From NCBI RefSeq assembly GCF_012641515.1, contig NZ_JABAHY010000001.1, positions 248,001 to 312,000 on the forward strand: a stretch of DNA of 64,000 nt. The letters run 5' to 3'. The translations under genes and the position numbers were made by a program. This stretch comes from Nesterenkonia sedimenti (GTDB lineage: Bacteria; Actinomycetota; Actinomycetes; Actinomycetales; Micrococcaceae). Each line of letters opens with the position of its first letter. The stretch's first letter is position 1. This document shows positions 1 through 64,000 of the stretch, piece by piece. A model generated the notes under the pieces. That model saw only the letters and a program-made list of their open reading frames with translations. It made no database searches and was not told where the DNA came from.

Positions 1-35
1 TGGTGCAACGGTGCATGGCGTAGGTTCTTGAATTG

Positions 36-53
36 TAGTGATCTTCATCACTA
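36..53. promoter_or_regulatory. Inverted repeat, candidate operator upstream of the aldehyde dehydrogenase
   Basis: A perfect 7-bp inverted repeat, TAGTGAT-CTTC-ATCACTA, lies 28 bases before the aldehyde dehydrogenase start codon. It could be a repressor or activator site, or a leader hairpin. No binding protein is identifiable. A similar repeat (TAGTGGT/ACCACTA) lies in front of the alcohol dehydrogenase gene at about 22.96 kb. Confidence 0.3.
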
Positions 54-81
54 TCCTTGACCTGACGACAAAGGAGTCACC

Positions 82-1605
82 ATGACCGTATATGCACAGC
101 CCGGCACTGAGGGAAGCACCGTCAGCTTTAAGTCTCGGTACGAGAACTTCATCGGCGGCGAATGGGTGGCCCCGGTCAAGGGCCAATACTTTGAGAACCC
201 CTCGCCGGTGACCGGAAAGACCTTTACTGAGGTGGCGCGCTCCACTGCCGAGGACATTGAGCTGGCCCTGGACGCCGCCCACAAGGCAGCCCCGGCCTGG
301 GGGAAGACCTCAGTGGCTGAACGTGGCGTACTGCTGAACAGAATCGCTGATCGGATCGAGGAGAACCTCGAAGCTCTGGCCGTGGCAGAAACCTGGGAGA
401 ACGGCAAGCCGGTGCGCGAGACTCTGGCCGCGGACCTGCCGCTGGCTGTAGACCACTTCCGCTACTTCGCCGGGGTGATCCGTGCCCAGGAGGGCGGGAT
501 CAGTGAGATTGACTCCAGCACTGTGGCCTATCACTACCACGAGCCGCTGGGCGTGGTCGGTCAGATCATCCCCTGGAACTTCCCCATCCTGATGGCAGTC
601 TGGAAGTTGGCGCCGGCCCTGGCCGCGGGCAACGCTGTGGTGCTCAAACCTGCCGAGCAGACGCCCAGCTCCATCCTGGTGCTCATGGAGCTGATCCAGG
701 ACATCCTGCCTGCCGGCGTGGTCAACGTGGTCAACGGGTTCGGCACCGAGGCCGGAGCGCCGCTGGCCTCCAACCCGCGGATCAAGAAGATCGCCTTTAC
801 CGGAGAGACCACCACCGGCCGGCTGATCATGCAGTACGCCAGCCAGAACCTGATCCCGGTCACTCTGGAGCTGGGCGGGAAGTCCCCGAACATCTTCTTC
901 GAGGATGTGGCCGCCGCAGATGACGCCTTCTACGACAAGGCTCTGGAGGGCTTCACCATGTTCGCCCTGAACCAGGGAGAGGTCTGCACCTGCCCCTCCC
1001 GGGCGCTGATCCAGTCCACCATCATTGATGAGTTCCTGGACAAGGCAGTGGCCCGCACCAAGGCGGTGAAGCAGGGCAACCCGCTGGACACCGAGACCCA
1101 GGTGGGCGCCCAGGCCTCCAATGACCAGCTGGAGAAGATCCTCAGCTACCTGGACATCGGCCAGAAAGAGGGCGCAGAGGTGCTCACTGGCGGTTCGCGG
1201 TTGCAGCTGGAGGGTGATCTCGCCGAGGGCTACTACGTGGAGCCGACCATCTTCCGCGGCAATAACAAGATGCGTGTCTTCCAAGAGGAGATCTTCGGAC
1301 CGGTGGTCTCGGTGACCGAGTTCACCGATTACCAGGATGCCATCTCCATCGCCAATGACACTCTCTACGGACTGGGGGCCGGAGTCTGGGCGCGCAGCGG
1401 CAACACCGCCTATCAGGCGGGGCGCGATATTCAGGCCGGCCGAGTCTGGACCAACTGCTACCACCAGTACCCGGCACACGCTGCATTCGGTGGGTACAAG
1501 CAGTCCGGCATTGGGCGGGAGAATCACCTGATGATGCTGGCCCACTACCAGCAGACCAAGAACCTGCTGGTCAGCTACAGCGAAGACAAGCTGGGATTCT
1601 TCTGA
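82..1605 (+). CDS. exaC: NAD-dependent (acet)aldehyde dehydrogenase, ExaC type
   Basis: This 507-residue protein has the usual length of the aldehyde dehydrogenase family. It should oxidise acetaldehyde or a similar short aldehyde to the acid with NAD in the cytoplasm. The NAD-binding segment contains IIPWNFP and FTGETTTG. The general-base glutamate is in the [11 protein letters not shown] block and the nucleophile is Cys302 in [12 protein letters not shown] second Cys two residues later is typical of the ExaC/AcoD subgroup. The start is supported by AAAGGAG eight bases upstream. A DUF779 gene follows within 30 bases on the same strand, the usual partner of this subgroup, so the two are probably one operon. 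The exact substrate is inferred from the family. Confidence 0.9.
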
Positions 1606-1632
1606 GTTAGTTCCGGCGAAAGGAGCCAAGCC

Positions 1633-2031
1633 ATGGGTGCTGAGCGCGTTGCAGTAACAGATGATGCTGCCGCTCTGCTGCGTCAGCTCCGTGACGAGCA
1701 CGGACAGCCGCTGATGTTCCACCAGTCAGGAGGATGCTGCGACGGCTCGGCACCCATGTGCTATACCCAAGGGACTTTCATGACCGGGCCCCAAGATGTG
1801 CTGCTGGGTCAGCTGCAGCCGGGCACACCGGAGCCGGTTCCAGTGTGGATATCCAAACCCCAGTTCGAATACTGGTCGCATACCCACATCACCATTGATG
1901 TCACGCCCGGCCGAGGCTCGGGATTCAGCATTGAGGGCCCCACCGGGAACCGGTTCATCGTACGATCCCGTCTCTTCACCGAACAGGAGACCGCACAGCT
2001 GGAACCGGTCAGCTACGGCTCAGCAGTCTGA
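1633..2031 (+). CDS. DUF779 domain protein, partner of the aldehyde dehydrogenase
   Basis: A 132-residue protein of the DUF779 family, recognised by the HQSGGCCDGSAPMCY block near residues 31-45 and by its position directly behind an ExaC-type aldehyde dehydrogenase. The adjacent cysteines and the histidine suggest a metal or redox site, but the biochemical role is not known. The start follows GAAAGGAG with good spacing. It ends 19 bases before the convergent GH13 gene, and I see no clear terminator hairpin between them. Confidence 0.8.
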   Translation: MGAERVAVTDDAAALLRQLRDEHGQPLMFHQSGGCCDGSAPMCYTQGTFMTGPQDVLLGQLQPGTPEPVPVWISKPQFEYWSHTHITIDVTPGRGSGFSIEGPTGNRFIVRSRLFTEQETAQLEPVSYGSAV

Positions 2032-2050
2032 CCCAACTGGTCTGTGGGAT

Positions 2051-3964
2051 TCAGGGAACGACGACGCCGGGCAGCCGCCAGACCGCGAATCCCGGCCCTT
2101 GGCTGCCCAAGGTCAGTACATCGGCGCCGAGACCGAGCTCTGCGTTGCCGAAGAGCGGCCGAGCATCCTGGGCTCCGCCGCTGAGCAGCGCTGAGGGAAG
2201 TTCCGCCCGCCACTGCTGGTCCGCTGCTGGCGCTGCGGCCAGCACCAGCAACGTCTCCTGGGTCGATTCGCGCAGGAACACCACAGCCTGTTCGTCGACA
2301 TACAACCAGCGCATGCCCCCGGTGCGCAGAACCGCATGCTGCCGCCGCAGGGCGATCAATTCCTGGTACAGGCCCAGCCGCTGCACAGTCACCGGTTCCT
2401 CCCGGCTGTCCCAGGGAATAGGGGTGCGGCTGATCTCTCCGTCTGCGCCGGTGAGGCCAAACTCGTCCCCGGCGAACAGAGTGGGCAGCCCCGGCAGGGT
2501 CATCTGCAGGCCCACTGCGATAGGCACCGTCCCGGCTCCGGCATTATGCGCGAACCGGGCGGTGTCATGGGTGTCCAGCGGAAGCATATTTCCCAGCCGG
2601 ATGCGCCAGGGGATCGGCGCGTTGAACCGGTCCACCGCAGCGGCAAAGTCCCGGGCCGAGCCCTGGGGAATGCCCCCGGCAGGTTGGCCGAAGAACCAAG
2701 GAACAGTCTCCTGGTTCCCCTGGGCGTTTAGGTACGGGGCGCCCTCGGGCGCGGAGAGCCAGCTCCACAGCGGCCGGGTGAAAGAGGGGTAGGTCATCGC
2801 CCCATGCCAAGCGTCGCCGGTGAGATCACTGGTGGCATCATTGGTGGACTCGGCAAGCAGGATGGAGTCAGGCTTAACCTGCTCCATGGTCCGGCGCAGG
2901 ATCTGGCGCACCTCAGCATTGAGGTCGACCTCGCCGAGCCGGCCGGTCATATTGGCCACATCAATCCGCCAGCCATCCAAGTTGAACGGCGGCTTCAGCC
3001 AATGCGCCACCACCGAGTCGGGCCCCTCGATGAACGCCTCGCGAAGCTCCTGGGAGGCCCAGTTGAACTTCGGCAGGGTGGCCGTACCCAACCAGGATTC
3101 GTAGCTGCCCTGTGCATCGAAGTAGTAGTAGCTGCGCTCCGGTGAGTCTGGATCGGCCAGTGCCCGCTGGAACCACTCATGCCGGTCACCGGAGTGATTG
3201 GTGGTCAGATCACCTATCACCTTCATGCCCCGAGCGTGGGCGGCCTCCACCAGCCGGATCAGGGCCTCCTCACCACCCAGCAGCGGGTCTACGGCGGTGA
3301 AGCTTGAAGCATCGTAGCGGTGGTTTGAGGCGCCCGGAAAGAAGGGGGTGAGGTACAGGATCTGCACCCCGAGCCAGTCCAGGTGATCCAACCGGTCTGT
3401 GATCCCGTCCAGGTCCCCGCCGTAGAACTGACAGACCCGGGCCGGCATGACCGGATCTACCGGGTCCGCCCAGCTGGCCGGCTGCGCCCACTCAGGAAGG
3501 CTGCGCGAGGCAGCCTCTGCAGAGCGGGCAAAGCGGTCCGGGAAAATCTGGTACATCACCGAGTCGGTCAGCCACTGTGGCGGTGCGGGATGGCTCAGCA
3601 GCCGGAAGTCATAGGAGTCGAGGACTTCACCCCGGTGGGTACCAGCCTGATTGACCCACTCGATGGTGGGGGCAGAGCCCGGTCCGGGGGCGTCGTCGTG
3701 GATCAGCATCCACCGGTAGCCATGGCCGGGGTTGGCCACGGTGATCTCTGCCTGCCACCAGTCCCAGCCCGCCGTACGGCCCAGCCGCCTGGCAGTGTTC
3801 CAGTGGGGCTCGTGATCGGGGTTTGAGCGGATGATCACCTCCCGCAGCGCGGGGTACCCTGCCGGCACGCGGAGCCGGAGGCTGACCCGCTCGCCGAGCT
3901 GCGGTGTCTGGGTGGAGACATACAGCGGGGAGCCATCATGGTGGGGGAGGGGGTGGCCGGTCAC
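2051..3964 (-). CDS. GH13 alpha-amylase family enzyme, neopullulanase/cyclomaltodextrinase-like
   Basis: A 637-residue cytoplasmic (no signal peptide) glycoside hydrolase of family 13. An N-terminal beta-domain of about 120 residues resembles the CBM34-type domain of neopullulanases. The catalytic barrel carries the conserved regions DLTTNHSGD, GWRIDVANM (nucleophile Asp), LLAESTND (acid Glu) and DTHDTARF (third Asp). It should hydrolyse imported maltodextrins or cyclodextrins to maltose and glucose. It is the last gene of the malE-malF-malG run: its GTG start overlaps the malG stop as GTGA. Exact specificity (cyclodextrin, pullulan or linear dextrin) cannot be read from sequence. Confidence 0.85.
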   Translation of the reverse strand: MTGHPLPHHDGSPLYVSTQTPQLGERVSLRLRVPAGYPALREVIIRSNPDHEPHWNTARRLGRTAGWDWWQAEITVANPGHGYRWMLIHDDAPGPGSAPTIEWVNQAGTHRGEVLDSYDFRLLSHPAPPQWLTDSVMYQIFPDRFARSAEAASRSLPEWAQPASWADPVDPVMPARVCQFYGGDLDGITDRLDHLDWLGVQILYLTPFFPGASNHRYDASSFTAVDPLLGGEEALIRLVEAAHARGMKVIGDLTTNHSGDRHEWFQRALADPDSPERSYYYFDAQGSYESWLGTATLPKFNWASQELREAFIEGPDSVVAHWLKPPFNLDGWRIDVANMTGRLGEVDLNAEVRQILRRTMEQVKPDSILLAESTNDATSDLTGDAWHGAMTYPSFTRPLWSWLSAPEGAPYLNAQGNQETVPWFFGQPAGGIPQGSARDFAAAVDRFNAPIPWRIRLGNMLPLDTHDTARFAHNAGAGTVPIAVGLQMTLPGLPTLFAGDEFGLTGADGEISRTPIPWDSREEPVTVQRLGLYQELIALRRQHAVLRTGGMRWLYVDEQAVVFLRESTQETLLVLAAAPAADQQWRAELPSALLSGGAQDARPLFGNAELGLGADVLTLGSQGPGFAVWRLPGVVVP

Positions 3965-4842
3965 TTCACACTCCCTGCCACGAGTCCAGAGACGATATAG
4001 CGCTGCAGCAGCAGGAACAGGGCCACCGGAATGATGGCCGCCAGCACCGCCCCTGCGGCAAAGATGGACCAGTTCTGCGAGGTCTCCTGGGAGATGAACT
4101 GGTAGAGGCCCACTGCCAGGGTTTGCCGTTCAGGGTCGCGCAGCAGCACTGAGGCGATCACGAACTCACTGAGTGTTCCCACCAGGGAGAGCAGGGCCAC
4201 CACCGCGAGGATCGGAGAGACCAGCGGCAGGATGATGGTGAAAAAGATCCGGGCATGGCCGGCGCCGTCGATCCGGGCGGCCTCATCGATGGAGGTGGGC
4301 ACCGTGTTGAAGAACCCGTACATCAGATAGGTGTTCACCCCCAGCGCTCCGCCCAGGTAGACCATGATCAACCCGATCTGGCTGTTCAGACCGATTGCCG
4401 GAAAGACCTCCCCGATGCCCAGCATTAGGAGGAAGATCGCCACCATGGCCAGCAGCTGGGGGAACATCTGCACCAGCACCAGGGTGATCAGGCCGAACCG
4501 GCGGCCGGTGAACCGCATGCGGGAGAATGCATAGGCGGCCAGAGCACCCAGCAGCACTGATCCGGCCGAGGCGGAGAGCCCGATGAACAGTGTGTTGAGG
4601 AACCAGGCGGCATAGGGCTGCTGGGGCCGGTTGAACAGTTCGATGTAGCTGTCCAGGCTGAAATTGCTGAACAGACTGTTCGCGGTGATCAATGTTCCGC
4701 CGGGGTTCAGCGAGGCGGAGAAGACATAGACCAGGGGGAATACGCAGAAAAGTACAACGGCGGCGCCCACCAGGTGGCGCCAGCCGGTCTCCCGCCACCA
4801 GCGTCTGAAGGGGCGGCGCAGGCTGACCTGTGAGTCCTGCAT
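3961..4842 (-). CDS. malG: Maltodextrin ABC transporter permease MalG
   Basis: A 293-residue inner-membrane permease with six predicted membrane segments, the first at about residues 25-45. The cytoplasmic EAA loop is visible as IDEAARIDGAGHARIFFTII near residue 200, where the ATPase would dock. It pairs with MalF, which ends one base upstream. Family and context indicate uptake of maltose or maltodextrin. No ATP-hydrolysing subunit is encoded nearby, so a shared MsmK/MalK-type ATPase from elsewhere must be used. The end overlaps the next gene by four bases, indicating translational coupling. Confidence 0.88.
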   Translation of the reverse strand: MQDSQVSLRRPFRRWWRETGWRHLVGAAVVLFCVFPLVYVFSASLNPGGTLITANSLFSNFSLDSYIELFNRPQQPYAAWFLNTLFIGLSASAGSVLLGALAAYAFSRMRFTGRRFGLITLVLVQMFPQLLAMVAIFLLMLGIGEVFPAIGLNSQIGLIMVYLGGALGVNTYLMYGFFNTVPTSIDEAARIDGAGHARIFFTIILPLVSPILAVVALLSLVGTLSEFVIASVLLRDPERQTLAVGLYQFISQETSQNWSIFAAGAVLAAIIPVALFLLLQRYIVSGLVAGSVK

Positions 4843-4843
4843 A

Positions 4844-6484
4844 TCAGTTCAGCTCCTCGAAGGATTTGGTCTTCCGGAACGCGATCACAGAGATGGTTCC
4901 GACAATGATGAAGATAAGGATGGAGAAGGCGCTGGCCAGCCCGTAGTCGGCCTGGGAACCCACGAACGCCACCTTGTAGACCATGGAGATCAGAATGTCG
5001 GTAGAGCCCACGTTCACCCCTGCGGAGACATCCCGTGGCCCGCCCCCGGTTAGCATGTACACCAGGTTGAAGTTGTTGAAGTTGAAGGCGAAGGAGCTGA
5101 TCAGCAGTGGGGCGATTGCAGTCAGCAGCAGTGGCAGTTTGATGCTTCGGAAGGCCTGGAACGGTTTGGCTCCGTCCATCTGGGCTGCCTCGGAGAGCTC
5201 CTCCGGGATGGCCTGCAGGGCGCCGGTGCAGACCAGGAACATATAGGGGAAGCCCAGCCAGAGGTTGACGATCAGGATGCTCAGCTTGGCCAGCCAGGGG
5301 TCGGTGAGCCAGGGGATGGCGGCTCCGCCGAAGAGCACATTATTGATGAACCCGAACTCCTGGTTCATCATCCCGGCCCAGACCAGGGCGGAGAGGAATC
5401 CGGGGAAGGCATAGGGCAGGATCATCACCAGCCGGTAGTACTTTCGGGACTTCATCCGCCGGTCGTTGAACACTACGGCCAGGAACAGTCCCAGGATGAA
5501 GGTGGTGGCCACCGAAAGGAAGGCAAAGGCAAAGGTCCACAGGGTGACATAGATCAGCGGGCCACGGATGGAGTCCTCGGTGACGGCGCGGACAAAGTTG
5601 TCCATGCCCACGTTGATCTGCCAACCGGGCATCAGCTGCTCGCCGGACTCATTGGCGAAGGCGCCCTCTCCAGTGTCCCGGTAGACCTCACCTGTCTCGG
5701 TATTGGTCATAGTGTCGGCGGACTCGTCGTACTCATAGCGCGAGGTGTACTGGTAAGCCCGCTGGCCGTCCTGGGTGCGCAGATAACCGTCATTGGGGTC
5801 CTCGCTGATCGGGACCACTAGGTTGGTGACCTCTTGCTGCCGGTTCAGCAGCTCAGCGAAGGAAAGCAGCTCATAGCCCTCTGCCGCCACCACTCGGCCC
5901 TCATCCAGTACCGCGCCCTCAAGTGGCTCCAATGGCTGCTCATCGGCGCCGATCATGGCGGTACCATCTGCGGTGGTCACCGCGAAGTAGAGCTCATCCG
6001 AGGTGAGCAGCTCCCCGGCCTCCTCAAACACCGAGAGCTGGTAGGTGGGGGAGTCCGGGACCCGGTCCTGGGTCTGGAGCATGATGGCGTGCACCGCATG
6101 CTCCTTGGTGGAGTTGTGCCCGGTCCCATAGTTGGTGAAGGCCACATATCCGGAGTAGAGCACCACAAAGATCTGGAAAATCAGCAGGAACACCAGACCG
6201 GGGGCGAGGTACTTGGCCGGCAGCGCGCCGCGCTGCAGATAGATCCAGGTCAGGGCCACTGCACCGAGCACCACCAGCGAACCGATCAGCCACCGATCGT
6301 TCATGAACAAGACCAGCGCCGCGTATACGGCGGTGGCGCAGAGCAGCCCTAGGACCACAATCTTGAACAGGATGAGTTTCCATCCCATGGATGTGGCGTC
6401 GATAATCTTGGCTGCCTGGCGCTGGCTCCGGGTCTGTTTCATGCTGTGCGGCTGCTTCGGCCCGCTGGTGGTGTTTTCGACCAT
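4844..6484 (-). CDS. malF: Maltodextrin ABC transporter permease MalF
   Basis: A 546-residue permease, longer than a standard 300-residue sugar permease. It has three N-terminal membrane segments (about residues 35-125), then an extracellular region of roughly 170 residues comparable in position to the P2 loop of enteric MalF, and then the permease core. The EAA loop is seen in LSEAAQMDGAKPFQAFRSI. The extracellular region contains acidic, polar stretches (for example YEYDESADTMTNTETG). It forms the channel with MalG and accepts sugar from MalE. It starts three bases after malE ends, within one operon. Confidence 0.88.
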   Translation of the reverse strand: MVENTTSGPKQPHSMKQTRSQRQAAKIIDATSMGWKLILFKIVVLGLLCATAVYAALVLFMNDRWLIGSLVVLGAVALTWIYLQRGALPAKYLAPGLVFLLIFQIFVVLYSGYVAFTNYGTGHNSTKEHAVHAIMLQTQDRVPDSPTYQLSVFEEAGELLTSDELYFAVTTADGTAMIGADEQPLEPLEGAVLDEGRVVAAEGYELLSFAELLNRQQEVTNLVVPISEDPNDGYLRTQDGQRAYQYTSRYEYDESADTMTNTETGEVYRDTGEGAFANESGEQLMPGWQINVGMDNFVRAVTEDSIRGPLIYVTLWTFAFAFLSVATTFILGLFLAVVFNDRRMKSRKYYRLVMILPYAFPGFLSALVWAGMMNQEFGFINNVLFGGAAIPWLTDPWLAKLSILIVNLWLGFPYMFLVCTGALQAIPEELSEAAQMDGAKPFQAFRSIKLPLLLTAIAPLLISSFAFNFNNFNLVYMLTGGGPRDVSAGVNVGSTDILISMVYKVAFVGSQADYGLASAFSILIFIIVGTISVIAFRKTKSFEELN

Positions 6485-6487
6485 GGG

Positions 6488-7786
6488 CTACTCGATGGCT
6501 CCTTCGACATCCTCAGCCATCTGCTCCCACAACTGTGCCGGGTCGCCGTCGCCGTTGATGATGGCGGCCTGAGTTGCGCCCCAGAAGTCCCAGACGGCAC
6601 CCATCTCCGGGACGGAGGGCATCGGCACGGCCTCGGCGCCGACCTCGCCGAAGCCGGCAACGATCTCATCATCAGCCAGGGCTGCCTCGAAGGATTCGCT
6701 CAGTGCCGGGGCGCGGCCGCCGACCTCGTAGAGGGCGGTCTGCACCTCGGGGGAGCCGATGTAGTCCACCAGGAAGGTGGTGGCGGCCAGAGTGTTATCG
6801 CTTTGGGCGGAGAGGAAAAAGCCCTGGACACCGGCGAAGGGCTGGGCGTCCTGGTCCCCGGCCGATGGGATGAAGTCGACCTCCACATTGATTCCGGCCT
6901 CTAATGCGCTGGGCACATTCCAGGGGCCGGTCAGCTGGAAGGCGGCGGAGCCATCGTTGAAGTTCTCCTCGGCCAGATCACTGTCGATATTGGTGTTCAG
7001 CACTCCTGCCTGGCCTTGCTCTGCCAACCAGTCTGCAAACTCTATACCGCCCTCGTTGCCCAGCTGGAGGTCTTCGGGGTTGTAGGTGCCGTCCTCGTTC
7101 TGCCCGAAGACCGGCGATCCGAAGGACATCTGGAAGGGGTAGAGGTGGTAGGGGTCGGCCTCATTCGGGTCCAGACCGACCACGAATGGATAGGTGGCCC
7201 CGGACTCTTCGCCGAGCTGGATCATTTCTTCGAAGCTCTCCGGTGCCTCATCGACCAGATCCGCGTTACGAAGCAGGGCGATGTTCTCGATGGAGTAGGG
7301 CACTCCGTAGACCTGGTCGTCGTAGGACCAGGCTGCCACCGCCACATCCTCGAAGTCGCCGGCAGCGTCGCCCAGCTCCACCGGGGCCACTACACCGTTG
7401 GTGACCAACACACCCAGCCAGTCATGGGCGCCGACAGCGATGTCTGGGCCCTCCCCGGTGGGAACCTGGGAGACGAACTGGTCACGAATCTCGCCGAAGT
7501 CCTGCTGGACCAGGTTAACCGCAATGCCGGTATCGGCCTCGAAGTCGCTAGCAGCATCGGCCAGCACCTCGGCGCGGTCGGCGTCGACCCACACGGTCAG
7601 CTCACCGGAGGCGTCAAGCTCCTCACCGTTGTCATCTGCGGTCTGCTCAGCGCCGCCATTTTCTGTGGCGTCAGTCTCTTCATCCGTGGTGCCGTTCTCG
7701 CCGTTGCCACCGCATGCAGTCAACGCCAGTGCGGAGACCCCGAGCAGGGCGGTGAGCCGGAGAAGTCCTTCGGGCTTCGCTCTCAT
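6488..7786 (-). CDS. malE: Maltose/maltodextrin-binding lipoprotein MalE
   Basis: An extracellular solute-binding lipoprotein of 432 residues. The N-terminus has MRAKPEG, a hydrophobic stretch and the lipobox LTAC followed by GGNG, so the protein is anchored to the membrane by the lipidated cysteine. An acidic Glu/Asp/Thr-rich linker of about 35 residues precedes the binding fold. The open frame extends 48 codons further upstream, but the ATG at 7786 is chosen because it gives a proper signal peptide and has GAGAGG in front. The longer version would run through the LacI-type operator. It is the first gene of the malE-F-G-GH13 operon. Confidence 0.9.
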   Translation of the reverse strand: MRAKPEGLLRLTALLGVSALALTACGGNGENGTTDEETDATENGGAEQTADDNGEELDASGELTVWVDADRAEVLADAASDFEADTGIAVNLVQQDFGEIRDQFVSQVPTGEGPDIAVGAHDWLGVLVTNGVVAPVELGDAAGDFEDVAVAAWSYDDQVYGVPYSIENIALLRNADLVDEAPESFEEMIQLGEESGATYPFVVGLDPNEADPYHLYPFQMSFGSPVFGQNEDGTYNPEDLQLGNEGGIEFADWLAEQGQAGVLNTNIDSDLAEENFNDGSAAFQLTGPWNVPSALEAGINVEVDFIPSAGDQDAQPFAGVQGFFLSAQSDNTLAATTFLVDYIGSPEVQTALYEVGGRAPALSESFEAALADDEIVAGFGEVGAEAVPMPSVPEMGAVWDFWGATQAAIINGDGDPAQLWEQMAEDVEGAIE

Positions 7787-7809
7787 GGTGTGCCTCTCTC
7801 TATTGAGTC

Positions 7810-7822
7810 GGAACGCTTGCAG
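7810..7822. promoter_or_regulatory. Degenerate third copy of the LacI-type operator
   Basis: GGAACGCTTGCAG matches the two full operators nearby (GGAAGCGCTTGCAG) except for one missing base in the centre. It lies between the malE start and the first full operator. It may be a weak auxiliary site or a decayed operator. Confidence 0.35.
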
Positions 7823-7836
7823 GACGAGTGATGGCA

Positions 7837-7850
7837 TGCAAGCGCTTCCA
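7837..7850. promoter_or_regulatory. LacI-family operator 1 (malE side)
   Basis: TGCAAGCGCTTCCA contains the AAGCGCTT palindrome typical of LacI/MalR-type regulators. It lies 51 bases upstream of the malE start and is the exact reverse complement of operator 2 near the divergent glucosidase gene. The LacI-family gene two steps away is the obvious candidate to bind it. Confidence 0.75.
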
Positions 7851-7956
7851 GTATGACGGGAGAATGTGACGCACGCAACTCCTGTCAGCCGAGTTATTCT
7901 GTACCCAATCCACTGCCTATCAGTCCGCATGCCTCAGGAATTGCTGCGCTGGCATA

Positions 7957-7970
7957 TGGAAGCGCTTGCA
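7957..7970. promoter_or_regulatory. LacI-family operator 2 (glucosidase side)
   Basis: TGGAAGCGCTTGCA is identical to operator 1 on the other strand and lies 15 bases upstream of the glucosidase ATG, overlapping its leader. Binding here would block initiation or early elongation of the glucosidase/regulator transcript. Centre-to-centre distance to operator 1 is 120 bases, compatible with DNA looping. Confidence 0.75.
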
Positions 7971-7984
7971 GTTAGGGTGTGCCT

Positions 7985-9661
7985 ATGACTTCTCAGCATG
8001 ACCTGCATCACGCCACAGACTCTGCGCCGGGCCGCGAATGGTGGCGCAGCGCAGTGATCTACCAGATCTACCCCCGCTCCTTTGCGGACCATAATGGTGA
8101 CGGCCTGGGCGATTTGCCCGGTATCACTTCCCGGCTCGAGGAGCTGCAGGAACTGGGCATTGATGCGATCTGGCTCAGCCCCTTCATGACCTCCCCGCAG
8201 AAGGACGCCGGCTACGATGTGGCCGACTACTGCGATGTAGACCCGATCTTCGGGACCCTGGCCGACTTCGATCAGATGCTGCAAGCCGCTCATGCCCGAG
8301 GTATCCGGGTAATTGTGGATCTGGTGCCCAATCACTCCTCGGACCAGCACGCTTGGTTCCAGCAGGCGCTGACCGCTGCCCCCGGAAGCCAGGAGCGGAA
8401 GCGCTATATCTTCAGGGAGGGCACCGGAGAGAACGGTGAGCTGCCGCCGAACAACTGGCAGTCGATCTTTGGCGGGCCGGCCTGGACCCGGGTCACCGAG
8501 CCGGACGGCAACCTCGGCCAGTGGTACCTGCACCTCTTCGACTCATCCCAGCCTGACTTCGACTGGTCCAATCAGGAGGTTCACGAGGAGTTCCGCCGGA
8601 TTCTGCGCTTTTGGCTGGACCGGGGAGTGGACGGCTTTCGGGTGGATGTGGCGCACGGGCTGGTCAAAGACCAGGACTTCCCGGACTACACCCCCGATCC
8701 GGAGGCGGCCTCGATGGGTGGGGAACAGACCCCGGCACCGTACTTCGAGCAGCCCGGAGTCCACCAGATCTACCGGGATTGGCGGGAGGTGCTGGAGGAG
8801 TATGACGGTGATCGTGCCCTGTGCGGGGAAGCCTGGGTCTCCTCTGTGGACGCAATGGCACAGTGGGTGCGCCCCGATGAGATGCACCAGACCTTCAACT
8901 TCGAGTACCTGCTGGCTCCCTGGGAGGCTGAGGAGCTCAAGGACATCATCGACCGTTCCATCAATGCCTTCGGCGCAGTGGGGGCGCCCAGCACCTGGGT
9001 GCTGTCCAACCACGATGTGGTCCGCCATGCCACTCGGCTCTCGCTCACCGAGGAGAACCCGCAGGGCACCGGCATCGGTCCAGACTCACCAGGTATCCCT
9101 GCCCACCAGGATGCCGTACAGCGGGCACAGGCCGCCACAGCACTGATGTTGGCTCTGCCCGGCTCGGCCTATGTCTACCAAGGGGAGGAGCTGGGTCTGG
9201 ATGAGGTCCACGACCTGCCTGCTGATACTCGTCAGGACCCTACCTGGTTCCGCACCGAAGGGGAGAAGTACGGACGCGACGGATGCCGGGTGCCGATTCC
9301 CTGGGAAGCCGAGGCACCTGCTTTCGGCTTCAACACCACAGGGGAGGCCTGGCTCCCGCAGCCGCAGCGCTGGACTGCCCTGGCCCGGGATGCCCAGCGC
9401 GCTGATCCGCAGTCCACACTGAATCTGTACCGGCAGCTGCTGAGCCTGCGTAAGCAGCGTGATCTGGGCTCTGGAGCACTCGAGTGGGTTCAGGACTACG
9501 GTCCAGGGGTGCTTGCCTTCCGCAGCGCCGGCACATTGGTCATCGCCAATATCAGCGGCTCCCCGGTGGAGCTTCCAGAGGGTGCTGAGGTCCTGGTGGC
9601 CAGTGCCCCCCTGGAGGACGGGCGGATCGGTGCTGACACCACAGTATGGTTAGAGCAGTAG
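7985..9661 (+). CDS. GH13 alpha-glucosidase (oligo-1,6-glucosidase/maltase type)
   Basis: A cytoplasmic GH13 enzyme of 558 residues that should release glucose from maltose or isomalto-oligosaccharides. Visible regions are SAVIYQIYPRSF at the start of the barrel, DLVPNHSSDQH, GFRVDVAHGL (nucleophile Asp), CGEAWV (acid Glu) and LSNHDVVRHATR (third Asp). The ATG at 7985 is preferred over an in-frame GTG at 7979 because AGGG at 7974-7977 gives proper spacing only to the ATG. It is divergent from malE and followed 13 bases later by the LacI regulator, so one operator region controls import and breakdown. Confidence 0.9.
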   Translation: MTSQHDLHHATDSAPGREWWRSAVIYQIYPRSFADHNGDGLGDLPGITSRLEELQELGIDAIWLSPFMTSPQKDAGYDVADYCDVDPIFGTLADFDQMLQAAHARGIRVIVDLVPNHSSDQHAWFQQALTAAPGSQERKRYIFREGTGENGELPPNNWQSIFGGPAWTRVTEPDGNLGQWYLHLFDSSQPDFDWSNQEVHEEFRRILRFWLDRGVDGFRVDVAHGLVKDQDFPDYTPDPEAASMGGEQTPAPYFEQPGVHQIYRDWREVLEEYDGDRALCGEAWVSSVDAMAQWVRPDEMHQTFNFEYLLAPWEAEELKDIIDRSINAFGAVGAPSTWVLSNHDVVRHATRLSLTEENPQGTGIGPDSPGIPAHQDAVQRAQAATALMLALPGSAYVYQGEELGLDEVHDLPADTRQDPTWFRTEGEKYGRDGCRVPIPWEAEAPAFGFNTTGEAWLPQPQRWTALARDAQRADPQSTLNLYRQLLSLRKQRDLGSGALEWVQDYGPGVLAFRSAGTLVIANISGSPVELPEGAEVLVASAPLEDGRIGADTTVWLEQ

Positions 9662-9674
9662 GTCCATCCGTTGT

Positions 9675-10724
9675 ATGAGTAGGGGAGCTGTGGTCAGTCT
9701 TGATGAAGTCGCCCGTGCCGCGGGCGTCTCCTCAGCCACTGCTTCCCGCGCGCTGAGCGGCCGGGGGCACGTGTCCCCGGCTACCCGGCAGAAGGTCAGT
9801 GAGGCTGCTAAGGCCCTGGGCTATGTGGTCTCCTCGGCAGCTTCCTCGCTGGCCTCCGGGCGCAGCAGGAGCATTGGGGTGATCACCCCGGACCTGCACC
9901 GGTGGTTCTTCAACTCTGTGCTCACCGGCATCTCCGACACCCTGACCCGTGCCGGCTATGATCTGACGCTCTACAACGTCACCAGCGATCCGCAGCTGCG
10001 CCGAGAGATCTTCCGCGCCTTCCTGCGCCGGCGCCGGGTGGACGGGGTCATTGTGGTGGCCCTGGAGCTGGATGATTGGGAGACTGAGCAGCTGCAGGGG
10101 CTGGGCATGCCGGTGGCGGTGCTTGGTGGCAGGCCTCGGCAACTGCCCGGGATGGCCATTGATGACCAGGGTGTCACCCGGCTGGCGGCCGAGCATCTGC
10201 TGACTCTAGGACACCATGAGATCGGCTATATAGGCGGGGACCAGGCCTTTGACATGGATTATCACGTCCCCACTCAGCGCCGTGAAGGCTTCAACCAGGC
10301 GCTGCAGGCCCAGGGGATTGATCCCGCCGCAGCTGCGGCACGGGCTGCTGACTTCACCATTGAAGGCGGGTACGACGCCGCCAAACAGCTCTTCGGTGCC
10401 CCCGGCTCCTCGCTCACCGGCCTGGTGGCGGCCTCCGATGAGATGGCTATCGGCGCGATGATTGCTGCCAAGGATCTAGGGATTCAGATTCCCCAGCAGG
10501 TCTCAGTGGTCGGTGTGGACGGTCATGAGCTGGGCACGCTCTTTGGCCTCACCACAGTCGACCAGCACCCAGTGGGACAGGGCCGTATCGCCGCCGAGCA
10601 CATTTTGGCCCGTGTGGTGGGGGAGGGCGGCGAGGAGAGCGATTTGCCCTTCGAACTGGTTGTCCGCTCCAGCACCGCCGCCCCGGCAGAGAGCGGGCGC
10701 AGCATCTCCGAGCCCTCAGGCTAG
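9675..10724 (+). CDS. LacI-family transcriptional regulator of the maltodextrin genes
   Basis: A 349-residue LacI/GalR-family repressor. The N-terminal helix-turn-helix is VSLDEVARAAGVSSATASRAL (split here as VSLDEVARAAG plus VSSATASRAL), followed by the hinge and a periplasmic-binding-protein-like sensor domain. A sugar or sugar phosphate should be the inducer. It probably binds the AAGCGCTT operators at 7837 and 7957 and so controls both malE and its own operon. The start is uncertain: ATG at 9675 has no good ribosome binding site, and a GTG at 9690 lies only two bases behind AGGGGAG. Its stop codon overlaps that of the convergent HNH gene in a CTAG. Confidence 0.85.
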   Translation: MSRGAVVSLDEVARAAGVSSATASRALSGRGHVSPATRQKVSEAAKALGYVVSSAASSLASGRSRSIGVITPDLHRWFFNSVLTGISDTLTRAGYDLTLYNVTSDPQLRREIFRAFLRRRRVDGVIVVALELDDWETEQLQGLGMPVAVLGGRPRQLPGMAIDDQGVTRLAAEHLLTLGHHEIGYIGGDQAFDMDYHVPTQRREGFNQALQAQGIDPAAAAARAADFTIEGGYDAAKQLFGAPGSSLTGLVAASDEMAIGAMIAAKDLGIQIPQQVSVVGVDGHELGTLFGLTTVDQHPVGQGRIAAEHILARVVGEGGEESDLPFELVVRSSTAAPAESGRSISEPSG

Positions 10725-12167
10725 GCTGCCCGTTCAACGTCCGTATAGGACTCCTGCGGCAATGGCCAGAGTGCTAGTTCGGGGAGGGACTGTTGTGGGG
10801 CTTCCGTGGTGGTGAGAGGGAGTCCGGTGGTTTTGATGTTGTGGTGGGTGCGGCAGAGAGCGCGGAGGTTTGCTGCGGTGGTGTCACCGATGGGCCAGGG
10901 TGCGTGGTGGTTGATGTCGCCGCGTTCGGCCGGGCGGGTGCAGCCGGGTACGGTGCATTGGCCATCGCGCAGCACGATGTGTTCGCGCAGGAGTTTGGGC
11001 ACTTGGTAACCCTGATAGGTGTGGGCAGCGATGTTGAACTCCACTCCGGTGGGCCCGTATAAGTACTCTCTTGGGGCGTGTTCTGCTGGTAGTGGGTCAT
11101 CGGTGATGTACAGGCAGTGCCAGCGTTTTCGGATGCTGGGACTTCGCGCCAGGTACCGGATGACTCCGGCGGGGACCGCCTCGCCGGTCTACAGACGCCG
11201 CGGTTGGCTGGGCTGGTTCAGTCTGATCACTGGGTACCGGTTCAGAGGTGTTGTAGAGGATGTGGCCGAAGCTTCCGCGCACTGGTCCGGGTGGGACCGG
11301 ACGCTGATTCTGCCCGAGACCCTGTGCCGTGGTGGAGTCTGTGCGCGGGGGCAGGTGTGCTGCGAGTCCTGCGGTGACCGGATTATGCGGAATCTTCTGG
11401 CTATGGGAGCGGGCGACTGCGCCGAGCCGGCGGCCCATGGTCTCTGCGACCAGGGTGGGCAGCTGCGCAATGAGCAGGCTCATGCCCTCAATGTCTTCGC
11501 AGGGACGGATATAGCCATACCGTCCCTCAGCGTTGCGGGCGCACTGTTCTGCATGCTGTTCGGGGTCAGCGATGGCGGTGAACCGGCGCAGCCAATCATC
11601 CAATTCTGTAGGCCGCAGCTCAGCCGCCCGTGCCGGCACCTGAGTATCGAGGCGAGCTAGCCGGTCCTCATCGTTGCGGAGTCTTCTTGCTGCCTGGGCG
11701 ATCTTTGAGACTGCCAATGTTGTGATCCGCAGGTGGGTGAACCACTCCCATACGCTAGGCAGCATCTGCTGGGTCAGGGCGGCGTCGTTATAGGCCCTCT
11801 GGGTCCGGTACTGGGACCAGCCCAATGCTTGGGCAGCATAGGTGATCGCTGCTTCCCGGGCAGCCGAGCCAGGGTCTGGGTACTGGTGGGATCTATTCAC
11901 CGGCGCGCTCAGCTCACCGGTGCGCCACCGGTAGGACTCATGGAACCCTTCCACATAGTCCATCAACGCCAAGACGGTCTCGGCCTCAGCACGGCGAGCT
12001 GCGATCACCCGGCCCCGCAGCTTCGCAGCACCGGGATCATCCATCACCGGCAAGCACTGGTGAGGCCCGGGCATAGCCCTCTGTCGATCAGCGTGCGCAG
12101 GGCTGGCCCCAGCTTCTGGGCTCTGCCGGTCCGGACCACCCGATCCCGGCCCTGTGCTCTGCGTCAT
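10721..12167 (-). pseudogene. DUF222/HNH endonuclease gene (13E12-repeat type), frameshifted
   Basis: The N-terminal part (12167 down to about 11190) is a DUF222 protein. The C-terminal part is an HNH nuclease: it reads CTVPGCTRPAERGDINHHAPW and NLRALCRTHHN in a different frame. The C-terminal frame can be followed upstream through GEAVPAGVIRYLARSP and KRWHCLYITDDPLPAEH, all family-like, until a TAG at 11189-11191. The N-terminal frame ends at a TGA near 11097. A single-base change near 11186-11200 therefore separates the halves. This is an inactive gene, a recoded gene or a sequencing error. Family members are common multicopy genes in actinobacteria and often lie in mobile or repetitive settings. 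Confidence 0.75.
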
Positions 12168-12190
12168 ATTTTCAATCTACTACCCACCTC

Positions 12191-12248
12191 GGACATGCCG
12201 AATGTCCGCCGACAAGATGCGGTTGTGACGCACCAGGATCGGCGGACA
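12191..12248. repeat. Inverted repeats upstream of the HNH gene
   Basis: A perfect 10-bp inverted repeat TGTCCGCCGA/TCGGCGGACA (12203-12212 and 12239-12248) encloses 26 bases. The left arm is preceded by GGACAT, which pairs with the ATGTCC overlapping that arm. The block lies just upstream of the HNH gene start and could be an operator, a terminator for readthrough from gdhA, or a small repeat element. Confidence 0.4.
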
Positions 12249-12322
12249 GTGTGCTGGGGGCTTCAATCAGTCCACAGGTGCAGCAGCTGAGGCGCGTCCC
12301 GTCCACTAATGTTCTGGAACGG

Positions 12323-12356
12323 CGGGCGCGACTTGCTGGTTGAGCGCGGGCGCCCG
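12323..12356 (-). terminator. Candidate terminator of gdhA
   Basis: CGGGCGC (12323-12329) pairs with GCGCCCG (12350-12356), ending two bases from the gdhA stop codon. The loop is 20 bases and there is no T-run. GC-rich hairpins without a U-tract are common at gene ends in actinobacteria. Confidence 0.4.
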
Positions 12357-12357
12357 A

Positions 12358-15041
<2,684 letters not shown>

Positions 15042-15078
15042 GGCTCAACACTCTACTCTTCGGCGGTAGGGTTGAGGC

Positions 15079-17997
15079 ATGGTTTCACCTGCTCAGCGCT
15101 ACGCAGAGTTCCGCCGCCGCGCTGCGGACGCCAAGACTCAGCTTGGCGCCTTCACCTCCCAACAGTCCTTTGACCTGGACGAATTCCAACTCGAGGCCTG
15201 CCGGCACCTGGAGGCAGGCAAGGCAGTCTTGGTCGCCGCACCCACCGGTGCGGGAAAAACCATCGTCGGTGAGTTCGCCGTCCATCTCGCGCTGGCCCAG
15301 GGGAAGAAGGCTTTCTACACCACCCCCATCAAGGCGCTGAGCAACCAGAAGTTCCAGGAGCTGCGTGCCGAATACGGTGCAGACCGGGTGGGTTTGCTCA
15401 CCGGGGACACCAGTATCAACTCAGAGGCCGACGTCGTCGTCATGACCACTGAGGTGCTGCGCAATATGCTCTACCAGGACTCCTCGACCTTGGAGGACCT
15501 CGGCTTTGTGGTCATGGATGAGGTGCATTATCTCGCCGACCGGTTCCGCGGAGCGGTCTGGGAGGAAGTCATCATCCACCTGCCCGAATCGGTGCAGCTG
15601 GCAGCGCTGTCTGCAACTGTCTCCAATGCTGAGGAATTCGGCGCCTGGCTGGACACTGTCCGCGGCGAGACGGCTGTGGTGGTCTCCGAGCACCGACCGG
15701 TGCCGCTGTGGCAGCACATGATGATCGACTACCGGCTGCATGATCTTTTCGTCATCACCGAGGAGAACGACGACGAGAACGAGACCAACCAGCTGGTCAA
15801 CCCCGAGCTGCAGCGGATAGCTCATCTCTCCCAGGCGCCACCCTCGCGCCGATCCGGCGGACACCGTGGACGCGGACGGGGACGACGCCGGGACTCTGGC
15901 CGCTCAAACTACCGAGGTGGTGGGGCAGAGGTCTCCCGTCTCTCAGGATCTCCCAGAGGTGCCCCGCGTCTGAGCCGGCCCCGGATGATCCGGGCTCTGG
16001 ACCGGGAGGGCCTACTGCCCTGTATCACCTTCATCTTCTCTCGGGCCGGATGCGAGGCCGCAGTCGAACAGTGCCTGCATCACGGGCTGCAGCTGACCGA
16101 TAAGCAGGAAGCCGCAGAGATCGCCTCCCGCGTTGAGGCCATGGGCTGGGAGCTTCCGGCAGAAGACCTCTCCGTGCTGGGATTCGACAGCTTCCGTGAG
16201 GCCCTGATCAACGGGGTTGCCGCCCACCACGCCGGAATGCTGCCGCCGTTCAAGGAACTGGTGGAGAACCTCTACGCCGAGGGGCTGCTGAAGGTGGTCT
16301 TCGCCACCGAGACCCTTGCCCTGGGGATCAATATGCCGGCCCGCACCGTGGTGCTGGAGAAGCTGGACAAATTCAACGGCGAATCCCATGAGGACATCAC
16401 CCCGGGGGAGTACACCCAGCTGACCGGCCGGGCAGGACGGCGTGGCATCGATATCGAAGGCCATGCCGTAGTTGTCTGGCAGCCCGGTATGGACCCCCGC
16501 CAGGTGGCAGGGCTGGCCTCAAAACGGACCTACCCCCTGAACTCCAGCTTCAGCCCCAGCTACAACATGGCCGTGAACCTCACTGCCCAGTTCGGACGAC
16601 GACGGGCCCGGACCATTCTGGAGTCCTCCTTCGCGCAGTTCCAGGCGGATAAGGCCGTGGTGGGACTGGCCCGGGATGTCGCCAAGCGCGAGTCCTCCCT
16701 GGCCGGTTACCGGGAGTCCATGGAATGTCATCTGGGGGACTTCTTCGAATACGCCCAACTGCGCCGTGAGCTCAATGACAAGCAGAAGGAATCGGCCAAA
16801 GCCCGGAACCGCCAGCGCAAACGGGAGATCATCCGTGTGCTGGCGGCCCTGGAACCCGGTGATGTCATTGAGGTGCCCGGTAAGCGTCGCTTGGGCAATT
16901 GCCTGGTGGTTCATTCCGCACCGGAGCATGACCCACGCCCGGGGGTTGTCACTGAGGATGGGAAGCTGCGCAATGTCACCGTCGATGACTTCCCCCAGCC
17001 CCCTGAGGTGATCTCCAGTATTCGTCTACCCCGCAAACCGCAGGTCAAAGTGCCTAAAATCCGCCGTGATCTGGCCTCGACCATGCGCAATGCGCTGACC
17101 GAACGGACCCCTCCGCGCAAGAGCGCCCCGGCGCCCGGTTTCGGGTTCACAGACCCCGACGCTGAGAACGGCACCACAGTCGCTGAGTTGGAGTCTCAGC
17201 TGCGCAAGCACCCCTGCCATTCCTGCTCCGACCGGGAAGACCACGCCCGCTGGGCCGAGCGGTACTGGAAGCTGAAACGGGAGACCGATCAGCTCAAGGC
17301 TCGGATCGACCGTCGGACCGGGTCCATCGCCAAACGTTTCGACCGGGTCTGCGGTGTCCTGTTCGAACTCGGTCATCTTCAGGCCGCCGAGAAGGAACAG
17401 CTGCCCACCGCTGAGCCGGTGGCCGAAGAGTTCGACGCCGAGGAATTCCTGGTCACCGAACGCGGTCAGCGGCTGCGCAGAATCTACGGGGAACGAGACC
17501 TCTTCACCGAGCTGCTCATGGAACGCGGAGTGCTCTCCCAGCTGGGCCCAGAAGAGTTGGCAGCCTTCTCCACACTGCTGGTCTACCAGGCCAAACGTGA
17601 GGATGAAGGGGCGATGCCGCAGATGCCGAGCAAGAAACTCTCCCAGGCAGTGCGCACAGCCCTTGAGGTTCACGGTGAACTTGAAGCCCGAGAGAAACGC
17701 CACCACCTCGAACCCACCGACACACCCGAGCTGGGCCTGGCTGTGCCCATGTACTATTGGGCCTCCGGGGCGAGCCTGCGGGCCGCATTGGAGGAATCTC
17801 CGCTGGCTGCCGGTGACTTCGTCCGGTGGGCCAAACAGTGCATCGACGCCCTGGACCAACTGTCGGCCGTGCCCACGGCCACCGCCAAATTCGCCACCCG
17901 GTGTCAAGATGCAGTGGACCTCATCGCCAGGGGAGTGGTCTCCTACTCCTCGGTGGCTTATACCTCAATGGAGGAGGACTTCGAGACAGATGAGTGA
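15079..17997 (+). CDS. helY: Ski2/Mtr4-like DEAD/DEAH-box helicase HelY
   Basis: A 972-residue superfamily 2 RNA helicase. The N-terminal helicase core has VAAPTGAGKTIVGEF (Walker A), VVMDEVHYLAD (motif II, DEVH) and SATVSN (motif III). The second RecA fold has GRAGRRGID (motif VI). A basic Gly/Arg-rich insertion (GGHRGRGRGRRRDSGR) lies near residues 258-280. The C-terminal region contains CHSCSDREDHARW, a possible metal-binding Cys/His cluster, and a DSHCT-like domain. It is expected to act in RNA processing or decay. In many actinobacteria helY follows pafBC-tatA-tatC; here it is separated from pafBC by about 11 kb. The next gene overlaps its end by eight bases. Confidence 0.9.
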   Translation: MVSPAQRYAEFRRRAADAKTQLGAFTSQQSFDLDEFQLEACRHLEAGKAVLVAAPTGAGKTIVGEFAVHLALAQGKKAFYTTPIKALSNQKFQELRAEYGADRVGLLTGDTSINSEADVVVMTTEVLRNMLYQDSSTLEDLGFVVMDEVHYLADRFRGAVWEEVIIHLPESVQLAALSATVSNAEEFGAWLDTVRGETAVVVSEHRPVPLWQHMMIDYRLHDLFVITEENDDENETNQLVNPELQRIAHLSQAPPSRRSGGHRGRGRGRRRDSGRSNYRGGGAEVSRLSGSPRGAPRLSRPRMIRALDREGLLPCITFIFSRAGCEAAVEQCLHHGLQLTDKQEAAEIASRVEAMGWELPAEDLSVLGFDSFREALINGVAAHHAGMLPPFKELVENLYAEGLLKVVFATETLALGINMPARTVVLEKLDKFNGESHEDITPGEYTQLTGRAGRRGIDIEGHAVVVWQPGMDPRQVAGLASKRTYPLNSSFSPSYNMAVNLTAQFGRRRARTILESSFAQFQADKAVVGLARDVAKRESSLAGYRESMECHLGDFFEYAQLRRELNDKQKESAKARNRQRKREIIRVLAALEPGDVIEVPGKRRLGNCLVVHSAPEHDPRPGVVTEDGKLRNVTVDDFPQPPEVISSIRLPRKPQVKVPKIRRDLASTMRNALTERTPPRKSAPAPGFGFTDPDAENGTTVAELESQLRKHPCHSCSDREDHARWAERYWKLKRETDQLKARIDRRTGSIAKRFDRVCGVLFELGHLQAAEKEQLPTAEPVAEEFDAEEFLVTERGQRLRRIYGERDLFTELLMERGVLSQLGPEELAAFSTLLVYQAKREDEGAMPQMPSKKLSQAVRTALEVHGELEAREKRHHLEPTDTPELGLAVPMYYWASGASLRAALEESPLAAGDFVRWAKQCIDALDQLSAVPTATAKFATRCQDAVDLIARGVVSYSSVAYTSMEEDFETDE

Positions 17998-19129
17998 ACT
18001 TCTGCACAACGGGACCGTGCATTCCACGGCCCAACCCTATGCGGAGGCCATGGTCGTCGAAAACGGTCAGATTTCCTGGCTGGGTTCCGATGAGACTGCT
18101 GAGCGGATGGACACCGCTGAGCTGACGGTCACCGATCTCGACCGGGGACTGGTGGCCCCAGCATTCGTCGGTCTCGTATCTCTGGAACTGGACTCCACCT
18201 CACCGGCGACCGTTGAGCAGACCCTCGACGACGCCGCCCAGACCCACGGCTATGCGGCCCTGCGACTGGTGTTGGGTCTGAATGTGCACCAGCTGCAGAA
18301 CGATCAGGAAGCCACCGGGCAGAAGCTGCGCGAGGTGCTCACCGCAGCCGCCGAACATCGTATCGAGGTATGGCCGGTAGTTGAACTCTCTGGGGTCACC
18401 GCCGATGGAGGAGCCCCCTCAATTCAGCCGGTCAATGAGCTGCTGGACCTCCTGGAGACTGTCGAAATCCCAGGGCGCCAAGTGGCAGTGGCCCTGGACC
18501 TCACGGCCGTAGCGGAGAATCTCTTGGGCGTGCGCTCCTGGTGCGCCGAAGCAGGCCGACAGCTTCTGCTGAACACCACAGGGGCAGACCCCGAGGTCGT
18601 CGTCGAGGCTGTTGTCACCACCCAGAAGCACCTGCGGGAGCTTAAGCAGACCCCATCGCCGGCAACCCCCACTGTGCTGGTCGGCTTCGACTCCACGGAG
18701 CGGTCTCACTGGGAGGAGCTGCTCAACACCGGCGTCCACGTTCTGCTCACTGGCCCCGGTCACCTGGTGACCGCACTGAGTGTGGGAGTTCCGGTCTCAG
18801 CCGCACCGGAACAGGGGCAGAATCCCTGGCAGCTGATCAGCGATCATGTCCATCATCCGCAGGCGCCGGTTTCGGTTCGGGCAGGCTTCAACGCCCAGTG
18901 CCGCGGCGCCTACCGGTCGCTTCCTGATGCCCCGGCCGGTGCGGGACAGCTCAACCCCGGATCTGAGGCGACATATGTGATCTGGGAGGTCGACTCCCTG
19001 GCAGTTCAGACGCCGAATTCCACAGTTTCGGCATGGAGCACCGACACCCGTGCCAGAACTCCGCTGCTGCCGTTCCTCGACGGAGAAACACTTCCGAAAC
19101 TGGTCAGCACTGTCATCAAGGGAAGGTAA
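17990..19129 (+). CDS. Amidohydrolase-like protein lacking the metal-binding motif
   Basis: A 379-residue protein that begins inside the end of helY. The N-terminal small domain (LLHNGTVHSTAQPYAEAMVVENGQ, here split at VHSTA) and the C-terminal block APVSVRAGFNAQCRGAYR are those of YtcJ-type amidohydrolases. Where the family has PGFVDxHxH, the sequence reads VAPAFVGLVSLEL, so the HxH metal ligands are gone. I also see no clear later metal ligands. It is probably catalytically dead or has a new role. It is translationally coupled to helY and followed by ppm1, a conserved neighbourhood in Micrococcales, so it is unlikely to be a random remnant. Confidence 0.7.
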   Translation: MSELLHNGTVHSTAQPYAEAMVVENGQISWLGSDETAERMDTAELTVTDLDRGLVAPAFVGLVSLELDSTSPATVEQTLDDAAQTHGYAALRLVLGLNVHQLQNDQEATGQKLREVLTAAAEHRIEVWPVVELSGVTADGGAPSIQPVNELLDLLETVEIPGRQVAVALDLTAVAENLLGVRSWCAEAGRQLLLNTTGADPEVVVEAVVTTQKHLRELKQTPSPATPTVLVGFDSTERSHWEELLNTGVHVLLTGPGHLVTALSVGVPVSAAPEQGQNPWQLISDHVHHPQAPVSVRAGFNAQCRGAYRSLPDAPAGAGQLNPGSEATYVIWEVDSLAVQTPNSTVSAWSTDTRARTPLLPFLDGETLPKLVSTVIKGR

Positions 19130-19139
19130 GTTGGATTCC

Positions 19140-19880
19140 ATGAAGACCCTGACCGTCATCCCGACGTATAACGAGATCGACGCTCTGCCTACGACAATCG
19201 GCAGGCTGCGGGCGGCTGTTCCTGAGTCCGAGGTTCTGATCGTCGACGACAACAGCCCCGACGGCACAGGGGATCTCGCTGACCAGCTTAGCGCCGAGGA
19301 CGACTACATCCACGTTCTCCACCGGACTCAGAAGAATGGGCTCGGCGGCGCCTATATCGCTGGATTCAACTGGGGTCTTCAGCGTGATTACGATGCCTTT
19401 GTCGAACTGGACGCTGACGGCTCGCATCAGCCTGAGCAGCTGCCCGATCTCCTGGCTGCCATTGACTCAGCCGACCTCGTGATCGGCTCACGGTGGGTCC
19501 CTGGGGGATCGGTGGTCAACTGGCCGCTACACCGGGAAATCATCTCCCGGGCCGGCAGCCTCTACTCCCGCACCATGCTGGGCCTGAAGGTCCGGGATAT
19601 CACCGCTGGCTTCCGGGTCTTCCGCCGCAGCACACTGGAGGACATCGACCTCGACTCCATTGAATCCGTGGGCTACGGCTTCCAGGTGGATATGACCTTC
19701 CGTGTGGCACGGCAGGGCAAGACCATCCAGGAAGTTCCGATCACTTTTGTGGAGCGCACTCTGGGTGAGTCCAAGATGAGCGGCGGCATTGTGCTCGAGG
19801 CTGTGGCCAATGTGACCAAATGGGGTCTCTCCGCCCGCGCGCAGACGCTGGCGAAGAAGGCCAAGGGACTCTCCTGCTGA
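19140..19880 (+). CDS. ppm1: Polyprenol monophosphomannose synthase (glycosyltransferase family 2)
   Basis: A 246-residue GT2 enzyme that transfers mannose from GDP-mannose to polyprenyl phosphate at the membrane, the donor for lipoglycan and protein mannosylation. It begins MKTLTVIPTYNE and has IVDDNSPDGTGD, the donor-site ELDADGSH (DXD-like) and SRWVPGGSVVNWPLHR, all typical of dolichol-phosphate mannose synthases. It corresponds to the D2 domain of mycobacterial Ppm1, without the acyltransferase domain. The ATG at 19140 matches family starts; a TTG at 19131 lies closer to the AAGGGAAGG ribosome binding site. It faces rbpA across a bidirectional hairpin. Confidence 0.88.
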   Translation: MKTLTVIPTYNEIDALPTTIGRLRAAVPESEVLIVDDNSPDGTGDLADQLSAEDDYIHVLHRTQKNGLGGAYIAGFNWGLQRDYDAFVELDADGSHQPEQLPDLLAAIDSADLVIGSRWVPGGSVVNWPLHREIISRAGSLYSRTMLGLKVRDITAGFRVFRRSTLEDIDLDSIESVGYGFQVDMTFRVARQGKTIQEVPITFVERTLGESKMSGGIVLEAVANVTKWGLSARAQTLAKKAKGLSC

Positions 19881-19887
19881 GGCGCAA

Positions 19888-19919
19888 AGAGCGGCGCACC
19901 AGAGATGGTACGCCGCTCT
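19888..19919. terminator. Bidirectional hairpin between ppm1 and rbpA
   Basis: AGAGCGGCGCACCA (19888-19901) pairs with TGGTACGCCGCTCT (19906-19919), 13 of 14 positions, around a GAGA tetraloop. It lies between two convergent genes and probably terminates both transcripts, although there is no T-run. Confidence 0.75.
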
Positions 19920-19951
19920 CAGCGGGGTCTAGATAGGGGAGAAACCTCCGC

Positions 19952-20296
19952 TCAGGAGACCTTCTCGCCGCGCTTCTCGCGCAGAATCTTCAGCCGGTCG
20001 TTGAGGATCTCCTCGAGCTCCTCCTCAGAACGACGCTCCAGAAGCATGTCCCAGTGAGTACGGGCCGGCTTCTCCGGCTCCTCCTCGGGAGCCTCACCCT
20101 CAGCCAGTACGCCAACCTTCCCGGAGGGGGAGGTCCAGGTGGCGGGGACCTCTGCGTCAGCAGCAAAAGTCACGGTGATCTTCTCGCCATCCTCGCAGAC
20201 GTACTCCACGTCCTGACGGGGAGCCGGCTCCACACCTTGCTCGGTCTCCATGGACTGGGCGCCAAGACGCATTCCGCGCAGGCTACGATCACTCAT
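19952..20296 (-). CDS. rbpA: RNA polymerase-binding protein RbpA
   Basis: A 114-residue actinobacterial transcription factor that binds RNA polymerase and the housekeeping sigma factor and stabilises open promoter complexes. The order is as expected: an N-terminal tail (MSDRSLRGMRLGAQS), a core with one cysteine (YVCEDGEKITVTF), a basic linker (EKPARTHWDMLLERRS) and the sigma-interacting helix (EEELEEILNDRLKILREKRG). The core keeps only one of the zinc-type cysteines known in other members. It is preceded by AAGGAG and by a sequence matching the SigR/SigH promoter consensus. Confidence 0.95.
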   Translation of the reverse strand: MSDRSLRGMRLGAQSMETEQGVEPAPRQDVEYVCEDGEKITVTFAADAEVPATWTSPSGKVGVLAEGEAPEEEPEKPARTHWDMLLERRSEEELEEILNDRLKILREKRGEKVS

Positions 20297-20342
20297 CGAT
20301 GCTCCTTAGTACAACAACAGACGGATTACTCTTCAGGGCTTC

Positions 20343-20368
20343 AACTCACAGCAGCCCCGAGTTATTCC
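20343..20368 (-). promoter_or_regulatory. SigR/SigH-type promoter of rbpA
   Basis: On the minus strand GGAAT (20368-20364), a spacer of exactly 18 bases and GTT (20345-20343) match the known oxidative-stress sigma factor consensus GGAAT-N18-GTT. It lies about 45 bases upstream of the rbpA start. rbpA is a known SigR target in Streptomyces. The same stretch contains a 7-bp hairpin (AGCCCCG/CGGGGCT) overlapping the end of the SPFH gene. Confidence 0.6.
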
Positions 20369-20377
20369 TCAGCGGGG

Positions 20378-21646
20378 CTACTGCTTGGGCTCGCCCTCGT
20401 CGAATTCAGCCGGATCAATATTAGTCTCAGCCTCTGGGGGAGCGGTATCGGCAACGCGCTGCAGCGCGGCAGTGCTGTCTTCCTCCAGGGCCGGGGGAGT
20501 CTTCCCACGAGCGCCGGGGGAGTTTGCATTGCCGTGCTCGGCCCGACGAGCCTCTTCCTCGAGCTCCTTGGAGCTGAGGTAATGGGTGTTTTCATCGGTG
20601 ACCGAAGTCGAACGGGCTGATTCCGCCAGATCGGCGATCGCGCTGGAGATACCCGGCTTGCCCTTCACACCCTGCTCGGCGGCCTCCTGCTCACGGCGTT
20701 TCTTCAACCGCTCGGCACGGGCCTCAAGGGCTTTCTCCCGCTCCTCGAAGGACTGTCCCGAGCCGCCGTCGTCGTTTCCGCCGAAGGCACCCGAGAATGA
20801 CTTCAGAGCCTCACCGAACTCACCGGGGATGACGAACATGGTGTTGGACTCAGACTTCGCCATCTCCGGCAGGGTCTGCAGGTACTGGTAGGACAGCAGC
20901 TCCGGGGAGGGCTCAGAGGCGTGGACGGCGTTGAACACAGTCTCGATGGCCTGGGCCTCAGCATTGGCGGCCAGGATCCTCGACTGAGCCTCACCCTCGG
21001 CCTGCAGGATCGCTGCCTGCCGCTCACCCTCAGCGTTGAGGATGGCCGACTGCTTATTACCCTCAGCGGTCAGGATGGCTGCACGCCGGTTGCGCTCAGC
21101 GCGCATCTGCTGCTCCATGGAGTCCTGGATGCTGTGTGGGGGATCAATAGCCTTCAGCTCAACACGTGCCACCCGGATGCCCCAGCGGCCAGTGACTTTA
21201 TCGAGTTCACCGCGCAGCATGGAGTTGATCTGGTCACGTGAGGTCAGTGCCTCCTCGAGATTCATACCGCCGACCACGTTACGCAGGGTAGTGGTGGTCA
21301 GCTGCTCCACAGCGACAATATAGTTCTGGATCTCATAGGTAGCCGCCTTGGGGTCGGTGATCTGAAAATAGACCACAGTGTCGATGGAGACCACGAGGTT
21401 ATCCTCGGTGATCACCGGCTGGGGCGGGAAGGAGACCACTTGTTCACGCATATCCAGCATCGGCAGCAGGCGGTCTAAGAAAGGCACCAACAGGGTCAGG
21501 CCTGGACCCTGGGTCCGCTGGTACTTTCCGAGGCGCTCAATAATGCCCGCGCGTGCCTGCGGGATGATCCGAACGCTCTGGGCGAGGACCACCACCACGA
21601 ATAGCACTAGGGCCAGAAGTACAACGATGACGACTACATTCGGCAT
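20378..21646 (-). CDS. SPFH/Band 7 (stomatin-like) membrane protein
   Basis: A 422-residue protein with one N-terminal membrane segment (about residues 4-25), then the Band 7 domain (RIIPQARAGIIERLGKYQRT, VVSIDTVVYFQITDPKAA). An alanine/glutamate-rich coiled coil follows, in which ILNAEGERQ-type units repeat (TAEGNKQ, NAEGERQ, QAEGEAQ). The C-terminal 130 residues are charged and disordered (FEEREKALEARAERLKKRRE). Such proteins form membrane-associated oligomers and organise membrane proteins or regulate proteases. An NfeD-family gene lies immediately upstream in the same operon, the classical pairing. The precise partner is unknown. Confidence 0.88.
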   Translation of the reverse strand: MPNVVVIVVLLALVLFVVVVLAQSVRIIPQARAGIIERLGKYQRTQGPGLTLLVPFLDRLLPMLDMREQVVSFPPQPVITEDNLVVSIDTVVYFQITDPKAATYEIQNYIVAVEQLTTTTLRNVVGGMNLEEALTSRDQINSMLRGELDKVTGRWGIRVARVELKAIDPPHSIQDSMEQQMRAERNRRAAILTAEGNKQSAILNAEGERQAAILQAEGEAQSRILAANAEAQAIETVFNAVHASEPSPELLSYQYLQTLPEMAKSESNTMFVIPGEFGEALKSFSGAFGGNDDGGSGQSFEEREKALEARAERLKKRREQEAAEQGVKGKPGISSAIADLAESARSTSVTDENTHYLSSKELEEEARRAEHGNANSPGARGKTPPALEEDSTAALQRVADTAPPEAETNIDPAEFDEGEPKQ

Positions 21647-21685
21647 ATCGGCAATCCGTTCTTGTCGTTCGGTTTCTCAGTGTTT

Positions 21686-22171
21686 CTAAGCTGGACGGGT
21701 ATGTGGATCATTCCACTCAATACTTGGCGCAGGTTTGAGATAGACCGTTGCACCATCGACGGAATCCACCACCGCGGGGGAGCCTGGCTCAATGGTGAAC
21801 TCTCCGGCTGCCCGGGCAGTCCAGGTATCACCGTCAACCTCAGCCAGACCCGCAATGGTGGTCACTGTCTCAATGGTTTGGGCCTCCATGCCCTGCATCC
21901 GATCCACATTGGTCAACTGATCCTCAGGGCCCTTCTTGAGGTGCTTCAGGGCAACCGGACGGATGGCGCCGAGCATCAGCAGGGCAGTGGCGGAGCCGGT
22001 GACAACCTGCAACCACATCTCACCGCCGGCAAGAGCAACAGTCATCGCCGCTAATGCACCCACCGCCAGCATCAGGAACATCAGATCCAAAAGGAAGGTT
22101 TCGATGACGGCCAGCACAAAAGCCAGACCCAGCCAGGCAGCCCAGAGGTTTTCGCCGAACCACTCGATCAT
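21686..22171 (-). CDS. NfeD family membrane protein
   Basis: A 161-residue protein with N-terminal membrane segments (about residues 8-70: LWAAWLGLAFVLAVIETFLL and following) and a C-terminal OB-like domain of about 65 residues. That domain contains GMEAQTIETVTTIAGLAEVDGD (split at TTIAG), the NfeD C-terminal pattern. It starts after a strong CAGGAGG ribosome binding site and is followed 39 bases later by the SPFH protein, with which NfeD proteins act in membrane microdomains. It lacks the ClpP-like protease domain of long NfeD proteins. Confidence 0.82.
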   Translation of the reverse strand: MIEWFGENLWAAWLGLAFVLAVIETFLLDLMFLMLAVGALAAMTVALAGGEMWLQVVTGSATALLMLGAIRPVALKHLKKGPEDQLTNVDRMQGMEAQTIETVTTIAGLAEVDGDTWTARAAGEFTIEPGSPAVVDSVDGATVYLKPAPSIEWNDPHTRPA

Positions 22172-22496
22172 GGCGACCTCCTGAAGACGTATGTGACCTG
22201 CAATAAGTTCTGCCTACCCAGCCTATAGGGAAGGGGCAAGTGGGTCACGCCATGCAGCGCTGCGCGATGGGTCAGAGCCCCAAATCTTCAACCTGACATA
22301 ATATAGATTATCGGCCTTGTGGTGGATGGTGGACGTGGAGCCATCTAGGGAGCACATCCTGCGCCACAGCGGCCGATAATCTAGAGAGCTATTACCTGGT
22401 AGTGGCCGATAATCTGCCTGAGCCGTTTTCACGGTAGCCATTTCCCCGTGCGTGCTTTGCCTGTGATTCTTCGCTGGCGATACTCTCAGGCTTGTG
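22172..22496. other. 325-base gap without a credible gene
   Basis: The gap between the nfeD start and the DUF3054 gene has no open frame with coding character; a 142-codon frame on the minus strand looks like chance. It holds promoter DNA for the two divergent genes and the inverted-repeat element listed next. Confidence 0.6.
22304..22415. repeat. Small inverted-repeat element with a third copy of its arm
   Basis: TAGATTATCGGCC (22304-22316) and GGCCGATAATCTA (22371-22383) form a perfect 13-bp inverted repeat. Inner segments also pair (TGTGG with CCACA, GGATG with CATCC), giving a long imperfect hairpin of about 80 bases. A further copy of the arm, GGCCGATAATCT, lies at 22404-22415 in direct orientation to the right arm. 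It could be a miniature mobile element, a structured RNA or a set of regulator sites. Confidence 0.55.
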
Positions 22497-22850
22497 ATGC
22501 ATCGCGCTGTCTCTCTTCTCTGTGACGCTCTGCTGGTTGTTGTGTTCGCCGCTTTGGGTAACCGTGCACATGATTCCGGCTTGGCCCCTCTGGACATTTT
22601 TGCCACCGCCTGGCCGTTCCTAGTTGGCCTTCTACTGGGCTGGTTGGTCACTGCATCATGGTCGCGACCGCATCAGATCTGGCCTGCGGGACTACTCATC
22701 GTGGTTGTGACGCTTGCGGCGGGCATGGTGCTGCGCTATTTCTTCACCCCGGGCGGAGTTCAGCTGTCCTTTGTACTGGTGGCAACCGCGACCCTGGCCA
22801 CCTTCCTTCTCGGCAGGCGTCTCATCGGCCTCCTGTTGACCCGAAAGTAA
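22497..22850 (+). CDS. DUF3054 family small membrane protein
   Basis: A 117-residue protein with four hydrophobic segments: residues about 6-21, 36-52, 62-78 and 87-103. ALGNRAHDSGL after the first segment and SRPHQIWPAG between segments two and three fit the DUF3054 pattern (usually GRRxH; here GNRAH). Function unknown. ATG 22497 is used; a GTG directly before it is also possible. It stands alone, with no convincing ribosome binding site. Confidence 0.7.
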   Translation: MHRAVSLLCDALLVVVFAALGNRAHDSGLAPLDIFATAWPFLVGLLLGWLVTASWSRPHQIWPAGLLIVVVTLAAGMVLRYFFTPGGVQLSFVLVATATLATFLLGRRLIGLLLTRK

Positions 22851-22957
22851 CCTGACATAACTTTATCATCTCCGTCTGACCTGGGGAAACTGTCAATTTT
22901 TCTTTGACCTTCCCTCCGGTTCACGTCCAGGAGAATCCAAGCTGCGTGTCGTTACCG

Positions 22958-22977
22958 TAGTGGTGTCCGTACCACTA
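22958..22977. promoter_or_regulatory. Inverted repeat in the alcohol dehydrogenase leader
   Basis: TAGTGGT-GTCCGT-ACCACTA is a perfect 7-bp inverted repeat directly before the AAAGGAGGA ribosome binding site of the dehydrogenase gene. It could be an operator or a leader hairpin. Its half-site resembles the TAGTGAT repeat before the aldehyde dehydrogenase at the left end of the window. Confidence 0.35.
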
Positions 22978-22990
22978 AAGGAGGACACAC

Positions 22991-24175
22991 ATGAAGGCAG
23001 TGACATGGCAGGGTCCGCGGAAAGTCTCTGTGGAGACCGTTCCCGACCCCGTGATCGAAAAGCCCAACGACGCCGTCGTCGAAATCACCTCAACCGCGAT
23101 CTGCGGCTCTGACCTGCACCTCTATGAAGTCCTGGGGCCGTTTATGCGCCCGGGCGATATCGTCGGCCATGAGCCGATGGGCCGAGTTGTGGAAGCCGGC
23201 CCAGACACAGATCTCAAAGTCGGCGACCGGGTCGTGGTCCCCTTCCAGATCGCCTGTGGGGACTGCTTCTACTGCAACCAGGGGCTTCAGACCCAATGCG
23301 AGACCACCCAGGTCACCGAACAGGGCTCTGGCGCCAAACTCTTCGGCTATTCCGAGGTCTATGGGGCTGTTCCGGGCGGACAGGCTGAATACCTGCGGGT
23401 CCCCCACGCCGACTATGGGCCCATCAAAGTCGGTGATGAACTCCCCGACCACCGGTATCTCTTCCTCTCCGATGTACTGCCCACCGCATGGCAGGCAGTG
23501 GCCTACGCCCAGCGGAAACAGGGCGATTCCATCGCCGTGATCGGTCTGGGACCCATCGGCCAGTTCGCCGCACGCATCGCTAAACACCAGGGAATGACTG
23601 TCTACGCCATTGAGCCCGAAGCAGAGCGCCGCGATATGGCGGCCCGGCACGGGATTCTGGTCTTCGACAACACTGATGACTCAGTGGCAGCCATCAAAGA
23701 TGCCACCGCAGGCCGCGGTCCCGATGCAGTTATCGATGCCGTCGGCATGGAAGCCCATGGCGATATGCAGTCAGCCGTGGCGAAATTTGCCCAACGCTCA
23801 GCACAGTTCCTGCCCGATAAGCTAAGCCAGCCGGTGATGGACAAATTCGGTATGGACCGGTTGGCCGCGCTTTACACCGCAGTGGATCTGGTCCGACGCG
23901 GCGGGACCATCAGTCTCTCCGGAGTCTATGGAGGCCAGGCCTCCCCCCTGCCCATGCTGACCCTCTTCGATAAGCAGATTCAGCTGACTATGGGCCAGGC
24001 GAATGTGCGCAATTGGGTCGATAAGATCCTGCCCCTGGTCGAGGATCCTGCAGACCCCCTCGGTGTCGATGACTTCGTCACCCACCGGCTGCCCCTGGAC
24101 GAGGCACCCGGAGCTTACGAAATGTTCCAGAAGAAGGAGGACGGCTGTATCAAGGTCGTCCTGGAGCCGAAATGA
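22991..24175 (+). CDS. Zinc-dependent alcohol dehydrogenase, formaldehyde-dehydrogenase-like
   Basis: A 394-residue medium-chain dehydrogenase. The catalytic zinc site is in AICGSDLHLYE and GHEPMGRVVE. The structural-zinc lobe has cysteines in ACGDCFYCNQGLQTQC, and the NAD-binding motif is IGLGPIGQFAARIAK. Length and the absence of a glutathione-type signature place it with the glutathione-independent, FdhA-like zinc dehydrogenases. The substrate is not certain. A very strong ribosome binding site (AAAGGAGGA) precedes the start. Its end overlaps the SDR gene by four bases (ATGA), and the RhoN-domain gene follows, suggesting a stress-induced operon. Confidence 0.88.
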   Translation: MKAVTWQGPRKVSVETVPDPVIEKPNDAVVEITSTAICGSDLHLYEVLGPFMRPGDIVGHEPMGRVVEAGPDTDLKVGDRVVVPFQIACGDCFYCNQGLQTQCETTQVTEQGSGAKLFGYSEVYGAVPGGQAEYLRVPHADYGPIKVGDELPDHRYLFLSDVLPTAWQAVAYAQRKQGDSIAVIGLGPIGQFAARIAKHQGMTVYAIEPEAERRDMAARHGILVFDNTDDSVAAIKDATAGRGPDAVIDAVGMEAHGDMQSAVAKFAQRSAQFLPDKLSQPVMDKFGMDRLAALYTAVDLVRRGGTISLSGVYGGQASPLPMLTLFDKQIQLTMGQANVRNWVDKILPLVEDPADPLGVDDFVTHRLPLDEAPGAYEMFQKKEDGCIKVVLEPK

Positions 24176-25074
24176 GCACGAGCATGACCGAGCAGACCCA
24201 GCAAGATCCCCGAGACAAACATAAAAGCGATGAATTCCCCGCCCACGGCGATATCGGCCAGCCAGGACTCAACCGTGAGACAACACCGGATCCCGACCAC
24301 GGGGAATCCAGCTACCGAGGCAGCGGCAAACTGGAGGGCAACAAAGCCCTGATCACCGGCGGAGACTCCGGTATCGGCCGCGCAGTGGCCATCGCATACG
24401 CCCGTGAGGGCGCTGATGTGGCCATTGTGCACCTGCCCGAGGAGCAAGAGGATGCCGAGGCCACCCTGAAATATGTTCAGGAGGCAGGCCAGCGTGGACA
24501 TGCCTACGCCACCGATCTCCGCGAGACCAATGCCGCCGAAGGTGTCATCGGCAATGCACTCAAAGACCTCGGCGGGATCGACATCCTGGTGCTCAATGCC
24601 GCCTACCAGAAAGCCCGCGAAGGTATCGACCAGATCTCCATCGACGAGGTCAAGAAGGTCTTCGACACTAACCTCGTGGCCCATATCGCGGTGGCCCGTG
24701 AGGCCGTGCCGCATCTGAAGGCCGGCTCATCGATCATCACCACAACATCGGTCCAAGCGGAGAACCCCGCTCCTCCCCTGTTGGACTACGCGATGACCAA
24801 ATCCGCCCAGAAGGCTTTCACCGAGGCGCTGGCCCTGGAACTGGGGCCAAAGGGCATCCGGGTCAATGCGGTCGCACCCGGACCGATCTGGACTCCACTG
24901 ATTCCCGCCACTGGCTTTCCCGAGGACAAAGTCCAGGAGTTCGGCACTGACACTCCCCTGCAGCGGGCAGGTCAGCCGGCAGAACTCGCCGGCGCCTATG
25001 TGTACCTAGCCTCTGAGGACGCTTCCTACACATCCGGTGCCATTCTGCCGGTTACCGGTGGCAAACCCTTCTGA
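24172..25074 (+). CDS. SDR family oxidoreductase, general-stress type
   Basis: A 300-residue short-chain dehydrogenase of the YdaD/YghA (general stress protein 39) type. About 50 residues of polar N-terminal extension (DKHKSDEFPAHGDIGQPGL) precede the Rossmann motif ITGGDSGIGRAVA. The catalytic Tyr-Lys is in LDYAMTKSAQKAF, with the serine in the TTTSVQAE strand, and the C-terminus shows the SGAILPVTGG ending of the family. The substrate is unknown; aldehydes or ketones formed under stress are plausible. It is translationally coupled to the dehydrogenase upstream. Confidence 0.9.
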   Translation: MSTSMTEQTQQDPRDKHKSDEFPAHGDIGQPGLNRETTPDPDHGESSYRGSGKLEGNKALITGGDSGIGRAVAIAYAREGADVAIVHLPEEQEDAEATLKYVQEAGQRGHAYATDLRETNAAEGVIGNALKDLGGIDILVLNAAYQKAREGIDQISIDEVKKVFDTNLVAHIAVAREAVPHLKAGSSIITTTSVQAENPAPPLLDYAMTKSAQKAFTEALALELGPKGIRVNAVAPGPIWTPLIPATGFPEDKVQEFGTDTPLQRAGQPAELAGAYVYLASEDASYTSGAILPVTGGKPF

Positions 25075-25088
25075 GGAGTTGATCAATC

Positions 25089-25358
25089 ATGGCTGAGAAC
25101 CAGCGATCAAGTGTTAAGGACGAGGAGCTTTACGAAAAGCTCCGTGAAGAACAGGGCTATTCGAAGGAGAAAGCTGCCCGGATCGCCAATTCGGCGAATA
25201 ACGAGGGCCGTAAGGCCCAGGGCAAAAAGGGTGGCAATCAACCTCAGTATGAGGATTGGACCGGCGATGAGCTCAAGGACCGAGCCAAAGAGCTGGATAT
25301 CTCCGGCTACTCGGATATGAATAAGGACGAGCTCATCGACCAGCTCCGCAACCACTGA
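25089..25358 (+). CDS. Small Rho N-terminal (SAP-like) domain protein
   Basis: An 89-residue hydrophilic protein. The first half, KDEELYEKLREEQGYSKEKAARIANS (read as KDEELYEKLREEQGY then SKEKAARIANS), resembles DUF7218. The second half, DWTGDELKDRAKELDISGYS followed by MNKDELIDQLRNH, is a Rho-terminator N-terminal helix-extension-helix fold that can bind nucleic acid. Proteins of this layout often accompany stress genes in actinobacteria. It follows the SDR gene by 14 bases, with GAGGAG as ribosome binding site, so it belongs to the same operon. Confidence 0.8.
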   Translation: MAENQRSSVKDEELYEKLREEQGYSKEKAARIANSANNEGRKAQGKKGGNQPQYEDWTGDELKDRAKELDISGYSDMNKDELIDQLRNH

Positions 25359-25383
25359 GGGGACGCTAGCTGCACGTCCTCAG
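25354..25383. terminator. Convergent terminator hairpin
   Basis: CTGAGG-GG-ACG and CGTCCTCAG pair with a two-base bulge around a nine-base loop. The hairpin includes the stop codons of both convergent genes and is a candidate two-way terminator. Confidence 0.55.
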
Positions 25384-25775
25384 TCCCCCAGCGGGGCTGG
25401 GTTGAGGTGGGAGACCGTCAGCTGACCTTCACGAGAGTCGAGATAGTACAGCTGGGCAACCACTGGCTGATCGGACTCCAAAACAAGCCCATAGGGCTTA
25501 TCGAGATAGACCGCCTGCGGCTCGATGAGGTCATTGATCCGCTGATGTTTGACCCGGTTGGCCTCCACCAGTATTTCGTAGGGGCCAACTGGGTCGGCGT
25601 CGTCGTAATAGACCATCAGCTGCACACAGGCATCCTTCTGGGAGGTGTTGAGCAGGCACAGGGTGTTCCGTGAGGTGAACTCCGGCTCATGACCGGTGCT
25701 CTGACTGGGGGCGAACCCCGCTGAGAAGACCCAGCTGGTCTTTCCCAGAGCGGTATTGTCCTTGAACAGTGCCAT
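25380..25775 (-). CDS. Sensory rhodopsin transducer-like protein (ASRT family)
   Basis: A 131-residue soluble protein of the family of Anabaena sensory rhodopsin transducer. The pattern is clear: LGKTSWVFSAGFAPSQS near the start, EPEFTSRNTLCLLNTSQKDA, VYYDDADPVGPY, NRVKHQRINDL, and YGLVLESDQPVVAQLYYLDSR. Family members form beta-sandwich tetramers; in Anabaena the protein binds a photosensory rhodopsin, but most relatives lie in genomes without that system. No rhodopsin gene is in the window. Its start overlaps the stop of the FAD oxidase by one base, so it belongs to the oxidase/epimerase operon and may have a sugar- or enzyme-related role. Confidence 0.8.
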   Translation of the reverse strand: MALFKDNTALGKTSWVFSAGFAPSQSTGHEPEFTSRNTLCLLNTSQKDACVQLMVYYDDADPVGPYEILVEANRVKHQRINDLIEPQAVYLDKPYGLVLESDQPVVAQLYYLDSREGQLTVSHLNPAPLGD

Positions 25776-27028
25776 CAGCTCTCCTCCTCGCCGAAGAGTT
25801 CACGCAGGTAGTCGTTGAGGAAGATTCCCTCGGGATCCATCTGCCGTCGGATCTTCCGGAAGGTCTCCCACTCGGGGTACAGCTCTGCCAGCTCTTTGCC
25901 CTCACAGGTGTGTTTCTTGCCCCAATGGGGTCTGCCGTCGAAACTGCGGAAAATCGGCTCGATATCGTCGAAGTACCTCTTGAACGGCAGGGTGTTGTTC
26001 TGCAGCAGAGCGATAGTCATAGTCGGTACCCCACCCCGGTAGCCGGCCTCGGCATTGGAAATCAGAGCATGATCGGCAGCGATGGTCCGCACCAGCACTC
26101 GCCACCCGACCTCAGAACGGTGTTTGGTCTTCACACGTTCGCGAACCTCCCGGAAGGCAGCCAGCTGATCGTCGAAGCTCAGCATGTACTCCATCTCCTC
26201 AAAATGAAGCATGCGGTCATTGGGGATGACCTGGTAGTTCGGCCCGGTCTCGTCCTTCTTGAGGTAGCTGTAGGGCTCCCCTTCAGGCGTGAGGTTGGGT
26301 TCCTCACCGGGTTTATTGAGCATCCGCACTTGGGCCAGATCGCTGCGGGGGTACCAGTAGAAGTCCATACTGCGATTGGTATCGACCAGTTCCCGGTAGT
26401 TCTCCAACACCCAGTCGATATGGGTGATCCAATTTTGGCGATGCAGCTGATGAGCCTCCTCCACCCGCAGTGTCAGGGAGGTCAGGATGCCCAAGGCACC
26501 CAGTGAGACCTGGGCGGCTCGCAGCAGGTCAGAGCCTGCCCCATCGGTGGGCTCATCACCAGCATCGACGCCGAAGGCCACCTCCTCCCCCAGGCCATTG
26601 ATGAGCTTTCCGCCGATCATGGTCGAGGAGAGGTTACCGAGAGTGATTCCGGAGCCATGGGTGCCGGTGCTGATAGCCCCGGCAATTGCCTGATAGTCCA
26701 CATCGCCGAGATTCTCCATGGCCACCCCATATTCGGCCAACTGGGCTCCGAGATCACGCAGCCCGGTGCCGGGCAGCACTGTGGCCCGCTGCTTGATGGG
26801 ATCGGCTGAGACCACGCCGGAAAGTTTCTCCAGGGACACCAGACTCTGGTCAGTATTGAACAGCGGCACCGAGGAATGACCTGAGCCCACTGGACGGACA
26901 GCGCCCCGGGATTTCTTACCCCGGGCCTTCTGGACGATATCGGCAACCTGCTCGGAGTTCTTCGGGGTCTCGCGGCTCCGGGGCGTGAAACTGACCGAGC
27001 CGGACCAATTGGTGAATCTCTCTGCCAC
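25775..27028 (-). CDS. FAD-linked oxidase, aldonolactone/alditol oxidase type
   Basis: A 417-residue flavoprotein of the VAO/PCMH fold. The FAD-binding N-terminal half has VRPVGSGHSSVPLFNT, where the histidine is at the usual covalent-flavin position, and AIAGAISTGTHGSG. The C-terminal half has HWGKKHTCEGKEL and QMDPEGIFLNDYLRELFG, the signature end of D-arabinono-1,4-lactone oxidase and alditol oxidases. It should oxidise a sugar alcohol or aldonolactone with oxygen. The start is ATG 27028, nine bases after the epimerase-like gene ends. The substrate is not determined. Confidence 0.85.
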   Translation of the reverse strand: MAERFTNWSGSVSFTPRSRETPKNSEQVADIVQKARGKKSRGAVRPVGSGHSSVPLFNTDQSLVSLEKLSGVVSADPIKQRATVLPGTGLRDLGAQLAEYGVAMENLGDVDYQAIAGAISTGTHGSGITLGNLSSTMIGGKLINGLGEEVAFGVDAGDEPTDGAGSDLLRAAQVSLGALGILTSLTLRVEEAHQLHRQNWITHIDWVLENYRELVDTNRSMDFYWYPRSDLAQVRMLNKPGEEPNLTPEGEPYSYLKKDETGPNYQVIPNDRMLHFEEMEYMLSFDDQLAAFREVRERVKTKHRSEVGWRVLVRTIAADHALISNAEAGYRGGVPTMTIALLQNNTLPFKRYFDDIEPIFRSFDGRPHWGKKHTCEGKELAELYPEWETFRKIRRQMDPEGIFLNDYLRELFGEEES

Positions 27029-27036
27029 AGCTTCTC

Positions 27037-28635
27037 CTACAGTTGCGGTGTCAGCGTTTCTCGGTCCTTATCGAAGGCCCTCTGGCGGGCATAGGTGTGG
27101 ACACTGTGGAGGATCTCACGCTGGGTATCAGCGCTCTCGATAAGGCCATCGAAGACCGACTGCTCCAGGCCCAGGGCATCTGCGTAGTCGGCCATGACCT
27201 CCCAGCCCTGACGTTTGGCGGTGATCGCTCCGATCATCAGTTCACATTCCAGTACCAGCGCCGAGGGAGAACGCTTCAGCGGTGGTCGGGCATAGGGTTT
27301 CAGCCGTGCGACCTTCTCCCCCATCCAGAGAGCCGGTGCGGTGACCCCCGGACGCGGGAATCCCTGACGTTTCATCAGTTCGGCCAGCCAGGCGTGTTCG
27401 GCACTGATGCTCTCCGAAACCTGAGCCAGCTCTGGGAAGACCGGGGTGTCAATAAAGGCTTCTGCCATGGCGATAATCCGAGCCACTCCGGCAGTGGCAC
27501 CGGAGAGATGGTCGGCCATATAGTTGCGCAGCAGCGCGGCATCGACATCTTCGGGAAGACTGTGGTCCTCGGGTGGAAGGGGATGTCGGTCATAGGGAGC
27601 TTTTCCACGGACTCGCATGGGTATGGAGGAGCGTCCGGAGCCCTCAGCCATACCGTCGATCAGCTCGGCCAATGCCTCGGCCCCAGTGCTGGTCGGCTCC
27701 CAAGCAAGTTCGGTCCGCGCCCGGGTGGTGTCCATGATCGGAACATGTTTGGCCATCGCCAGCCATCCCTCGTCCATCGGCAGAAGATGAGCACGGTTAG
27801 CGGCTTTGACCAGGGGTTTCAGCGGCGAGAATGGGATCGGCAGGCTGGCTCGGCCGTGCTGGCGACCGGCGACGACGGCGGCGATCTTCTCGCCGGTCAA
27901 CACGTCATCGGCGGCTATGTTGAATCCGCCCCGGGCTCCCCGCAGGATTGCCTCGGCATAGGCATTGGCCACATCGCGTGCATGGACTGCCTGAGCGCGG
28001 ATTCCCTGCGGCATCGGCAGCATAGGGGGCCTGAATTTCTGCAGCAGTTGCACGGGTGCCAACTGGCCCGCGAAATAGCGTTGGATCTCTGATCCTGCCC
28101 CGCTCTGGAAGATCAGCCCGGGGCGAATCCTGGCCAGTGCGATCTCAGGGTGCAGGGCCTCGAACTCATTCGTCACCCGTTCCTGGGCCGCTTTGTCCTC
28201 GCTGTAGTGGGAGTCCGCAATGCCCTCAGTGCCCCAGCTCTCGTCTCGGGGTTCATCATCAGAGACAGCCGAGTAGGCGCCCACAGAGGAGGCCACCGCG
28301 ATCCTCTTGACGCCAGCTGCTGCTGCCGCCTGTAGGACATGGTCTGTCCCGTTGACATTGACTCGGCGCAGCAGCTCGCGTTTGCTGTTGGGCTGAATCA
28401 ACCAGGCCAGGTGGATAACGGCATCGGCTCCGGTGAAAAGCTCTGTCAGCCGCTGAACCGACTCCGGGAATTGAACATCAGCAGTGTTCCACTCCGCCTG
28501 GTTATAAGGGGCGGCCTCCGCCTCCGGCAGTCGGCGGGCGATCCCCAGCACTGAACTGATCTCAGCGCGTGAGGCCAGTTCCTCCAGCACTGCGGTTCCG
28601 GTATTTCCTGTTGCTCCGACTATGACAACTCGCAT
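27037..28635 (-). CDS. NAD-dependent epimerase/dehydratase with C-terminal extension
   Basis: A 532-residue extended SDR protein. The N-terminal 320 residues form the epimerase fold: VGATGNTGTAVLEEL (dinucleotide site), AVIHLAWLIQP and ASSVGAYS. In the usual Tyr-x-x-x-Lys position the sequence reads SHYSEDKAAQERV, so YSEDK is the catalytic pair. The C-terminal ~200 residues form a helical extension without a recognised domain name. It begins the three-gene operon with the FAD oxidase and the ASRT-like protein. Together they suggest sugar or sugar-derivative conversion, but the substrate is unknown. Confidence 0.8.
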   Translation of the reverse strand: MRVVIVGATGNTGTAVLEELASRAEISSVLGIARRLPEAEAAPYNQAEWNTADVQFPESVQRLTELFTGADAVIHLAWLIQPNSKRELLRRVNVNGTDHVLQAAAAAGVKRIAVASSVGAYSAVSDDEPRDESWGTEGIADSHYSEDKAAQERVTNEFEALHPEIALARIRPGLIFQSGAGSEIQRYFAGQLAPVQLLQKFRPPMLPMPQGIRAQAVHARDVANAYAEAILRGARGGFNIAADDVLTGEKIAAVVAGRQHGRASLPIPFSPLKPLVKAANRAHLLPMDEGWLAMAKHVPIMDTTRARTELAWEPTSTGAEALAELIDGMAEGSGRSSIPMRVRGKAPYDRHPLPPEDHSLPEDVDAALLRNYMADHLSGATAGVARIIAMAEAFIDTPVFPELAQVSESISAEHAWLAELMKRQGFPRPGVTAPALWMGEKVARLKPYARPPLKRSPSALVLECELMIGAITAKRQGWEVMADYADALGLEQSVFDGLIESADTQREILHSVHTYARQRAFDKDRETLTPQL

Positions 28636-28769
28636 GCTGCACCACTACTCCCACTTACCCAGACTTTCGTTGTACGAGATTCCTATCAGTCCTTGTCAGG
28701 GCATCATGCTTAGCTGAATTCTGGCCGAATGGGAGCTGGATCCTTCGCCAGTCTGCCGGTGGGAAGAGT

Positions 28770-30716
28770 TCAGAGTGCCTCAGCGGCCCGGCGGCGAATT
28801 TCGGCGCGCAACGATTCAGGCCGCAGCAGTTCGATATCGCCACCAGCCCGCAGGCAGACTTCAACCACTGCCTGTTGACTGCTGAAGTGGGTTTGAATAG
28901 TGCGGGCACCGGTGTCTGGATCGGTGGTGGACTTCTCCGGGCGGTACAGCTCCGCCTCAGCGGCCGCACTGGGTGAGAACCGCAGAACCACCTCGATTGA
29001 ATCCTCGGTTCGTGGCACTTCGGGGGTGTGATTGCCGTGCTGCCTACTCAGCTCCGCGGCCTGCTCGCTCTGATGCTGCTGAGTGAGCGAGGTCAGCCCG
29101 CCGATGCGGTCCAGCCGGAAGTACCTCTCCCCCACTGCCCGGTGACACCATGCCCGCAGATAGCTGAAGGGCCCATGGAAGACCAGGTGGACGGGGTCGA
29201 CGACGCGTTGCGATTCAGTCCCTGCGGCATCGGCATAGTTCAACTCCACCGCGTATCGACCTTCAATAGCGCCCTGCAACTGATCGGCCACCGCACGCTG
29301 ATCGGCGGGCCTCGTGATGACCAGGGACGCGGCTGCCTCGGCGATACTGGCAGGCGCGATCTCCAGAACTTTATGGCGCAGACTCTCGGCGGCTTCCCGA
29401 AGATGATCCTCGGCAGCAAGCTCATACTCGATCAGTGCCTGCAGGGTGATCAGAAGACTCAGCGCACCGGGCTTGGTCAGCGAGACCGGTCGCTGAAGGC
29501 TCGTTTGGGCGCGGTCATCGCCCATCCAGAGGGTGATCGGCTCGTCGGTGGGCAGATACTGCTGTTCAAACTCCTGGCTGGTCAGCGGCGGGGCCGGCTG
29601 AACATCAACCGAGGGCCCCAGACCGAAGCCAGCGGTGGAGAGCTGGTGAATGCTCAGCAGGTCACGGTGAAGCTGGTCGGCACTGATGCCGTACTGAGCC
29701 ATGAGGCGGCTCGGTTCCACACCTTCGGGCCGAGCCAGCAGCAGCGAGATCATATTGATCACCCGCTCGGTGCGGGCGGCTTGATTATCCAGGCGACTGT
29801 TCTGAGGCGTGGCTGTGACCAATTTGCCGTGTTCTGTGGGCTGGCCGGTATGGGCCCGCAGCGCACCCTCTGCCACCGCCTGCTCCCGATAGTGAGCATC
29901 CAGTGAGTTCAGCTGTGCCTCGGCGTCGAAATCGGCATACATCTGCCCCGACGAGATGGCCTCAACAACCTCGGCTTCCTCGGGATTCAGCCGGCGGGCA
30001 GCGATCTTCTCCGGGGAGTATCTGATCCGGTCCAGGCGGAAGATTCGCTGGCCCGCGGCGTCAAGATCATGGGCGAAGAGATACCAGTGCTGACGGATTC
30101 CCATCCCCAAGGGGACGACCCGACGACGACGGGGTTGGGAACGCCCACGACTGGTGTACTCAAAGCTGACCGGGCGGCCCATCCCGAGACTGCTGAGACT
30201 GATCAGCCGTTGAACCTCAGTATCGGTGCCGATAGCCGAATGCAGCGTCGCTCCAGTGAGCGAGCCACCAGTCCCCTGCCCTGCGTCCTGCGCAGAATCA
30301 GAGGCTGCCAGCGCCCAGAGAGCGTGGCCCAGACCGCCGAGACTCCGATCGCTGGAGAAGAGCTCCGCCCGCTGCAGGGCCAGCTGCTCAGCCGGGGTCA
30401 GCTCCAGGGGCGCAAGCCCGTAGTTCTGCGGGGAGATTCGGTACCGAATCTCCTCACCCTCGCCGGTCTCCTCCACGGGAATGCCGATATCGATGAGCAT
30501 CCGCTTATCGCGGGTGAAACTCTTATCCCGGGCCTCCTTCTTCCGCTCCAAGGCGGCCCCGCTGAGCTGTTCGAGCTCGCGCTGTAGGGTCACATACTGC
30601 TCAACTCGATTGAACAGCTGTTTCCGGGTCAGCCCGCGAGGCCACTGGTGAAGCAGGGTCTGTGCCAGGGAGAGGGAGCGGACTACACCCTCATCGGCGG
30701 TGACGTCCTGGTCCAT
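28770..30716 (-). CDS. pafBC: PafBC fused WYL-domain transcriptional activator
   Basis: A 648-residue natural fusion of PafB and PafC. The N-half has a winged-helix segment (LTRKQLFNRVEQYVTL, residues about 30-45) and a WYL domain (GRPVSFEYTSRGRSQPRRRRV). The C-half repeats the plan: MISLLLARPEGVEPSRLM with ISADQLHRDLLSI, then a second WYL domain (RYAVELNYADAAG). In mycobacteria PafBC is the activator of the LexA-independent DNA damage response, sensing single-stranded DNA. Fused forms are known from Arthrobacter-type bacteria. It is the last gene of the pupylation locus. tatA, tatC and helY, often next in line, are absent here. Confidence 0.92.
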   Translation of the reverse strand: MDQDVTADEGVVRSLSLAQTLLHQWPRGLTRKQLFNRVEQYVTLQRELEQLSGAALERKKEARDKSFTRDKRMLIDIGIPVEETGEGEEIRYRISPQNYGLAPLELTPAEQLALQRAELFSSDRSLGGLGHALWALAASDSAQDAGQGTGGSLTGATLHSAIGTDTEVQRLISLSSLGMGRPVSFEYTSRGRSQPRRRRVVPLGMGIRQHWYLFAHDLDAAGQRIFRLDRIRYSPEKIAARRLNPEEAEVVEAISSGQMYADFDAEAQLNSLDAHYREQAVAEGALRAHTGQPTEHGKLVTATPQNSRLDNQAARTERVINMISLLLARPEGVEPSRLMAQYGISADQLHRDLLSIHQLSTAGFGLGPSVDVQPAPPLTSQEFEQQYLPTDEPITLWMGDDRAQTSLQRPVSLTKPGALSLLITLQALIEYELAAEDHLREAAESLRHKVLEIAPASIAEAAASLVITRPADQRAVADQLQGAIEGRYAVELNYADAAGTESQRVVDPVHLVFHGPFSYLRAWCHRAVGERYFRLDRIGGLTSLTQQHQSEQAAELSRQHGNHTPEVPRTEDSIEVVLRFSPSAAAEAELYRPEKSTTDPDTGARTIQTHFSSQQAVVEVCLRAGGDIELLRPESLRAEIRRRAAEAL

Positions 30717-30721
30717 GGCTC

Positions 30722-31123
30722 CTAGTTCTTGATGACCTTGACGAGGTCGACCACGAAGATCAGGGTCTCATTGGGACCGATGGCGGCACCGGCACCCCGC
30801 TCCCCATAGGCCAGATGCGGCGGGATCTCGAAGCGCCGGCGGGCGCCTTCCTTCATCCCGATCAGACCCTGGTCCCAGCCTTGGATGACCTGGCCGATAC
30901 CGGCGGTGAAGTCCAGTGTCTGGCCACGGTTCCAGGAAGCGTCGAACTCCTCACCTGTGGACCAGGAGACGCCGACATAGTGGCAGGAGATCTGATCGCC
31001 GGGTGCCACCTCAGGGCCGGAACCGGGGATCAGTTCCTCAATGACCAGCTCCTCCGGTGGGGTCTCACCGGGGAAGTCGATCTCTGGGCGGTTGCGGTCG
31101 TAGCTGCGCTGTCCGAATGACAT
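30722..31123 (-). CDS. FKBP-type peptidyl-prolyl isomerase
   Basis: A 133-residue cytoplasmic single-domain FKBP. The fold is clear from GPEVAPGDQISCHYVGVSW, EEFDASWNRGQTLDF, GIGQVIQGWDQGLIGMKEG, PPHLAYGERGAGAAIGPNETL and the final FVVDLVKVI strand. It has the normal length of the small FKBPs. It lies between an FKBP lipoprotein gene and pafBC, two bases from the former, within the pupylation operon, an arrangement shared by related actinobacteria. A link to pupylation is not established. Confidence 0.9.
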   Translation of the reverse strand: MSFGQRSYDRNRPEIDFPGETPPEELVIEELIPGSGPEVAPGDQISCHYVGVSWSTGEEFDASWNRGQTLDFTAGIGQVIQGWDQGLIGMKEGARRRFEIPPHLAYGERGAGAAIGPNETLIFVVDLVKVIKN

Positions 31124-31125
31124 GA

Positions 31126-32364
31126 TCAGTTGTCCTCGCTGTCTTCCTCGTCCTCTTCGGCTGCCTCATCATCCTCGGGCTCAGCCTCGCCCTCAGCGGA
31201 TTGCATGTCCTCGAGCATGGCTTCCAGGTCCTCGATGGAGGTGATGCCCATCTGCGGGGCGAACATCTCCAGCTCTGCTGGATCCATGCCCAACTCTTCG
31301 GCGATCTCCTCGAAGCGTTCACGCTCTTCCTCGGTGAGCTCCAGCTCCGGCATCTCAGGCTGTTCCGGCTGCTCAGGCTGGGCGGAGGCAACGGTGTCGG
31401 CGTCGATGGCGTGGACGATGTCGATCACGAAGATCAGTGTTCCGCCGGGTCCCTGATCGGAGGTGCCCTCCTCCTCATCGGTTGTCTCCCCATAGGCCAT
31501 ATCGGCGGGGATCACCAGCAGAACACGGTCGCCAACGTGATGGCCGGGAATGCCCTCGAGCCATCCTTCGATCACACCCTCGGAGGTGTTGAATCCGAAA
31601 GGTTCCCCGGGTTCACCCTCCTCGGTCCAGGAGCCGTCGAACTCCTCGCCGTCCTCCCAGCGCCAACCGCGGTACTGGGCGAAGACCTGGTCGCCCTCAC
31701 CGATCTCCTCACCGTCACCGGAGATCAGCACCTCGGTGCTGAGCTCCTCAGGTGCCTCGGATTCAGTGTCGTGATCGCTCAGCTCGGGGCGTTCACCGAT
31801 AGTGGAGTCGATGGCCGGCAGGTCACCGGACTGCTCCTGCTCCTCGCCGTCGGCGTAGGAGGGCCGCTGGTCTACCACCTCAATATTGAAAAGCTGGGGG
31901 GCCTGAATGCCCTGTTCCTCATCAGGGGCAAGATAGACGACGACGTCGGATCCGACAGTCACGCCATTGGAGGAGAGTGCATCACCGATGAACCGGTCGG
32001 CCTCGGACTCAGCCTCGGCCAGGGCAGGAAGGGCCAGCATGGGGATTACCGGCTCCTCGTAGCTGCTGCTCTGGAGGTTGCCGTCCTCGGGGCTGACCGC
32101 AGTGAGGTGGTAGTCGACCATCCACTCATTGTTGATCTCTTCACCGTCTCCGGTGTTGACCAGCCGCGCCGCATTCTCATCGGAGTCGATTTCGTTGCGG
32201 AAACGCACCTCGGGCGGTTCGCCCTCCTCGAGGCGATTGATCTCCACATCAGAGAGAACATCCTCGTTCTCGAAGGCTGCGGCATCGTCCTCTCCGCAGG
32301 AGGTGAGGACCAGAGCCAGGGCCGCAGTCAGAACCAGGGGTGTTTTGCGAATCTTATGCATCAT
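31126..32364 (-). CDS. FKBP-type peptidyl-prolyl isomerase lipoprotein
   Basis: A 412-residue lipoprotein: MMHKIRKTPLVL, hydrophobic stretch, lipobox LTSC with GEDD after it. Residues about 50-180 form a degenerate FKBP-like domain. Residues about 215-330 form a full FKBP domain (GDQVFAQYRGWRWEDG, GVIEGWLEGIPGHHVGD, PADMAYGE, GGTLIFVIDIVHAID). The last 80 residues are extremely acidic (ELELTEEERERFEEIAEEL, ending in Glu/Asp runs). It should act as a folding helper outside the membrane. The start overlaps the pafA stop by four bases (ATGA). Confidence 0.88.
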   Translation of the reverse strand: MMHKIRKTPLVLTAALALVLTSCGEDDAAAFENEDVLSDVEINRLEEGEPPEVRFRNEIDSDENAARLVNTGDGEEINNEWMVDYHLTAVSPEDGNLQSSSYEEPVIPMLALPALAEAESEADRFIGDALSSNGVTVGSDVVVYLAPDEEQGIQAPQLFNIEVVDQRPSYADGEEQEQSGDLPAIDSTIGERPELSDHDTESEAPEELSTEVLISGDGEEIGEGDQVFAQYRGWRWEDGEEFDGSWTEEGEPGEPFGFNTSEGVIEGWLEGIPGHHVGDRVLLVIPADMAYGETTDEEEGTSDQGPGGTLIFVIDIVHAIDADTVASAQPEQPEQPEMPELELTEEERERFEEIAEELGMDPAELEMFAPQMGITSIEDLEAMLEDMQSAEGEAEPEDDEAAEEDEEDSEDN

Positions 32365-33845
32365 GGGAACTGTACTAGGTCCTGAGTTGATTCGTCAGCT
32401 TCGAACCGGTCTGTCAGCGCCAGGGATACGCTATCGGCCTGACGCTGCTGAAGACTGCGTTCACGCAGCTGGTTGCGATCCCCCAGTTTCTCCAGCAGTG
32501 ACTCCACCCGCTCGTCGGTGGTGGCGAAGGGATCTTTGAGCATCAGGGCCTCCAGGGGCCGGTCAGTGAGCTTATGGTGCACCCAGTCCACGGTGTACTC
32601 CGCACCGAAAGCTCGGGCGGTGGAGAGGAACTCTCCGCGGATGGCTGCCCGGGTCTGCGGTGGGGTGATCATGGCCTCGGTGACCTGATCTTCAGTGAGG
32701 ATCTCCTGGGCCCGGCCGCGGCGGCGCAGCAGATAGAAGAGCCCACGCTCAGGGTGGACATCGTGATACGCCATATCGATCTGCTCCATCCGGGGATGGT
32801 CCAGTCCGATGCCGCGCTGATCTGCGATCTCCTCGATGAGGCGTTTCTTGATGGCCCAGTCGATCTCAGTGTCGATAAGACTGTGGTCGCCGGTGCGCAC
32901 AGCCTCCAAAGTGCGTTCCCAGAGCTGAAGGATCCTCTCGACATGCTCATGGTGGGCGCCGTGTTCAGCCACGAACCGTTTGGCCCGGTCCAGAAGGCCC
33001 TGCTGGATCTCCACCGCAGTGGATTCCTCACCGCCGCGGATGCGCACGGCCGCGGTGCCGGTGAGGTCGTGGCTGATATGCCGAATAGCCCCGATGGGGT
33101 TCTCCAGCTCGAAGTCTCCGATGGGAACTCCTGCTTCGATCATCCGCAGCACTAGATCGGTGGAGCCGTAGCGCAGCAGTGAGGTGGTCGAGGACATATT
33201 GGAGTCCCCGACGATCACATGCAGGCGGCGGTGGCTGGCCGCATCGGCATGGGGTTCATCGCGGGTGTTGATGATCGGCCGTGAGCGGGTGGTGGCTGAG
33301 GAGATGCCCTCCCACATATGGTCCGCCCGTTGTGAGAAGGCGAAATGGGCCGGCTGCTTCTCATCGGCAGGCACAACCCGACCGGCCCCGGCGATGATCT
33401 GACGGGTGATCAGGAAAGGCAGCAGAATCCCGGAGAGCCTGCGGAAATGAGTGGTGCGTGGGATGAGGTAGTTCTCGTGGCTGCCATAGGAGTTGCCGGC
33501 AGAGTCGACATTATTCTTCAGGAGGTAGACCTGCCCGTCGAAGCCATCCTCGGCGATACGCTTCTCGGTCCATACTGCGAGATCGTGCATGATGACCTCA
33601 CCGGCGCGGTCGGCGGCGATGAGATCCATGAGGTCAGCGCATTCGGAGGTTGCGTACTCCGGGTGAGAGCCCACATCCAGGTAGAGGCGTGCCCCATTGG
33701 GGATGAAGATATTGGAGCTTCGCCCGAAGTCGACCACGGGCCGGAAGAGATAGCGGGCCAGTTCATCCGGTGGTAGGCCGCGGCCGCTGGCCGGGCGGTG
33801 CAGGGCGGCGAATTCAGTCTCGACGCCGAAGACGCGGCGGTCCAC
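32361..33845 (-). CDS. pafA: Pup-protein ligase PafA
   Basis: A 494-residue ligase that uses ATP to join the C-terminal glutamate of Pup to lysines of target proteins. The start region RRVFGVETEFAAL carries the family ATP/metal glutamate, and SSNIFIPNGARLYLDVGSHPE (read as SSNIFIPNGARLYL and DVGSHPEYAT) the DxGxHPE loop. Later blocks are LLKNNVDSAGNSYGSHENY, RADHMWEG and IINTRDEPHAD. It is of the glutamine-synthetase/gamma-glutamyl-cysteine-ligase fold. The GTG start lies three bases after the pup stop codon, so the proteasome subunit genes that usually separate pup and pafA are missing. Confidence 0.95.
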   Translation of the reverse strand: MDRRVFGVETEFAALHRPASGRGLPPDELARYLFRPVVDFGRSSNIFIPNGARLYLDVGSHPEYATSECADLMDLIAADRAGEVIMHDLAVWTEKRIAEDGFDGQVYLLKNNVDSAGNSYGSHENYLIPRTTHFRRLSGILLPFLITRQIIAGAGRVVPADEKQPAHFAFSQRADHMWEGISSATTRSRPIINTRDEPHADAASHRRLHVIVGDSNMSSTTSLLRYGSTDLVLRMIEAGVPIGDFELENPIGAIRHISHDLTGTAAVRIRGGEESTAVEIQQGLLDRAKRFVAEHGAHHEHVERILQLWERTLEAVRTGDHSLIDTEIDWAIKKRLIEEIADQRGIGLDHPRMEQIDMAYHDVHPERGLFYLLRRRGRAQEILTEDQVTEAMITPPQTRAAIRGEFLSTARAFGAEYTVDWVHHKLTDRPLEALMLKDPFATTDERVESLLEKLGDRNQLRERSLQQRQADSVSLALTDRFEADESTQDLVQFP

Positions 33846-33848
33846 GCT

Positions 33849-34052
33849 CTACTGGCCGCCCTTCTGCACGAACCCTTTGACGAACTCCTCGGCATTGGCC
33901 TCCAGGACGGTGTCGATCTCGTCCAGGATGCTGTCCAGCTCCTCGGCACGCTCGGTGGCCTGGGGATTGGCCTTCAGCTGTGCGGCGGACTCAGTGCCGG
34001 TCTCCTCTTCCCCACCGGGCCGCTGGGGCTGCTTCTGCGGCTGGGCTGCCAT
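33849..34052 (-). CDS. pup: Prokaryotic ubiquitin-like protein Pup
   Basis: A 67-residue disordered, acidic protein. The C-terminal half has EELDSILDEIDTVLEANAEE followed by FVKGFVQKGGQ, the ARC- and PafA/Dop-binding helix and the Gly-Gly-Gln end. The terminal glutamine must be deamidated by Dop before PafA can use it, so Dop is required. The N-terminal half (QPQKQPQRPGGEEETG) is the unfoldase engagement tail. Position between dop and pafA is canonical, but prcB/prcA do not follow. Confidence 0.96.
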   Translation of the reverse strand: MAAQPQKQPQRPGGEEETGTESAAQLKANPQATERAEELDSILDEIDTVLEANAEEFVKGFVQKGGQ

Positions 34053-34083
34053 ATCGTCTCCTTTATCGGTATACAGGTAGAGC

Positions 34084-35778
34084 CTACTGGTGACCTGCGG
34101 GGTTCTGCTCCAACAGCTGCTGCAGACCCTGGACCATCGCCGGGGTATCTGCGGCCGTGCGCAGTACGGGTTCGGTCTCCGTGCGCGCTCCGGTGAAGGG
34201 ATTCGACAGCTGCAGCCGAACAGGAGCGGCCGCAGGATCCGGACGCAGCAGAATCTGGTCCCAGGATGCCCCAGCGATAGCCTGACTGTGCTCGGTGATC
34301 AGCGTCCCGCGCAGCCAGGCCCGGGTCTCCTCAGGCGGATGCTGGGCGGCCCAGTTGATCTGTTCATCGGTGAACAGCCGGCGCATCCGTCCGGCCCGGG
34401 CCAGCTTGTAGTAGAGACCCTTCTCCGGGCGCAGGTCATGGTACTGAAGGTCGATCATCCCCAGGGTTGCTGAGTCCCAGTCCAACCCGTCACGGCGCCG
34501 ATAGGACTCCAGCAGCTGAAGCTTGGCCAGCCAATCCACGCGATCGGCTGCTCGGGAGGGCTCCTCTGCGAGGTCGGTGAGCAGTTCCTCCCAGGCTTCG
34601 AGCACCTCGGCGGTCTCAGTGTCCGGGGCGGTATCCGGCAGCCCCGGTGTGCTGGCGCTGCGGGCATGTTCCAGAGCGGCGATGAGGTACTCGCGCTGGA
34701 TCTCCACAGCGGACATAGGGCCCCGGTTGGTGGGGACCTTCACGGTGAGACTGGGGTCATGGGAGATCACCTTGAGCGCCTGCACGGGGTCGATCAGGCG
34801 GATATCGGGGGCTTTGCCATGCTCGATGAGATCAAGCACCAGAGCAGTGGTGCCCACCCGGATCCAGGCGGAGTACTCGCTCATATTGGCATCGCCGATG
34901 ATCACATGCAGACGGCGCCAGGAGTCATAGTGGGCGTGGGGTTCATCTCGGGTGTTGATGATCGGCCGGCGAACTGTGGTCTCGAGTCCGACCTGTTCCT
35001 CGAAGAAATCCGCCCGCTGGGAGATCTGGTAACCGGGGGTCTGGGCCTGCTGCCCAATGCCGACCCGGCCCGCTCCACTGGTGATCTGCCGAGTGACGAA
35101 GAATGGGATCAGCCCATTGATGAGGTTGTCGAAGGGAATCCGCCGTGGAACGAGGTAGTTCTCATGGGCGCCATAGGAGACCGATTTATTGTCTGTGTTG
35201 TTCTTATACAGCAGGATCTCCGGGGAGCCGGGTTCGGCCGATAGCCGGCTTGCTGCAGTACGGGCGACGACGTCGCCGGCCACATCGTAGAGCACAGCCC
35301 GTTTGGCTCCGATGGTCTCCGGTGCGGAGTATTCGGGGTGGGCGTGATCCACATAGAACCGTGCCCCATTGCCGAGCACCAGGTTCATCAGCAGCTGCGG
35401 CTGCCCCTCTTGGAGCTCGAAGAAGTCACCGCGCCAATGCGCTGAGCCCGGTGGGGTGAATTCCCGCTCTGCGGAGTCGGCAGGGGTGGGATCGCCTCCG
35501 GAGACATTGCCCAGGGCATCGACCAGGGCTTCGGGGGTGTCGGTGAGCTGGCTGGGGTGGGCTGCCGAGCGGGGCAGGACCCAGCCGCGGGCGTCCACCA
35601 GGGGTGATTCCGACTGGTAGTCCCATTCGGTGCCGGCCACCGCTCCCCCGGCCTCGGTGACCTGGGCGGCATAGGCGTTGATCAGTTCGATGCTCAGGGC
35701 CACATGGCTGGCCCGCGGATTGGCGGGGGCATGGATTCCGTATTCGGTTTCCAACCCGATCAGCCGACGAACGCTCAC
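34084..35778 (-). CDS. dop: Deamidase/depupylase Dop
   Basis: A 564-residue member of the PafA/Dop family. It deamidates the Pup C-terminal glutamine and also removes Pup from substrates. It is recognised by the start SVRRLIGLETEYGIHAPA, FYVDHAHPEYSAPET (with the catalytic-loop Asp/His), LYKNNTDNKSVSYGAHENY and IINTRDEPHAHY. Residues about 60-90 (VDARGWVLPRSAAHPSQLTD) include the longer Dop-specific loop region. It overlaps ARC by four bases and lies 31 bases before pup. The Asp in YVDHAHPE corresponds to the position important for Dop activity in family alignments; this is inferred by motif only. Confidence 0.95.
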   Translation of the reverse strand: MSVRRLIGLETEYGIHAPANPRASHVALSIELINAYAAQVTEAGGAVAGTEWDYQSESPLVDARGWVLPRSAAHPSQLTDTPEALVDALGNVSGGDPTPADSAEREFTPPGSAHWRGDFFELQEGQPQLLMNLVLGNGARFYVDHAHPEYSAPETIGAKRAVLYDVAGDVVARTAASRLSAEPGSPEILLYKNNTDNKSVSYGAHENYLVPRRIPFDNLINGLIPFFVTRQITSGAGRVGIGQQAQTPGYQISQRADFFEEQVGLETTVRRPIINTRDEPHAHYDSWRRLHVIIGDANMSEYSAWIRVGTTALVLDLIEHGKAPDIRLIDPVQALKVISHDPSLTVKVPTNRGPMSAVEIQREYLIAALEHARSASTPGLPDTAPDTETAEVLEAWEELLTDLAEEPSRAADRVDWLAKLQLLESYRRRDGLDWDSATLGMIDLQYHDLRPEKGLYYKLARAGRMRRLFTDEQINWAAQHPPEETRAWLRGTLITEHSQAIAGASWDQILLRPDPAAAPVRLQLSNPFTGARTETEPVLRTAADTPAMVQGLQQLLEQNPAGHQ

Positions 35779-37355
35779 GGCTGACCACTTCCTCCCGGAT
35801 TGGGAGCGCCGGCCCCGGTGAACTCTCGCAGTCCCAGTCCGGCCACCATGGCCCGCTGTTCTGCCAGTTCATCGGCGATGGCGGCTTCCAACTGCTCAGC
35901 GGTGATGCCCTTGGCCTCATCGTCCTGATCTGCAGCGAGGAAGTCCTTGATCGCAGTCTTCTTCGCCCGGTCGATGATATTGCTGAGCACCGCACCGGAC
36001 ATGAATCCGGCATGCTCGGGGTAGAGCTGAGCGACGACCTGGTCGATCAGTGCCTCACGGGCGGCCTCGCGGCTGCCATGGGCCTCGACAGTTGCCGGGC
36101 GCAGGGGCACCGATTCTGAGAGATGGATTCGCAGAATCTCACGGGCGCCCTCGGCGGAGGGGCGCTGGACCCGGATCTTCACATCCAGCCGGCCGGGCCG
36201 CAGGATCGCAGGATCGATCATGTCCTCACGGTTGGAGGCACCGATGACGATCACATTGTCCAGGGACTCCACACCGTCGATCTCGGCCAGCAGCTGAGGC
36301 ACGATAGTGGTCTCCACATCGGAGGAGACACCGGTGCCGCGGGTGCGGAAGAGGGCCTCCATCTCATCGAAGAACACCACGACCGGTGAGCCCTCGGAAG
36401 CCCGCTCACGGGCACGGGAGAAGATCACCCGGATATGACGTTCGGTCTCGCCGACGTATTTGTTCAGCAGCTCCGGGCCCTTGATGTTCAAGAAGAAAGC
36501 CCCGGACCCCGCGTCGTCGGAGAGCGAGGAGGCCACGGCCTTGGCGATCATGGTCTTACCGCAGCCGGGCGGACCGTAGAGCAGGATGCCCTTAGGCGCA
36601 GCCAGGCCGTGCTCGCGGTAGAGGCCCGCGTGCAGGAAGGGCAGTTCCACAGCGTCTCGGATCTGTTCGATCTGCCCGTCGAGCCCGCCGATATCGGAGT
36701 AGGAGACATCGGGGGTCTCTTCCAGGACCACGTCCTCGACCTCGGAGAGTGGGACGACCTCAGTGGCGGTACCGGTGCGCAGATCCACGACGACGGCATC
36801 GCCTACGCGGACTGCGTCCTCCTCGGTGGCGGTGAGTTTGACCACGCGTTCTTCCTCACCGCGGGCGATGATGACCAGACGGCCATCAGGGAGGACCTCT
36901 TTGACCCGGGCGATCTCCCCGGTCCCCTCTGGGGGCAGTACCGCGATGATGGTGTAGTTCTCATTGAGCAGAACCTCGGAGCCGGCGGCCAGCTCATCGG
37001 GTTCGATCAGTGGGGAGACGGAGACCCGCATCTTTCGGCCCGAATGCAGCACATCGCAGCCGGCGGCGGTGGCAGCTTCAATCTCCCTGCCCTCGGCAGG
37101 TTCGTGCCCCGGCCGGTAGCCGATCACCGAGGCGAAGGTGAATGGCGGCTGGCCATCGGCCTCCAGTGCCTCTTTGAGCTGTTCGATCTGCCCCCGGGTG
37201 GCTTCCAGAAGCCCTTTCATCCGGTCGTTATGGCGGCCGGCGGCCTGCAGCTTCTGCTCCAGGTCGCGGTGGCGGGCCCGGAGGTTGTCGATCTGTCGGT
37301 GGGCCTGGTCCAGCCGGTTCTGCAGCTGGGCGGTCTCCTGCTCCGTCTCAGTCAT
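35775..37355 (-). CDS. arc: AAA ATPase ARC (Mpa-type ring unfoldase)
   Basis: A 526-residue hexameric unfoldase that recognises Pup by its N-terminal coiled coil (TAQLQNRLDQAHRQIDNLRA, residues about 8-60). Two OB folds follow, then the AAA domain with Walker A GPPGCGKT, Walker B VVVFFDEMEAL and sensor GASNRED. ATG 37355 is chosen over an upstream ATG (37400) because the coiled coil then starts directly; it overlaps the trmI end by eight bases. The C-terminus reads LREFTGAGAPNPGGSGQP. The final tyrosine-containing tail (QYLA in Mpa) that opens the 20S proteasome gate is absent, which agrees with the missing prcBA genes. Confidence 0.93.
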   Translation of the reverse strand: MTETEQETAQLQNRLDQAHRQIDNLRARHRDLEQKLQAAGRHNDRMKGLLEATRGQIEQLKEALEADGQPPFTFASVIGYRPGHEPAEGREIEAATAAGCDVLHSGRKMRVSVSPLIEPDELAAGSEVLLNENYTIIAVLPPEGTGEIARVKEVLPDGRLVIIARGEEERVVKLTATEEDAVRVGDAVVVDLRTGTATEVVPLSEVEDVVLEETPDVSYSDIGGLDGQIEQIRDAVELPFLHAGLYREHGLAAPKGILLYGPPGCGKTMIAKAVASSLSDDAGSGAFFLNIKGPELLNKYVGETERHIRVIFSRARERASEGSPVVVFFDEMEALFRTRGTGVSSDVETTIVPQLLAEIDGVESLDNVIVIGASNREDMIDPAILRPGRLDVKIRVQRPSAEGAREILRIHLSESVPLRPATVEAHGSREAAREALIDQVVAQLYPEHAGFMSGAVLSNIIDRAKKTAIKDFLAADQDDEAKGITAEQLEAAIADELAEQRAMVAGLGLREFTGAGAPNPGGSGQP

Positions 37356-38388
37356 CCTCGACTGGTACCTCCTTGGCTTTCGCAGCGATCTGTTCGGCAC
37401 GGCCGACGGCTTTTCGGGCCTTCTTCTTCGATACCACGCGAGTCTTGAGACTCTCTTGATCCCACTGAGTCTGCTCGTTGGTACCGGCCCAGGCCGCTTT
37501 GTCCTCCGGAGAGGGCTCGGAGACCTTCTCGCGTTTCTTCAGCTCCAACGGCAGCTGGTCATCGGCCAGCCGACGGGTGCTGAGCAGGAACCCGGTATGG
37601 GCGACCATCCGGTGATCGGGCCGGACAGCCAGACCGTCCAGATGCCAGGTGCGCTGCATGATCTCCTCGGCCTGGGGCTCGGTGAACCCGCCGGAGGCTC
37701 GGATCTCCTCGGCCAGCCGGGACAGCTGGGTCACACTGGCCACATAGGAGACCCAGACTCCACCGGGGGCCAGGATTGTGCGTACTGCCGGCAGGCAGTC
37801 CCAGGGGGCGAGCATATCCAGCACCACCCGGTCCACACTGCCGGGTTCCTCCTGCTCAACAGGTGCGGTGGCGGCGTCGCCGATGCGCACATCCCAGCCG
37901 GGGTGCTCCTGGCCGAAGAATGCCTCCACATTGCCCTTGGCGATCTGGGCGAACTCCTCGCGCAACTCATAGGAGTGGACACTGCCCTGGTCCCCGACTG
38001 CACGCAGTAGGGAGATGGACAGGGCCCCTGAGCCGACCCCGGCCTCGACCACATGGGCCCCGGGGAAGATATCGGCCAGCTGCACGATCTGGGCGGAGTC
38101 CTTGGGGTAGACCACGGTGGCACCGCGGGGCATGGAGAGCACGAAGTCGTTCAGCAGCGGGCGCAGCACCTGGTAGCGGTATCCGGCCTCATTCTCGACC
38201 ACTACCCCTTCAGGACCACCGAGGATCGCATCATGTTCCAGCACGCCCTGGTGGGTATGCCATTGGCCGCCCTCGGCGAGGGTGATCGTGGATTTGCGGC
38301 CCTTGTAGTCGGTGAGCTGGACACGTTCACCGGCCTGCAGCACTCCGGTGCGCAGGTGTTTTCCGACTGGCTGGTTGGTTGTGCTCAT
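37348..38388 (-). CDS. trmI: tRNA (adenine-N1)-methyltransferase TrmI
   Basis: A 346-residue SAM-dependent enzyme that makes m1A58 in tRNA. The N-terminal beta-domain (VLQAGERVQLTDYKGRKST) is followed by the Rossmann fold with HVVEAGVGSGALSISLLR (SAM site), SYELREEFAQIAKGN and DMLAPWDCLPAV. The ATG at 38388 is chosen since it overlaps the preceding stop as ATGA; a longer frame would start 27 codons earlier. The C-terminal 50 residues are basic and lysine-rich. trmI next to arc is conserved in actinobacteria. Confidence 0.92.
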   Translation of the reverse strand: MSTTNQPVGKHLRTGVLQAGERVQLTDYKGRKSTITLAEGGQWHTHQGVLEHDAILGGPEGVVVENEAGYRYQVLRPLLNDFVLSMPRGATVVYPKDSAQIVQLADIFPGAHVVEAGVGSGALSISLLRAVGDQGSVHSYELREEFAQIAKGNVEAFFGQEHPGWDVRIGDAATAPVEQEEPGSVDRVVLDMLAPWDCLPAVRTILAPGGVWVSYVASVTQLSRLAEEIRASGGFTEPQAEEIMQRTWHLDGLAVRPDHRMVAHTGFLLSTRRLADDQLPLELKKREKVSEPSPEDKAAWAGTNEQTQWDQESLKTRVVSKKKARKAVGRAEQIAAKAKEVPVEDD

Positions 38389-39092
38389 ACGGCTGCGGCT
38401 GCCGAGGTCTTCAGCAGGGTCTGCAGATCGGCCACAGTAGCCCCGTCCAGAGTCTTCCACTGGTGCCACTGCTGGCTGGCCGGCAGAGTCGAGTAGTGCG
38501 GCACGGCCAGGGTGACCAGCCCGGAGGCTGCTGCTGCGGCAGTTCCGGGCACCGAATCCTCGATGGCGATGCTGCGGTCCTTCACCAGTGCCTCTCCGGT
38601 GCGTTCAGTGTGGTCGCCAGCCATCTTCTCGAAGGCAAGCTCATAGGCCTCGGGGTCGGGCTTGCCGGCGCTGACCATATCTCCGGTGACGGCGAATTCG
38701 AAGGTGCCCTCCGGCAGGGCGGCCATGATGGGATCGGCCAGCAGTTTCCAGGACATGGTCACCAATGCGCAGCGGATCCCGGCAAACTTCAGCTCGGTCA
38801 GCAGCTCCAGGGCACCGGGGCGCCAGGGCGGAGCCTCGGCACACCGGGCGGCTACTTGGGCGCTGAGGTGAGTGATGATCTGCTCCTTGGTCAGATCCAC
38901 CCCGGCCTCCTGCAGAATCCCGGCCGAATAGGTCAGGGCCTGACCGACTAACTGATGGGCTTTCTCCTCGCTCCAGGTGCCGCCATGGGCTTGGACGAGT
39001 TCATATTCGGCATCGATCCAATAGGGCTCGGTATCCACAAGGGTGCCGTCCATATCCCAGAAGACGGCCTGCAAATCTGACATGCCCACCAT
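38385..39092 (-). CDS. HAD superfamily hydrolase
   Basis: A 235-residue phosphatase-like protein. Motif I is FWDMDGTLVDTEPYW with both catalytic aspartates, motif II CALVTMSWK, motif III lysine in VSAGKPDPEAYELAF and motif IV IAIEDSVPGTAAAAAS. This is the beta-phosphoglucomutase/phosphatase subgroup with a helical cap. The substrate is unknown. ATG 39092 has GGAAG in front; ATG 39083 is an alternative. It overlaps trmI by four bases and may head the trmI-arc-dop-pup-pafA transcript. Confidence 0.88.
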   Translation of the reverse strand: MVGMSDLQAVFWDMDGTLVDTEPYWIDAEYELVQAHGGTWSEEKAHQLVGQALTYSAGILQEAGVDLTKEQIITHLSAQVAARCAEAPPWRPGALELLTELKFAGIRCALVTMSWKLLADPIMAALPEGTFEFAVTGDMVSAGKPDPEAYELAFEKMAGDHTERTGEALVKDRSIAIEDSVPGTAAAAASGLVTLAVPHYSTLPASQQWHQWKTLDGATVADLQTLLKTSAAAAV

Positions 39093-39126
39093 CGTACGCT
39101 TCCGATCACCAGTTACTCGGACTACT

Positions 39127-40092
39127 GTGAGAAATGTGAGTGAGGATTACTGCCCAGACAGCGCCGGAGACTCCGATGCCCCTGCCGAGAGCATCGACCG
39201 AGCCGAGCTGCTGGCCGCTCACCTGCGCGCCAATCAGGACGAGGACAGCTCCGGGGACCAGCGCCCCACAGTGATGGTCTTGGCCTTCGAAGGGTGGAAT
39301 GACGCCGGTGGGGCGGCCACCTCTGCAGTGCGTACCGTCGCCCAGGCCCTGGACGCGGAGCTGGTGGAGAAGCTCACCGATGAGCAGTACTACGACTTTC
39401 AGTTCTCCAGGCCCCGGGTGGTCAACGGTTCCGGCGGTCGGGAGATCATCTGGCCATCGACCACCATGCTGCGCGCAGCTGGAGCTCAGGGTGAGTTCAA
39501 CCTGCTGTTCGTCCATGGGGTTGAGCCCAGCTTCCGCTGGCGGGCCTATACGGCGGATCTGCTGACCACTGCCGCTGAACATGATGTGGCTGCGGTGGTG
39601 CTGGTCGGTGCGCTGCTTGCTGATGTTCCGCATACCCGGCCGATCCCCGCTTCGTTCTCCACTGAGGATGATCAGCTGCGGGAGTTGATCGATATTGAGG
39701 AACCCACCTATGAGGGGCCGGTGGGAATTGTCGGAGTTTTGGCCCATACCGCCTATCAGGCTGGGATCCCGGCGATCTCCCTGTGGGCGGCGGTGCCGCA
39801 TTATGTGGGTCAGGCACCCTCACCGAAGGCTCAGCTGGCTCTGATGCGCAAGCTGGAGGAGATCCTGGGGGTGACCCTGGACCCGCAGGAGGCCGAGGAG
39901 ATCGCCGAGGATGCTGCGGCCTGGGAACGTGGTGTGGATGATCTCGCCGAGGAGGATGCTGAGATCGCCGACTACGTCAAACGCCTAGAGGAAGCCACTG
40001 ACACCACGAACCTTCCGGAGGCCTCCGGTGAGGCCATCGCCCAGGAGTTCGAGCGCTACCTCAAGCGCCGACGCCGCCCTCCCGAGAAGTAG
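39127..40092 (+). CDS. PAC2 family protein (proteasome-assembly-chaperone-like)
   Basis: A PAC2-domain protein of about 321 residues. It is recognised by VMVLAFEGWNDAGGAATSAVR (split as VMVLAFEGWNDAGG and AATSAVR), QYYDFQFSRPRVV, GVEPSFRWRAYT and PHYVGQAPSPKAQLAL. Actinobacterial members are widespread and of unknown role; the resemblance to eukaryotic proteasome assembly chaperones does not prove such a function. The start is uncertain: GTG 39127 or GTG 39136, both without clear ribosome binding sites. Frames reaching ATG 39043 or 39082 would overlap the divergent HAD gene. The C-terminus is acidic, then basic (LKRRRRPPEK). Confidence 0.82.
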   Translation: MRNVSEDYCPDSAGDSDAPAESIDRAELLAAHLRANQDEDSSGDQRPTVMVLAFEGWNDAGGAATSAVRTVAQALDAELVEKLTDEQYYDFQFSRPRVVNGSGGREIIWPSTTMLRAAGAQGEFNLLFVHGVEPSFRWRAYTADLLTTAAEHDVAAVVLVGALLADVPHTRPIPASFSTEDDQLRELIDIEEPTYEGPVGIVGVLAHTAYQAGIPAISLWAAVPHYVGQAPSPKAQLALMRKLEEILGVTLDPQEAEEIAEDAAAWERGVDDLAEEDAEIADYVKRLEEATDTTNLPEASGEAIAQEFERYLKRRRRPPEK

Positions 40093-40106
40093 CGGCACCC
40101 TGGAAT

Positions 40107-41378
40107 CTATCGGCTGAGATCGATACCCAAAAGGGCCTGAACTGCGTCCTGAGCCGCCGCTGCTGAGGTACCCTGGGCCATCTTGCCGGCAGCCCAGAGG
40201 TCCAGAGTGTCCAGGGCAGCCGGTGCATTGAGGTCATTGGCCAGAGCGCTCATCAGCGCATACTGCAGTTCACTGGGGACCCCGGCGTCGTCGTCGGCCT
40301 TTTCCGCCTCTGTCAGGGCAGCCTTCCACCGGGCCAGACGCTGGGCTGCGGCCTCGAGTGCCTCATCGGTATAGGACCACTCCGAGCGCCAGTGATTCGA
40401 CAGCAGCAGCACCCGGATCGCCTGGGGGTCCACTCCCCTGCTGCGCAGCTGGGAGACCAGCACGAGGTTCCCCTTGGATTTGGACATCTTCTCGCCGTCG
40501 AGGCCCACCATGCCGGTGTGCATATAGTGACCGGCCAGTGAGATGCCATCAGCGGCAGTGGCATGGGCAGCGGAGAACTCATGATGCGGGAACCGCAGAT
40601 CAGAACCGCCGCCCTGGACGGCGAAGGGTGCGGGAAGCCGACGGCGGGCGATCACCGAGCATTCGATATGCCAGCCGGGCCGGCCACGGCCGAGTGTTCC
40701 GCCCTCCCACTGGGGTTCACCATCACGGGCTGCCCGCCACAGCAGGGGATCCAGCGGATCGCGTTTTCCGCTGCGTTCGGGGTCACCGCCGCGCTCAGGG
40801 AAGAGTTCCTCCATAGTGGAGCGGTCATAACCGCCGATACTGCCCAACTGCCAGTCAGTGGCGGCCTCAGCAGCGGCGATATCGAAGTAATAGTCAACGC
40901 CCTCGGCGTCCTCGGCCTCCACGGGATAGGCGATTCCGGCCTGCAGGAGACGTTCGACATCCTCAACTATGGCCGGGATCATCTCCACCGCCCCCAGGTA
41001 ATGGGTGGGCGGGATGACATCCAGGGCGCGCATATCTTCACGGAAGAGCTCGGTCTGGGACTCCGCCAGCTCCTGCCAATCCACCCCGGTGGCCTCAGCG
41101 CGCTCCAGCAGGGGGTCATCAATATCGGTGACGTTCTGCACGTAGCTGACCTCGTGGCCGCAGGCCCGCCAGTAACGGACCAGCAGGTCGAAGTTCACAT
41201 AGGTATTGGCATGGCCCAGATGGGTGGCGTCATAGGGGGTGATCCCGCAGACATAGAGCGAAGCGCCGGCGGCCTCAAGGTTCACCGGCCGGGTGGTTCT
41301 GCTTGGAGTGTCATGCAGCTGAAGGGGGGTATCTGCCGGGGGCAGTTCGGGCACGCGTGGGGCACTCCAAGATTTCAC
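40107..41378 (-). CDS. mshC: Mycothiol ligase MshC (cysteine:GlcN-inositol ligase)
   Basis: A 423-residue class I synthetase-like enzyme that joins cysteine to glucosaminyl-inositol in mycothiol synthesis. It shows [19 protein letters not shown] (zinc cysteine and HIGH-like motif), [15 protein letters not shown] and the KMSKSKGN loop. The [12 protein letters not shown] pattern and shorter C-terminus separate it from cysteinyl-tRNA synthetase. GTG 41378 follows AAAGGAT. It tells us that the organism uses mycothiol as its main thiol. Confidence 0.94.
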
Positions 41379-41436
41379 GCAATAGATCCTTTCAGACCGA
41401 ACCCCAATTCATCACGCGGCGCGCTGGGTGTTACGT

Positions 41437-41703
41437 TCAGTCCTCAACCAGCTCGTCCTCGAGGTCATCATCCTCGACCAGCTCATCGGCGTCCTCTGCG
41501 TCCTCATCGTAGAGATCCAGGGGCGTGACCTCCCCGGTGACGGCGAAGAGCGCATCCTCATAGGCTGCGAAGGCATCCGCTACGTTGTAGAAGGCGGTCT
41601 CCACCGCGGGGTCATCCTCACCGCGGCGATTCACCGAAGCGGAGAGATGCTCCTCCAGAGCATTGGTGAGCGCGTTGAGCGCGATGCGAGGATCGATGTT
41701 CAT
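41437..41703 (-). CDS. Small acidic conserved actinobacterial protein
   Basis: An 88-residue protein that begins MNIDPRIALNALTNALEEHL, has a helical middle with RRGEDDPAVETAFYNVADAF, and ends in a tail of mostly aspartate and glutamate. I have seen similar short proteins near mshC in related bacteria, but I cannot assign a function. No membrane or signal segment is present. It lies 58 bases upstream of mshC on the same strand. Confidence 0.65.
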   Translation of the reverse strand: MNIDPRIALNALTNALEEHLSASVNRRGEDDPAVETAFYNVADAFAAYEDALFAVTGEVTPLDLYDEDAEDADELVEDDDLEDELVED

Positions 41704-41784
41704 AGGCTCACAGTATCAATGCCTGCAGTCCCGCGGTACCCCCAATTTCCGGGGTTGCTTGACCGGTGTTTTACAGTAGTCGCA

Positions 41785-42030
41785 ATGTCAGATCGAAGCC
41801 CGGAGACTCCAGCGCTCACCAGGTACACCACAACCGGCGATGACGGCCGCGGGTGGGAGTACATGGTGCTCACCTGTCAGCCGCGCCAGTCGCTGGCAGA
41901 GGTCCGCCGGCAGGTGACCGATCACGCCGAGTACGGCCGCTGGGAGCTGCGGCGCTCGGCCATCCTCACCGGTGGGGTGCGCAAATACTGGCTGCGCCGC
42001 CGGGCAATGCGGGTCCAGCGTACGTTCTGA
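41785..42030 (+). CDS. DUF5703 family protein
   Basis: An 81-residue protein. WEYMVLTCQPRQSLAEVRRQ, then AEYGRWELRRS and GVRKYWLRRRAMRV match the DUF5703 pattern. ATG 41785 follows a weak leader; the frame is open further upstream but is antisense to the acidic gene. The protein is basic at the C-terminus. Function unknown. Confidence 0.8.
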   Translation: MSDRSPETPALTRYTTTGDDGRGWEYMVLTCQPRQSLAEVRRQVTDHAEYGRWELRRSAILTGGVRKYWLRRRAMRVQRTF

Positions 42031-42043
42031 GCTTGTCCCGGCG

Positions 42044-42058
42044 GCGGGGAAACCCCGC
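42044..42058. terminator. GC-rich terminator hairpin
   Basis: GCGGGG-AAA-CCCCGC, 13 bases behind the DUF5703 stop codon. It is a tight hairpin without a T-run and a likely terminator. Confidence 0.55.
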
Positions 42059-42067
42059 TCGCCTCTC

Positions 42068-42089
42068 GCTCGGCAAAGCCTTGCCGAGC
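42068..42089. terminator. Second terminator hairpin between convergent genes
   Basis: GCTCGGCAA-AGCC-TTGCCGAGC is a perfect 9-bp stem with a four-base loop, between the DUF5703 gene and the convergent M20 peptidase gene. Confidence 0.6.
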
Positions 42090-42138
42090 TTCACGCCTAA
42101 AGTCGCTGCAGCGCTATGCTCGCAGCTCATCCACCCGG

Positions 42139-43434
42139 TTACTGCTGGGTGAGCAGGCTGTGCAGGACCCGGACGCCGAACTTCAGGGAATCCACTGGGA
42201 CCCGCTCATCGACCCCGTGGAACATACCGGTGAAGTCCAGCTCAGCGGGCAGCTTCAGCGGAGCGAAGCCATAACCTGCCACACCCAGCCGGCTCAGTGC
42301 CTTGTTATCGGTGCCGCCGCCGAGCATATAGGGCAGAACCTTCGCCTCCGGGTCCTCGTTCAGCAGTGATTCCACCATCTGCTCCACCAGCGCCCCCGAG
42401 AAGGGCAGCTCCAGGGAGACACCACGCTTCTTGACCTCGAAGTCGACCTTCTCCCCTGCCAGTTCGCGCAGGATCGCAGCGACTTTCTCCTCCTGCTCGG
42501 GCAGCACCCGGGAGTCGATCAGCGCAGAGGCCTCGCCGGGGACCACATTGTGCTTATAGCCGGCTTCCAGCAGGGTCGGGTTAGAGGTGTTCTGCAGGGT
42601 CGCGCCGATGAACTTTGCGGTCGAGCCCATGGCATCCAGCAGTTCCTGGGGGTCCTCCTCGTTGAAGGGGATCCCGGTGATCTCTGAGAGCTGTTCGAAC
42701 AGTGCCCGGGTCGTCTTGGTGTATTCGATGGGCCATTTATAGTTGCCGATGGCGGAGACCGCCTCGGCCAGATGCACCACCGGATTGTCATGCTGGACTG
42801 CGGAGCCGTGCCCGGCAGTCCCCTGGGCGGTCATCTTGGTCCAGAAGATGCCCTTCTCCCCGGTCTGGATGAGATATGCCCGCTGGCCGGCCACATCGGT
42901 GGAGAACCCGCCGACCTCGCTGATGGCCTCGGTGGCCCCGGCGAACTCCTCGGGGTGGTTGTCCACCATCCATTCGGCGCCGAAGGTGGAGCCGTCCTCC
43001 TCATCGGCGAAGAAGGCGAAGATGATATCCCGCTGAGGCTGGTGGCCGTCCTGGGCCATCTGCAGCATCACCGAAAGGATCATGGCGTCCATATTCTTCA
43101 TGTCCACCGCACCGCGGCCCCAGATGAGCCCATCGATGATCTCGGCGGCGAAGGGGTCCACGCTCCAGTCCTCCGCCTGGGCGGGGACCACATCCAGATG
43201 CCCGTGCACGACCAGGGCTCCAAGTTCGGGATTCGAACCCTTCATCCGGGCCACCACACTGGCTCGGCCCGGTTCGGATTCGTAGATCGTTGGTTCCAGC
43301 CCGGCCTTCCGCATGATCTCGGCGCAGTACTCGGCAGCTTCGCGCTCGCCCTTGGCCTTGCCGTCACCCCAGTTCTGGGTGTCGATGCGAATCAGGTCCC
43401 GGCAGAATTCAACAACATTGTTCTCCATCTCCAT
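42139..43434 (-). CDS. M20/M25/M40 family metallopeptidase
   Basis: A 431-residue zinc hydrolase. Metal ligands are visible in VVHGHLDVVPAQ (His, Asp), GRGAVDMKNMDAM (bridging Asp) and FFADEEDGSTFGAEW (general-base Glu). The dimerisation domain lies in the middle, and the C-terminal MLGGGTDNKALSR and FHGVDERVPVDSL hold the remaining ligands. It should cleave small peptides or N-acyl amino acids in the cytoplasm. The start is MEMEN at 43434. No operon partner. Confidence 0.9.
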   Translation of the reverse strand: MEMENNVVEFCRDLIRIDTQNWGDGKAKGEREAAEYCAEIMRKAGLEPTIYESEPGRASVVARMKGSNPELGALVVHGHLDVVPAQAEDWSVDPFAAEIIDGLIWGRGAVDMKNMDAMILSVMLQMAQDGHQPQRDIIFAFFADEEDGSTFGAEWMVDNHPEEFAGATEAISEVGGFSTDVAGQRAYLIQTGEKGIFWTKMTAQGTAGHGSAVQHDNPVVHLAEAVSAIGNYKWPIEYTKTTRALFEQLSEITGIPFNEEDPQELLDAMGSTAKFIGATLQNTSNPTLLEAGYKHNVVPGEASALIDSRVLPEQEEKVAAILRELAGEKVDFEVKKRGVSLELPFSGALVEQMVESLLNEDPEAKVLPYMLGGGTDNKALSRLGVAGYGFAPLKLPAELDFTGMFHGVDERVPVDSLKFGVRVLHSLLTQQ

Positions 43435-43552
43435 GACCTCACCATATCGTCACTGCAGTAGGGTGCTCCCGCCAGATGACACAGCTCTACAGAACAGCTT
43501 TTCGGGACAGGGGCTCTTGGCTGTGTCCGGGGGTGGCCTTACACTCGGTTAA

Positions 43553-43568
43553 TCGAAAACATGTTCGA
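43553..43568. promoter_or_regulatory. SOS box (LexA operator) of the dnaE2 cassette
   Basis: TCGAAA-ACAT-GTTCGA differs from the actinobacterial LexA consensus TCGAAC-N4-GTTCGA in one position. It lies 18 bases before the DUF6504 start, so the DUF6504-dnaE2 operon should be damage-inducible. Confidence 0.8.
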
Positions 43569-43586
43569 TTCACTGGGAGTGTAGTC

Positions 43587-43889
43587 ATGAGTATTGAGGC
43601 TGCAGTGCAGCAGGACACTGCCACGGTGTGGACTGCCCCGGATGGGACACCTCAACGGCTCATCTGGGCTGGCCGACGGTTCCAGGTGGTGGATAAGCCG
43701 ATCGCCTGGATGGGGCGCTGCTCCTGGTGGGAGGCCCCCACCAGAGTGCCGGTGGGTGCGGGGTCACAGAGTGTTGAGCGGCCGATGTGGCAGGTCACTG
43801 CCAAAGCCCTGGACAACGGGGAGCTGCTGATTCTAGACCTGGCCACCAGCCCAGGCCCACATTGGGCAGTGACCGGGATCTACGACTAG
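43587..43889 (+). CDS. DUF6504 family protein of the mutasome cassette
   Basis: A 100-residue protein. The core reads PQRLIWAGRRFQVVDKPIAWM, then WWEAPTRVPVG and MWQVTAKALDNGELLILDL, the DUF6504 pattern. Such proteins usually sit beside imuB and dnaE2 in actinobacteria. No enzymatic function is known. The ATG follows GGGAG and an SOS box. dnaE2 begins nine bases after its stop. The frame is open further upstream but through the SOS box, so the ATG at 43587 is used. Confidence 0.8.
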   Translation: MSIEAAVQQDTATVWTAPDGTPQRLIWAGRRFQVVDKPIAWMGRCSWWEAPTRVPVGAGSQSVERPMWQVTAKALDNGELLILDLATSPGPHWAVTGIYD

Positions 43890-43898
43890 TCGCCAGCG

Positions 43899-46800
43899 AT
43901 GCCTGAGTTCACCCATCTCCACGTTGCCAGCGCCTTCTCCGCCCATTACGGCACTGCTCGGCCAGAGGCCCTGGTCGAGGCAGCCAAGGCGGCCGGCGCC
44001 TCAGCTGCTGCCCTGACCGACCGGGACGGCATCTATGGTGCTGTCCGGCATATCCGCGCCTGCCGAGAGGCCGGTATCGCCCCGATCATTGGGGTCAATC
44101 TCCCGGTGCGCACCCAGGATTCGGCTGCTGAGATCACTATCCTGGCCTATGGCCATAACGGCGGGGCCGGCTGGGCGGGGCTGGTCCGGCTGATTTCCTC
44201 TGCCCACTCCGCCCGCCGGAAGCCACGCCGGTCCCCCCATGGGACTGCCCACCGCAAAGCCTGGGTGGACCCCAAGCAGCTGAGCCTCTTCCTCAACACT
44301 GAGGAGAGCGCTCCCACCGCTGCGGTGCTGCTGGGCCCGCAGTCAGATGTGGGGCAGGCAGTTCTGGCCGGGGATCGCAGCCGAGCCCGCAGTCTCCTGG
44401 CCGATTGGCACAGCAGGCTCCCCGGCGGCGTCGTACTGGAGATCCTGTGCCACCACACTCAACCGGGCAGCGCAGGAAGTCTCAAACATGCTGCCAATAT
44501 GCTGCATCTGGCCCGCTCCACCAACACCCCTGCAGTGCTGACCAATGGGGTGCGGTATTTGGAGCCCGATGACGCGGTCACCGGTGATGTGCTCGACTCC
44601 GCTGCCCATCTGCTCCCCCTGGGAGCCTTTCAGGCCCAGCCGAATGCTCAGGCCTGGCTGAAGCCCCCGGAGCAGATGCATCAGCTGGCTGCCCGGATCA
44701 CCGAATACGCGGGCCTAGGTGAGGAGAGTGCCGCCCGACTGTTGGAGACCACTGAGCAGCTGGGGCGCCGGTGTCAGTTGGACCTGGTCGGGGATCTGCG
44801 TTGGCGTAAGCCGAAGGTCCCGGAGCTGGAGGTTATCGGAGTCCATGATGAACCCTCCTATGTGCTGCGTCAGCAGTGTGAGCAGGGGCTTGCCCAGCGC
44901 TACCCGGATCTTCCGGAATCGGAGATGACCAGGGTCCGGGATCGGCTGAATATGGAGTTGGAGACCATTGCCGGTTTCGGTTTTGAGACCTATTTTCTGG
45001 CCGTGGCCGAGACCGTGGGGCTGATCCGGCAGATGAATGTCCGAGTCCAGGCCCGCGGTTCGGGGGCCGGCAGCCTGGTCAACTATCTGCTGCGGATCTC
45101 CAATGTGGATCCCATTGAGCATGACCTGCTCTTCGAACGGTTCCTGGGTGCGGAGCGGTCCACCCTGCCGGATATCGATATCGATATCGAATCTGCCCAA
45201 CGGCACCGGGTCTATGAGGCGATCTTCAAACGTTATGGCCACCACCGGGTGACCCTGCTCTCGATGCAGAACACCTACCGGGCCCGGGGTGCGGCACGGG
45301 ATGCCGGTCTGGCGCTGGGACTCAGTGAGGAGCAGGTGGACCGGGTTGCTGAGAGCATCTGGCGGTTCAACGCCCGGGAGTTCCGCGAGGTTCTGCACAC
45401 CAAACCGGAGCTGCGCGATATTGCTGCCCAGATCCAGGATCAGCCGCAGCTGGATACTCTGATCGATCTCACCGAGCGCCTGGATAGGCTGCCGCGGCAT
45501 ATCTCGATGCACCCCTGTGGGGTGATTCTCGGTGACAGCAGTCTGCTTTCGGTGACTCCCACTCAGCCTTCGGGGATGGGACTGCCGATGTCTCAGTTCG
45601 ATAAGGACGATATCGACGATATGGGGCTGCTGAAGCTGGATGTCCTGGGGGTCCGGATGCAGTCGACTATGGCCTATGCGGTCCAAGAGATCGCCCGGGT
45701 CAATGGGGCCGATGCCGCAGCCGAGGGTGGCCTGCCCGAGGATGTGGACTACATCTCCGAGGATGGCGTAGTGGATCTGGATGCGCTGCCGAAGGATGAT
45801 GAGGACACTTTCGAGATGATCCGCACCACCAACACTCTGGGGTGTTTCCAGATTGAGTCCCCGGGTCAGCGGGAGCTGTTGGGGAAGATGCAGCCTGACT
45901 GCTATGCGGATCTCATTGCGGATATCTCACTGTTCCGACCGGGTCCGATGAAGGGGAATATGGTCACTCCCTTCATCAACCGCAAACATGGCTACGAGAA
46001 GATCGAGTACCTTCACCCGGAGTTCGAGGATTTTCTGCAGGATTCCTATGGGGTGGTGATCTATCACGAGCATGTGCTGCGGATCCTGCAGCGGACGATG
46101 GGAATCAGCCTCACTGAGGCCGATCAGCTGCGCCGGGCCATGGAGAAGGATGTCGACTCCATCGAGGATCGGTTCCGCCGGCAGACCGCTGAGCGCAATG
46201 GGGACCGGTTCAGCAAGAAGGACATCGACCGGATCTGGGAGACTCTGCGTGGTTTCGGTAGTTTCGGTTTCGCCAAGGCTCATGGGGCGGCTTTTGCTCT
46301 GCCGACTTATCAGAGCGCCTGGCTGAAGACCCATTTCCCAGTGGAGTTTCTGACCGGGATTCTGGAGCACGATCCGGGGATGTACCCCCGCCGGCTGCTG
46401 ATGTCTGAGGCTCGACGGATGCAGATCCCGCTGCTGCCGGTGGATATCAATGTCTCCAGCAATCAGTACCGGGTGGAGCGGGTCAGTGCTGAGGAGAAGG
46501 GAATCCGGCTCTCCTTCCGGGATGTCAAAGGGATTACCGAGGCGGAGATGGAGCGGATTCTTACTACCCAGCCGTTTTCCTCGATCACCGATGTTTATCA
46601 CCGGGCCCGGCCCTCCCGTCCGCTGATGGTCCGGTTGGCCCAATTGGGGGCCTTCGACACCTTGAGCGAGGACAGTGTGACCTCGGCCCGGCGGGGCAGC
46701 ATCATCAGTTTCGTCAAACAGCTCACTGCCGCACCGCGGAAGCAGAAGGCCTCGGCTGCACAGCGGGAGGACCCAGCCCAACCGCGCCTCTTCGGTGATC

Positions 46801-47255
46801 ATGAGCTGATGGATCCCACAGCCGCTGACCCCACTGCTGAGGAGCAGACCGCAGCCGAGCTGGATGGGCTCTCCTCTGAGGTGGATCGGCATGTGGTGGA
46901 GGTTTACCGTCCGCTCTTCGAGCATCTTGGGGTCACCCCTGCCTCAGAGCTGCTGAACCTGCGGAGCAATTCCGAGGTTCTGGTGGCGGGGATGCGGGTT
47001 GCCACCCAGACCCCGCCGATGCGTTCAGGTAAGCGGACGGTTTTCATCAGCCTCGACGACGGCACCGGCTGTGCGGATACTGCTTTCTTTGAGGAGGCCC
47101 AGCAGCAGGCCGGCCCCTTGCTCTTCGGCACTCAGCTGATGGTCATTCGGGGCCGGACCCGCCGCACCGGCGACCGCGGGGTCTCCATCCAGGCGGAGGA
47201 AGCCTGGGACCTCAAACAGATGTGGAACACCTGGAAGACCCAGCAGTCGGCCTGA
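43899..47255 (+). CDS. dnaE2: Error-prone DNA polymerase DnaE2 (ImuC)
   Basis: A 1118-residue C-family polymerase for damage-induced mutagenesis. The N-terminal PHP domain begins FTHLHVASAFSAHYG. The palm active site has ARGSGAGSLVNYLLRISNVD and LPDIDIDIESAQRHRVYEAI with the catalytic aspartates. The third acidic segment, FDKDDIDDMGLLKLDVLG, is followed by finger helices (QLRRAMEKDVDSI, GFGSFGFAKAHGAAFALPTY), and an OB fold lies near the C-terminus (KRTVFISLDDGTGCAD). Length and motifs are those of DnaE2, not of the replicative DnaE. It usually works with ImuA' and ImuB; neither is next to it here. Confidence 0.95.
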   Translation: MPEFTHLHVASAFSAHYGTARPEALVEAAKAAGASAAALTDRDGIYGAVRHIRACREAGIAPIIGVNLPVRTQDSAAEITILAYGHNGGAGWAGLVRLISSAHSARRKPRRSPHGTAHRKAWVDPKQLSLFLNTEESAPTAAVLLGPQSDVGQAVLAGDRSRARSLLADWHSRLPGGVVLEILCHHTQPGSAGSLKHAANMLHLARSTNTPAVLTNGVRYLEPDDAVTGDVLDSAAHLLPLGAFQAQPNAQAWLKPPEQMHQLAARITEYAGLGEESAARLLETTEQLGRRCQLDLVGDLRWRKPKVPELEVIGVHDEPSYVLRQQCEQGLAQRYPDLPESEMTRVRDRLNMELETIAGFGFETYFLAVAETVGLIRQMNVRVQARGSGAGSLVNYLLRISNVDPIEHDLLFERFLGAERSTLPDIDIDIESAQRHRVYEAIFKRYGHHRVTLLSMQNTYRARGAARDAGLALGLSEEQVDRVAESIWRFNAREFREVLHTKPELRDIAAQIQDQPQLDTLIDLTERLDRLPRHISMHPCGVILGDSSLLSVTPTQPSGMGLPMSQFDKDDIDDMGLLKLDVLGVRMQSTMAYAVQEIARVNGADAAAEGGLPEDVDYISEDGVVDLDALPKDDEDTFEMIRTTNTLGCFQIESPGQRELLGKMQPDCYADLIADISLFRPGPMKGNMVTPFINRKHGYEKIEYLHPEFEDFLQDSYGVVIYHEHVLRILQRTMGISLTEADQLRRAMEKDVDSIEDRFRRQTAERNGDRFSKKDIDRIWETLRGFGSFGFAKAHGAAFALPTYQSAWLKTHFPVEFLTGILEHDPGMYPRRLLMSEARRMQIPLLPVDINVSSNQYRVERVSAEEKGIRLSFRDVKGITEAEMERILTTQPFSSITDVYHRARPSRPLMVRLAQLGAFDTLSEDSVTSARRGSIISFVKQLTAAPRKQKASAAQREDPAQPRLFGDHELMDPTAADPTAEEQTAAELDGLSSEVDRHVVEVYRPLFEHLGVTPASELLNLRSNSEVLVAGMRVATQTPPMRSGKRTVFISLDDGTGCADTAFFEEAQQQAGPLLFGTQLMVIRGRTRRTGDRGVSIQAEEAWDLKQMWNTWKTQQSA

Positions 47256-47264
47256 GCTCAGCGA

Positions 47265-47461
47265 TCAGTCCCCGTAGCGGATTTCTACGCGGCGGTTGGC
47301 GGCAAAGGTCGAGGGGTCTTCCTCGTCCTCGGTACTGGCGGCGCAGTCTCCTCCTCATCTGCAGCAGCCACTGTGGCACCACCCATTACCAGGGCTCCAG
47401 CCAATGCCGCAGCAGCAAGAGGACGATGAGACTTCAACGCTGGGCGGTTGAGCTTACTCAT
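47265..47461 (-). pseudogene. Remnant of an OmpA-family secreted protein gene
   Basis: The start is intact: MSKLNRPALKS, then a signal peptide (PLAAAALAGALVMGGATVAA) with cleavage after ADA-like residues, then an acidic DEEET. In another frame the sequence ends DPSTFAANRRVEIRYGD, the conserved end of OmpA peptidoglycan-binding domains. The whole domain between them (normally about 200 or more residues) is gone, and the two pieces are joined out of frame, so the first frame runs into a stop. This is an internal deletion. The start codon overlaps the stop codon of the lipoprotein tail upstream. Confidence 0.7.
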
Positions 47462-48004
47462 CGGCGTCTTCCTCCTCATCGGCCTCGATCTCGACAGGCT
47501 CATCGGAGTCCTCATCGTCATCGTCAGTCTCGGAGTCTTCGGAGTCGGAGGTCACCGGCTGCTGCTCACCCCTTCACGTGGCCCAGTGGAGTCGTCATAT
47601 TCGGGGACGAAGGAGACTGTCAGCAGCATGCCCTCTTCACCGACATCCAGACCGTGCAGCCCTATTTCGATCTCGCCATCGGCTTCCGGGCTGGTGAACT
47701 CATAGCTGACGGTATCCAGGGCATCCTCGTGAGAGATATCAGAGGTGTCTGTCGGGGCGCCGTCGTTGTTCTCTGCTTCCTCCTCAGCCGGAGCATCCTC
47801 ATCCCCTCCGGCCGAGTTCTCATCGACCTCTTCATCTTCAACCGGTTCGGTATCCGATACAGCTTCTGTCTCCTCGGGGGCATCCTCTGTGCCCTCCTCG
47901 GGTGCGCAGGCGCTGAGAGCAAGCAGGCCAATAAGCCCCAGTGGAATGAACCGGCGGCTCAGGCTTCCAGTATTGCGCTGTGTCCAGGTCATTGGTTCAG
48001 TCAT
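47454..48004 (-). pseudogene. Truncated, frameshifted lipoprotein gene of the OmpA operon
   Basis: The N-terminal part is a lipoprotein: ATG 48004 (AGAAGGGG in front), hydrophobic stretch and lipobox ALSAC. An acidic linker and a beta-rich segment follow (EIEIGLHGLDVGEEGM, VSFVPEYDDS). The frame then stops at 47552. In a shifted frame an acidic tail continues (EQQPVTSDSEDSETDD ... EEEDADE) to a TAA at 47454 that overlaps the start of the OmpA-family remnant. Related two-gene operons carry a much longer middle region, so part of the gene has probably been deleted with a frameshift near 47575. The product, if any, would be a short lipoprotein. Confidence 0.65.
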
Positions 48005-48171
48005 TTTCAAGCCCCTTCTGGTTGATCGGTGCTGTGTATCGTGAAACATTCAGAACTTAACTAAAGCAAAGTTGCGATTGCAAATATCTGCACAGTGGGG
48101 GTTTTGGCGATTCCGCTCTCAGCGGAGGAGCGCCCGGATGATTCGGCCAGGGTCTGGAAGTTGTACCGGAT

Positions 48172-49173
48172 ATGACCTCAACCGTCTCGCGCCCGCTGTC
48201 CCTGTTGGATCTGGCCCGTGTCCGCCAGCAGGAGACCATTGCAGAAGGAATTGCCCGTTCGCTGCGCCTGTCCCAGACTGCTGACCGGCTGGGTTACAGC
48301 CGCGTCTGGTTCGCTGAGCACCACAACATGCCGCATGTGGCCAGCTCCGCCACATCCCTGCTGATCCAACATATTGCGGCCAATACAGAGCGGATCCGGG
48401 TCGGCTCTGGGGGCATCATGCTGCCCAACCACTCCCCCTTGGTGATCGCCGAGCAGTTCGGCACTTTGGAGACCCTCTACCCCGGGCGGATCGACCTCGG
48501 ACTGGGGCGTGCACCGGGTACCGATGGGGCGACTATGCGCGCGTTGCGCCGCGATGGCACTGAGGCTGACCGCTTCCAGGCCGACATTATGGAGCTCTCC
48601 GGTTATCTGACTGGACACAGCCGGATTCCCGGTGTTCATGCCTACCCGGGCTATCGCACTGACGTTCCCCTCTACATTCTGGGCTCCTCGCTGTATGGGG
48701 CCCAGCTGGCGGCCCAATTGGGCCTGCCGTATTCCTTTGCGAGCCATTTCGCACCCCAGATGCTGGAGCAGGCTGCCTATACCTATCGGGAGAACTTCAA
48801 CGCCCAGGGTTCACTTCTGGGCCCTGATGCGAAGCCACATTTCATTGCTGCAGCGAATGTGATCGCCCACGATGACGCGGATACCGCCCGTCAGCAGCGC
48901 CGCAAAGCGGAGGATGGCTGGATCAAGGCGATGCTGGGCCGCAATAAGGATCTCTCGGATGAGGATGTTGAACTGCTGCGCGACCACCCCGCGGGGCAGC
49001 AGGTTCTGAGCATGCTCTCCCGGACCATCGCCGGTGACCAGAAGGAAGTAGTCGATTGGCTGGAGAACTTCGCCGATCAGGTCGCAGCCGATGAGCTCAT
49101 CCTGGTCAACCTCGCCACCGATGAAGATGTCCAGCACCGCACCCTCGAGCTGCTCGCACCGGAACCCAGCTAG
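48172..49173 (+). CDS. LLM class flavin-dependent oxidoreductase
   Basis: A 333-residue luciferase-like monooxygenase family protein. Typical blocks are [20 protein letters not shown] at the start, [60 protein letters not shown] and [20 protein letters not shown]. It should use reduced FMN to oxidise an unknown substrate. The stop codon TAG lies directly before the IS element. The 3' neighbour was originally the convergent thioesterase gene. Confidence 0.88.
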
Positions 49174-49178
49174 CTAGG
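49173..49178. repeat. Left target-site duplication of the IS element
   Basis: GCTAGG, repeated exactly at 50277-50282. It fits NCTAGN, the known target of IS481-type elements. Confidence 0.85.
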
Positions 49179-50276
49179 TGTAGTTCCTCGACACGTTGTG
49201 AACGGTCCGTGACCTAAGCGGAGACCTCCGATATCGATGTGGGTAACCACACTCACGAATCGATAAACGGAGGTCTCCTATGGTTCACCGTAGGTCACCG
49301 CTGACCCCTGAGGGAAGGCGACGCATCGTAGCCCTGGTCATCGAGGATGGGTGGTCCCAGCGTCGGGTCGCTGAACGCTTCCAGGTCTCCCCAGCCACAG
49401 TCAGCAAATGGGTCCAACGCCACCGGGAGGGCCGCGGGCTTAACGACCGCTCTAGCCGCCCTCACTGCAGCCCCCGGCGTCTGCCTCAGCGTGCTGAGCG
49501 GCGCATCATCGCACTGCGGTTCACCAGGCAGTGGGGCCCTCACCGGATCGGCGCGCACCTGGGCATCCCCCGCTCCACGGTGGGACGGGTGCTCACCCGG
49601 TACCGGATGCCGTCCCTGGAGTGCATCGATCAGGCCACCGGGCTGCCAGTACGCCGCCCGGCTACGAACAGGTACGAAGCCAGCGCCCCAGGTGAACTGG
49701 TGCATGTAGATATCAAGAAGCTGGGCAAGATCCCTGATGGTGGCGGCTGGCGAGTCCACGGCAGAGGCTCATCCCAAGCGTTGAAAGCACTGGCCAAGAC
49801 GCAGAAGGCCGCCGCCCAGGGCGCTGCGCCGGGCCGGGGATACCGGTACCTGCATCACGCTGTCGATGACTACTCCCGGGTGGTCTACTCCGAGATCCTC
49901 GATGATGAGCGCAAGCACACCGCCGCCGAGTTCTGGAAACGAGCACGTGCCTTCTTCCACACCATCGGCGTCGAAGTCACCGCAGTAATGACAGATAACG
50001 GTTCCTGCTACCGCTCAGGCGAGTTCAAACAGGCCCTGGGTGACGGGATTAAGCACAAACGCACTAAGCCCTATAGGCCCCAGACCAACGGCAAAGTCGA
50101 ACGCTTCAACCGGACCCTGATGAAGGAATGGGCCTACGCCCGCCCCTACACCAGCGAATCAGCCCGAGAAGCCTCCTACGAAGCCTTCCTCCACCACTAC
50201 AATCATCACCGAACCCACACCGCCATCGGAGGCGCTGTGCCCTCAGAGCGTGTTCACAACCTCACGGGGAACTACA
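49179..50276. mobile_element. IS481-family insertion sequence, complete (1098 bp)
   Basis: The ends are imperfect inverted repeats of about 25 bases, both beginning TGTAGTTCC. Left is 49179-49203; right is 50252-50276, which reads GTTCACAACC...ACTACA. They match in about 21 of 25 positions. The element is flanked by an exact 6-bp target duplication, GCTAGG, showing a fairly recent transposition. It contains one transposase gene. It sits precisely between two convergent host genes and breaks neither. No other copy is in the window. Confidence 0.92.
49220..49278 (+). promoter_or_regulatory. Hairpin that hides the transposase ribosome binding site
   Basis: GGAGACCTCCG (49220-49230) pairs perfectly with CGGAGGTCTCC (49268-49278). 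Inside, ATCGAT pairs with ATCGAT (49233-49238 and 49259-49264). The right arm holds GGAGG, the ribosome binding site six bases before the transposase ATG. Transcripts that enter from outside would fold and block translation, as is known for other IS families. Confidence 0.65.
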
Positions 50277-50281
50277 GCTAG
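49280..50281 (+). CDS. IS481-family transposase
   Basis: A 333-residue DDE transposase. The N-terminal helix-turn-helix (DGWSQRRVAERFQVSPATVS then KWVQRHREG) and a second HTH-like region (GAHLGIPRSTVGRVL) bind the ends. The catalytic core shows LVHVDIKKLG (first Asp), VMTDNGSCYRS (second Asp) and NGKVERFNRTLMKEWAY (Glu), with HHYNHHRTHTAIGG behind. The reading frame runs through the right inverted repeat, and its TAG stop lies in the target duplication, outside the element. Expression is probably kept low by the leader hairpin. Confidence 0.95.
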   Translation: MVHRRSPLTPEGRRRIVALVIEDGWSQRRVAERFQVSPATVSKWVQRHREGRGLNDRSSRPHCSPRRLPQRAERRIIALRFTRQWGPHRIGAHLGIPRSTVGRVLTRYRMPSLECIDQATGLPVRRPATNRYEASAPGELVHVDIKKLGKIPDGGGWRVHGRGSSQALKALAKTQKAAAQGAAPGRGYRYLHHAVDDYSRVVYSEILDDERKHTAAEFWKRARAFFHTIGVEVTAVMTDNGSCYRSGEFKQALGDGIKHKRTKPYRPQTNGKVERFNRTLMKEWAYARPYTSESAREASYEAFLHHYNHHRTHTAIGGAVPSERVHNLTGNYS

Positions 50282-50282
50282 G
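50277..50282. repeat. Right target-site duplication of the IS element
   Basis: GCTAGG, identical to the left copy. It supplies the stop codon of the transposase on the plus strand and of the thioesterase on the minus strand. Confidence 0.85.
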
Positions 50283-50712
50283 CGCTGAACTCCTGGAGTC
50301 GGGCGCGCATCTGGGCGTCCAGGCGCTGGGGCTTACCGGTGTCCTTATCTACCATCACCAGGGTTGATTGGGCTGTGACGCGTGGGCTGGCGTCGTCGTC
50401 ATTTGCGAATAGTGCGTAGTCGATGACGAAATTCGCGCCCCCAACCTTCGGGATACTCAGCTCCACACGCACCGGTTGGCGCTGATAGGGCAGCTGCCTG
50501 CGGTACTTCAGCTGGAAATCGGCAACCAGTGCCCAGACCGGCTGATCCGGCTCCAGGGGCGGGAAAATACCCTCTTCACCCTCCTCCGGGGCGCTCCAGA
50601 AAGCTCTGGCGCGGGCCTCCTCCAGGATCCGCAGGATGGCCACATTATTGATATGCCCGTAGGCGTCCTGGTCACCCCAACGCAGGTGGACGGTCACAGT
50701 CTTCGCGGTCAT
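50278..50712 (-). CDS. Acyl-CoA thioesterase (4HBT hotdog fold)
   Basis: A 144-residue hotdog-fold protein: VHLRWGDQDAYGHINNVAIL (catalytic Asp in the helix-start motif), then VWALVADFQLKYRRQLPY and VELSIPKVGGANFVIDYALF. It should hydrolyse short or medium acyl-CoA thioesters in the cytoplasm. ATG 50712 is chosen since homologues start there; the open frame continues to 50907, inside glnE. The stop codon lies in the IS target duplication but is the original one. It follows glnE by 46 bases. Confidence 0.85.
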   Translation of the reverse strand: MTAKTVTVHLRWGDQDAYGHINNVAILRILEEARARAFWSAPEEGEEGIFPPLEPDQPVWALVADFQLKYRRQLPYQRQPVRVELSIPKVGGANFVIDYALFANDDDASPRVTAQSTLVMVDKDTGKPQRLDAQMRARLQEFSA

Positions 50713-50758
50713 CCTCGGTGTGCTTGCCTTTCCAATCCGGGGCACCAGAGCTGGAGTT

Positions 50759-53700
50759 TCAGTCCTGGTAGAAATGCTCTTCGTAGACCTGGCGGGCATG
50801 CCTAGTGGTGCGCAGGTAATGCTCCTCGAAGGCTGCGGCCTGGCCAGAGTCGAAACCGCACCACCGTGAGACTGCCTCGAGATCCCGGCGGGAGCTGGGC
50901 AGCACATCGGCCGGCTTCGCGGACCAGACCATAATCCCTGAGCGAACCCGGGTGCACAGCTGCCAGGCCTCCTTCAGGGTCTCCGCATCCTCTCCCGGCA
51001 GCAGTTGGGCATCCACCAGGCCCTGCAGCACCTGAAGGGTCGCCGTGCCGCGCAGCTCAGGATGCTGGTGGGCGTACTGCAGCTGGAAGAGCTGAATCAG
51101 CCACTCGACATCGGAGAGTCCCCCACGCCCGAGCTTCACATGACGGGCCGGATCTGCACCACGGGGCAGGCGTTCGGACTCCACACGTGCCTTGATCCGC
51201 CGGATCTCGCGCAGCTGCTGGGCAGTTGGGGCCTGACTGTAGCGAATGTCATCGACCAGCTCCATGAAATCTACTGACAGCCAATCCGAGCCGGCGATCG
51301 GTCTAGCCCGGAGCAGTGCCTGCCGCTCCCAGATATCCATCCACCGCCGGTAGTACTCCTGAAAGGACTCCAGGGACCGCGAAAGCGGCCCCCTTTTCCC
51401 CTCAGGGCGCAGATCGGCATCCACCTGGAGCGGGATCTCACCACGAATCGCCGGTTTGACCGGTTTGGACAACAGTTGGGTCAGCCGCAGTGCGAGCTTC
51501 TGAGCCTGAGCATCAGCGGCAGATTTCTCCGCCCCAGGGACTGCCCGGTGGACAAACATGGCATCCATATCTGAGCCGTAGCTGATCTCGCGGCCACCCT
51601 GCCGACCCATGGCCACCACCAGCAGCTCGGCGTGACGCCCCTCGGTCTCGGCAAGCTCCTCCTCAGCCACCCGCAGGGCACCCAGCACTGCCACCCGATC
51701 AGCTTCAGCCAGAGCCAGCCCCGCCTCATGCTGGGTGATCAGCCCACAGGCCTCAGCGATCGCGGTGCGCAGCATCTCCCGCTGGCGCACCAACCGCGCC
51801 AGGCGAACCGCAGTCTGACCAGCCCCCTCGTGACGCTGTAGGGCGTTCTGCACCTCAGTCCACAGGGCCTCGAAGCCGCGTGGGAGCAGGGACTCATCCT
51901 CACCCAACCACTGGGCGGACTCCGGGCGGTGTTCGAGCATATCGGAGATGAACCGGGAGCTGGTCAACAGCTGACACAGCCGCTCGGCAGCCACCGAGGA
52001 GTCCCGAAGCATCGTGAGGTACCAGGGACTGGTGCCCAGGGACTCGCTGAGCCTCCGGAAGGCCAACAGACCGTTATCCGGGTCCACACCTTCGGCGAAC
52101 CAGCCCAACATCATCGGCAGAATGCGCTTCTGAAGGGTCGCCTTCCGAGAGACTCCAGAAGTCAGCGCCTCGATATGCCGCAGGGCACTCCTGGGGTCGC
52201 TGAAGCCCAGTGCTGCCAAGCGGTCGCCCACAGCCTCAGCCGAAAGCCGCACCTCGTCCTCGGAGAGCACAGCAGTAGTCGACAGCAGTGGGCGGTAGAA
52301 GATTGTCTCGTGGAACTGAGAGACCTCGCGGACCACCTGCTGGCGCTGTTGGAGAACATCATCGGGACTCGGCCGCCGACGAGCCCCCGGAGCCTGAACC
52401 GCTGAGGCAAGAGCCCGCAGCGCCTCCTCCTTCTTGGGCATCAGGTGCGTCCGGCGCATATCGGCCATCTGGATTCGGTGTTCGTAGAGTCGCAGCTGTT
52501 TATAGCAGCGGCTCATCGCCTCCTGGTCGCGACTGGAGATGTATTCCCCGGTACCCAGGGCTTCAATGGCGCTGAGGGTATCCCGGACACGGATCTGCTC
52601 ATCCACCCGGCCATGGACCAGTTGCAGCAGCTGAACGGTGAACTCAATATCGCGCAGCCCGCCGCGGCCCAGCTTCAGCTCCCGGTCGGCCTCCCGAAGC
52701 GGGATATTGGCGAAGACCCGACGACGCATGGCCTGGACGTCCTCGACGAATCCCTCCCGAGAGGCCGCCTGCCAGACCAGAGGCTCAATGGCCTCCATAT
52801 ATTCAGCACCCAGAGCCATACTGCCGGCCACCGGGCGGGCTTTCAGCAGGGCCTGGAACTCCCAGCCCGAGGCCCATCGGTGGTAGTACTCACGGTGGGA
52901 CTCCAGTGTCCGAGACAGTGGGCCGTCCTTACCCTCGGGCCGAAGGTTCGCATCTACTTCCCACAGGGCCGATTCGCCATCGGAGGCCCCCAGCACTTTA
53001 GAGATGCCTGAGGCCAGACTGATCGCCGCCTCACGCGCCTGGGCGGGGTCCATCTCCTCAGGTGCCCGGTGGACAAAGACGACGTCGACATCGGAGATAT
53101 AGTTCAGCTCCCGGGCCCCGCATTTGCCCATACCGATCACGGCCAGCTCGATCTCAGCGACCTCTGGCCGGCGTTCACTGAGCTCTGCCCGACTCACGGC
53201 CAATGCGCTGTCGATGGCTGCCGCTGCAGCATCGGCGAGCTGACGCGCAGCCGCTGGAAGGTAACCCGCGGGATCTGCCGCAGTGAGATCCCGAAGCGCC
53301 AGCCGGGTGATCTCCCTGCGGTAGGCGATGCGCAGAGCGCGCCCGGCATCTTTGGCGGAGAAATTCTCGTCCAGTCCGGCTACGGGGAAGGCCGCACTGG
53401 GATCAGCGACCACGGCGCCCATCAGCCTCTGGCGCAGTTCCTCTGCGCTGGTCTCAGCTGGTTCGGCGGCCGGCTGCTCCTGGAAGAGAACATCGGTCTG
53501 TTCTGGATGACGGATCAGGAACTCCCCCAGAGCCTGGGAGCCCCCCAGCAGACGCATCAGCGGTACCGCGCGGTGGCAGCTGCCATCCTCGGTGGTGAAG
53601 AGTTCGGTGACCGAAGGGGCGCGCTCCAGCAGGCGGATCAGCAGCAGAAGTGCCTGATCCGGGTTCGGGGCATCATGCATACAGCTGACCAGGGCATCTT

Positions 53701-53791
53701 CATCGATGCCCTTCAGCTGCGGATCCTGCAGAAAACTCTTAGCCCGGTCCAGCTCCTGGAAACCGGCGGCAATCAGCTTGCGGGTAGGCAC
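50759..53791 (-). CDS. glnE: Bifunctional glutamine synthetase adenylyltransferase/deadenylylase
   Basis: A 1010-residue enzyme that adds AMP to, or removes it from, glutamine synthetase I. It holds two nucleotidyltransferase domains: AVIGMGKCGARELNYISDVD (N-terminal) and VVAMGRQGGREISYGSDMD (C-terminal), each followed by a helical regulatory part (VDANLRPEGKDGPLSRTLE and VDADLRPEGKRGPLSRSLE). Length is normal for actinobacteria. The GTG start is five bases from the glnA2 stop. The target should be the adenylylatable GlnA1, which is not in the window. Confidence 0.95.
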   Translation of the reverse strand: MPTRKLIAAGFQELDRAKSFLQDPQLKGIDEDALVSCMHDAPNPDQALLLLIRLLERAPSVTELFTTEDGSCHRAVPLMRLLGGSQALGEFLIRHPEQTDVLFQEQPAAEPAETSAEELRQRLMGAVVADPSAAFPVAGLDENFSAKDAGRALRIAYRREITRLALRDLTAADPAGYLPAAARQLADAAAAAIDSALAVSRAELSERRPEVAEIELAVIGMGKCGARELNYISDVDVVFVHRAPEEMDPAQAREAAISLASGISKVLGASDGESALWEVDANLRPEGKDGPLSRTLESHREYYHRWASGWEFQALLKARPVAGSMALGAEYMEAIEPLVWQAASREGFVEDVQAMRRRVFANIPLREADRELKLGRGGLRDIEFTVQLLQLVHGRVDEQIRVRDTLSAIEALGTGEYISSRDQEAMSRCYKQLRLYEHRIQMADMRRTHLMPKKEEALRALASAVQAPGARRRPSPDDVLQQRQQVVREVSQFHETIFYRPLLSTTAVLSEDEVRLSAEAVGDRLAALGFSDPRSALRHIEALTSGVSRKATLQKRILPMMLGWFAEGVDPDNGLLAFRRLSESLGTSPWYLTMLRDSSVAAERLCQLLTSSRFISDMLEHRPESAQWLGEDESLLPRGFEALWTEVQNALQRHEGAGQTAVRLARLVRQREMLRTAIAEACGLITQHEAGLALAEADRVAVLGALRVAEEELAETEGRHAELLVVAMGRQGGREISYGSDMDAMFVHRAVPGAEKSAADAQAQKLALRLTQLLSKPVKPAIRGEIPLQVDADLRPEGKRGPLSRSLESFQEYYRRWMDIWERQALLRARPIAGSDWLSVDFMELVDDIRYSQAPTAQQLREIRRIKARVESERLPRGADPARHVKLGRGGLSDVEWLIQLFQLQYAHQHPELRGTATLQVLQGLVDAQLLPGEDAETLKEAWQLCTRVRSGIMVWSAKPADVLPSSRRDLEAVSRWCGFDSGQAAAFEEHYLRTTRHARQVYEEHFYQD

Positions 53792-53796
53792 ACTCG

Positions 53797-55137
53797 CTAG
53801 ATCATCCCCAGGTACTTATTGATCTCGAAGGGCGAGACATTGACGCGGTACTCATCCCATTCCTGCCGCTTATTGCGCAGGAAGTTCTCGTAGACCTGCT
53901 CACCGAGGACCTCGGCGACCAGTTCGGAGTCCTCCATCTGGCGGATGGCATCATGCAGGGTGCCTGGCAGGGGCTTCAGGCCCAGGGCCTTCCGCTCGGC
54001 AGTGGTCAGACCCCAGACGTCCTCGGTGACATGCTCCTGCAGCTCGTAGCCTTCCTGAATGCCCTTCAATCCGGCACCGATAACCATGGCGTATGCCAGA
54101 TAGGGGTTGGCCGCGGAGTCGATACCGCGGAATTCGACCCGGGCAGAGCCGCCCTTGGTGGGCTTATACAGCGGCACCCGTATGAGCGCGGAGCGGTTGT
54201 TATGGCCCCAGGAGAGATGGCTGGGGGCCTCTCCCCCGCCCCATAGGCGCTTATAGGAGTTGACGAACTGGTTGGTGATCGCGCTGAACTCCGGGGCGTG
54301 GGTGAGCACACCGGCGATGAACTGCCGGGCAGTGGTGGAGAGGTTGAACTCCGCATTCGGCGCGTAGAAAGCGTTGGTATCGCCTTCGAAGAGGCTGAAG
54401 TGGGTGTGCATACCGGAGCCGGGGTGCTCGCTGAAGGGCTTCGGCATGAAGGTGGCGTATTTGCCGTGGCTCAGGGCCACCTCTTTGACGATAGTGCGGA
54501 AGGTGATGATGTTATCCGCAGTGGTCAGCGCATCGGCATAGCGCAGGTCGATCTCGTTCTGACCGGGGCCGACCTCGTTATGGCTGAACTCCACTGAGAT
54601 GCCCACTGCTTCGAGCATATTGACGGTGTGTCGGCGCAGATCCTGAGCCACCGAGCCGGTGCTGTGGTCGAAGTAGCCGGCCCGGTCGGCGGGGATTGGT
54701 GAGCCTTCGTCGTCGAGCTCCTCGGAGTTCAGCAGATAGAACTCGATCTCTGGGTGGGTGTAGCAGGTGAAGCCCATGGATGCGGCGGCATCGAGCTGGC
54801 GACGCAGAACGAACCGCGGGTCACCGGCTGCCGGTTCCTGATCCGGGGTGAGGATGTCGCAGAACATCCGGGCGGTGGGTTCCTCCTCACCTCGCCAGGG
54901 CAGAATCTGGAAGCTGGAGGGATCCGGCTTCAGCAGCATGTCCGATTCGAAGACTCGGGAGAGTCCCTCAATGGAGGAACCGTCGAAGCCCAGGCCCTCA
55001 GCGAAGGCGCCCTCAACCTCGGCCGGGGCGAGTGCCACCGACTTCAGGGCGCCGACCACATCGGAAAACCACAGACGGACAAAGCGGACATCGCGCTCTT
55101 CGATAGTGCGCAGTACAAATTCCTGCTGACGGTCCAT
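53797..55137 (-). CDS. glnA2: Glutamine synthetase type I, GlnA2-like
   Basis: A 446-residue enzyme making glutamine from glutamate, ammonium and ATP. Signatures are EGLGFDGSSIEGL, FMPKPFSEHPGSGMHTHFSL and the NRSALIRVPLY block. The length and the lack of the adenylylation tyrosine loop near the C-terminus (LKPLPGTLHDAIRQMEDSEL) place it in the GlnA2/GSI-alpha group, which is not adenylylated although glnE is adjacent. ATG 55137 with GGAAGAG in front is used; an open extension of 55 codons upstream is not credible. Divergent from panB. Confidence 0.93.
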   Translation of the reverse strand: MDRQQEFVLRTIEERDVRFVRLWFSDVVGALKSVALAPAEVEGAFAEGLGFDGSSIEGLSRVFESDMLLKPDPSSFQILPWRGEEEPTARMFCDILTPDQEPAAGDPRFVLRRQLDAAASMGFTCYTHPEIEFYLLNSEELDDEGSPIPADRAGYFDHSTGSVAQDLRRHTVNMLEAVGISVEFSHNEVGPGQNEIDLRYADALTTADNIITFRTIVKEVALSHGKYATFMPKPFSEHPGSGMHTHFSLFEGDTNAFYAPNAEFNLSTTARQFIAGVLTHAPEFSAITNQFVNSYKRLWGGGEAPSHLSWGHNNRSALIRVPLYKPTKGGSARVEFRGIDSAANPYLAYAMVIGAGLKGIQEGYELQEHVTEDVWGLTTAERKALGLKPLPGTLHDAIRQMEDSELVAEVLGEQVYENFLRNKRQEWDEYRVNVSPFEINKYLGMI

Positions 55138-55226
55138 AGCTGCTCTTCCGCCTCCTGACATAGGTCCTGGTCCAGCCTCGACTACTCTACCCAACCTGTA
55201 CCCCACACCGGAGTACGCTTGGAACC

Positions 55227-56102
55227 ATGTCCAATGATGAACCCTCTGCCCAGGACGAACAGTCTGCGCCATACAGTTCCGCGGCAACCGGCAGCGGCTC
55301 AACAGAGCCCAAGCGAATCCGTACTCACCATCTGCAGCGCTTCAAAGGTGAAGGCCGCAAATTCACCATGATCACCGCCTATGACGCGATGATCGCCAAT
55401 GTTCTGGACGAGGCGGGTGTGGAACTGCTGCTCTGCGGAGACTCCGCAGCCAATGTGATGCAGGGCAGTGATTCGACCCTTTCGATCACCGTGGATGAGC
55501 ATCTGGTCTACGCGAAATCGGTTGTCGCCGGAGCCAAGCGGGCCCTGGTGGTGGCGGATCTCCCCTTCGGCAGTTACCAGGCCTCCCCCGAGCAGGCTGT
55601 CCATACTGCAGTGCGCTATATGAAGGAGGCCGGGGTGCATGCGGTGAAGATGGAGGCCCATGCCGGCAACGCCCATCATGTCCGCGCCGTAGTCGATGCC
55701 GGAATCCCGGTGATGGCCCATGCCGGCTTCACCCCGCAGGCTGAGCATCAACTTGGCGGCTTCCGAGTTCAGGGCCGCGGCGAACAGGCCCGCAAAGTCA
55801 TCGACGACGCCCGCGCTCTGGAGGAGGCCGGCGCCTTTTGCATTCTGGTGGAGATGATTCCGGCCACACTCATGGAGGAGGTCGAGGCTGCAGTACAGGT
55901 GCCGACTATCGGTATCGGAGCCGGAACTGGCTCAACGGGTCAGGTGCTGGTCTGGCAGGACATGCTGGGCCTGAACAACGGACGGCTCCCCCGGTTCGTG
56001 AAGAAATACGCCGACCTCCGCGGGATCATCACCGAGGCTGTGCGGAACTATCGCGAGGATGTCGCCCAGGGCATTTTCCCTGCTGAGGAGCATACATTCT
56101 GA
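55227..56102 (+). CDS. panB: 3-Methyl-2-oxobutanoate hydroxymethyltransferase PanB
   Basis: A 291-residue enzyme of pantothenate synthesis that makes ketopantoate from alpha-ketoisovalerate and methylene-tetrahydrofolate. Recognised by KFTMITAYDAMIANVLDEAG, LLCGDSAANVMQGSDSTLSI, VKMEAHAGNA and GIGAGTGSTGQVLVWQDMLG. About 25 polar residues precede the fold. It begins 89 bases from the divergent glnA2. panC and panD are not in the window. Confidence 0.95.
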   Translation: MSNDEPSAQDEQSAPYSSAATGSGSTEPKRIRTHHLQRFKGEGRKFTMITAYDAMIANVLDEAGVELLLCGDSAANVMQGSDSTLSITVDEHLVYAKSVVAGAKRALVVADLPFGSYQASPEQAVHTAVRYMKEAGVHAVKMEAHAGNAHHVRAVVDAGIPVMAHAGFTPQAEHQLGGFRVQGRGEQARKVIDDARALEEAGAFCILVEMIPATLMEEVEAAVQVPTIGIGAGTGSTGQVLVWQDMLGLNNGRLPRFVKKYADLRGIITEAVRNYREDVAQGIFPAEEHTF

Positions 56103-56128
56103 GAGAACGATCACGCCTGGGTGCTGCC

Positions 56129-56145
56129 CTCAGCGGTGGGCTGAG
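56129..56145. terminator. Hairpin behind panB
   Basis: CTCAGC-GGTGG-GCTGAG; an outer CGCCTG/CAGGCG pair (56114-56119 and 56150-56155) can extend it. It sits between panB and the small convergent gene, probably terminating panB. Confidence 0.5.
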
Positions 56146-56148
56146 CGC

Positions 56149-56313
56149 TCAGGCGTCGTCGTCGTTCTCCCAATCCTCATTACGCTGCTGGACCTTCTCC
56201 AAGGCCCGAGCCGCCTCTTCATAGGTCTTATAGGGGCCCAGCAGGTGCTTCCAGGAGGACTGCGCGCCCTGTTCGACCTGCTTGGTATTAACGTTGAACC
56301 AGTAGTCACTCAC
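56149..56313 (-). CDS. Small SPOR-like conserved protein upstream of map
   Basis: A 54-residue protein starting from GTG 56313: SDYWFNVNTKQVEQGAQSSW, then KHLLGPYKTYEEAARALEKV and an acidic end. The pattern (one aromatic strand, KTYEEAARAL helix) matches short SPOR-like proteins found next to map in many actinobacteria. It has no signal peptide. The function is unknown. It starts 48 bases from the divergent map gene. Too short for routine gene finding, but codon use and conservation of the pattern support it. Confidence 0.75.
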   Translation of the reverse strand: MSDYWFNVNTKQVEQGAQSSWKHLLGPYKTYEEAARALEKVQQRNEDWENDDDA

Positions 56314-56361
56314 AACCAGTACCCTACGCCGAAGGCGGCCACAGTGGAATAGGATGCTCCC

Positions 56362-57258
56362 ATGGCTTCTGCACTATCCACGGCACCGCTGGGCACTTTG
56401 GTTCCCGGCACGGTATCCCCGCAACGTCCGGTTCCGGACAGTATTGAAAAGCCACCCTATGTGGGGCTTTCGGAGCCGCCGAAGTACAACGGTCCGGATG
56501 TCTTCGACGCCGAGATGATTGCGCGCATTCGGCGAGCCGGTCAGCTGGCCGCAGATGCCATGGTGGCCACCGGCAAACTCATCAAACCCGGTGTGACTAC
56601 AGATGAACTCGATGCCTTCGCCCATCAGTACCTCATCGATCGGGGTGCCTACCCCTCCTGCCTGAGCTACCGGGGCTTCCCGAAATCCATCTGCACCTCC
56701 ATCAATGAGGTCGTCTGCCACGGGATTCCGGACTCCACGGTCTTGCAGGACGGCGACATTGTGAACCTGGACATCACCGCCTATCTCGACGGCGCCCACG
56801 GTGACCACAATGTCACCTTCTACGTCGGCGAGGTCGATGATGAGTCCAAACAGCTGGTCGAACGCGCCCATGAGGCGATGATGCGCGGGATCAAAGCGGT
56901 CAAACCCGGCCGTCCGATCAATGTGATCGGCCGCGCGATCGAGGTCTATGCCCGCCGATTCGGCTACGGCACGGTCCATGAGTTCATCGGCCATGGGGTG
57001 GGGCCGGCCTTCCACACCGGCCTGGTCATCCCCCATTACGACGCCGCCCCCGAATACTCCCAGCCCATGGAACCGGGCATGGTATTCACCGTGGAGCCGA
57101 TGATCACCCTCGGCACCAGGAACTGGCACCTCTGGGAGGACGGCTGGACGGCCGTCACCCGGGATAAGAAGCGCACTGCGCAGTTCGAGCACACCATTCT
57201 GGTCACCGATGACGGGGCCGAGATCCTGACCCTGCCCTCCGGTAAAGAAGGAGCCTGA
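56362..57258 (+). CDS. map: Methionine aminopeptidase, type I
   Basis: A 298-residue enzyme that removes the first methionine of new proteins. The N-terminal 45 residues (including PQRPVPDSIEKPPYVG) are the extension of actinobacterial MetAP1c. The metal ligands are visible in NLDITAYLDGAHGDHNVTF (two Asp), GHGVGPAFHTG (His), FTVEPMITLG (Glu) and the final Glu in RTAQFEHTILV. It overlaps ppgK by one base (TGATG), so the two are co-translated. Confidence 0.95.
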   Translation: MASALSTAPLGTLVPGTVSPQRPVPDSIEKPPYVGLSEPPKYNGPDVFDAEMIARIRRAGQLAADAMVATGKLIKPGVTTDELDAFAHQYLIDRGAYPSCLSYRGFPKSICTSINEVVCHGIPDSTVLQDGDIVNLDITAYLDGAHGDHNVTFYVGEVDDESKQLVERAHEAMMRGIKAVKPGRPINVIGRAIEVYARRFGYGTVHEFIGHGVGPAFHTGLVIPHYDAAPEYSQPMEPGMVFTVEPMITLGTRNWHLWEDGWTAVTRDKKRTAQFEHTILVTDDGAEILTLPSGKEGA

Positions 57259-58121
57259 TGACCTCTCCGGAAGCCACAGTCCCCGCCGCCCAGGCGCTTG
57301 GCCCGGCCAGCCAGAGTCTGCCCAAACTGCCTGAATCCGCGATCGGCATTGATGTCGGGGGCACCGGCATCAAGGGCGGAATCGTTGACCTCGCCAGTGG
57401 TGAACTGCGCGGAGAGCGTTTCCGCATCCCCACCCCCAAACCTGCCACCCCAGATGCAGTTGCCGAGGTGATCGGCCAGATCCTCCAGGAGCTGCTGGCC
57501 CGCCCTGAGGCACCGGCAGCCGAGGACCTCAGCGTGGGGGTGACCTTCCCCGCCATTGTGATCGATAACGTGGTTCTGACCGCCTCCAATATTGACCCCG
57601 CCTGGATCAACTGCGATACCAGCCAGCTGCTCAGCGACCTTCCGGGACGGACCTTCACCCTCAACGACGCCGACGCCGCCGGTCTGGCCGAGGCCCGCTA
57701 CGGAGCCGGCAATAATTTGGCCGGAACGATGATGACGGTGACCCTGGGAACCGGTGTGGGCACCGCGCTTATTCACGATGGTGTGCTGATCCCCAATAAC
57801 GAACTCGGTCACGCCCAGTTCGAAGGTGAGGTCAAAGCGGAGAATAAGGTCTCAGCAGCCAGCCGCGAGCGTCTGGGAATGGACTGGCCCGAATACGGCG
57901 AGGTGCTGCGCCGCTACCTGGTCTATCTGGAGCGGATTCAGCCGGTTAACCGCTTCATCATCGGTGGCGGGATTTCGCAGAATCCGGAACTGTTTATGCC
58001 CTATGTGACCGGACTTCGAGCAGAGGTCGTCATCGCACAGCTGGTCAATAATGCAGGTATCTCCGGTGCTGCCCTATTCGCCGCGGAGCAGGCGAGATTG
58101 GCCGATTCCCAGTCCTCCTGA
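57258..58121 (+). CDS. ppgK: Polyphosphate glucokinase
   Basis: A 287-residue ROK-family kinase that phosphorylates glucose with polyphosphate or ATP. The motifs are AIGIDVGGTGIKGGIVDL (phosphate-binding), LNDADAAGLAEARYGAG, TLGTGVGTALIHDG and NNELGHAQFEGEV. Length and the lack of the ROK zinc cysteine motif fit PpgK of actinobacteria. It can feed glucose released by the maltodextrin enzymes at 2-10 kb into glycolysis. Coupled to map. Confidence 0.93.
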   Translation: MTSPEATVPAAQALGPASQSLPKLPESAIGIDVGGTGIKGGIVDLASGELRGERFRIPTPKPATPDAVAEVIGQILQELLARPEAPAAEDLSVGVTFPAIVIDNVVLTASNIDPAWINCDTSQLLSDLPGRTFTLNDADAAGLAEARYGAGNNLAGTMMTVTLGTGVGTALIHDGVLIPNNELGHAQFEGEVKAENKVSAASRERLGMDWPEYGEVLRRYLVYLERIQPVNRFIIGGGISQNPELFMPYVTGLRAEVVIAQLVNNAGISGAALFAAEQARLADSQSS

Positions 58122-58177
58122 GAGAGCTTGGTCACAAATAGCACGTTAACGCCAGGTTACAGGAATGTTTCTTGGAG

Positions 58178-58208
58178 CATCTTGCGTTCAGCTCTAGAAC
58201 ACAAGATG
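58178..58208 (+). promoter_or_regulatory. Leader hairpin before the small basic gene
   Basis: CATCTTG-C-GTTC ... GAAC-A-CAAGATG pairs in 11 positions with a single mismatch around a seven-base loop. It ends directly before the AAAGGA ribosome binding site of the next gene. It may regulate that gene or end the ppgK transcript. Confidence 0.45.
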
Positions 58209-58223
58209 AAAGGACGTGAAAAC

Positions 58224-58385
58224 ATGCGCACCCTCAAGGAGCGAATCTTCAAGAAGAATAAGACCAAGAAGAGCAACCGGGTCCTGGCTGCACTGGAGGC
58301 CGCGGACCGCACTGCAAATGCAGACATTATGCGAATCACCGCTTCCCAGCCGAACTTCGGCATGTACCCCGGCTTCAACCGCTGA
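58224..58385 (+). CDS. Small basic protein, unknown function
   Basis: A 53-residue protein beginning MRTLKERIFKKNKTKKSNR, with a short helical middle (VLAALEAADRTANADIMRI) and the end FGMYPGFNR. It has a good ribosome binding site (AAAGGA, nine bases) and a strong terminator behind it, so it is likely a real, separately expressed gene. The basic N-terminus may bind nucleic acid. I do not recognise a family. Confidence 0.6.
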   Translation: MRTLKERIFKKNKTKKSNRVLAALEAADRTANADIMRITASQPNFGMYPGFNR

Positions 58386-58403
58386 CATCGGGGCGTAAAC
58401 ACT

Positions 58404-58443
58404 GCGCCGAGACGAGGCCCTTTGGGGCTTTTCGTCTCGGCGC
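58404..58443 (+). terminator. Strong hairpin terminator
   Basis: GCGCCGAGACGA (58404-58415) and TCGTCTCGGCGC (58432-58443) form a perfect 12-bp stem. The inner AGGCCC/GGGGCTTTT part can pair further. It terminates the small basic gene and insulates the tRNA gene. Confidence 0.8.
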
Positions 58444-58487
58444 TTCGTGGTTTTGGTATAGTGTCTTCTCGTGCCAAAGGCACACAG

Positions 58488-58564
58488 GCGTCGATAGCTC
58501 AGTTGGTTAGAGCACTGCGTTTACACCGCAGGTGTCGGGGGTTCGAGTCCCTCTCGACGCACCA
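58488..58564 (+). tRNA. tRNA-Val (anticodon TAC)
   Basis: A full cloverleaf: acceptor GCGTCGA/TCGACGC, D-arm with AGCTCAGTTGGTTAGAGC, anticodon stem CTGCG/CGCAG with loop TTTACAC (anticodon TAC), T-arm with GGTTCGAGTCC, and an encoded CCA end after discriminator A. It reads GTA and related valine codons. Confidence 0.97.
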
Positions 58565-58569
58565 TAGAC

Positions 58570-58619
58570 AAAGGGCTGGTGGATGAGACCCAGAATTTGG
58601 GATCACCCACCAGCCCTTT
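58570..58619. terminator. Bidirectional terminator after tRNA-Val
   Basis: AAAGGGCTGGTGG and CCACCAGCCCTTT form a perfect 13-bp stem whose outer A/T pairs give a short U-run in both directions. It separates the tRNA from the convergent LVIVD gene. Confidence 0.85.
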
Positions 58620-58631
58620 GGTTAGCCCGGT

Positions 58632-60050
58632 CTAGCAGCTGGAAACTTCAGTCCAGGGACCGTTTGGATCCCCAGGCTCCTGGTTTCGGGAATACCACTG
58701 GGCCTCATAGAGCACATCCTCATGGACAACGCTCTCCCCGCCGTCGAAGCGAGTCGAAGCTGCCCAGGCCGGGTACTCCTCCTCACCACAGACGGTGGGT
58801 TCACCGATCTCCGACCAGGGACCATTGGGGTCACCCGGTTCCTGGTTACGAGTCCACCACAGGGCCTCGAAGATGGCGTCCTCAAGGGCGACCAGATCTC
58901 CAGTGTCGTATACAGTGGATGCTGCCCATCTCGGGGGAACCCGCGGCTCCTCGTCACCAACCGGGAACGGTGTCTGTCCCTGGGGGTTGAGATCCTCAAG
59001 CATCATCGCGTCACCATCAATGCTGTCGTCCAGCTTGAAGGTGTCGAAACCGATGGAGAGGTCTGAGGAGTAGACGTAGCCGTTGTACCAGTAGGAGGAC
59101 CAGGTGCCACCACCGGAGATACCTTCACCGCGGTCGAACCAAGCGATCTCCTCGGGGTTCTCAGAATCGGTGAAGTCGAAGACCGATGTGCCGCCCTGGT
59201 ACCACGACTGCACCATCAGATCGCGGCCTTCCACCGGGATCAGCGAACCGTTATGGGCCACGCAGTTCTCCTCTTCGGAGTTGATGCGAGGGATCTTGTA
59301 GTAGGAGGCATGCACCAGCTCGCCGTCGACAATGTCGTAGATGGCATTGGCACCGAAGGTGTCGGGGAATTCATTGGTGCAGGTGGCCATGCCGCCACCG
59401 CCGAGCTCGTCAGTGAAGACGACCTTGGTGGCGTCATTGTTGAAGGTTGCGGAGTGCCAGAACGCGAAGTTCTCAACATCGCGGACATTGGAGATCACTT
59501 CAGGATTCTCACGGTCGGAGATATCCATCAGGATTCCGTCACCCATACATGCTCCGGCAGCCAGATCATGCTCAACATAGGTGGTGATGTCATGGCAACC
59601 CGAGGTTTCGGTATAGGAGCCGCGGTCATCACCTTCATAACCGCCATCGGGGAACAGCACCGGTGTCGAGACGACCTCCGCTCCGGAGGGGTCATCGACT
59701 GGAACATGAACCACTGAGATCAGATCATGTGGGGGCTGGCAGTTGCGGATATCATCACTGGGGAAATAGGAGGATACGTAGACGTAGAGGTCCTCGCCAT
59801 CAGCACTGGGGGCCAGGGAGTGGGTATGCGAACCGCATTTGGTCTCCACAGCGGAGACATACTCCGGATTGGCTGGGTCAGAAACGTCGAAGATCCGCAG
59901 TCCCTCCCAGTAATCCTCAGAATCCGAGGTGCGCTCGGCCCCACAGGAGTCATCCGCCATGCGGGCATCGACTGAGAGCACCACGATGTCACCGTGGATC
60001 AGATACCTGGGTCCGGTCATAGCTGGTGTAGTGGTGATCTCATTCGTCAT
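58632..60050 (-). pseudogene. LVIVD-repeat protein with two chitin-binding modules, 5'-truncated
   Basis: 472 codons encode a beta-propeller-like LVIVD-repeat protein (GLRIFDVSDPANPEYVSAVE; HDITTYVEHDLAAGACMGDG; FWHSATFNNDATKVVFTDEL). At the C-terminus are two CBM5/12 carbohydrate-binding modules in tandem, each with WAAST near its start and the shared RNQEPGDPNGPW core. Relatives are secreted and have a signal peptide and about 100 more residues before LSVDARMADDSC. Here the frame starts abruptly with MTNEITTTPAMTGPRYLIHG and has no signal peptide. The 5' part was probably lost by a rearrangement near 60.01-60.05 kb. The remaining reading frame is intact. Confidence 0.65.
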
Positions 60051-60219
60051 CGTCGCCCTGATCGATCAGGAGTCCCAGATTCGAGGATTCCTCGATGATC
60101 TGGCCGGTGAGGAATGGGCGGTCGCTGCTGCCATCGCCGCTGGCGTTCTCCTCATCGGAGCGGTCCTTCTGCTCATCTGGAAACCACCGCAGAGGAATTC
60201 CGCCAACTCACAGGAATAG
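59986..60219 (+). CDS. Small two-helix membrane protein, start uncertain
   Basis: Up to 77 residues: an N-terminal membrane helix (VIAGVVVISFVIVALI), a polar loop (DQESQIRGFLDDLAGEEW) and a second helix (AVAAAIAAGVLLIGAVLLLI), then a basic tail. The most upstream sensible ATG (59986) overlaps the opposite LVIVD gene by 65 bases; GTG at 60031 or 60034 would avoid most of this. No strong ribosome binding site. It may itself have lost its 5' end at the same junction as the LVIVD gene. No family recognised. Confidence 0.35.
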   Translation: MSPWIRYLGPVIAGVVVISFVIVALIDQESQIRGFLDDLAGEEWAVAAAIAAGVLLIGAVLLLIWKPPQRNSANSQE

Positions 60220-60271
60220 TCCATCAATTGCCCGTGGAACATTGCGGCAGCGCCGATTAATGTATTGCTGC

Positions 60272-60688
60272 ATGGGAACGGATGCACTGGGGAAGATAAC
60301 AGCAACTGCAGCACTGGCTTTCAGTATCGGTGGGCTCAGTGCCTGCTCGGGGTCCGCGGATGATCCCGGGAATGAGCCCACGGCCGAGGAGGTCGACCTC
60401 GACTACCCGGAGGACGCGGAGATCTCCGTGCTCTCTGGCCCTTATCAGGACTGCCGGCAGAACTTCTGTCTTACCGGCGGTGGGTCCAGCGACGGCGAGG
60501 GAGAGATCAACATCATCGACACCGACGCCGATGAGCGCGATAGCGTCACCGGACCTCCAGGGACCACAGCTCAAGCAGGCGGGCTTGAGGCCATGGTCCT
60601 GGAGGTCGGTGAGAATGAGGGCTACAACCCCGATGAGGACGGTCGGCACCCCTACTGGGTGCGGATCGCCGTCTGGGAGACCGAGTAG
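60272..60688 (+). CDS. Putative small acidic lipoprotein
   Basis: A 138-residue protein with a lipoprotein signal: MGTDALGKITATAALAFSI, then lipobox LSAC followed by SGSADD. The mature part is acidic with a cysteine pair (DCRQNFCLTGGGSSDGEGE) that may form a disulfide outside the cell, and ends HPYWVRIAVWETE. No family is recognised. No clear ribosome binding site for ATG 60272; an ATG at 60260 is also in frame. Confidence 0.55.
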   Translation: MGTDALGKITATAALAFSIGGLSACSGSADDPGNEPTAEEVDLDYPEDAEISVLSGPYQDCRQNFCLTGGGSSDGEGEINIIDTDADERDSVTGPPGTTAQAGGLEAMVLEVGENEGYNPDEDGRHPYWVRIAVWETE

Positions 60689-60691
60689 ATC

Positions 60692-61588
60692 TCAGGACTG
60701 CGGCAGTTTGAGCTCGCCGGTGAAGTGCCGGCGCTGTTTCTTCGGATGCCAGCCGGTGAAGGCCAGCGTCCGCTCGTCCTTCTCCTCTGCGGCGAAGGCC
60801 ACCCGTCCCGGCAGGGCCACCGGGGCTTCAAAACTGATGCTCCAGGAATGCCCGGCCGACTCAGGTTCGCGCCCCTCCAGCATTCGGGCTGCCGAATACA
60901 TCCCGTGCACAATTGCCCGGGGCTGCCCGAGCAGCTTCGCGCTGAGCCCTGAGACATGGATGGGGTTGTAGTCACCCGAGACAGCCGCGTACTTCCGGCC
61001 AGTATCAGCACCGAGGGTCCACAGCGCCGTCTTTGACGGTGCGCTGAACTCGCGAGAACCGGATGCCACCTCTTCATGCTCGGAGCGGCTGAACATATAC
61101 GCGCCCCGACCCAGGTAAGTCGAGACACTCGACCACAGAAGCTGACCCTCTGCACTGATCTCAACAATGATGTCGGCCTGTGTGCCCTTGCGATGCGGCC
61201 GCAGATTCTCGGCCCGAGCAAGAATCTCCAGGGGCTGCTCGGCGTAGACCGGCTTGTGGTGTTCCACCGAATTGGTCAGATGCACCATGCCCAGCAGCGG
61301 CAGCGGGAAGTCCTTTCGGCTCATCAGCGCCATCTGTACCGGGAAGGCGGCGATGTGTACCAGAACTGAAGGCAGGGACTGACGGTGGACGCCGTCGAAG
61401 GCCTCCCCGCCGAAGAGCTCGCGGTACTGCTCAACCTGCTCCGCAGAGATCCCGGGGTGTTCGGTGACCACAGCCTCCTTCGGCAGAGCTTTGAGACTGC
61501 CATTGGAGCTGAGCTTGGATTTCACAGCGTCAGCTGCCGCCTGGCGATAGACCGAGCCGAGGGTTGGCAGTTCAATCTTCTGTGCCAT
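60692..61588 (-). CDS. MaoC-like acyl dehydratase
   Basis: A 298-residue double-hotdog dehydratase/hydratase. The C-terminal hotdog has the active-site block YAAVSGDYNPIHVSGLSAKL (Asp-x-Asn-Pro-x-His) and IVHGMYSAARML. The N-terminal hotdog (VLVHIAAFPVQMALMSRKDF) is degenerate. It should hydrate 2-enoyl-CoA or dehydrate 3-hydroxyacyl-CoA. ATG 61588 is used; a TTG at 61594 lies at better distance from AGGAG. It is the third gene of the thiolase-FabG-MaoC operon, a compact fatty-acid degradation or remodelling set. Confidence 0.87.
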   Translation of the reverse strand: MAQKIELPTLGSVYRQAAADAVKSKLSSNGSLKALPKEAVVTEHPGISAEQVEQYRELFGGEAFDGVHRQSLPSVLVHIAAFPVQMALMSRKDFPLPLLGMVHLTNSVEHHKPVYAEQPLEILARAENLRPHRKGTQADIIVEISAEGQLLWSSVSTYLGRGAYMFSRSEHEEVASGSREFSAPSKTALWTLGADTGRKYAAVSGDYNPIHVSGLSAKLLGQPRAIVHGMYSAARMLEGREPESAGHSWSISFEAPVALPGRVAFAAEEKDERTLAFTGWHPKKQRRHFTGELKLPQS

Positions 61589-61594
61589 GGGCAA

Positions 61595-62953
61595 TCACGC
61601 TCCTACCAGGTTCTGTCCGCAGACCCTCAGCGTGAGACCGCTGGTTCCGCCTGCTGCCGGAGAGACCAGATAGGCGATGGTCTCAGCGACATCCTCCGGA
61701 AGACCGCCCTGGTTCAGGGAGTTCAGCCGGCGGGCGACCTCACGAGTGGCGAAGGGCATCTTGGCGGTCATCTCAGTCTCGATGAATCCGGGGGCCACAG
61801 CGTTGATGGTCCCATGGCGAGCCTCCAACTGAGCGGAGGTTGCCGAGACCATGCCGATCACACCTGACTTCGATGCTGCATAGTTGGTCTGGCCGCGGTT
61901 GCCGGCAATACCGGAGGTTGAGGCCAGGGAGACGATCCTCGGGCCCACCCCGGCCTCAGGCCGGTTGAACAGCTCCGACTCCAGGAAGGTCCGGTTCATC
62001 CGCAGCTGGGATTCGATATTCACCGCGATCACCGAGTCCCACCGCGAGGGGTCCATATTCGCCAGGAGTTTATCCCGGGTGATTCCGGCATTGTGCACCA
62101 CGATGTCCAGCCGGCCGTAGTGCTGTTCGGCATGAGCCAGAATGCGGTCTCCTGCATCCTCGGCAGTGATATCCAGCTGCAGTGCAGTACCGGAGACCTC
62201 ATTAGCCACCCCAGCCAGGGATTCACCGGCTGCGGGGATGTCCACGGCGATGATCTCCGCCCCGTCACGGCGCAGGATCTTCGCGATCGCAGCACCGATG
62301 CCGCGGGCAGCGCCGGTGACCACTGCCACCTGTCCAGCCAGCGGCTGAGTCCACTCATCCGGCAGCACGCCATTAGTGTTCTGCACGGTGATGAACTGAC
62401 CCGAGACAAAGGCCGAACGCCCGGAGAGCAGGAACCGCAGGGCTCCGGAGACACTGGGGGCTGCGGCGTCGAGCTCCTCGGAGAGGATGAGCCCATTGGC
62501 TGTTCCCCCGGCGCGCATCTCATGGGCCAGGGAGCGAGTCAGTCCCTCCACACCCTTACGTGCTGCGGTCACCGCGGGATCCTCATTGCCCTGTGGGTCC
62601 CGGAAGACCGTGATCACCCGGGCCGAGGACTTGAGCTGTTTGAGCAGTCCGCCCAGTGCCAGGACAGTCTCACTGAGATCAGCTGGGGTCTGTGCGGTGT
62701 CGAAAACGGCGACGACGGCCGCGACCTTCTCTCTCCGGCCCACATGGCGCCGGACGTCAAGATCCCAGCTGACCAGCTGGTCTGCCAGGATATCCGAGGC
62801 CTCTGAGCTGCCCAGCACCACAGTGGGCCCCTCGATCAGCGGAGCCTCGGGGCGATACCGCCGGAGTTTGGCAGGTTGGGGCAGACCCAGAGTCTTGGTG
62901 ATCTTCTCGCCCAGCGAGGAGTTGGCGAATTCGGTGTACGTGTCTTTGACCAT
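61595..62953 (-). CDS. 3-Oxoacyl-ACP/CoA reductase, high-molecular-weight FabG (FabG4-like)
   Basis: A 452-residue two-domain SDR. The N-terminal 200 residues form a flavodoxin-like, non-catalytic domain (PTVVLGSSEASDILADQL). The C-terminal domain has VTGAARGIGAAIAKIL, VVHNAGITRDKLLANMD and the catalytic pair in TNYAASKSGVIGM, with GNRGQTN before it. This build is that of mycobacterial FabG4, which reduces 3-oxoacyl-CoA with NADH. ATG 62953 with GTGAGGA in front is preferred to GTG 62968, which overlaps the thiolase stop. Confidence 0.9.
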   Translation of the reverse strand: MVKDTYTEFANSSLGEKITKTLGLPQPAKLRRYRPEAPLIEGPTVVLGSSEASDILADQLVSWDLDVRRHVGRREKVAAVVAVFDTAQTPADLSETVLALGGLLKQLKSSARVITVFRDPQGNEDPAVTAARKGVEGLTRSLAHEMRAGGTANGLILSEELDAAAPSVSGALRFLLSGRSAFVSGQFITVQNTNGVLPDEWTQPLAGQVAVVTGAARGIGAAIAKILRRDGAEIIAVDIPAAGESLAGVANEVSGTALQLDITAEDAGDRILAHAEQHYGRLDIVVHNAGITRDKLLANMDPSRWDSVIAVNIESQLRMNRTFLESELFNRPEAGVGPRIVSLASTSGIAGNRGQTNYAASKSGVIGMVSATSAQLEARHGTINAVAPGFIETEMTAKMPFATREVARRLNSLNQGGLPEDVAETIAYLVSPAAGGTSGLTLRVCGQNLVGA

Positions 62954-62964
62954 GGAGCTGGTCC

Positions 62965-64000
62965 TCACCGTCCTTCGATAATCGCTGTGATGCCCTGACC
63001 GCCGGCGGCGCAGACGGAGATGAAGCCGAGCTTTCCGGGCTTGCCGTGCAGAAGCTTGGCCAGGGTGGCCACAATCCGTCCACCTGTGGCGGCGAAGGGA
63101 TGGCCCGCTGCCAGGGAGGAGCCTGTGGTGTTGAGCTTGCTGCGGTCGATGGAGCCCAGGGGGGCCTCCAGTCCGAGCTTCTCCCGGCAGAACTCCTCAG
63201 ATTCCCAGGCTTTGATCTGGGCCAGCACCGTCGAGGCGAAGGCCTCGTGGATCTCGAAGAACTCGAAGTCCTCGAAGCTGAGGTTATTGCGCTTGAGCAT
63301 CCGGGCCGCGGCATAGGCGGGAGCCATCAGCAGCCCCTCCTCGCCGTCGACGAAGTCCACCGCGCCCTCTTCGTAGTCGATGAAATTGGCCAGTTTGGGC
63401 AGATCGTGGGCATCGGCCCACTCCTCGGAACCCAGCAGCACAGTTGCGGCACCATCGGTCAGGGCCGTGGAGTTCGCAGCCGTCATCGTGGGGTTCTCAA
63501 GTTCCTTGCCAAAGACCGGGGAGAGCTTGCCCAGCTTCTCGATGGTGGAGTCTCCGCGGAGGTTGTTATCTCGGCTCACGCCCTTGAAGGGGGTGACCAG
63601 ATCGTCGAAGAAGCCCCGGTCGTAGGCAGCGGCGAGGTTCTTATGCGAGGCCAGGGCCAGTTCATCCTGCTCCTGGCGGGTGATGCCCCATTTATCCGCC
63701 GTGATGGCCATATGCTCACCCATCGACAGTCCGGTACGGGGCTCATTGGTGCCAGGTGCCTGCGGGGCGAGGTGGCCGGGCCGGATCTTCGCCAAGGCCT
63801 TCAGCCGCTGGCCCATAGTCTTGGCGCGATTGGCCTCCATGAGGATCCCGCGCAGCTCATCGGTAACCACGATCGGAGCATCGGAGACGGTGTCCACTCC
63901 CCCACCGATGGCGGAGTCGATCTGACCAAGCTTGATCTTATTGGCCAGCGAACCGATGGCCTCCATACCTGTTGCGCAGGCCATCTGCACGTCATATGCC
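62965..64000 (-). CDS. Acetyl-CoA acetyltransferase/thiolase (FadI-like), partial
   Basis: At least 344 residues of a thiolase; the first part lies beyond the window end. The frame runs off the edge with AYDVQMACATGMEAIGS, where the Cys in MACATG is the nucleophile. Later blocks are SMGEHMAITADKWGITR, GAATVLLGSEEW, FEIHEAFASTVLAQI (catalytic His in EIHEAFA), TTGSSLAAGHPFAATGGRIV (GHP) and SVCAAGGQGITAIIEG (second Cys). It should cleave or make 3-oxoacyl-CoA with FabG and MaoC downstream. Confidence 0.92.
   Translation of the reverse strand, partial: AYDVQMACATGMEAIGSLANKIKLGQIDSAIGGGVDTVSDAPIVVTDELRGILMEANRAKTMGQRLKALAKIRPGHLAPQAPGTNEPRTGLSMGEHMAITADKWGITRQEQDELALASHKNLAAAYDRGFFDDLVTPFKGVSRDNNLRGDSTIEKLGKLSPVFGKELENPTMTAANSTALTDGAATVLLGSEEWADAHDLPKLANFIDYEEGAVDFVDGEEGLLMAPAYAAARMLKRNNLSFEDFEFFEIHEAFASTVLAQIKAWESEEFCREKLGLEAPLGSIDRSKLNTTGSSLAAGHPFAATGGRIVATLAKLLHGKPGKLGFISVCAAGGQGITAIIEGR

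Follow-up and report, generated by a model that had tools for sequence, protein, structure and literature searches.

Pupylation genes without a 20S proteasome, and an ARC lacking its 20S-facing parts, in Nesterenkonia sedimenti

The window, a stretch of 64,000 nucleotides from N. sedimenti, carries on its minus strand genes for ARC, Dop, Pup and PafA, two FKBP genes and a gene for a fused PafBC. Families of ARC, Dop, PafA and Pup were assigned with the NCBIfam curated cut-offs, Pfam being run as well, and all four proteins lie above these cut-offs, so that the pupylation gene set is complete, as a sequence-only reading of the locus had claimed. The features are the following, in window coordinates.

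35775..37355, minus strand: ARC, the Mpa homologue, a Pup-guided AAA unfoldase of 526 aa (TIGR03689, 627.2 bits, cut-off 504.75)
36009..36014, minus strand: site between ARC residues 448 and 449, empty here, at which the β16–17 hairpin is inserted in relatives (from alignments)
35778..35852, minus strand: ARC residues 502–526, a short tail replacing strand β18 and GQYL (from the sequence and the ends of relatives)
34084..35778, minus strand: Dop, depupylase/deamidase (TIGR03688, 584.3 bits, cut-off 492.3)
33849..34052, minus strand: Pup, 67 aa, C-terminal GGQ (TIGR03687, 73 bits, cut-off 41.45; PF05639, 76.2 bits, cut-off 27)
33846..33848, minus strand: 3-base spacer from the pup stop to the pafA start, the prcB-prcA site in relatives
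32361..33845, minus strand: PafA, Pup ligase (TIGR03686, 655.6 bits, cut-off 551.3)
31126..32364, minus strand: FKBP of secreted or lipoprotein type (PF00254, 57.7 bits), link to pupylation unproven
30722..31123, minus strand: FKBP-type prolyl isomerase (PF00254, 103.7 bits), link to pupylation unproven
28770..30716, minus strand: fused PafBC, beyond the segment covered by the sequence-only reading, with two WYL stretches (PF13280) and a PafC HTH (PF19187, 33 bits, cut-off 32)

Profile searches of the genome returned a single Pup, whose C-terminal GG(Q/E) is present as GGQ, and two genes of the Pup-ligase fold. Pup-ligase genes are found in 244 of 245 genomes of the family, the exception being a genome only 82% complete. 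PafA carries about 40 extra C-terminal residues, the TIGR03686 match stopping at residue 454 of 494. The conserved motif of the catalytic region reads NGARFYVDHAHPE in Dop and NGARLYLDVGSHPE in PafA, and we take its Asp to have an enzymatic role. Both window proteins match the strict motif patterns. Among loci without prcBA, these patterns failed on 7 of the 68 Dops and 9 of the 68 PafAs; in an example of each, the Asp is kept (a Dop with an N to D change before it, L110, and a PafA reading NASRLYLD, L097). Among the 15 congener loci sampled, seven have a Pup ending in GGE, each alongside a Dop match; since Pup-GGE needs no deamidation, the retention of Dop alongside it fits a need for depupylation.

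The pafA gene starts with GTG, 3 bases past the pup stop codon. That this is the usual place of prcB and prcA was borne out by a comparison of 112 loci (one locus with prcBA, L197, was left out because its stretch holds no pafA): the pup-pafA distance is 1483–1689 bases in all 45 loci with prcBA for which it was measured and −4 to 272 bases, with a median of 5, in the 67 loci without them. A search for proteasome subunits (PF00227) in the whole N. sedimenti genome, a 64-contig draft 99.72% complete, gave no match, nor did it in any of 15 sampled Nesterenkonia congeners, several of which are assemblies of one or two contigs. PF00227 is absent from 110 of 245 genomes of the host's family.

Pupylation without a proteasome is an already known state among relatives. 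A passage of a 2019 review puts at about half the sequenced actinobacteria that have lost prcBA while retaining pupylation (PMC6466877). As described in portions of two papers (PMC8223512, PMC12288473), Corynebacterium glutamicum resembles N. sedimenti in retaining Pup, PafA, Dop and ARC in the absence of prcBA, and its ARC releases ferritin, pupylation operating without a 20S. Micrococcus luteus, of the same family as N. sedimenti, also has a PPS locus without prcBA according to a figure legend of a review (Fig. 2, PMC8223512). The corynebacteria are thus a valid precedent, as the sequence-only reading stated, but not the only one. A ferritin substrate, considered by analogy with C. glutamicum, is not evident: the sole PF00210 match in N. 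sedimenti looks Dps-like, with a best NCBIfam score of 107.7 bits, under the cut-off of 114.

ARC is composed of OB and AAA domains (PF17758, PF16450, PF00004) and is matched by TIGR03689 over model positions 3–486 of 512. It carries the pore-loop and Walker patterns of the ARC/Mpa family, and its predicted model comprises a helix at residues 2–68, corresponding to the N-terminal coiled coil, followed by the OB strands and the AAA core; the top 30 matches of a structure search were all Mpa chains. The protein ends in GAPNPGGSGQP and lacks the C-terminal GQYL of the ATPases that dock to the 20S, which confirms the reported loss of the penultimate-tyrosine tail. The loss is, however, more extensive than first described, as the two separated parts of the β-grasp sheet, the β16–17 hairpin and strand 18, are missing as well. 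The phmmer alignment skips from Mpa residue 489 to 512, the family alignment shows the same gap, and the predicted model has no strand beyond residue 395, with a pLDDT below 50 for residues 508–526. In Mpa, the hairpin touches the 20S, according to a passage of PMC9599533. Loss of the sheet is all-or-none in Nesterenkonia and Garicola: among 27 distinct ARCs, both parts are absent from 14, both are present in 13, and none has only one. Compared with Mpa-20S of Mycobacterium tuberculosis, the ARC core matches Mpa, whereas GQYL, the β-grasp sheet, the 20S and any match to Bpa are lacking in N. sedimenti. In C. glutamicum Mpa/ARC, an excerpt of PMC8755798 shows that the equivalent hairpin stretch persists with changed residues (IDGSV), so that the N. 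sedimenti ARC is stripped further than the C. glutamicum case described there.

The N. sedimenti genome contains no second ARC at E ≤ 1e-60 and no reading frame of more than 30 residues with an exact GQYL end; the two exact GQYL-stop strings close frames of 30 and 6 residues. In the absence of a 20S, of an ARC tail and of a second ARC, and with GQYL only on tiny frames, delivery of tagged proteins to a 20S is very unlikely in N. sedimenti. The earlier proposal that tagged proteins are not handed over to a proteasome therefore stands as regards the 20S.

The two losses had been presented as independent signs that agree, a view that the wider sample did not sustain. ARC ends in GQYL in 42 of 46 loci with prcBA; the other four (L159, L179, L180 and L181) lack it, and the reverse case, GQYL retained without prcBA, occurs in 1 of 67 loci (L128). 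The tree offers six independent pairs with a difference in prcBA; the tail differs in the same direction in three of them, in the opposite direction in none, and not at all in three (p 0.25), so that a joint change of tail and 20S is not statistically shown. The GQYL tail alone thus does not suffice, in practice, for predicting the presence of a proteasome in a genome.

Loss-only parsimony, a scheme that leaves room for transfer having restored prcBA in two genera, places the loss of the tail before that of prcBA in the N. sedimenti lineage. In the four loci with prcBA and without GQYL, the catalytic and docking residues checked in the 20S are kept, and their genomes gave no match to Bpa, which was also not matched in N. 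sedimenti or its congeners. Searches for other activators gave no clear candidate. In the control genome (G004), the GQYL pattern matched exactly the ends of ARC and Bpa; in the genomes of genera g2 and g21 with prcBA, three exact GQYL-stop strings end frames of 17, 9 and 128 residues, the last in one genome only, and the pattern read backwards gave counts of the same order. Across nine genomes, no second ARC was found at E ≤ 1e-60 and no Cdc48-like activator (Cpa) above the CDC48 cut-off; the match of this search on an N. sedimenti contig (C56) is FtsH, and the third match, present in G001 and G093 but at that threshold in neither G110 nor G155, is a GNAT-AAA fusion.

A bolder reading, somewhat less likely than not, is that ARC was freed from a still-working 20S in the ancestor of Nesterenkonia and several sister genera, and that the 20S was dropped later, repeatedly, also in Nesterenkonia. 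Genera g2 and g21 would then keep a 20S under purifying selection, its catalytic and activator-pocket residues intact, which, with an ARC devoid of GQYL and no match to Bpa, would need a new activator or another docking mode. Alternatively, g2 and g21 lost prcBA early and re-acquired them by transfer, in which case tail loss would not have preceded 20S loss. The branch that carries their PrcBA is indeed very long (1.42 plus 1.46) and has no firm place within the family, and proteins of other families share up to 57% identity with g21 PrcB. We nevertheless consider such a transfer unlikely: the split between the family and 17 outgroup rows has a support of 98, with g2/g21 on the family side, the AU test does not reject the clade predicted under vertical descent (p 0.744, likelihood 9.48 higher), g21 PrcB has its highest bit scores, over 296 genomes of the class, with two members of the family, and prcBA occupy the ancestral position, flanked by pup and pafA.

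For N. sedimenti, the reading we favour, and regard as probable, is pupylation without a proteasome, with ARC as a stand-alone Pup-guided unfoldase and Dop recycling substrates. PafA would attach Pup to lysines after Dop has deamidated Pup-GGQ, the N-terminal coiled coil of ARC would bind Pup, and the tagged protein would be pulled through the pore and let go on its far side, because no 20S-docking part remains on ARC; later removal of Pup by Dop would close the cycle. In evolutionary terms, GQYL would have been lost from ARC once, most likely in an ancestor common to related genera, prcBA afterwards and more than once, and the idle β-grasp sheet last, within Nesterenkonia.

ARC could instead pass unfolded substrates to another chambered protease such as ClpP, Lon or FtsH, pupylation remaining degradative. 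FtsH is encoded in N. sedimenti, and a different docking surface is conceivable now that the 20S docking parts are gone. Yet the ARC C-termini in 27 Nesterenkonia rows vary freely in length and sequence, with no conserved replacement tail; this speaks against a new docking motif in these proteins and makes the route improbable. That pupylation itself now acts as a reversible mark, with ARC on its way out, is given little credence. The shortened C-terminus would agree with it, as would the dN/dS of ARC in Nesterenkonia (0.04–0.21 over six pairs, 0.17–0.21 in five of them), which in those five exceeds that in genera with prcBA and GQYL (0.05–0.09, eight pairs) and points to partly relaxed constraint. 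These values are nonetheless well under 1, an ARC match is present in 113 of 113 fetched loci, and the motor motifs are kept in the family ARCs without prcBA (pore loop and Walker B in 68 of 68, Walker A in 68 of 68, RPG..D in 67 of 68). Finally, an assembly gap hiding 20S genes is conceivable for a draft but extremely improbable given the contiguity of the pup-pafA junction itself, the high completeness and the lack of PF00227 in 15 of 15 sampled congeners, including the assemblies of one or two contigs.

Pupylation without a proteasome thus appears as a recurrent state, the purpose of which has, in the portions of the literature considered, been worked out for one protein in one species. Judged from its sequence, an ARC devoid of the 20S-facing β-grasp sheet may represent a natural minimal Pup unfoldase and would provide a clean test object. 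Loss of the tail first, together with a 20S in two genera that have neither GQYL activator, would make a testable case for a new bacterial proteasome activator.

The pupylation locus lies in a draft genome of 3.11 Mb in 64 contigs (completeness 99.72%). In the order of transcription, all on the minus strand, it comprises:

TrmI-like tRNA methyltransferase
ARC, Mpa homologue and AAA unfoldase
Dop, depupylase/deamidase
Pup, the protein tag
32361–33845, PafA, the Pup ligase
30722–32364, two FKBP prolyl isomerases, the first of lipoprotein type
fused PafBC

ARC, Dop, PafA, and Pup exceed the curated NCBIfam cut-offs, and PafA shares 69–81% identity with that of named Nesterenkonia/Garicola records among the best matches listed, on which the assignment to Nesterenkonia rests. 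The features named in the sequence-only reading, a Pup ending in GGQ, a 3-base pup–pafA junction, and an ARC ending in GAPNPGGSGQP, are all correct, and its observation is confirmed: a genome-wide profile search for the 20S proteasome subunits PrcBA (PF00227) gave no match. About 40 C-terminal residues of PafA extend past the family model, which stops at residue 454 of 494, an extension common to several Nesterenkonia. The two FKBP genes between pafA and pafBC are likewise adjacent in loci L012 and L035.

ARC does lack GQYL, the 20S-docking C-terminal tail, as had been proposed, but the extent of the reduction was understated. In an alignment with Mpa, ARC has no counterpart to the stretch between Mpa residues 489 and 512, and its match stops near residue 559 of 609. 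Two elements are absent: the β16–17 hairpin, an insert within the helical subdomain, and strand β18 with GQYL; together with one helix, these form the β-grasp domain, as described in the available text of PMC9599533. Among 39 Nesterenkonia/Garicola rows, 12 were set aside (one whose short contig has no ARC, one in which ARC is cut, and ten with a C terminus duplicating another row); in the remaining 27 ARCs, both parts are absent in 14, both present in 13, and just one in none, with at least three changes of state on the tree. As the two parts are distant in sequence yet belong to a single sheet, they were probably removed together, as one fold unit. The predicted ARC model, of moderate quality (mean pLDDT 74.1, pTM 0.48), has no predicted strand beyond residue 395 and a putatively disordered end; the best 30 matches of a structure search were all Mpa chains. 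The record of Nesterenkonia sp. PF2B19 (L032) carries a cut ARC frame and a short Dop, through error or real damage.

Across 245 family genomes, PF00227 is present in 135 (19 of 32 genera), with no match in the window's own genome or in any of 15 congeners, while PafA/Dop (PF03136) is missed only once (244/245), in a genome 82% complete. The Bpa family (PF10759), after matching of the genome lists by hand, occurs in 119 of the 135 genomes with PF00227 and in 1 of the 110 without; one of the 119 matches covers a fragment of just 41 positions. The 16 genomes that have PF00227 but no PF10759 match, 11 of them outside genera g2 and g21, run counter to a review statement that every 20S-bearing actinobacterium has Bpa.

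From the 245 family genomes we fetched 113 loci, hand-picked to span the 32 genera: 46 come from the 135 genomes that have PF00227 and 67 from the 110 that lack it. The GQYL ending of ARC is present in 42 of the 46 prcBA loci versus 1 of the 67 others. The exceptions fall in both directions, so both orders of loss occur: L159 (g2) and L179, L180, and L181 (g21) keep prcBA with an ARC lacking GQYL, whereas L128 (genome G008) lacks prcBA and retains the tail. The tail and the 20S are thus not locked together, and the proposed interpretation is supported in part, not in its claim of two independent signs. In G008, GQYL also ends a degenerate, 139-residue Bpa frame. Haematomicrobium sanguinis (L044) has the same ARC tail and a 272-base junction. 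Together with L044, G008 (L128/L238) would represent recent 20S loss caught midway, in which ARC and a shortened, degenerate Bpa both still end in GQYL. Outside the family, L048, L081, and L091 combine short pup–pafA junctions with half-decayed ARC ends (TSPYL, NPYV, and GTYL), as if 20S loss were more recent there.

In the Nesterenkonia lineage, the tail was likely lost before the 20S. In a 129-row tree built on Dop, PafA, and the core of ARC, g2/g21 fall within a 59-row GQYL-less clade that includes Nesterenkonia; in a 46-row mixture-model tree, they form with Nesterenkonia and genera g4, g14, and g16 a 13-row clade (support 100), nested in an 18-row clade (support 96) in which GQYL is absent. 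A loss-only reconstruction on 114 family rows gives five losses of GQYL and 11 of prcBA. The g2/g21 PrcBA group together at the end of a long branch, with no settled position within the family; the AU test does not reject their vertical descent (p 0.744), and they may have been acquired by transfer. The four g2/g21 loci retain the equivalents of PrcB Thr1, Asp17, and Lys33 and PrcA Lys52 and Arg26. A pocket role is described for a conserved Lys and Arg in the accessible part of PMC6466877. The PrcB/PrcA dN/dS, by a simple counting method and with dS often high, is 0.05–0.12 in three g21 pairs versus 0.05–0.18 in 8 pairs from other genera. PF10759 has no match in genomes G001, G093, G110, G155, and G167; despite contamination estimates of 4–7% in three of these five, the pup and pafA that flank their prcBA are those of the genus itself. 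Propionibacterium acnes, with prcBA and neither ARC nor Bpa according to the text seen of PMC4254994, is a precedent for a 20S without either GQYL activator.

With neither a 20S nor a docking surface, ARC would most likely unfold Pup-tagged proteins and then release them, and Dop would most likely take Pup off. Of the 15 congener loci sampled, 7 have a Pup ending in GGE (including among L099–L104), as does one g3 locus, with Dop kept; all 46 prcBA loci have GGQ and none GGE. Dop alongside Pup-GGE in the congeners fits removal of Pup by Dop. The ferritin model of Corynebacterium glutamicum is not simply transferable, since only a Dps-like protein was found in this genome.

Pupylation without a 20S is of a known kind: about half of sequenced actinobacteria have lost the 20S genes and retained pupylation (PMC6466877, available portion), and C. 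glutamicum, with its ferritin case, and M. luteus are named as examples in the portion seen of PMC8223512. The 20S-contacting hairpin is unconserved where the 20S is absent (PMC8755798, in the text available). Searches found no literature on pupylation in Nesterenkonia and, for Micrococcales, a single paper that by its title does not address this point; neither an ARC reduction of this extent nor a tail-first history was found described in the freely accessible text searched. Set against the known kind, this case has a more extensive reduction of ARC and, likely, a history in which the tail went first.
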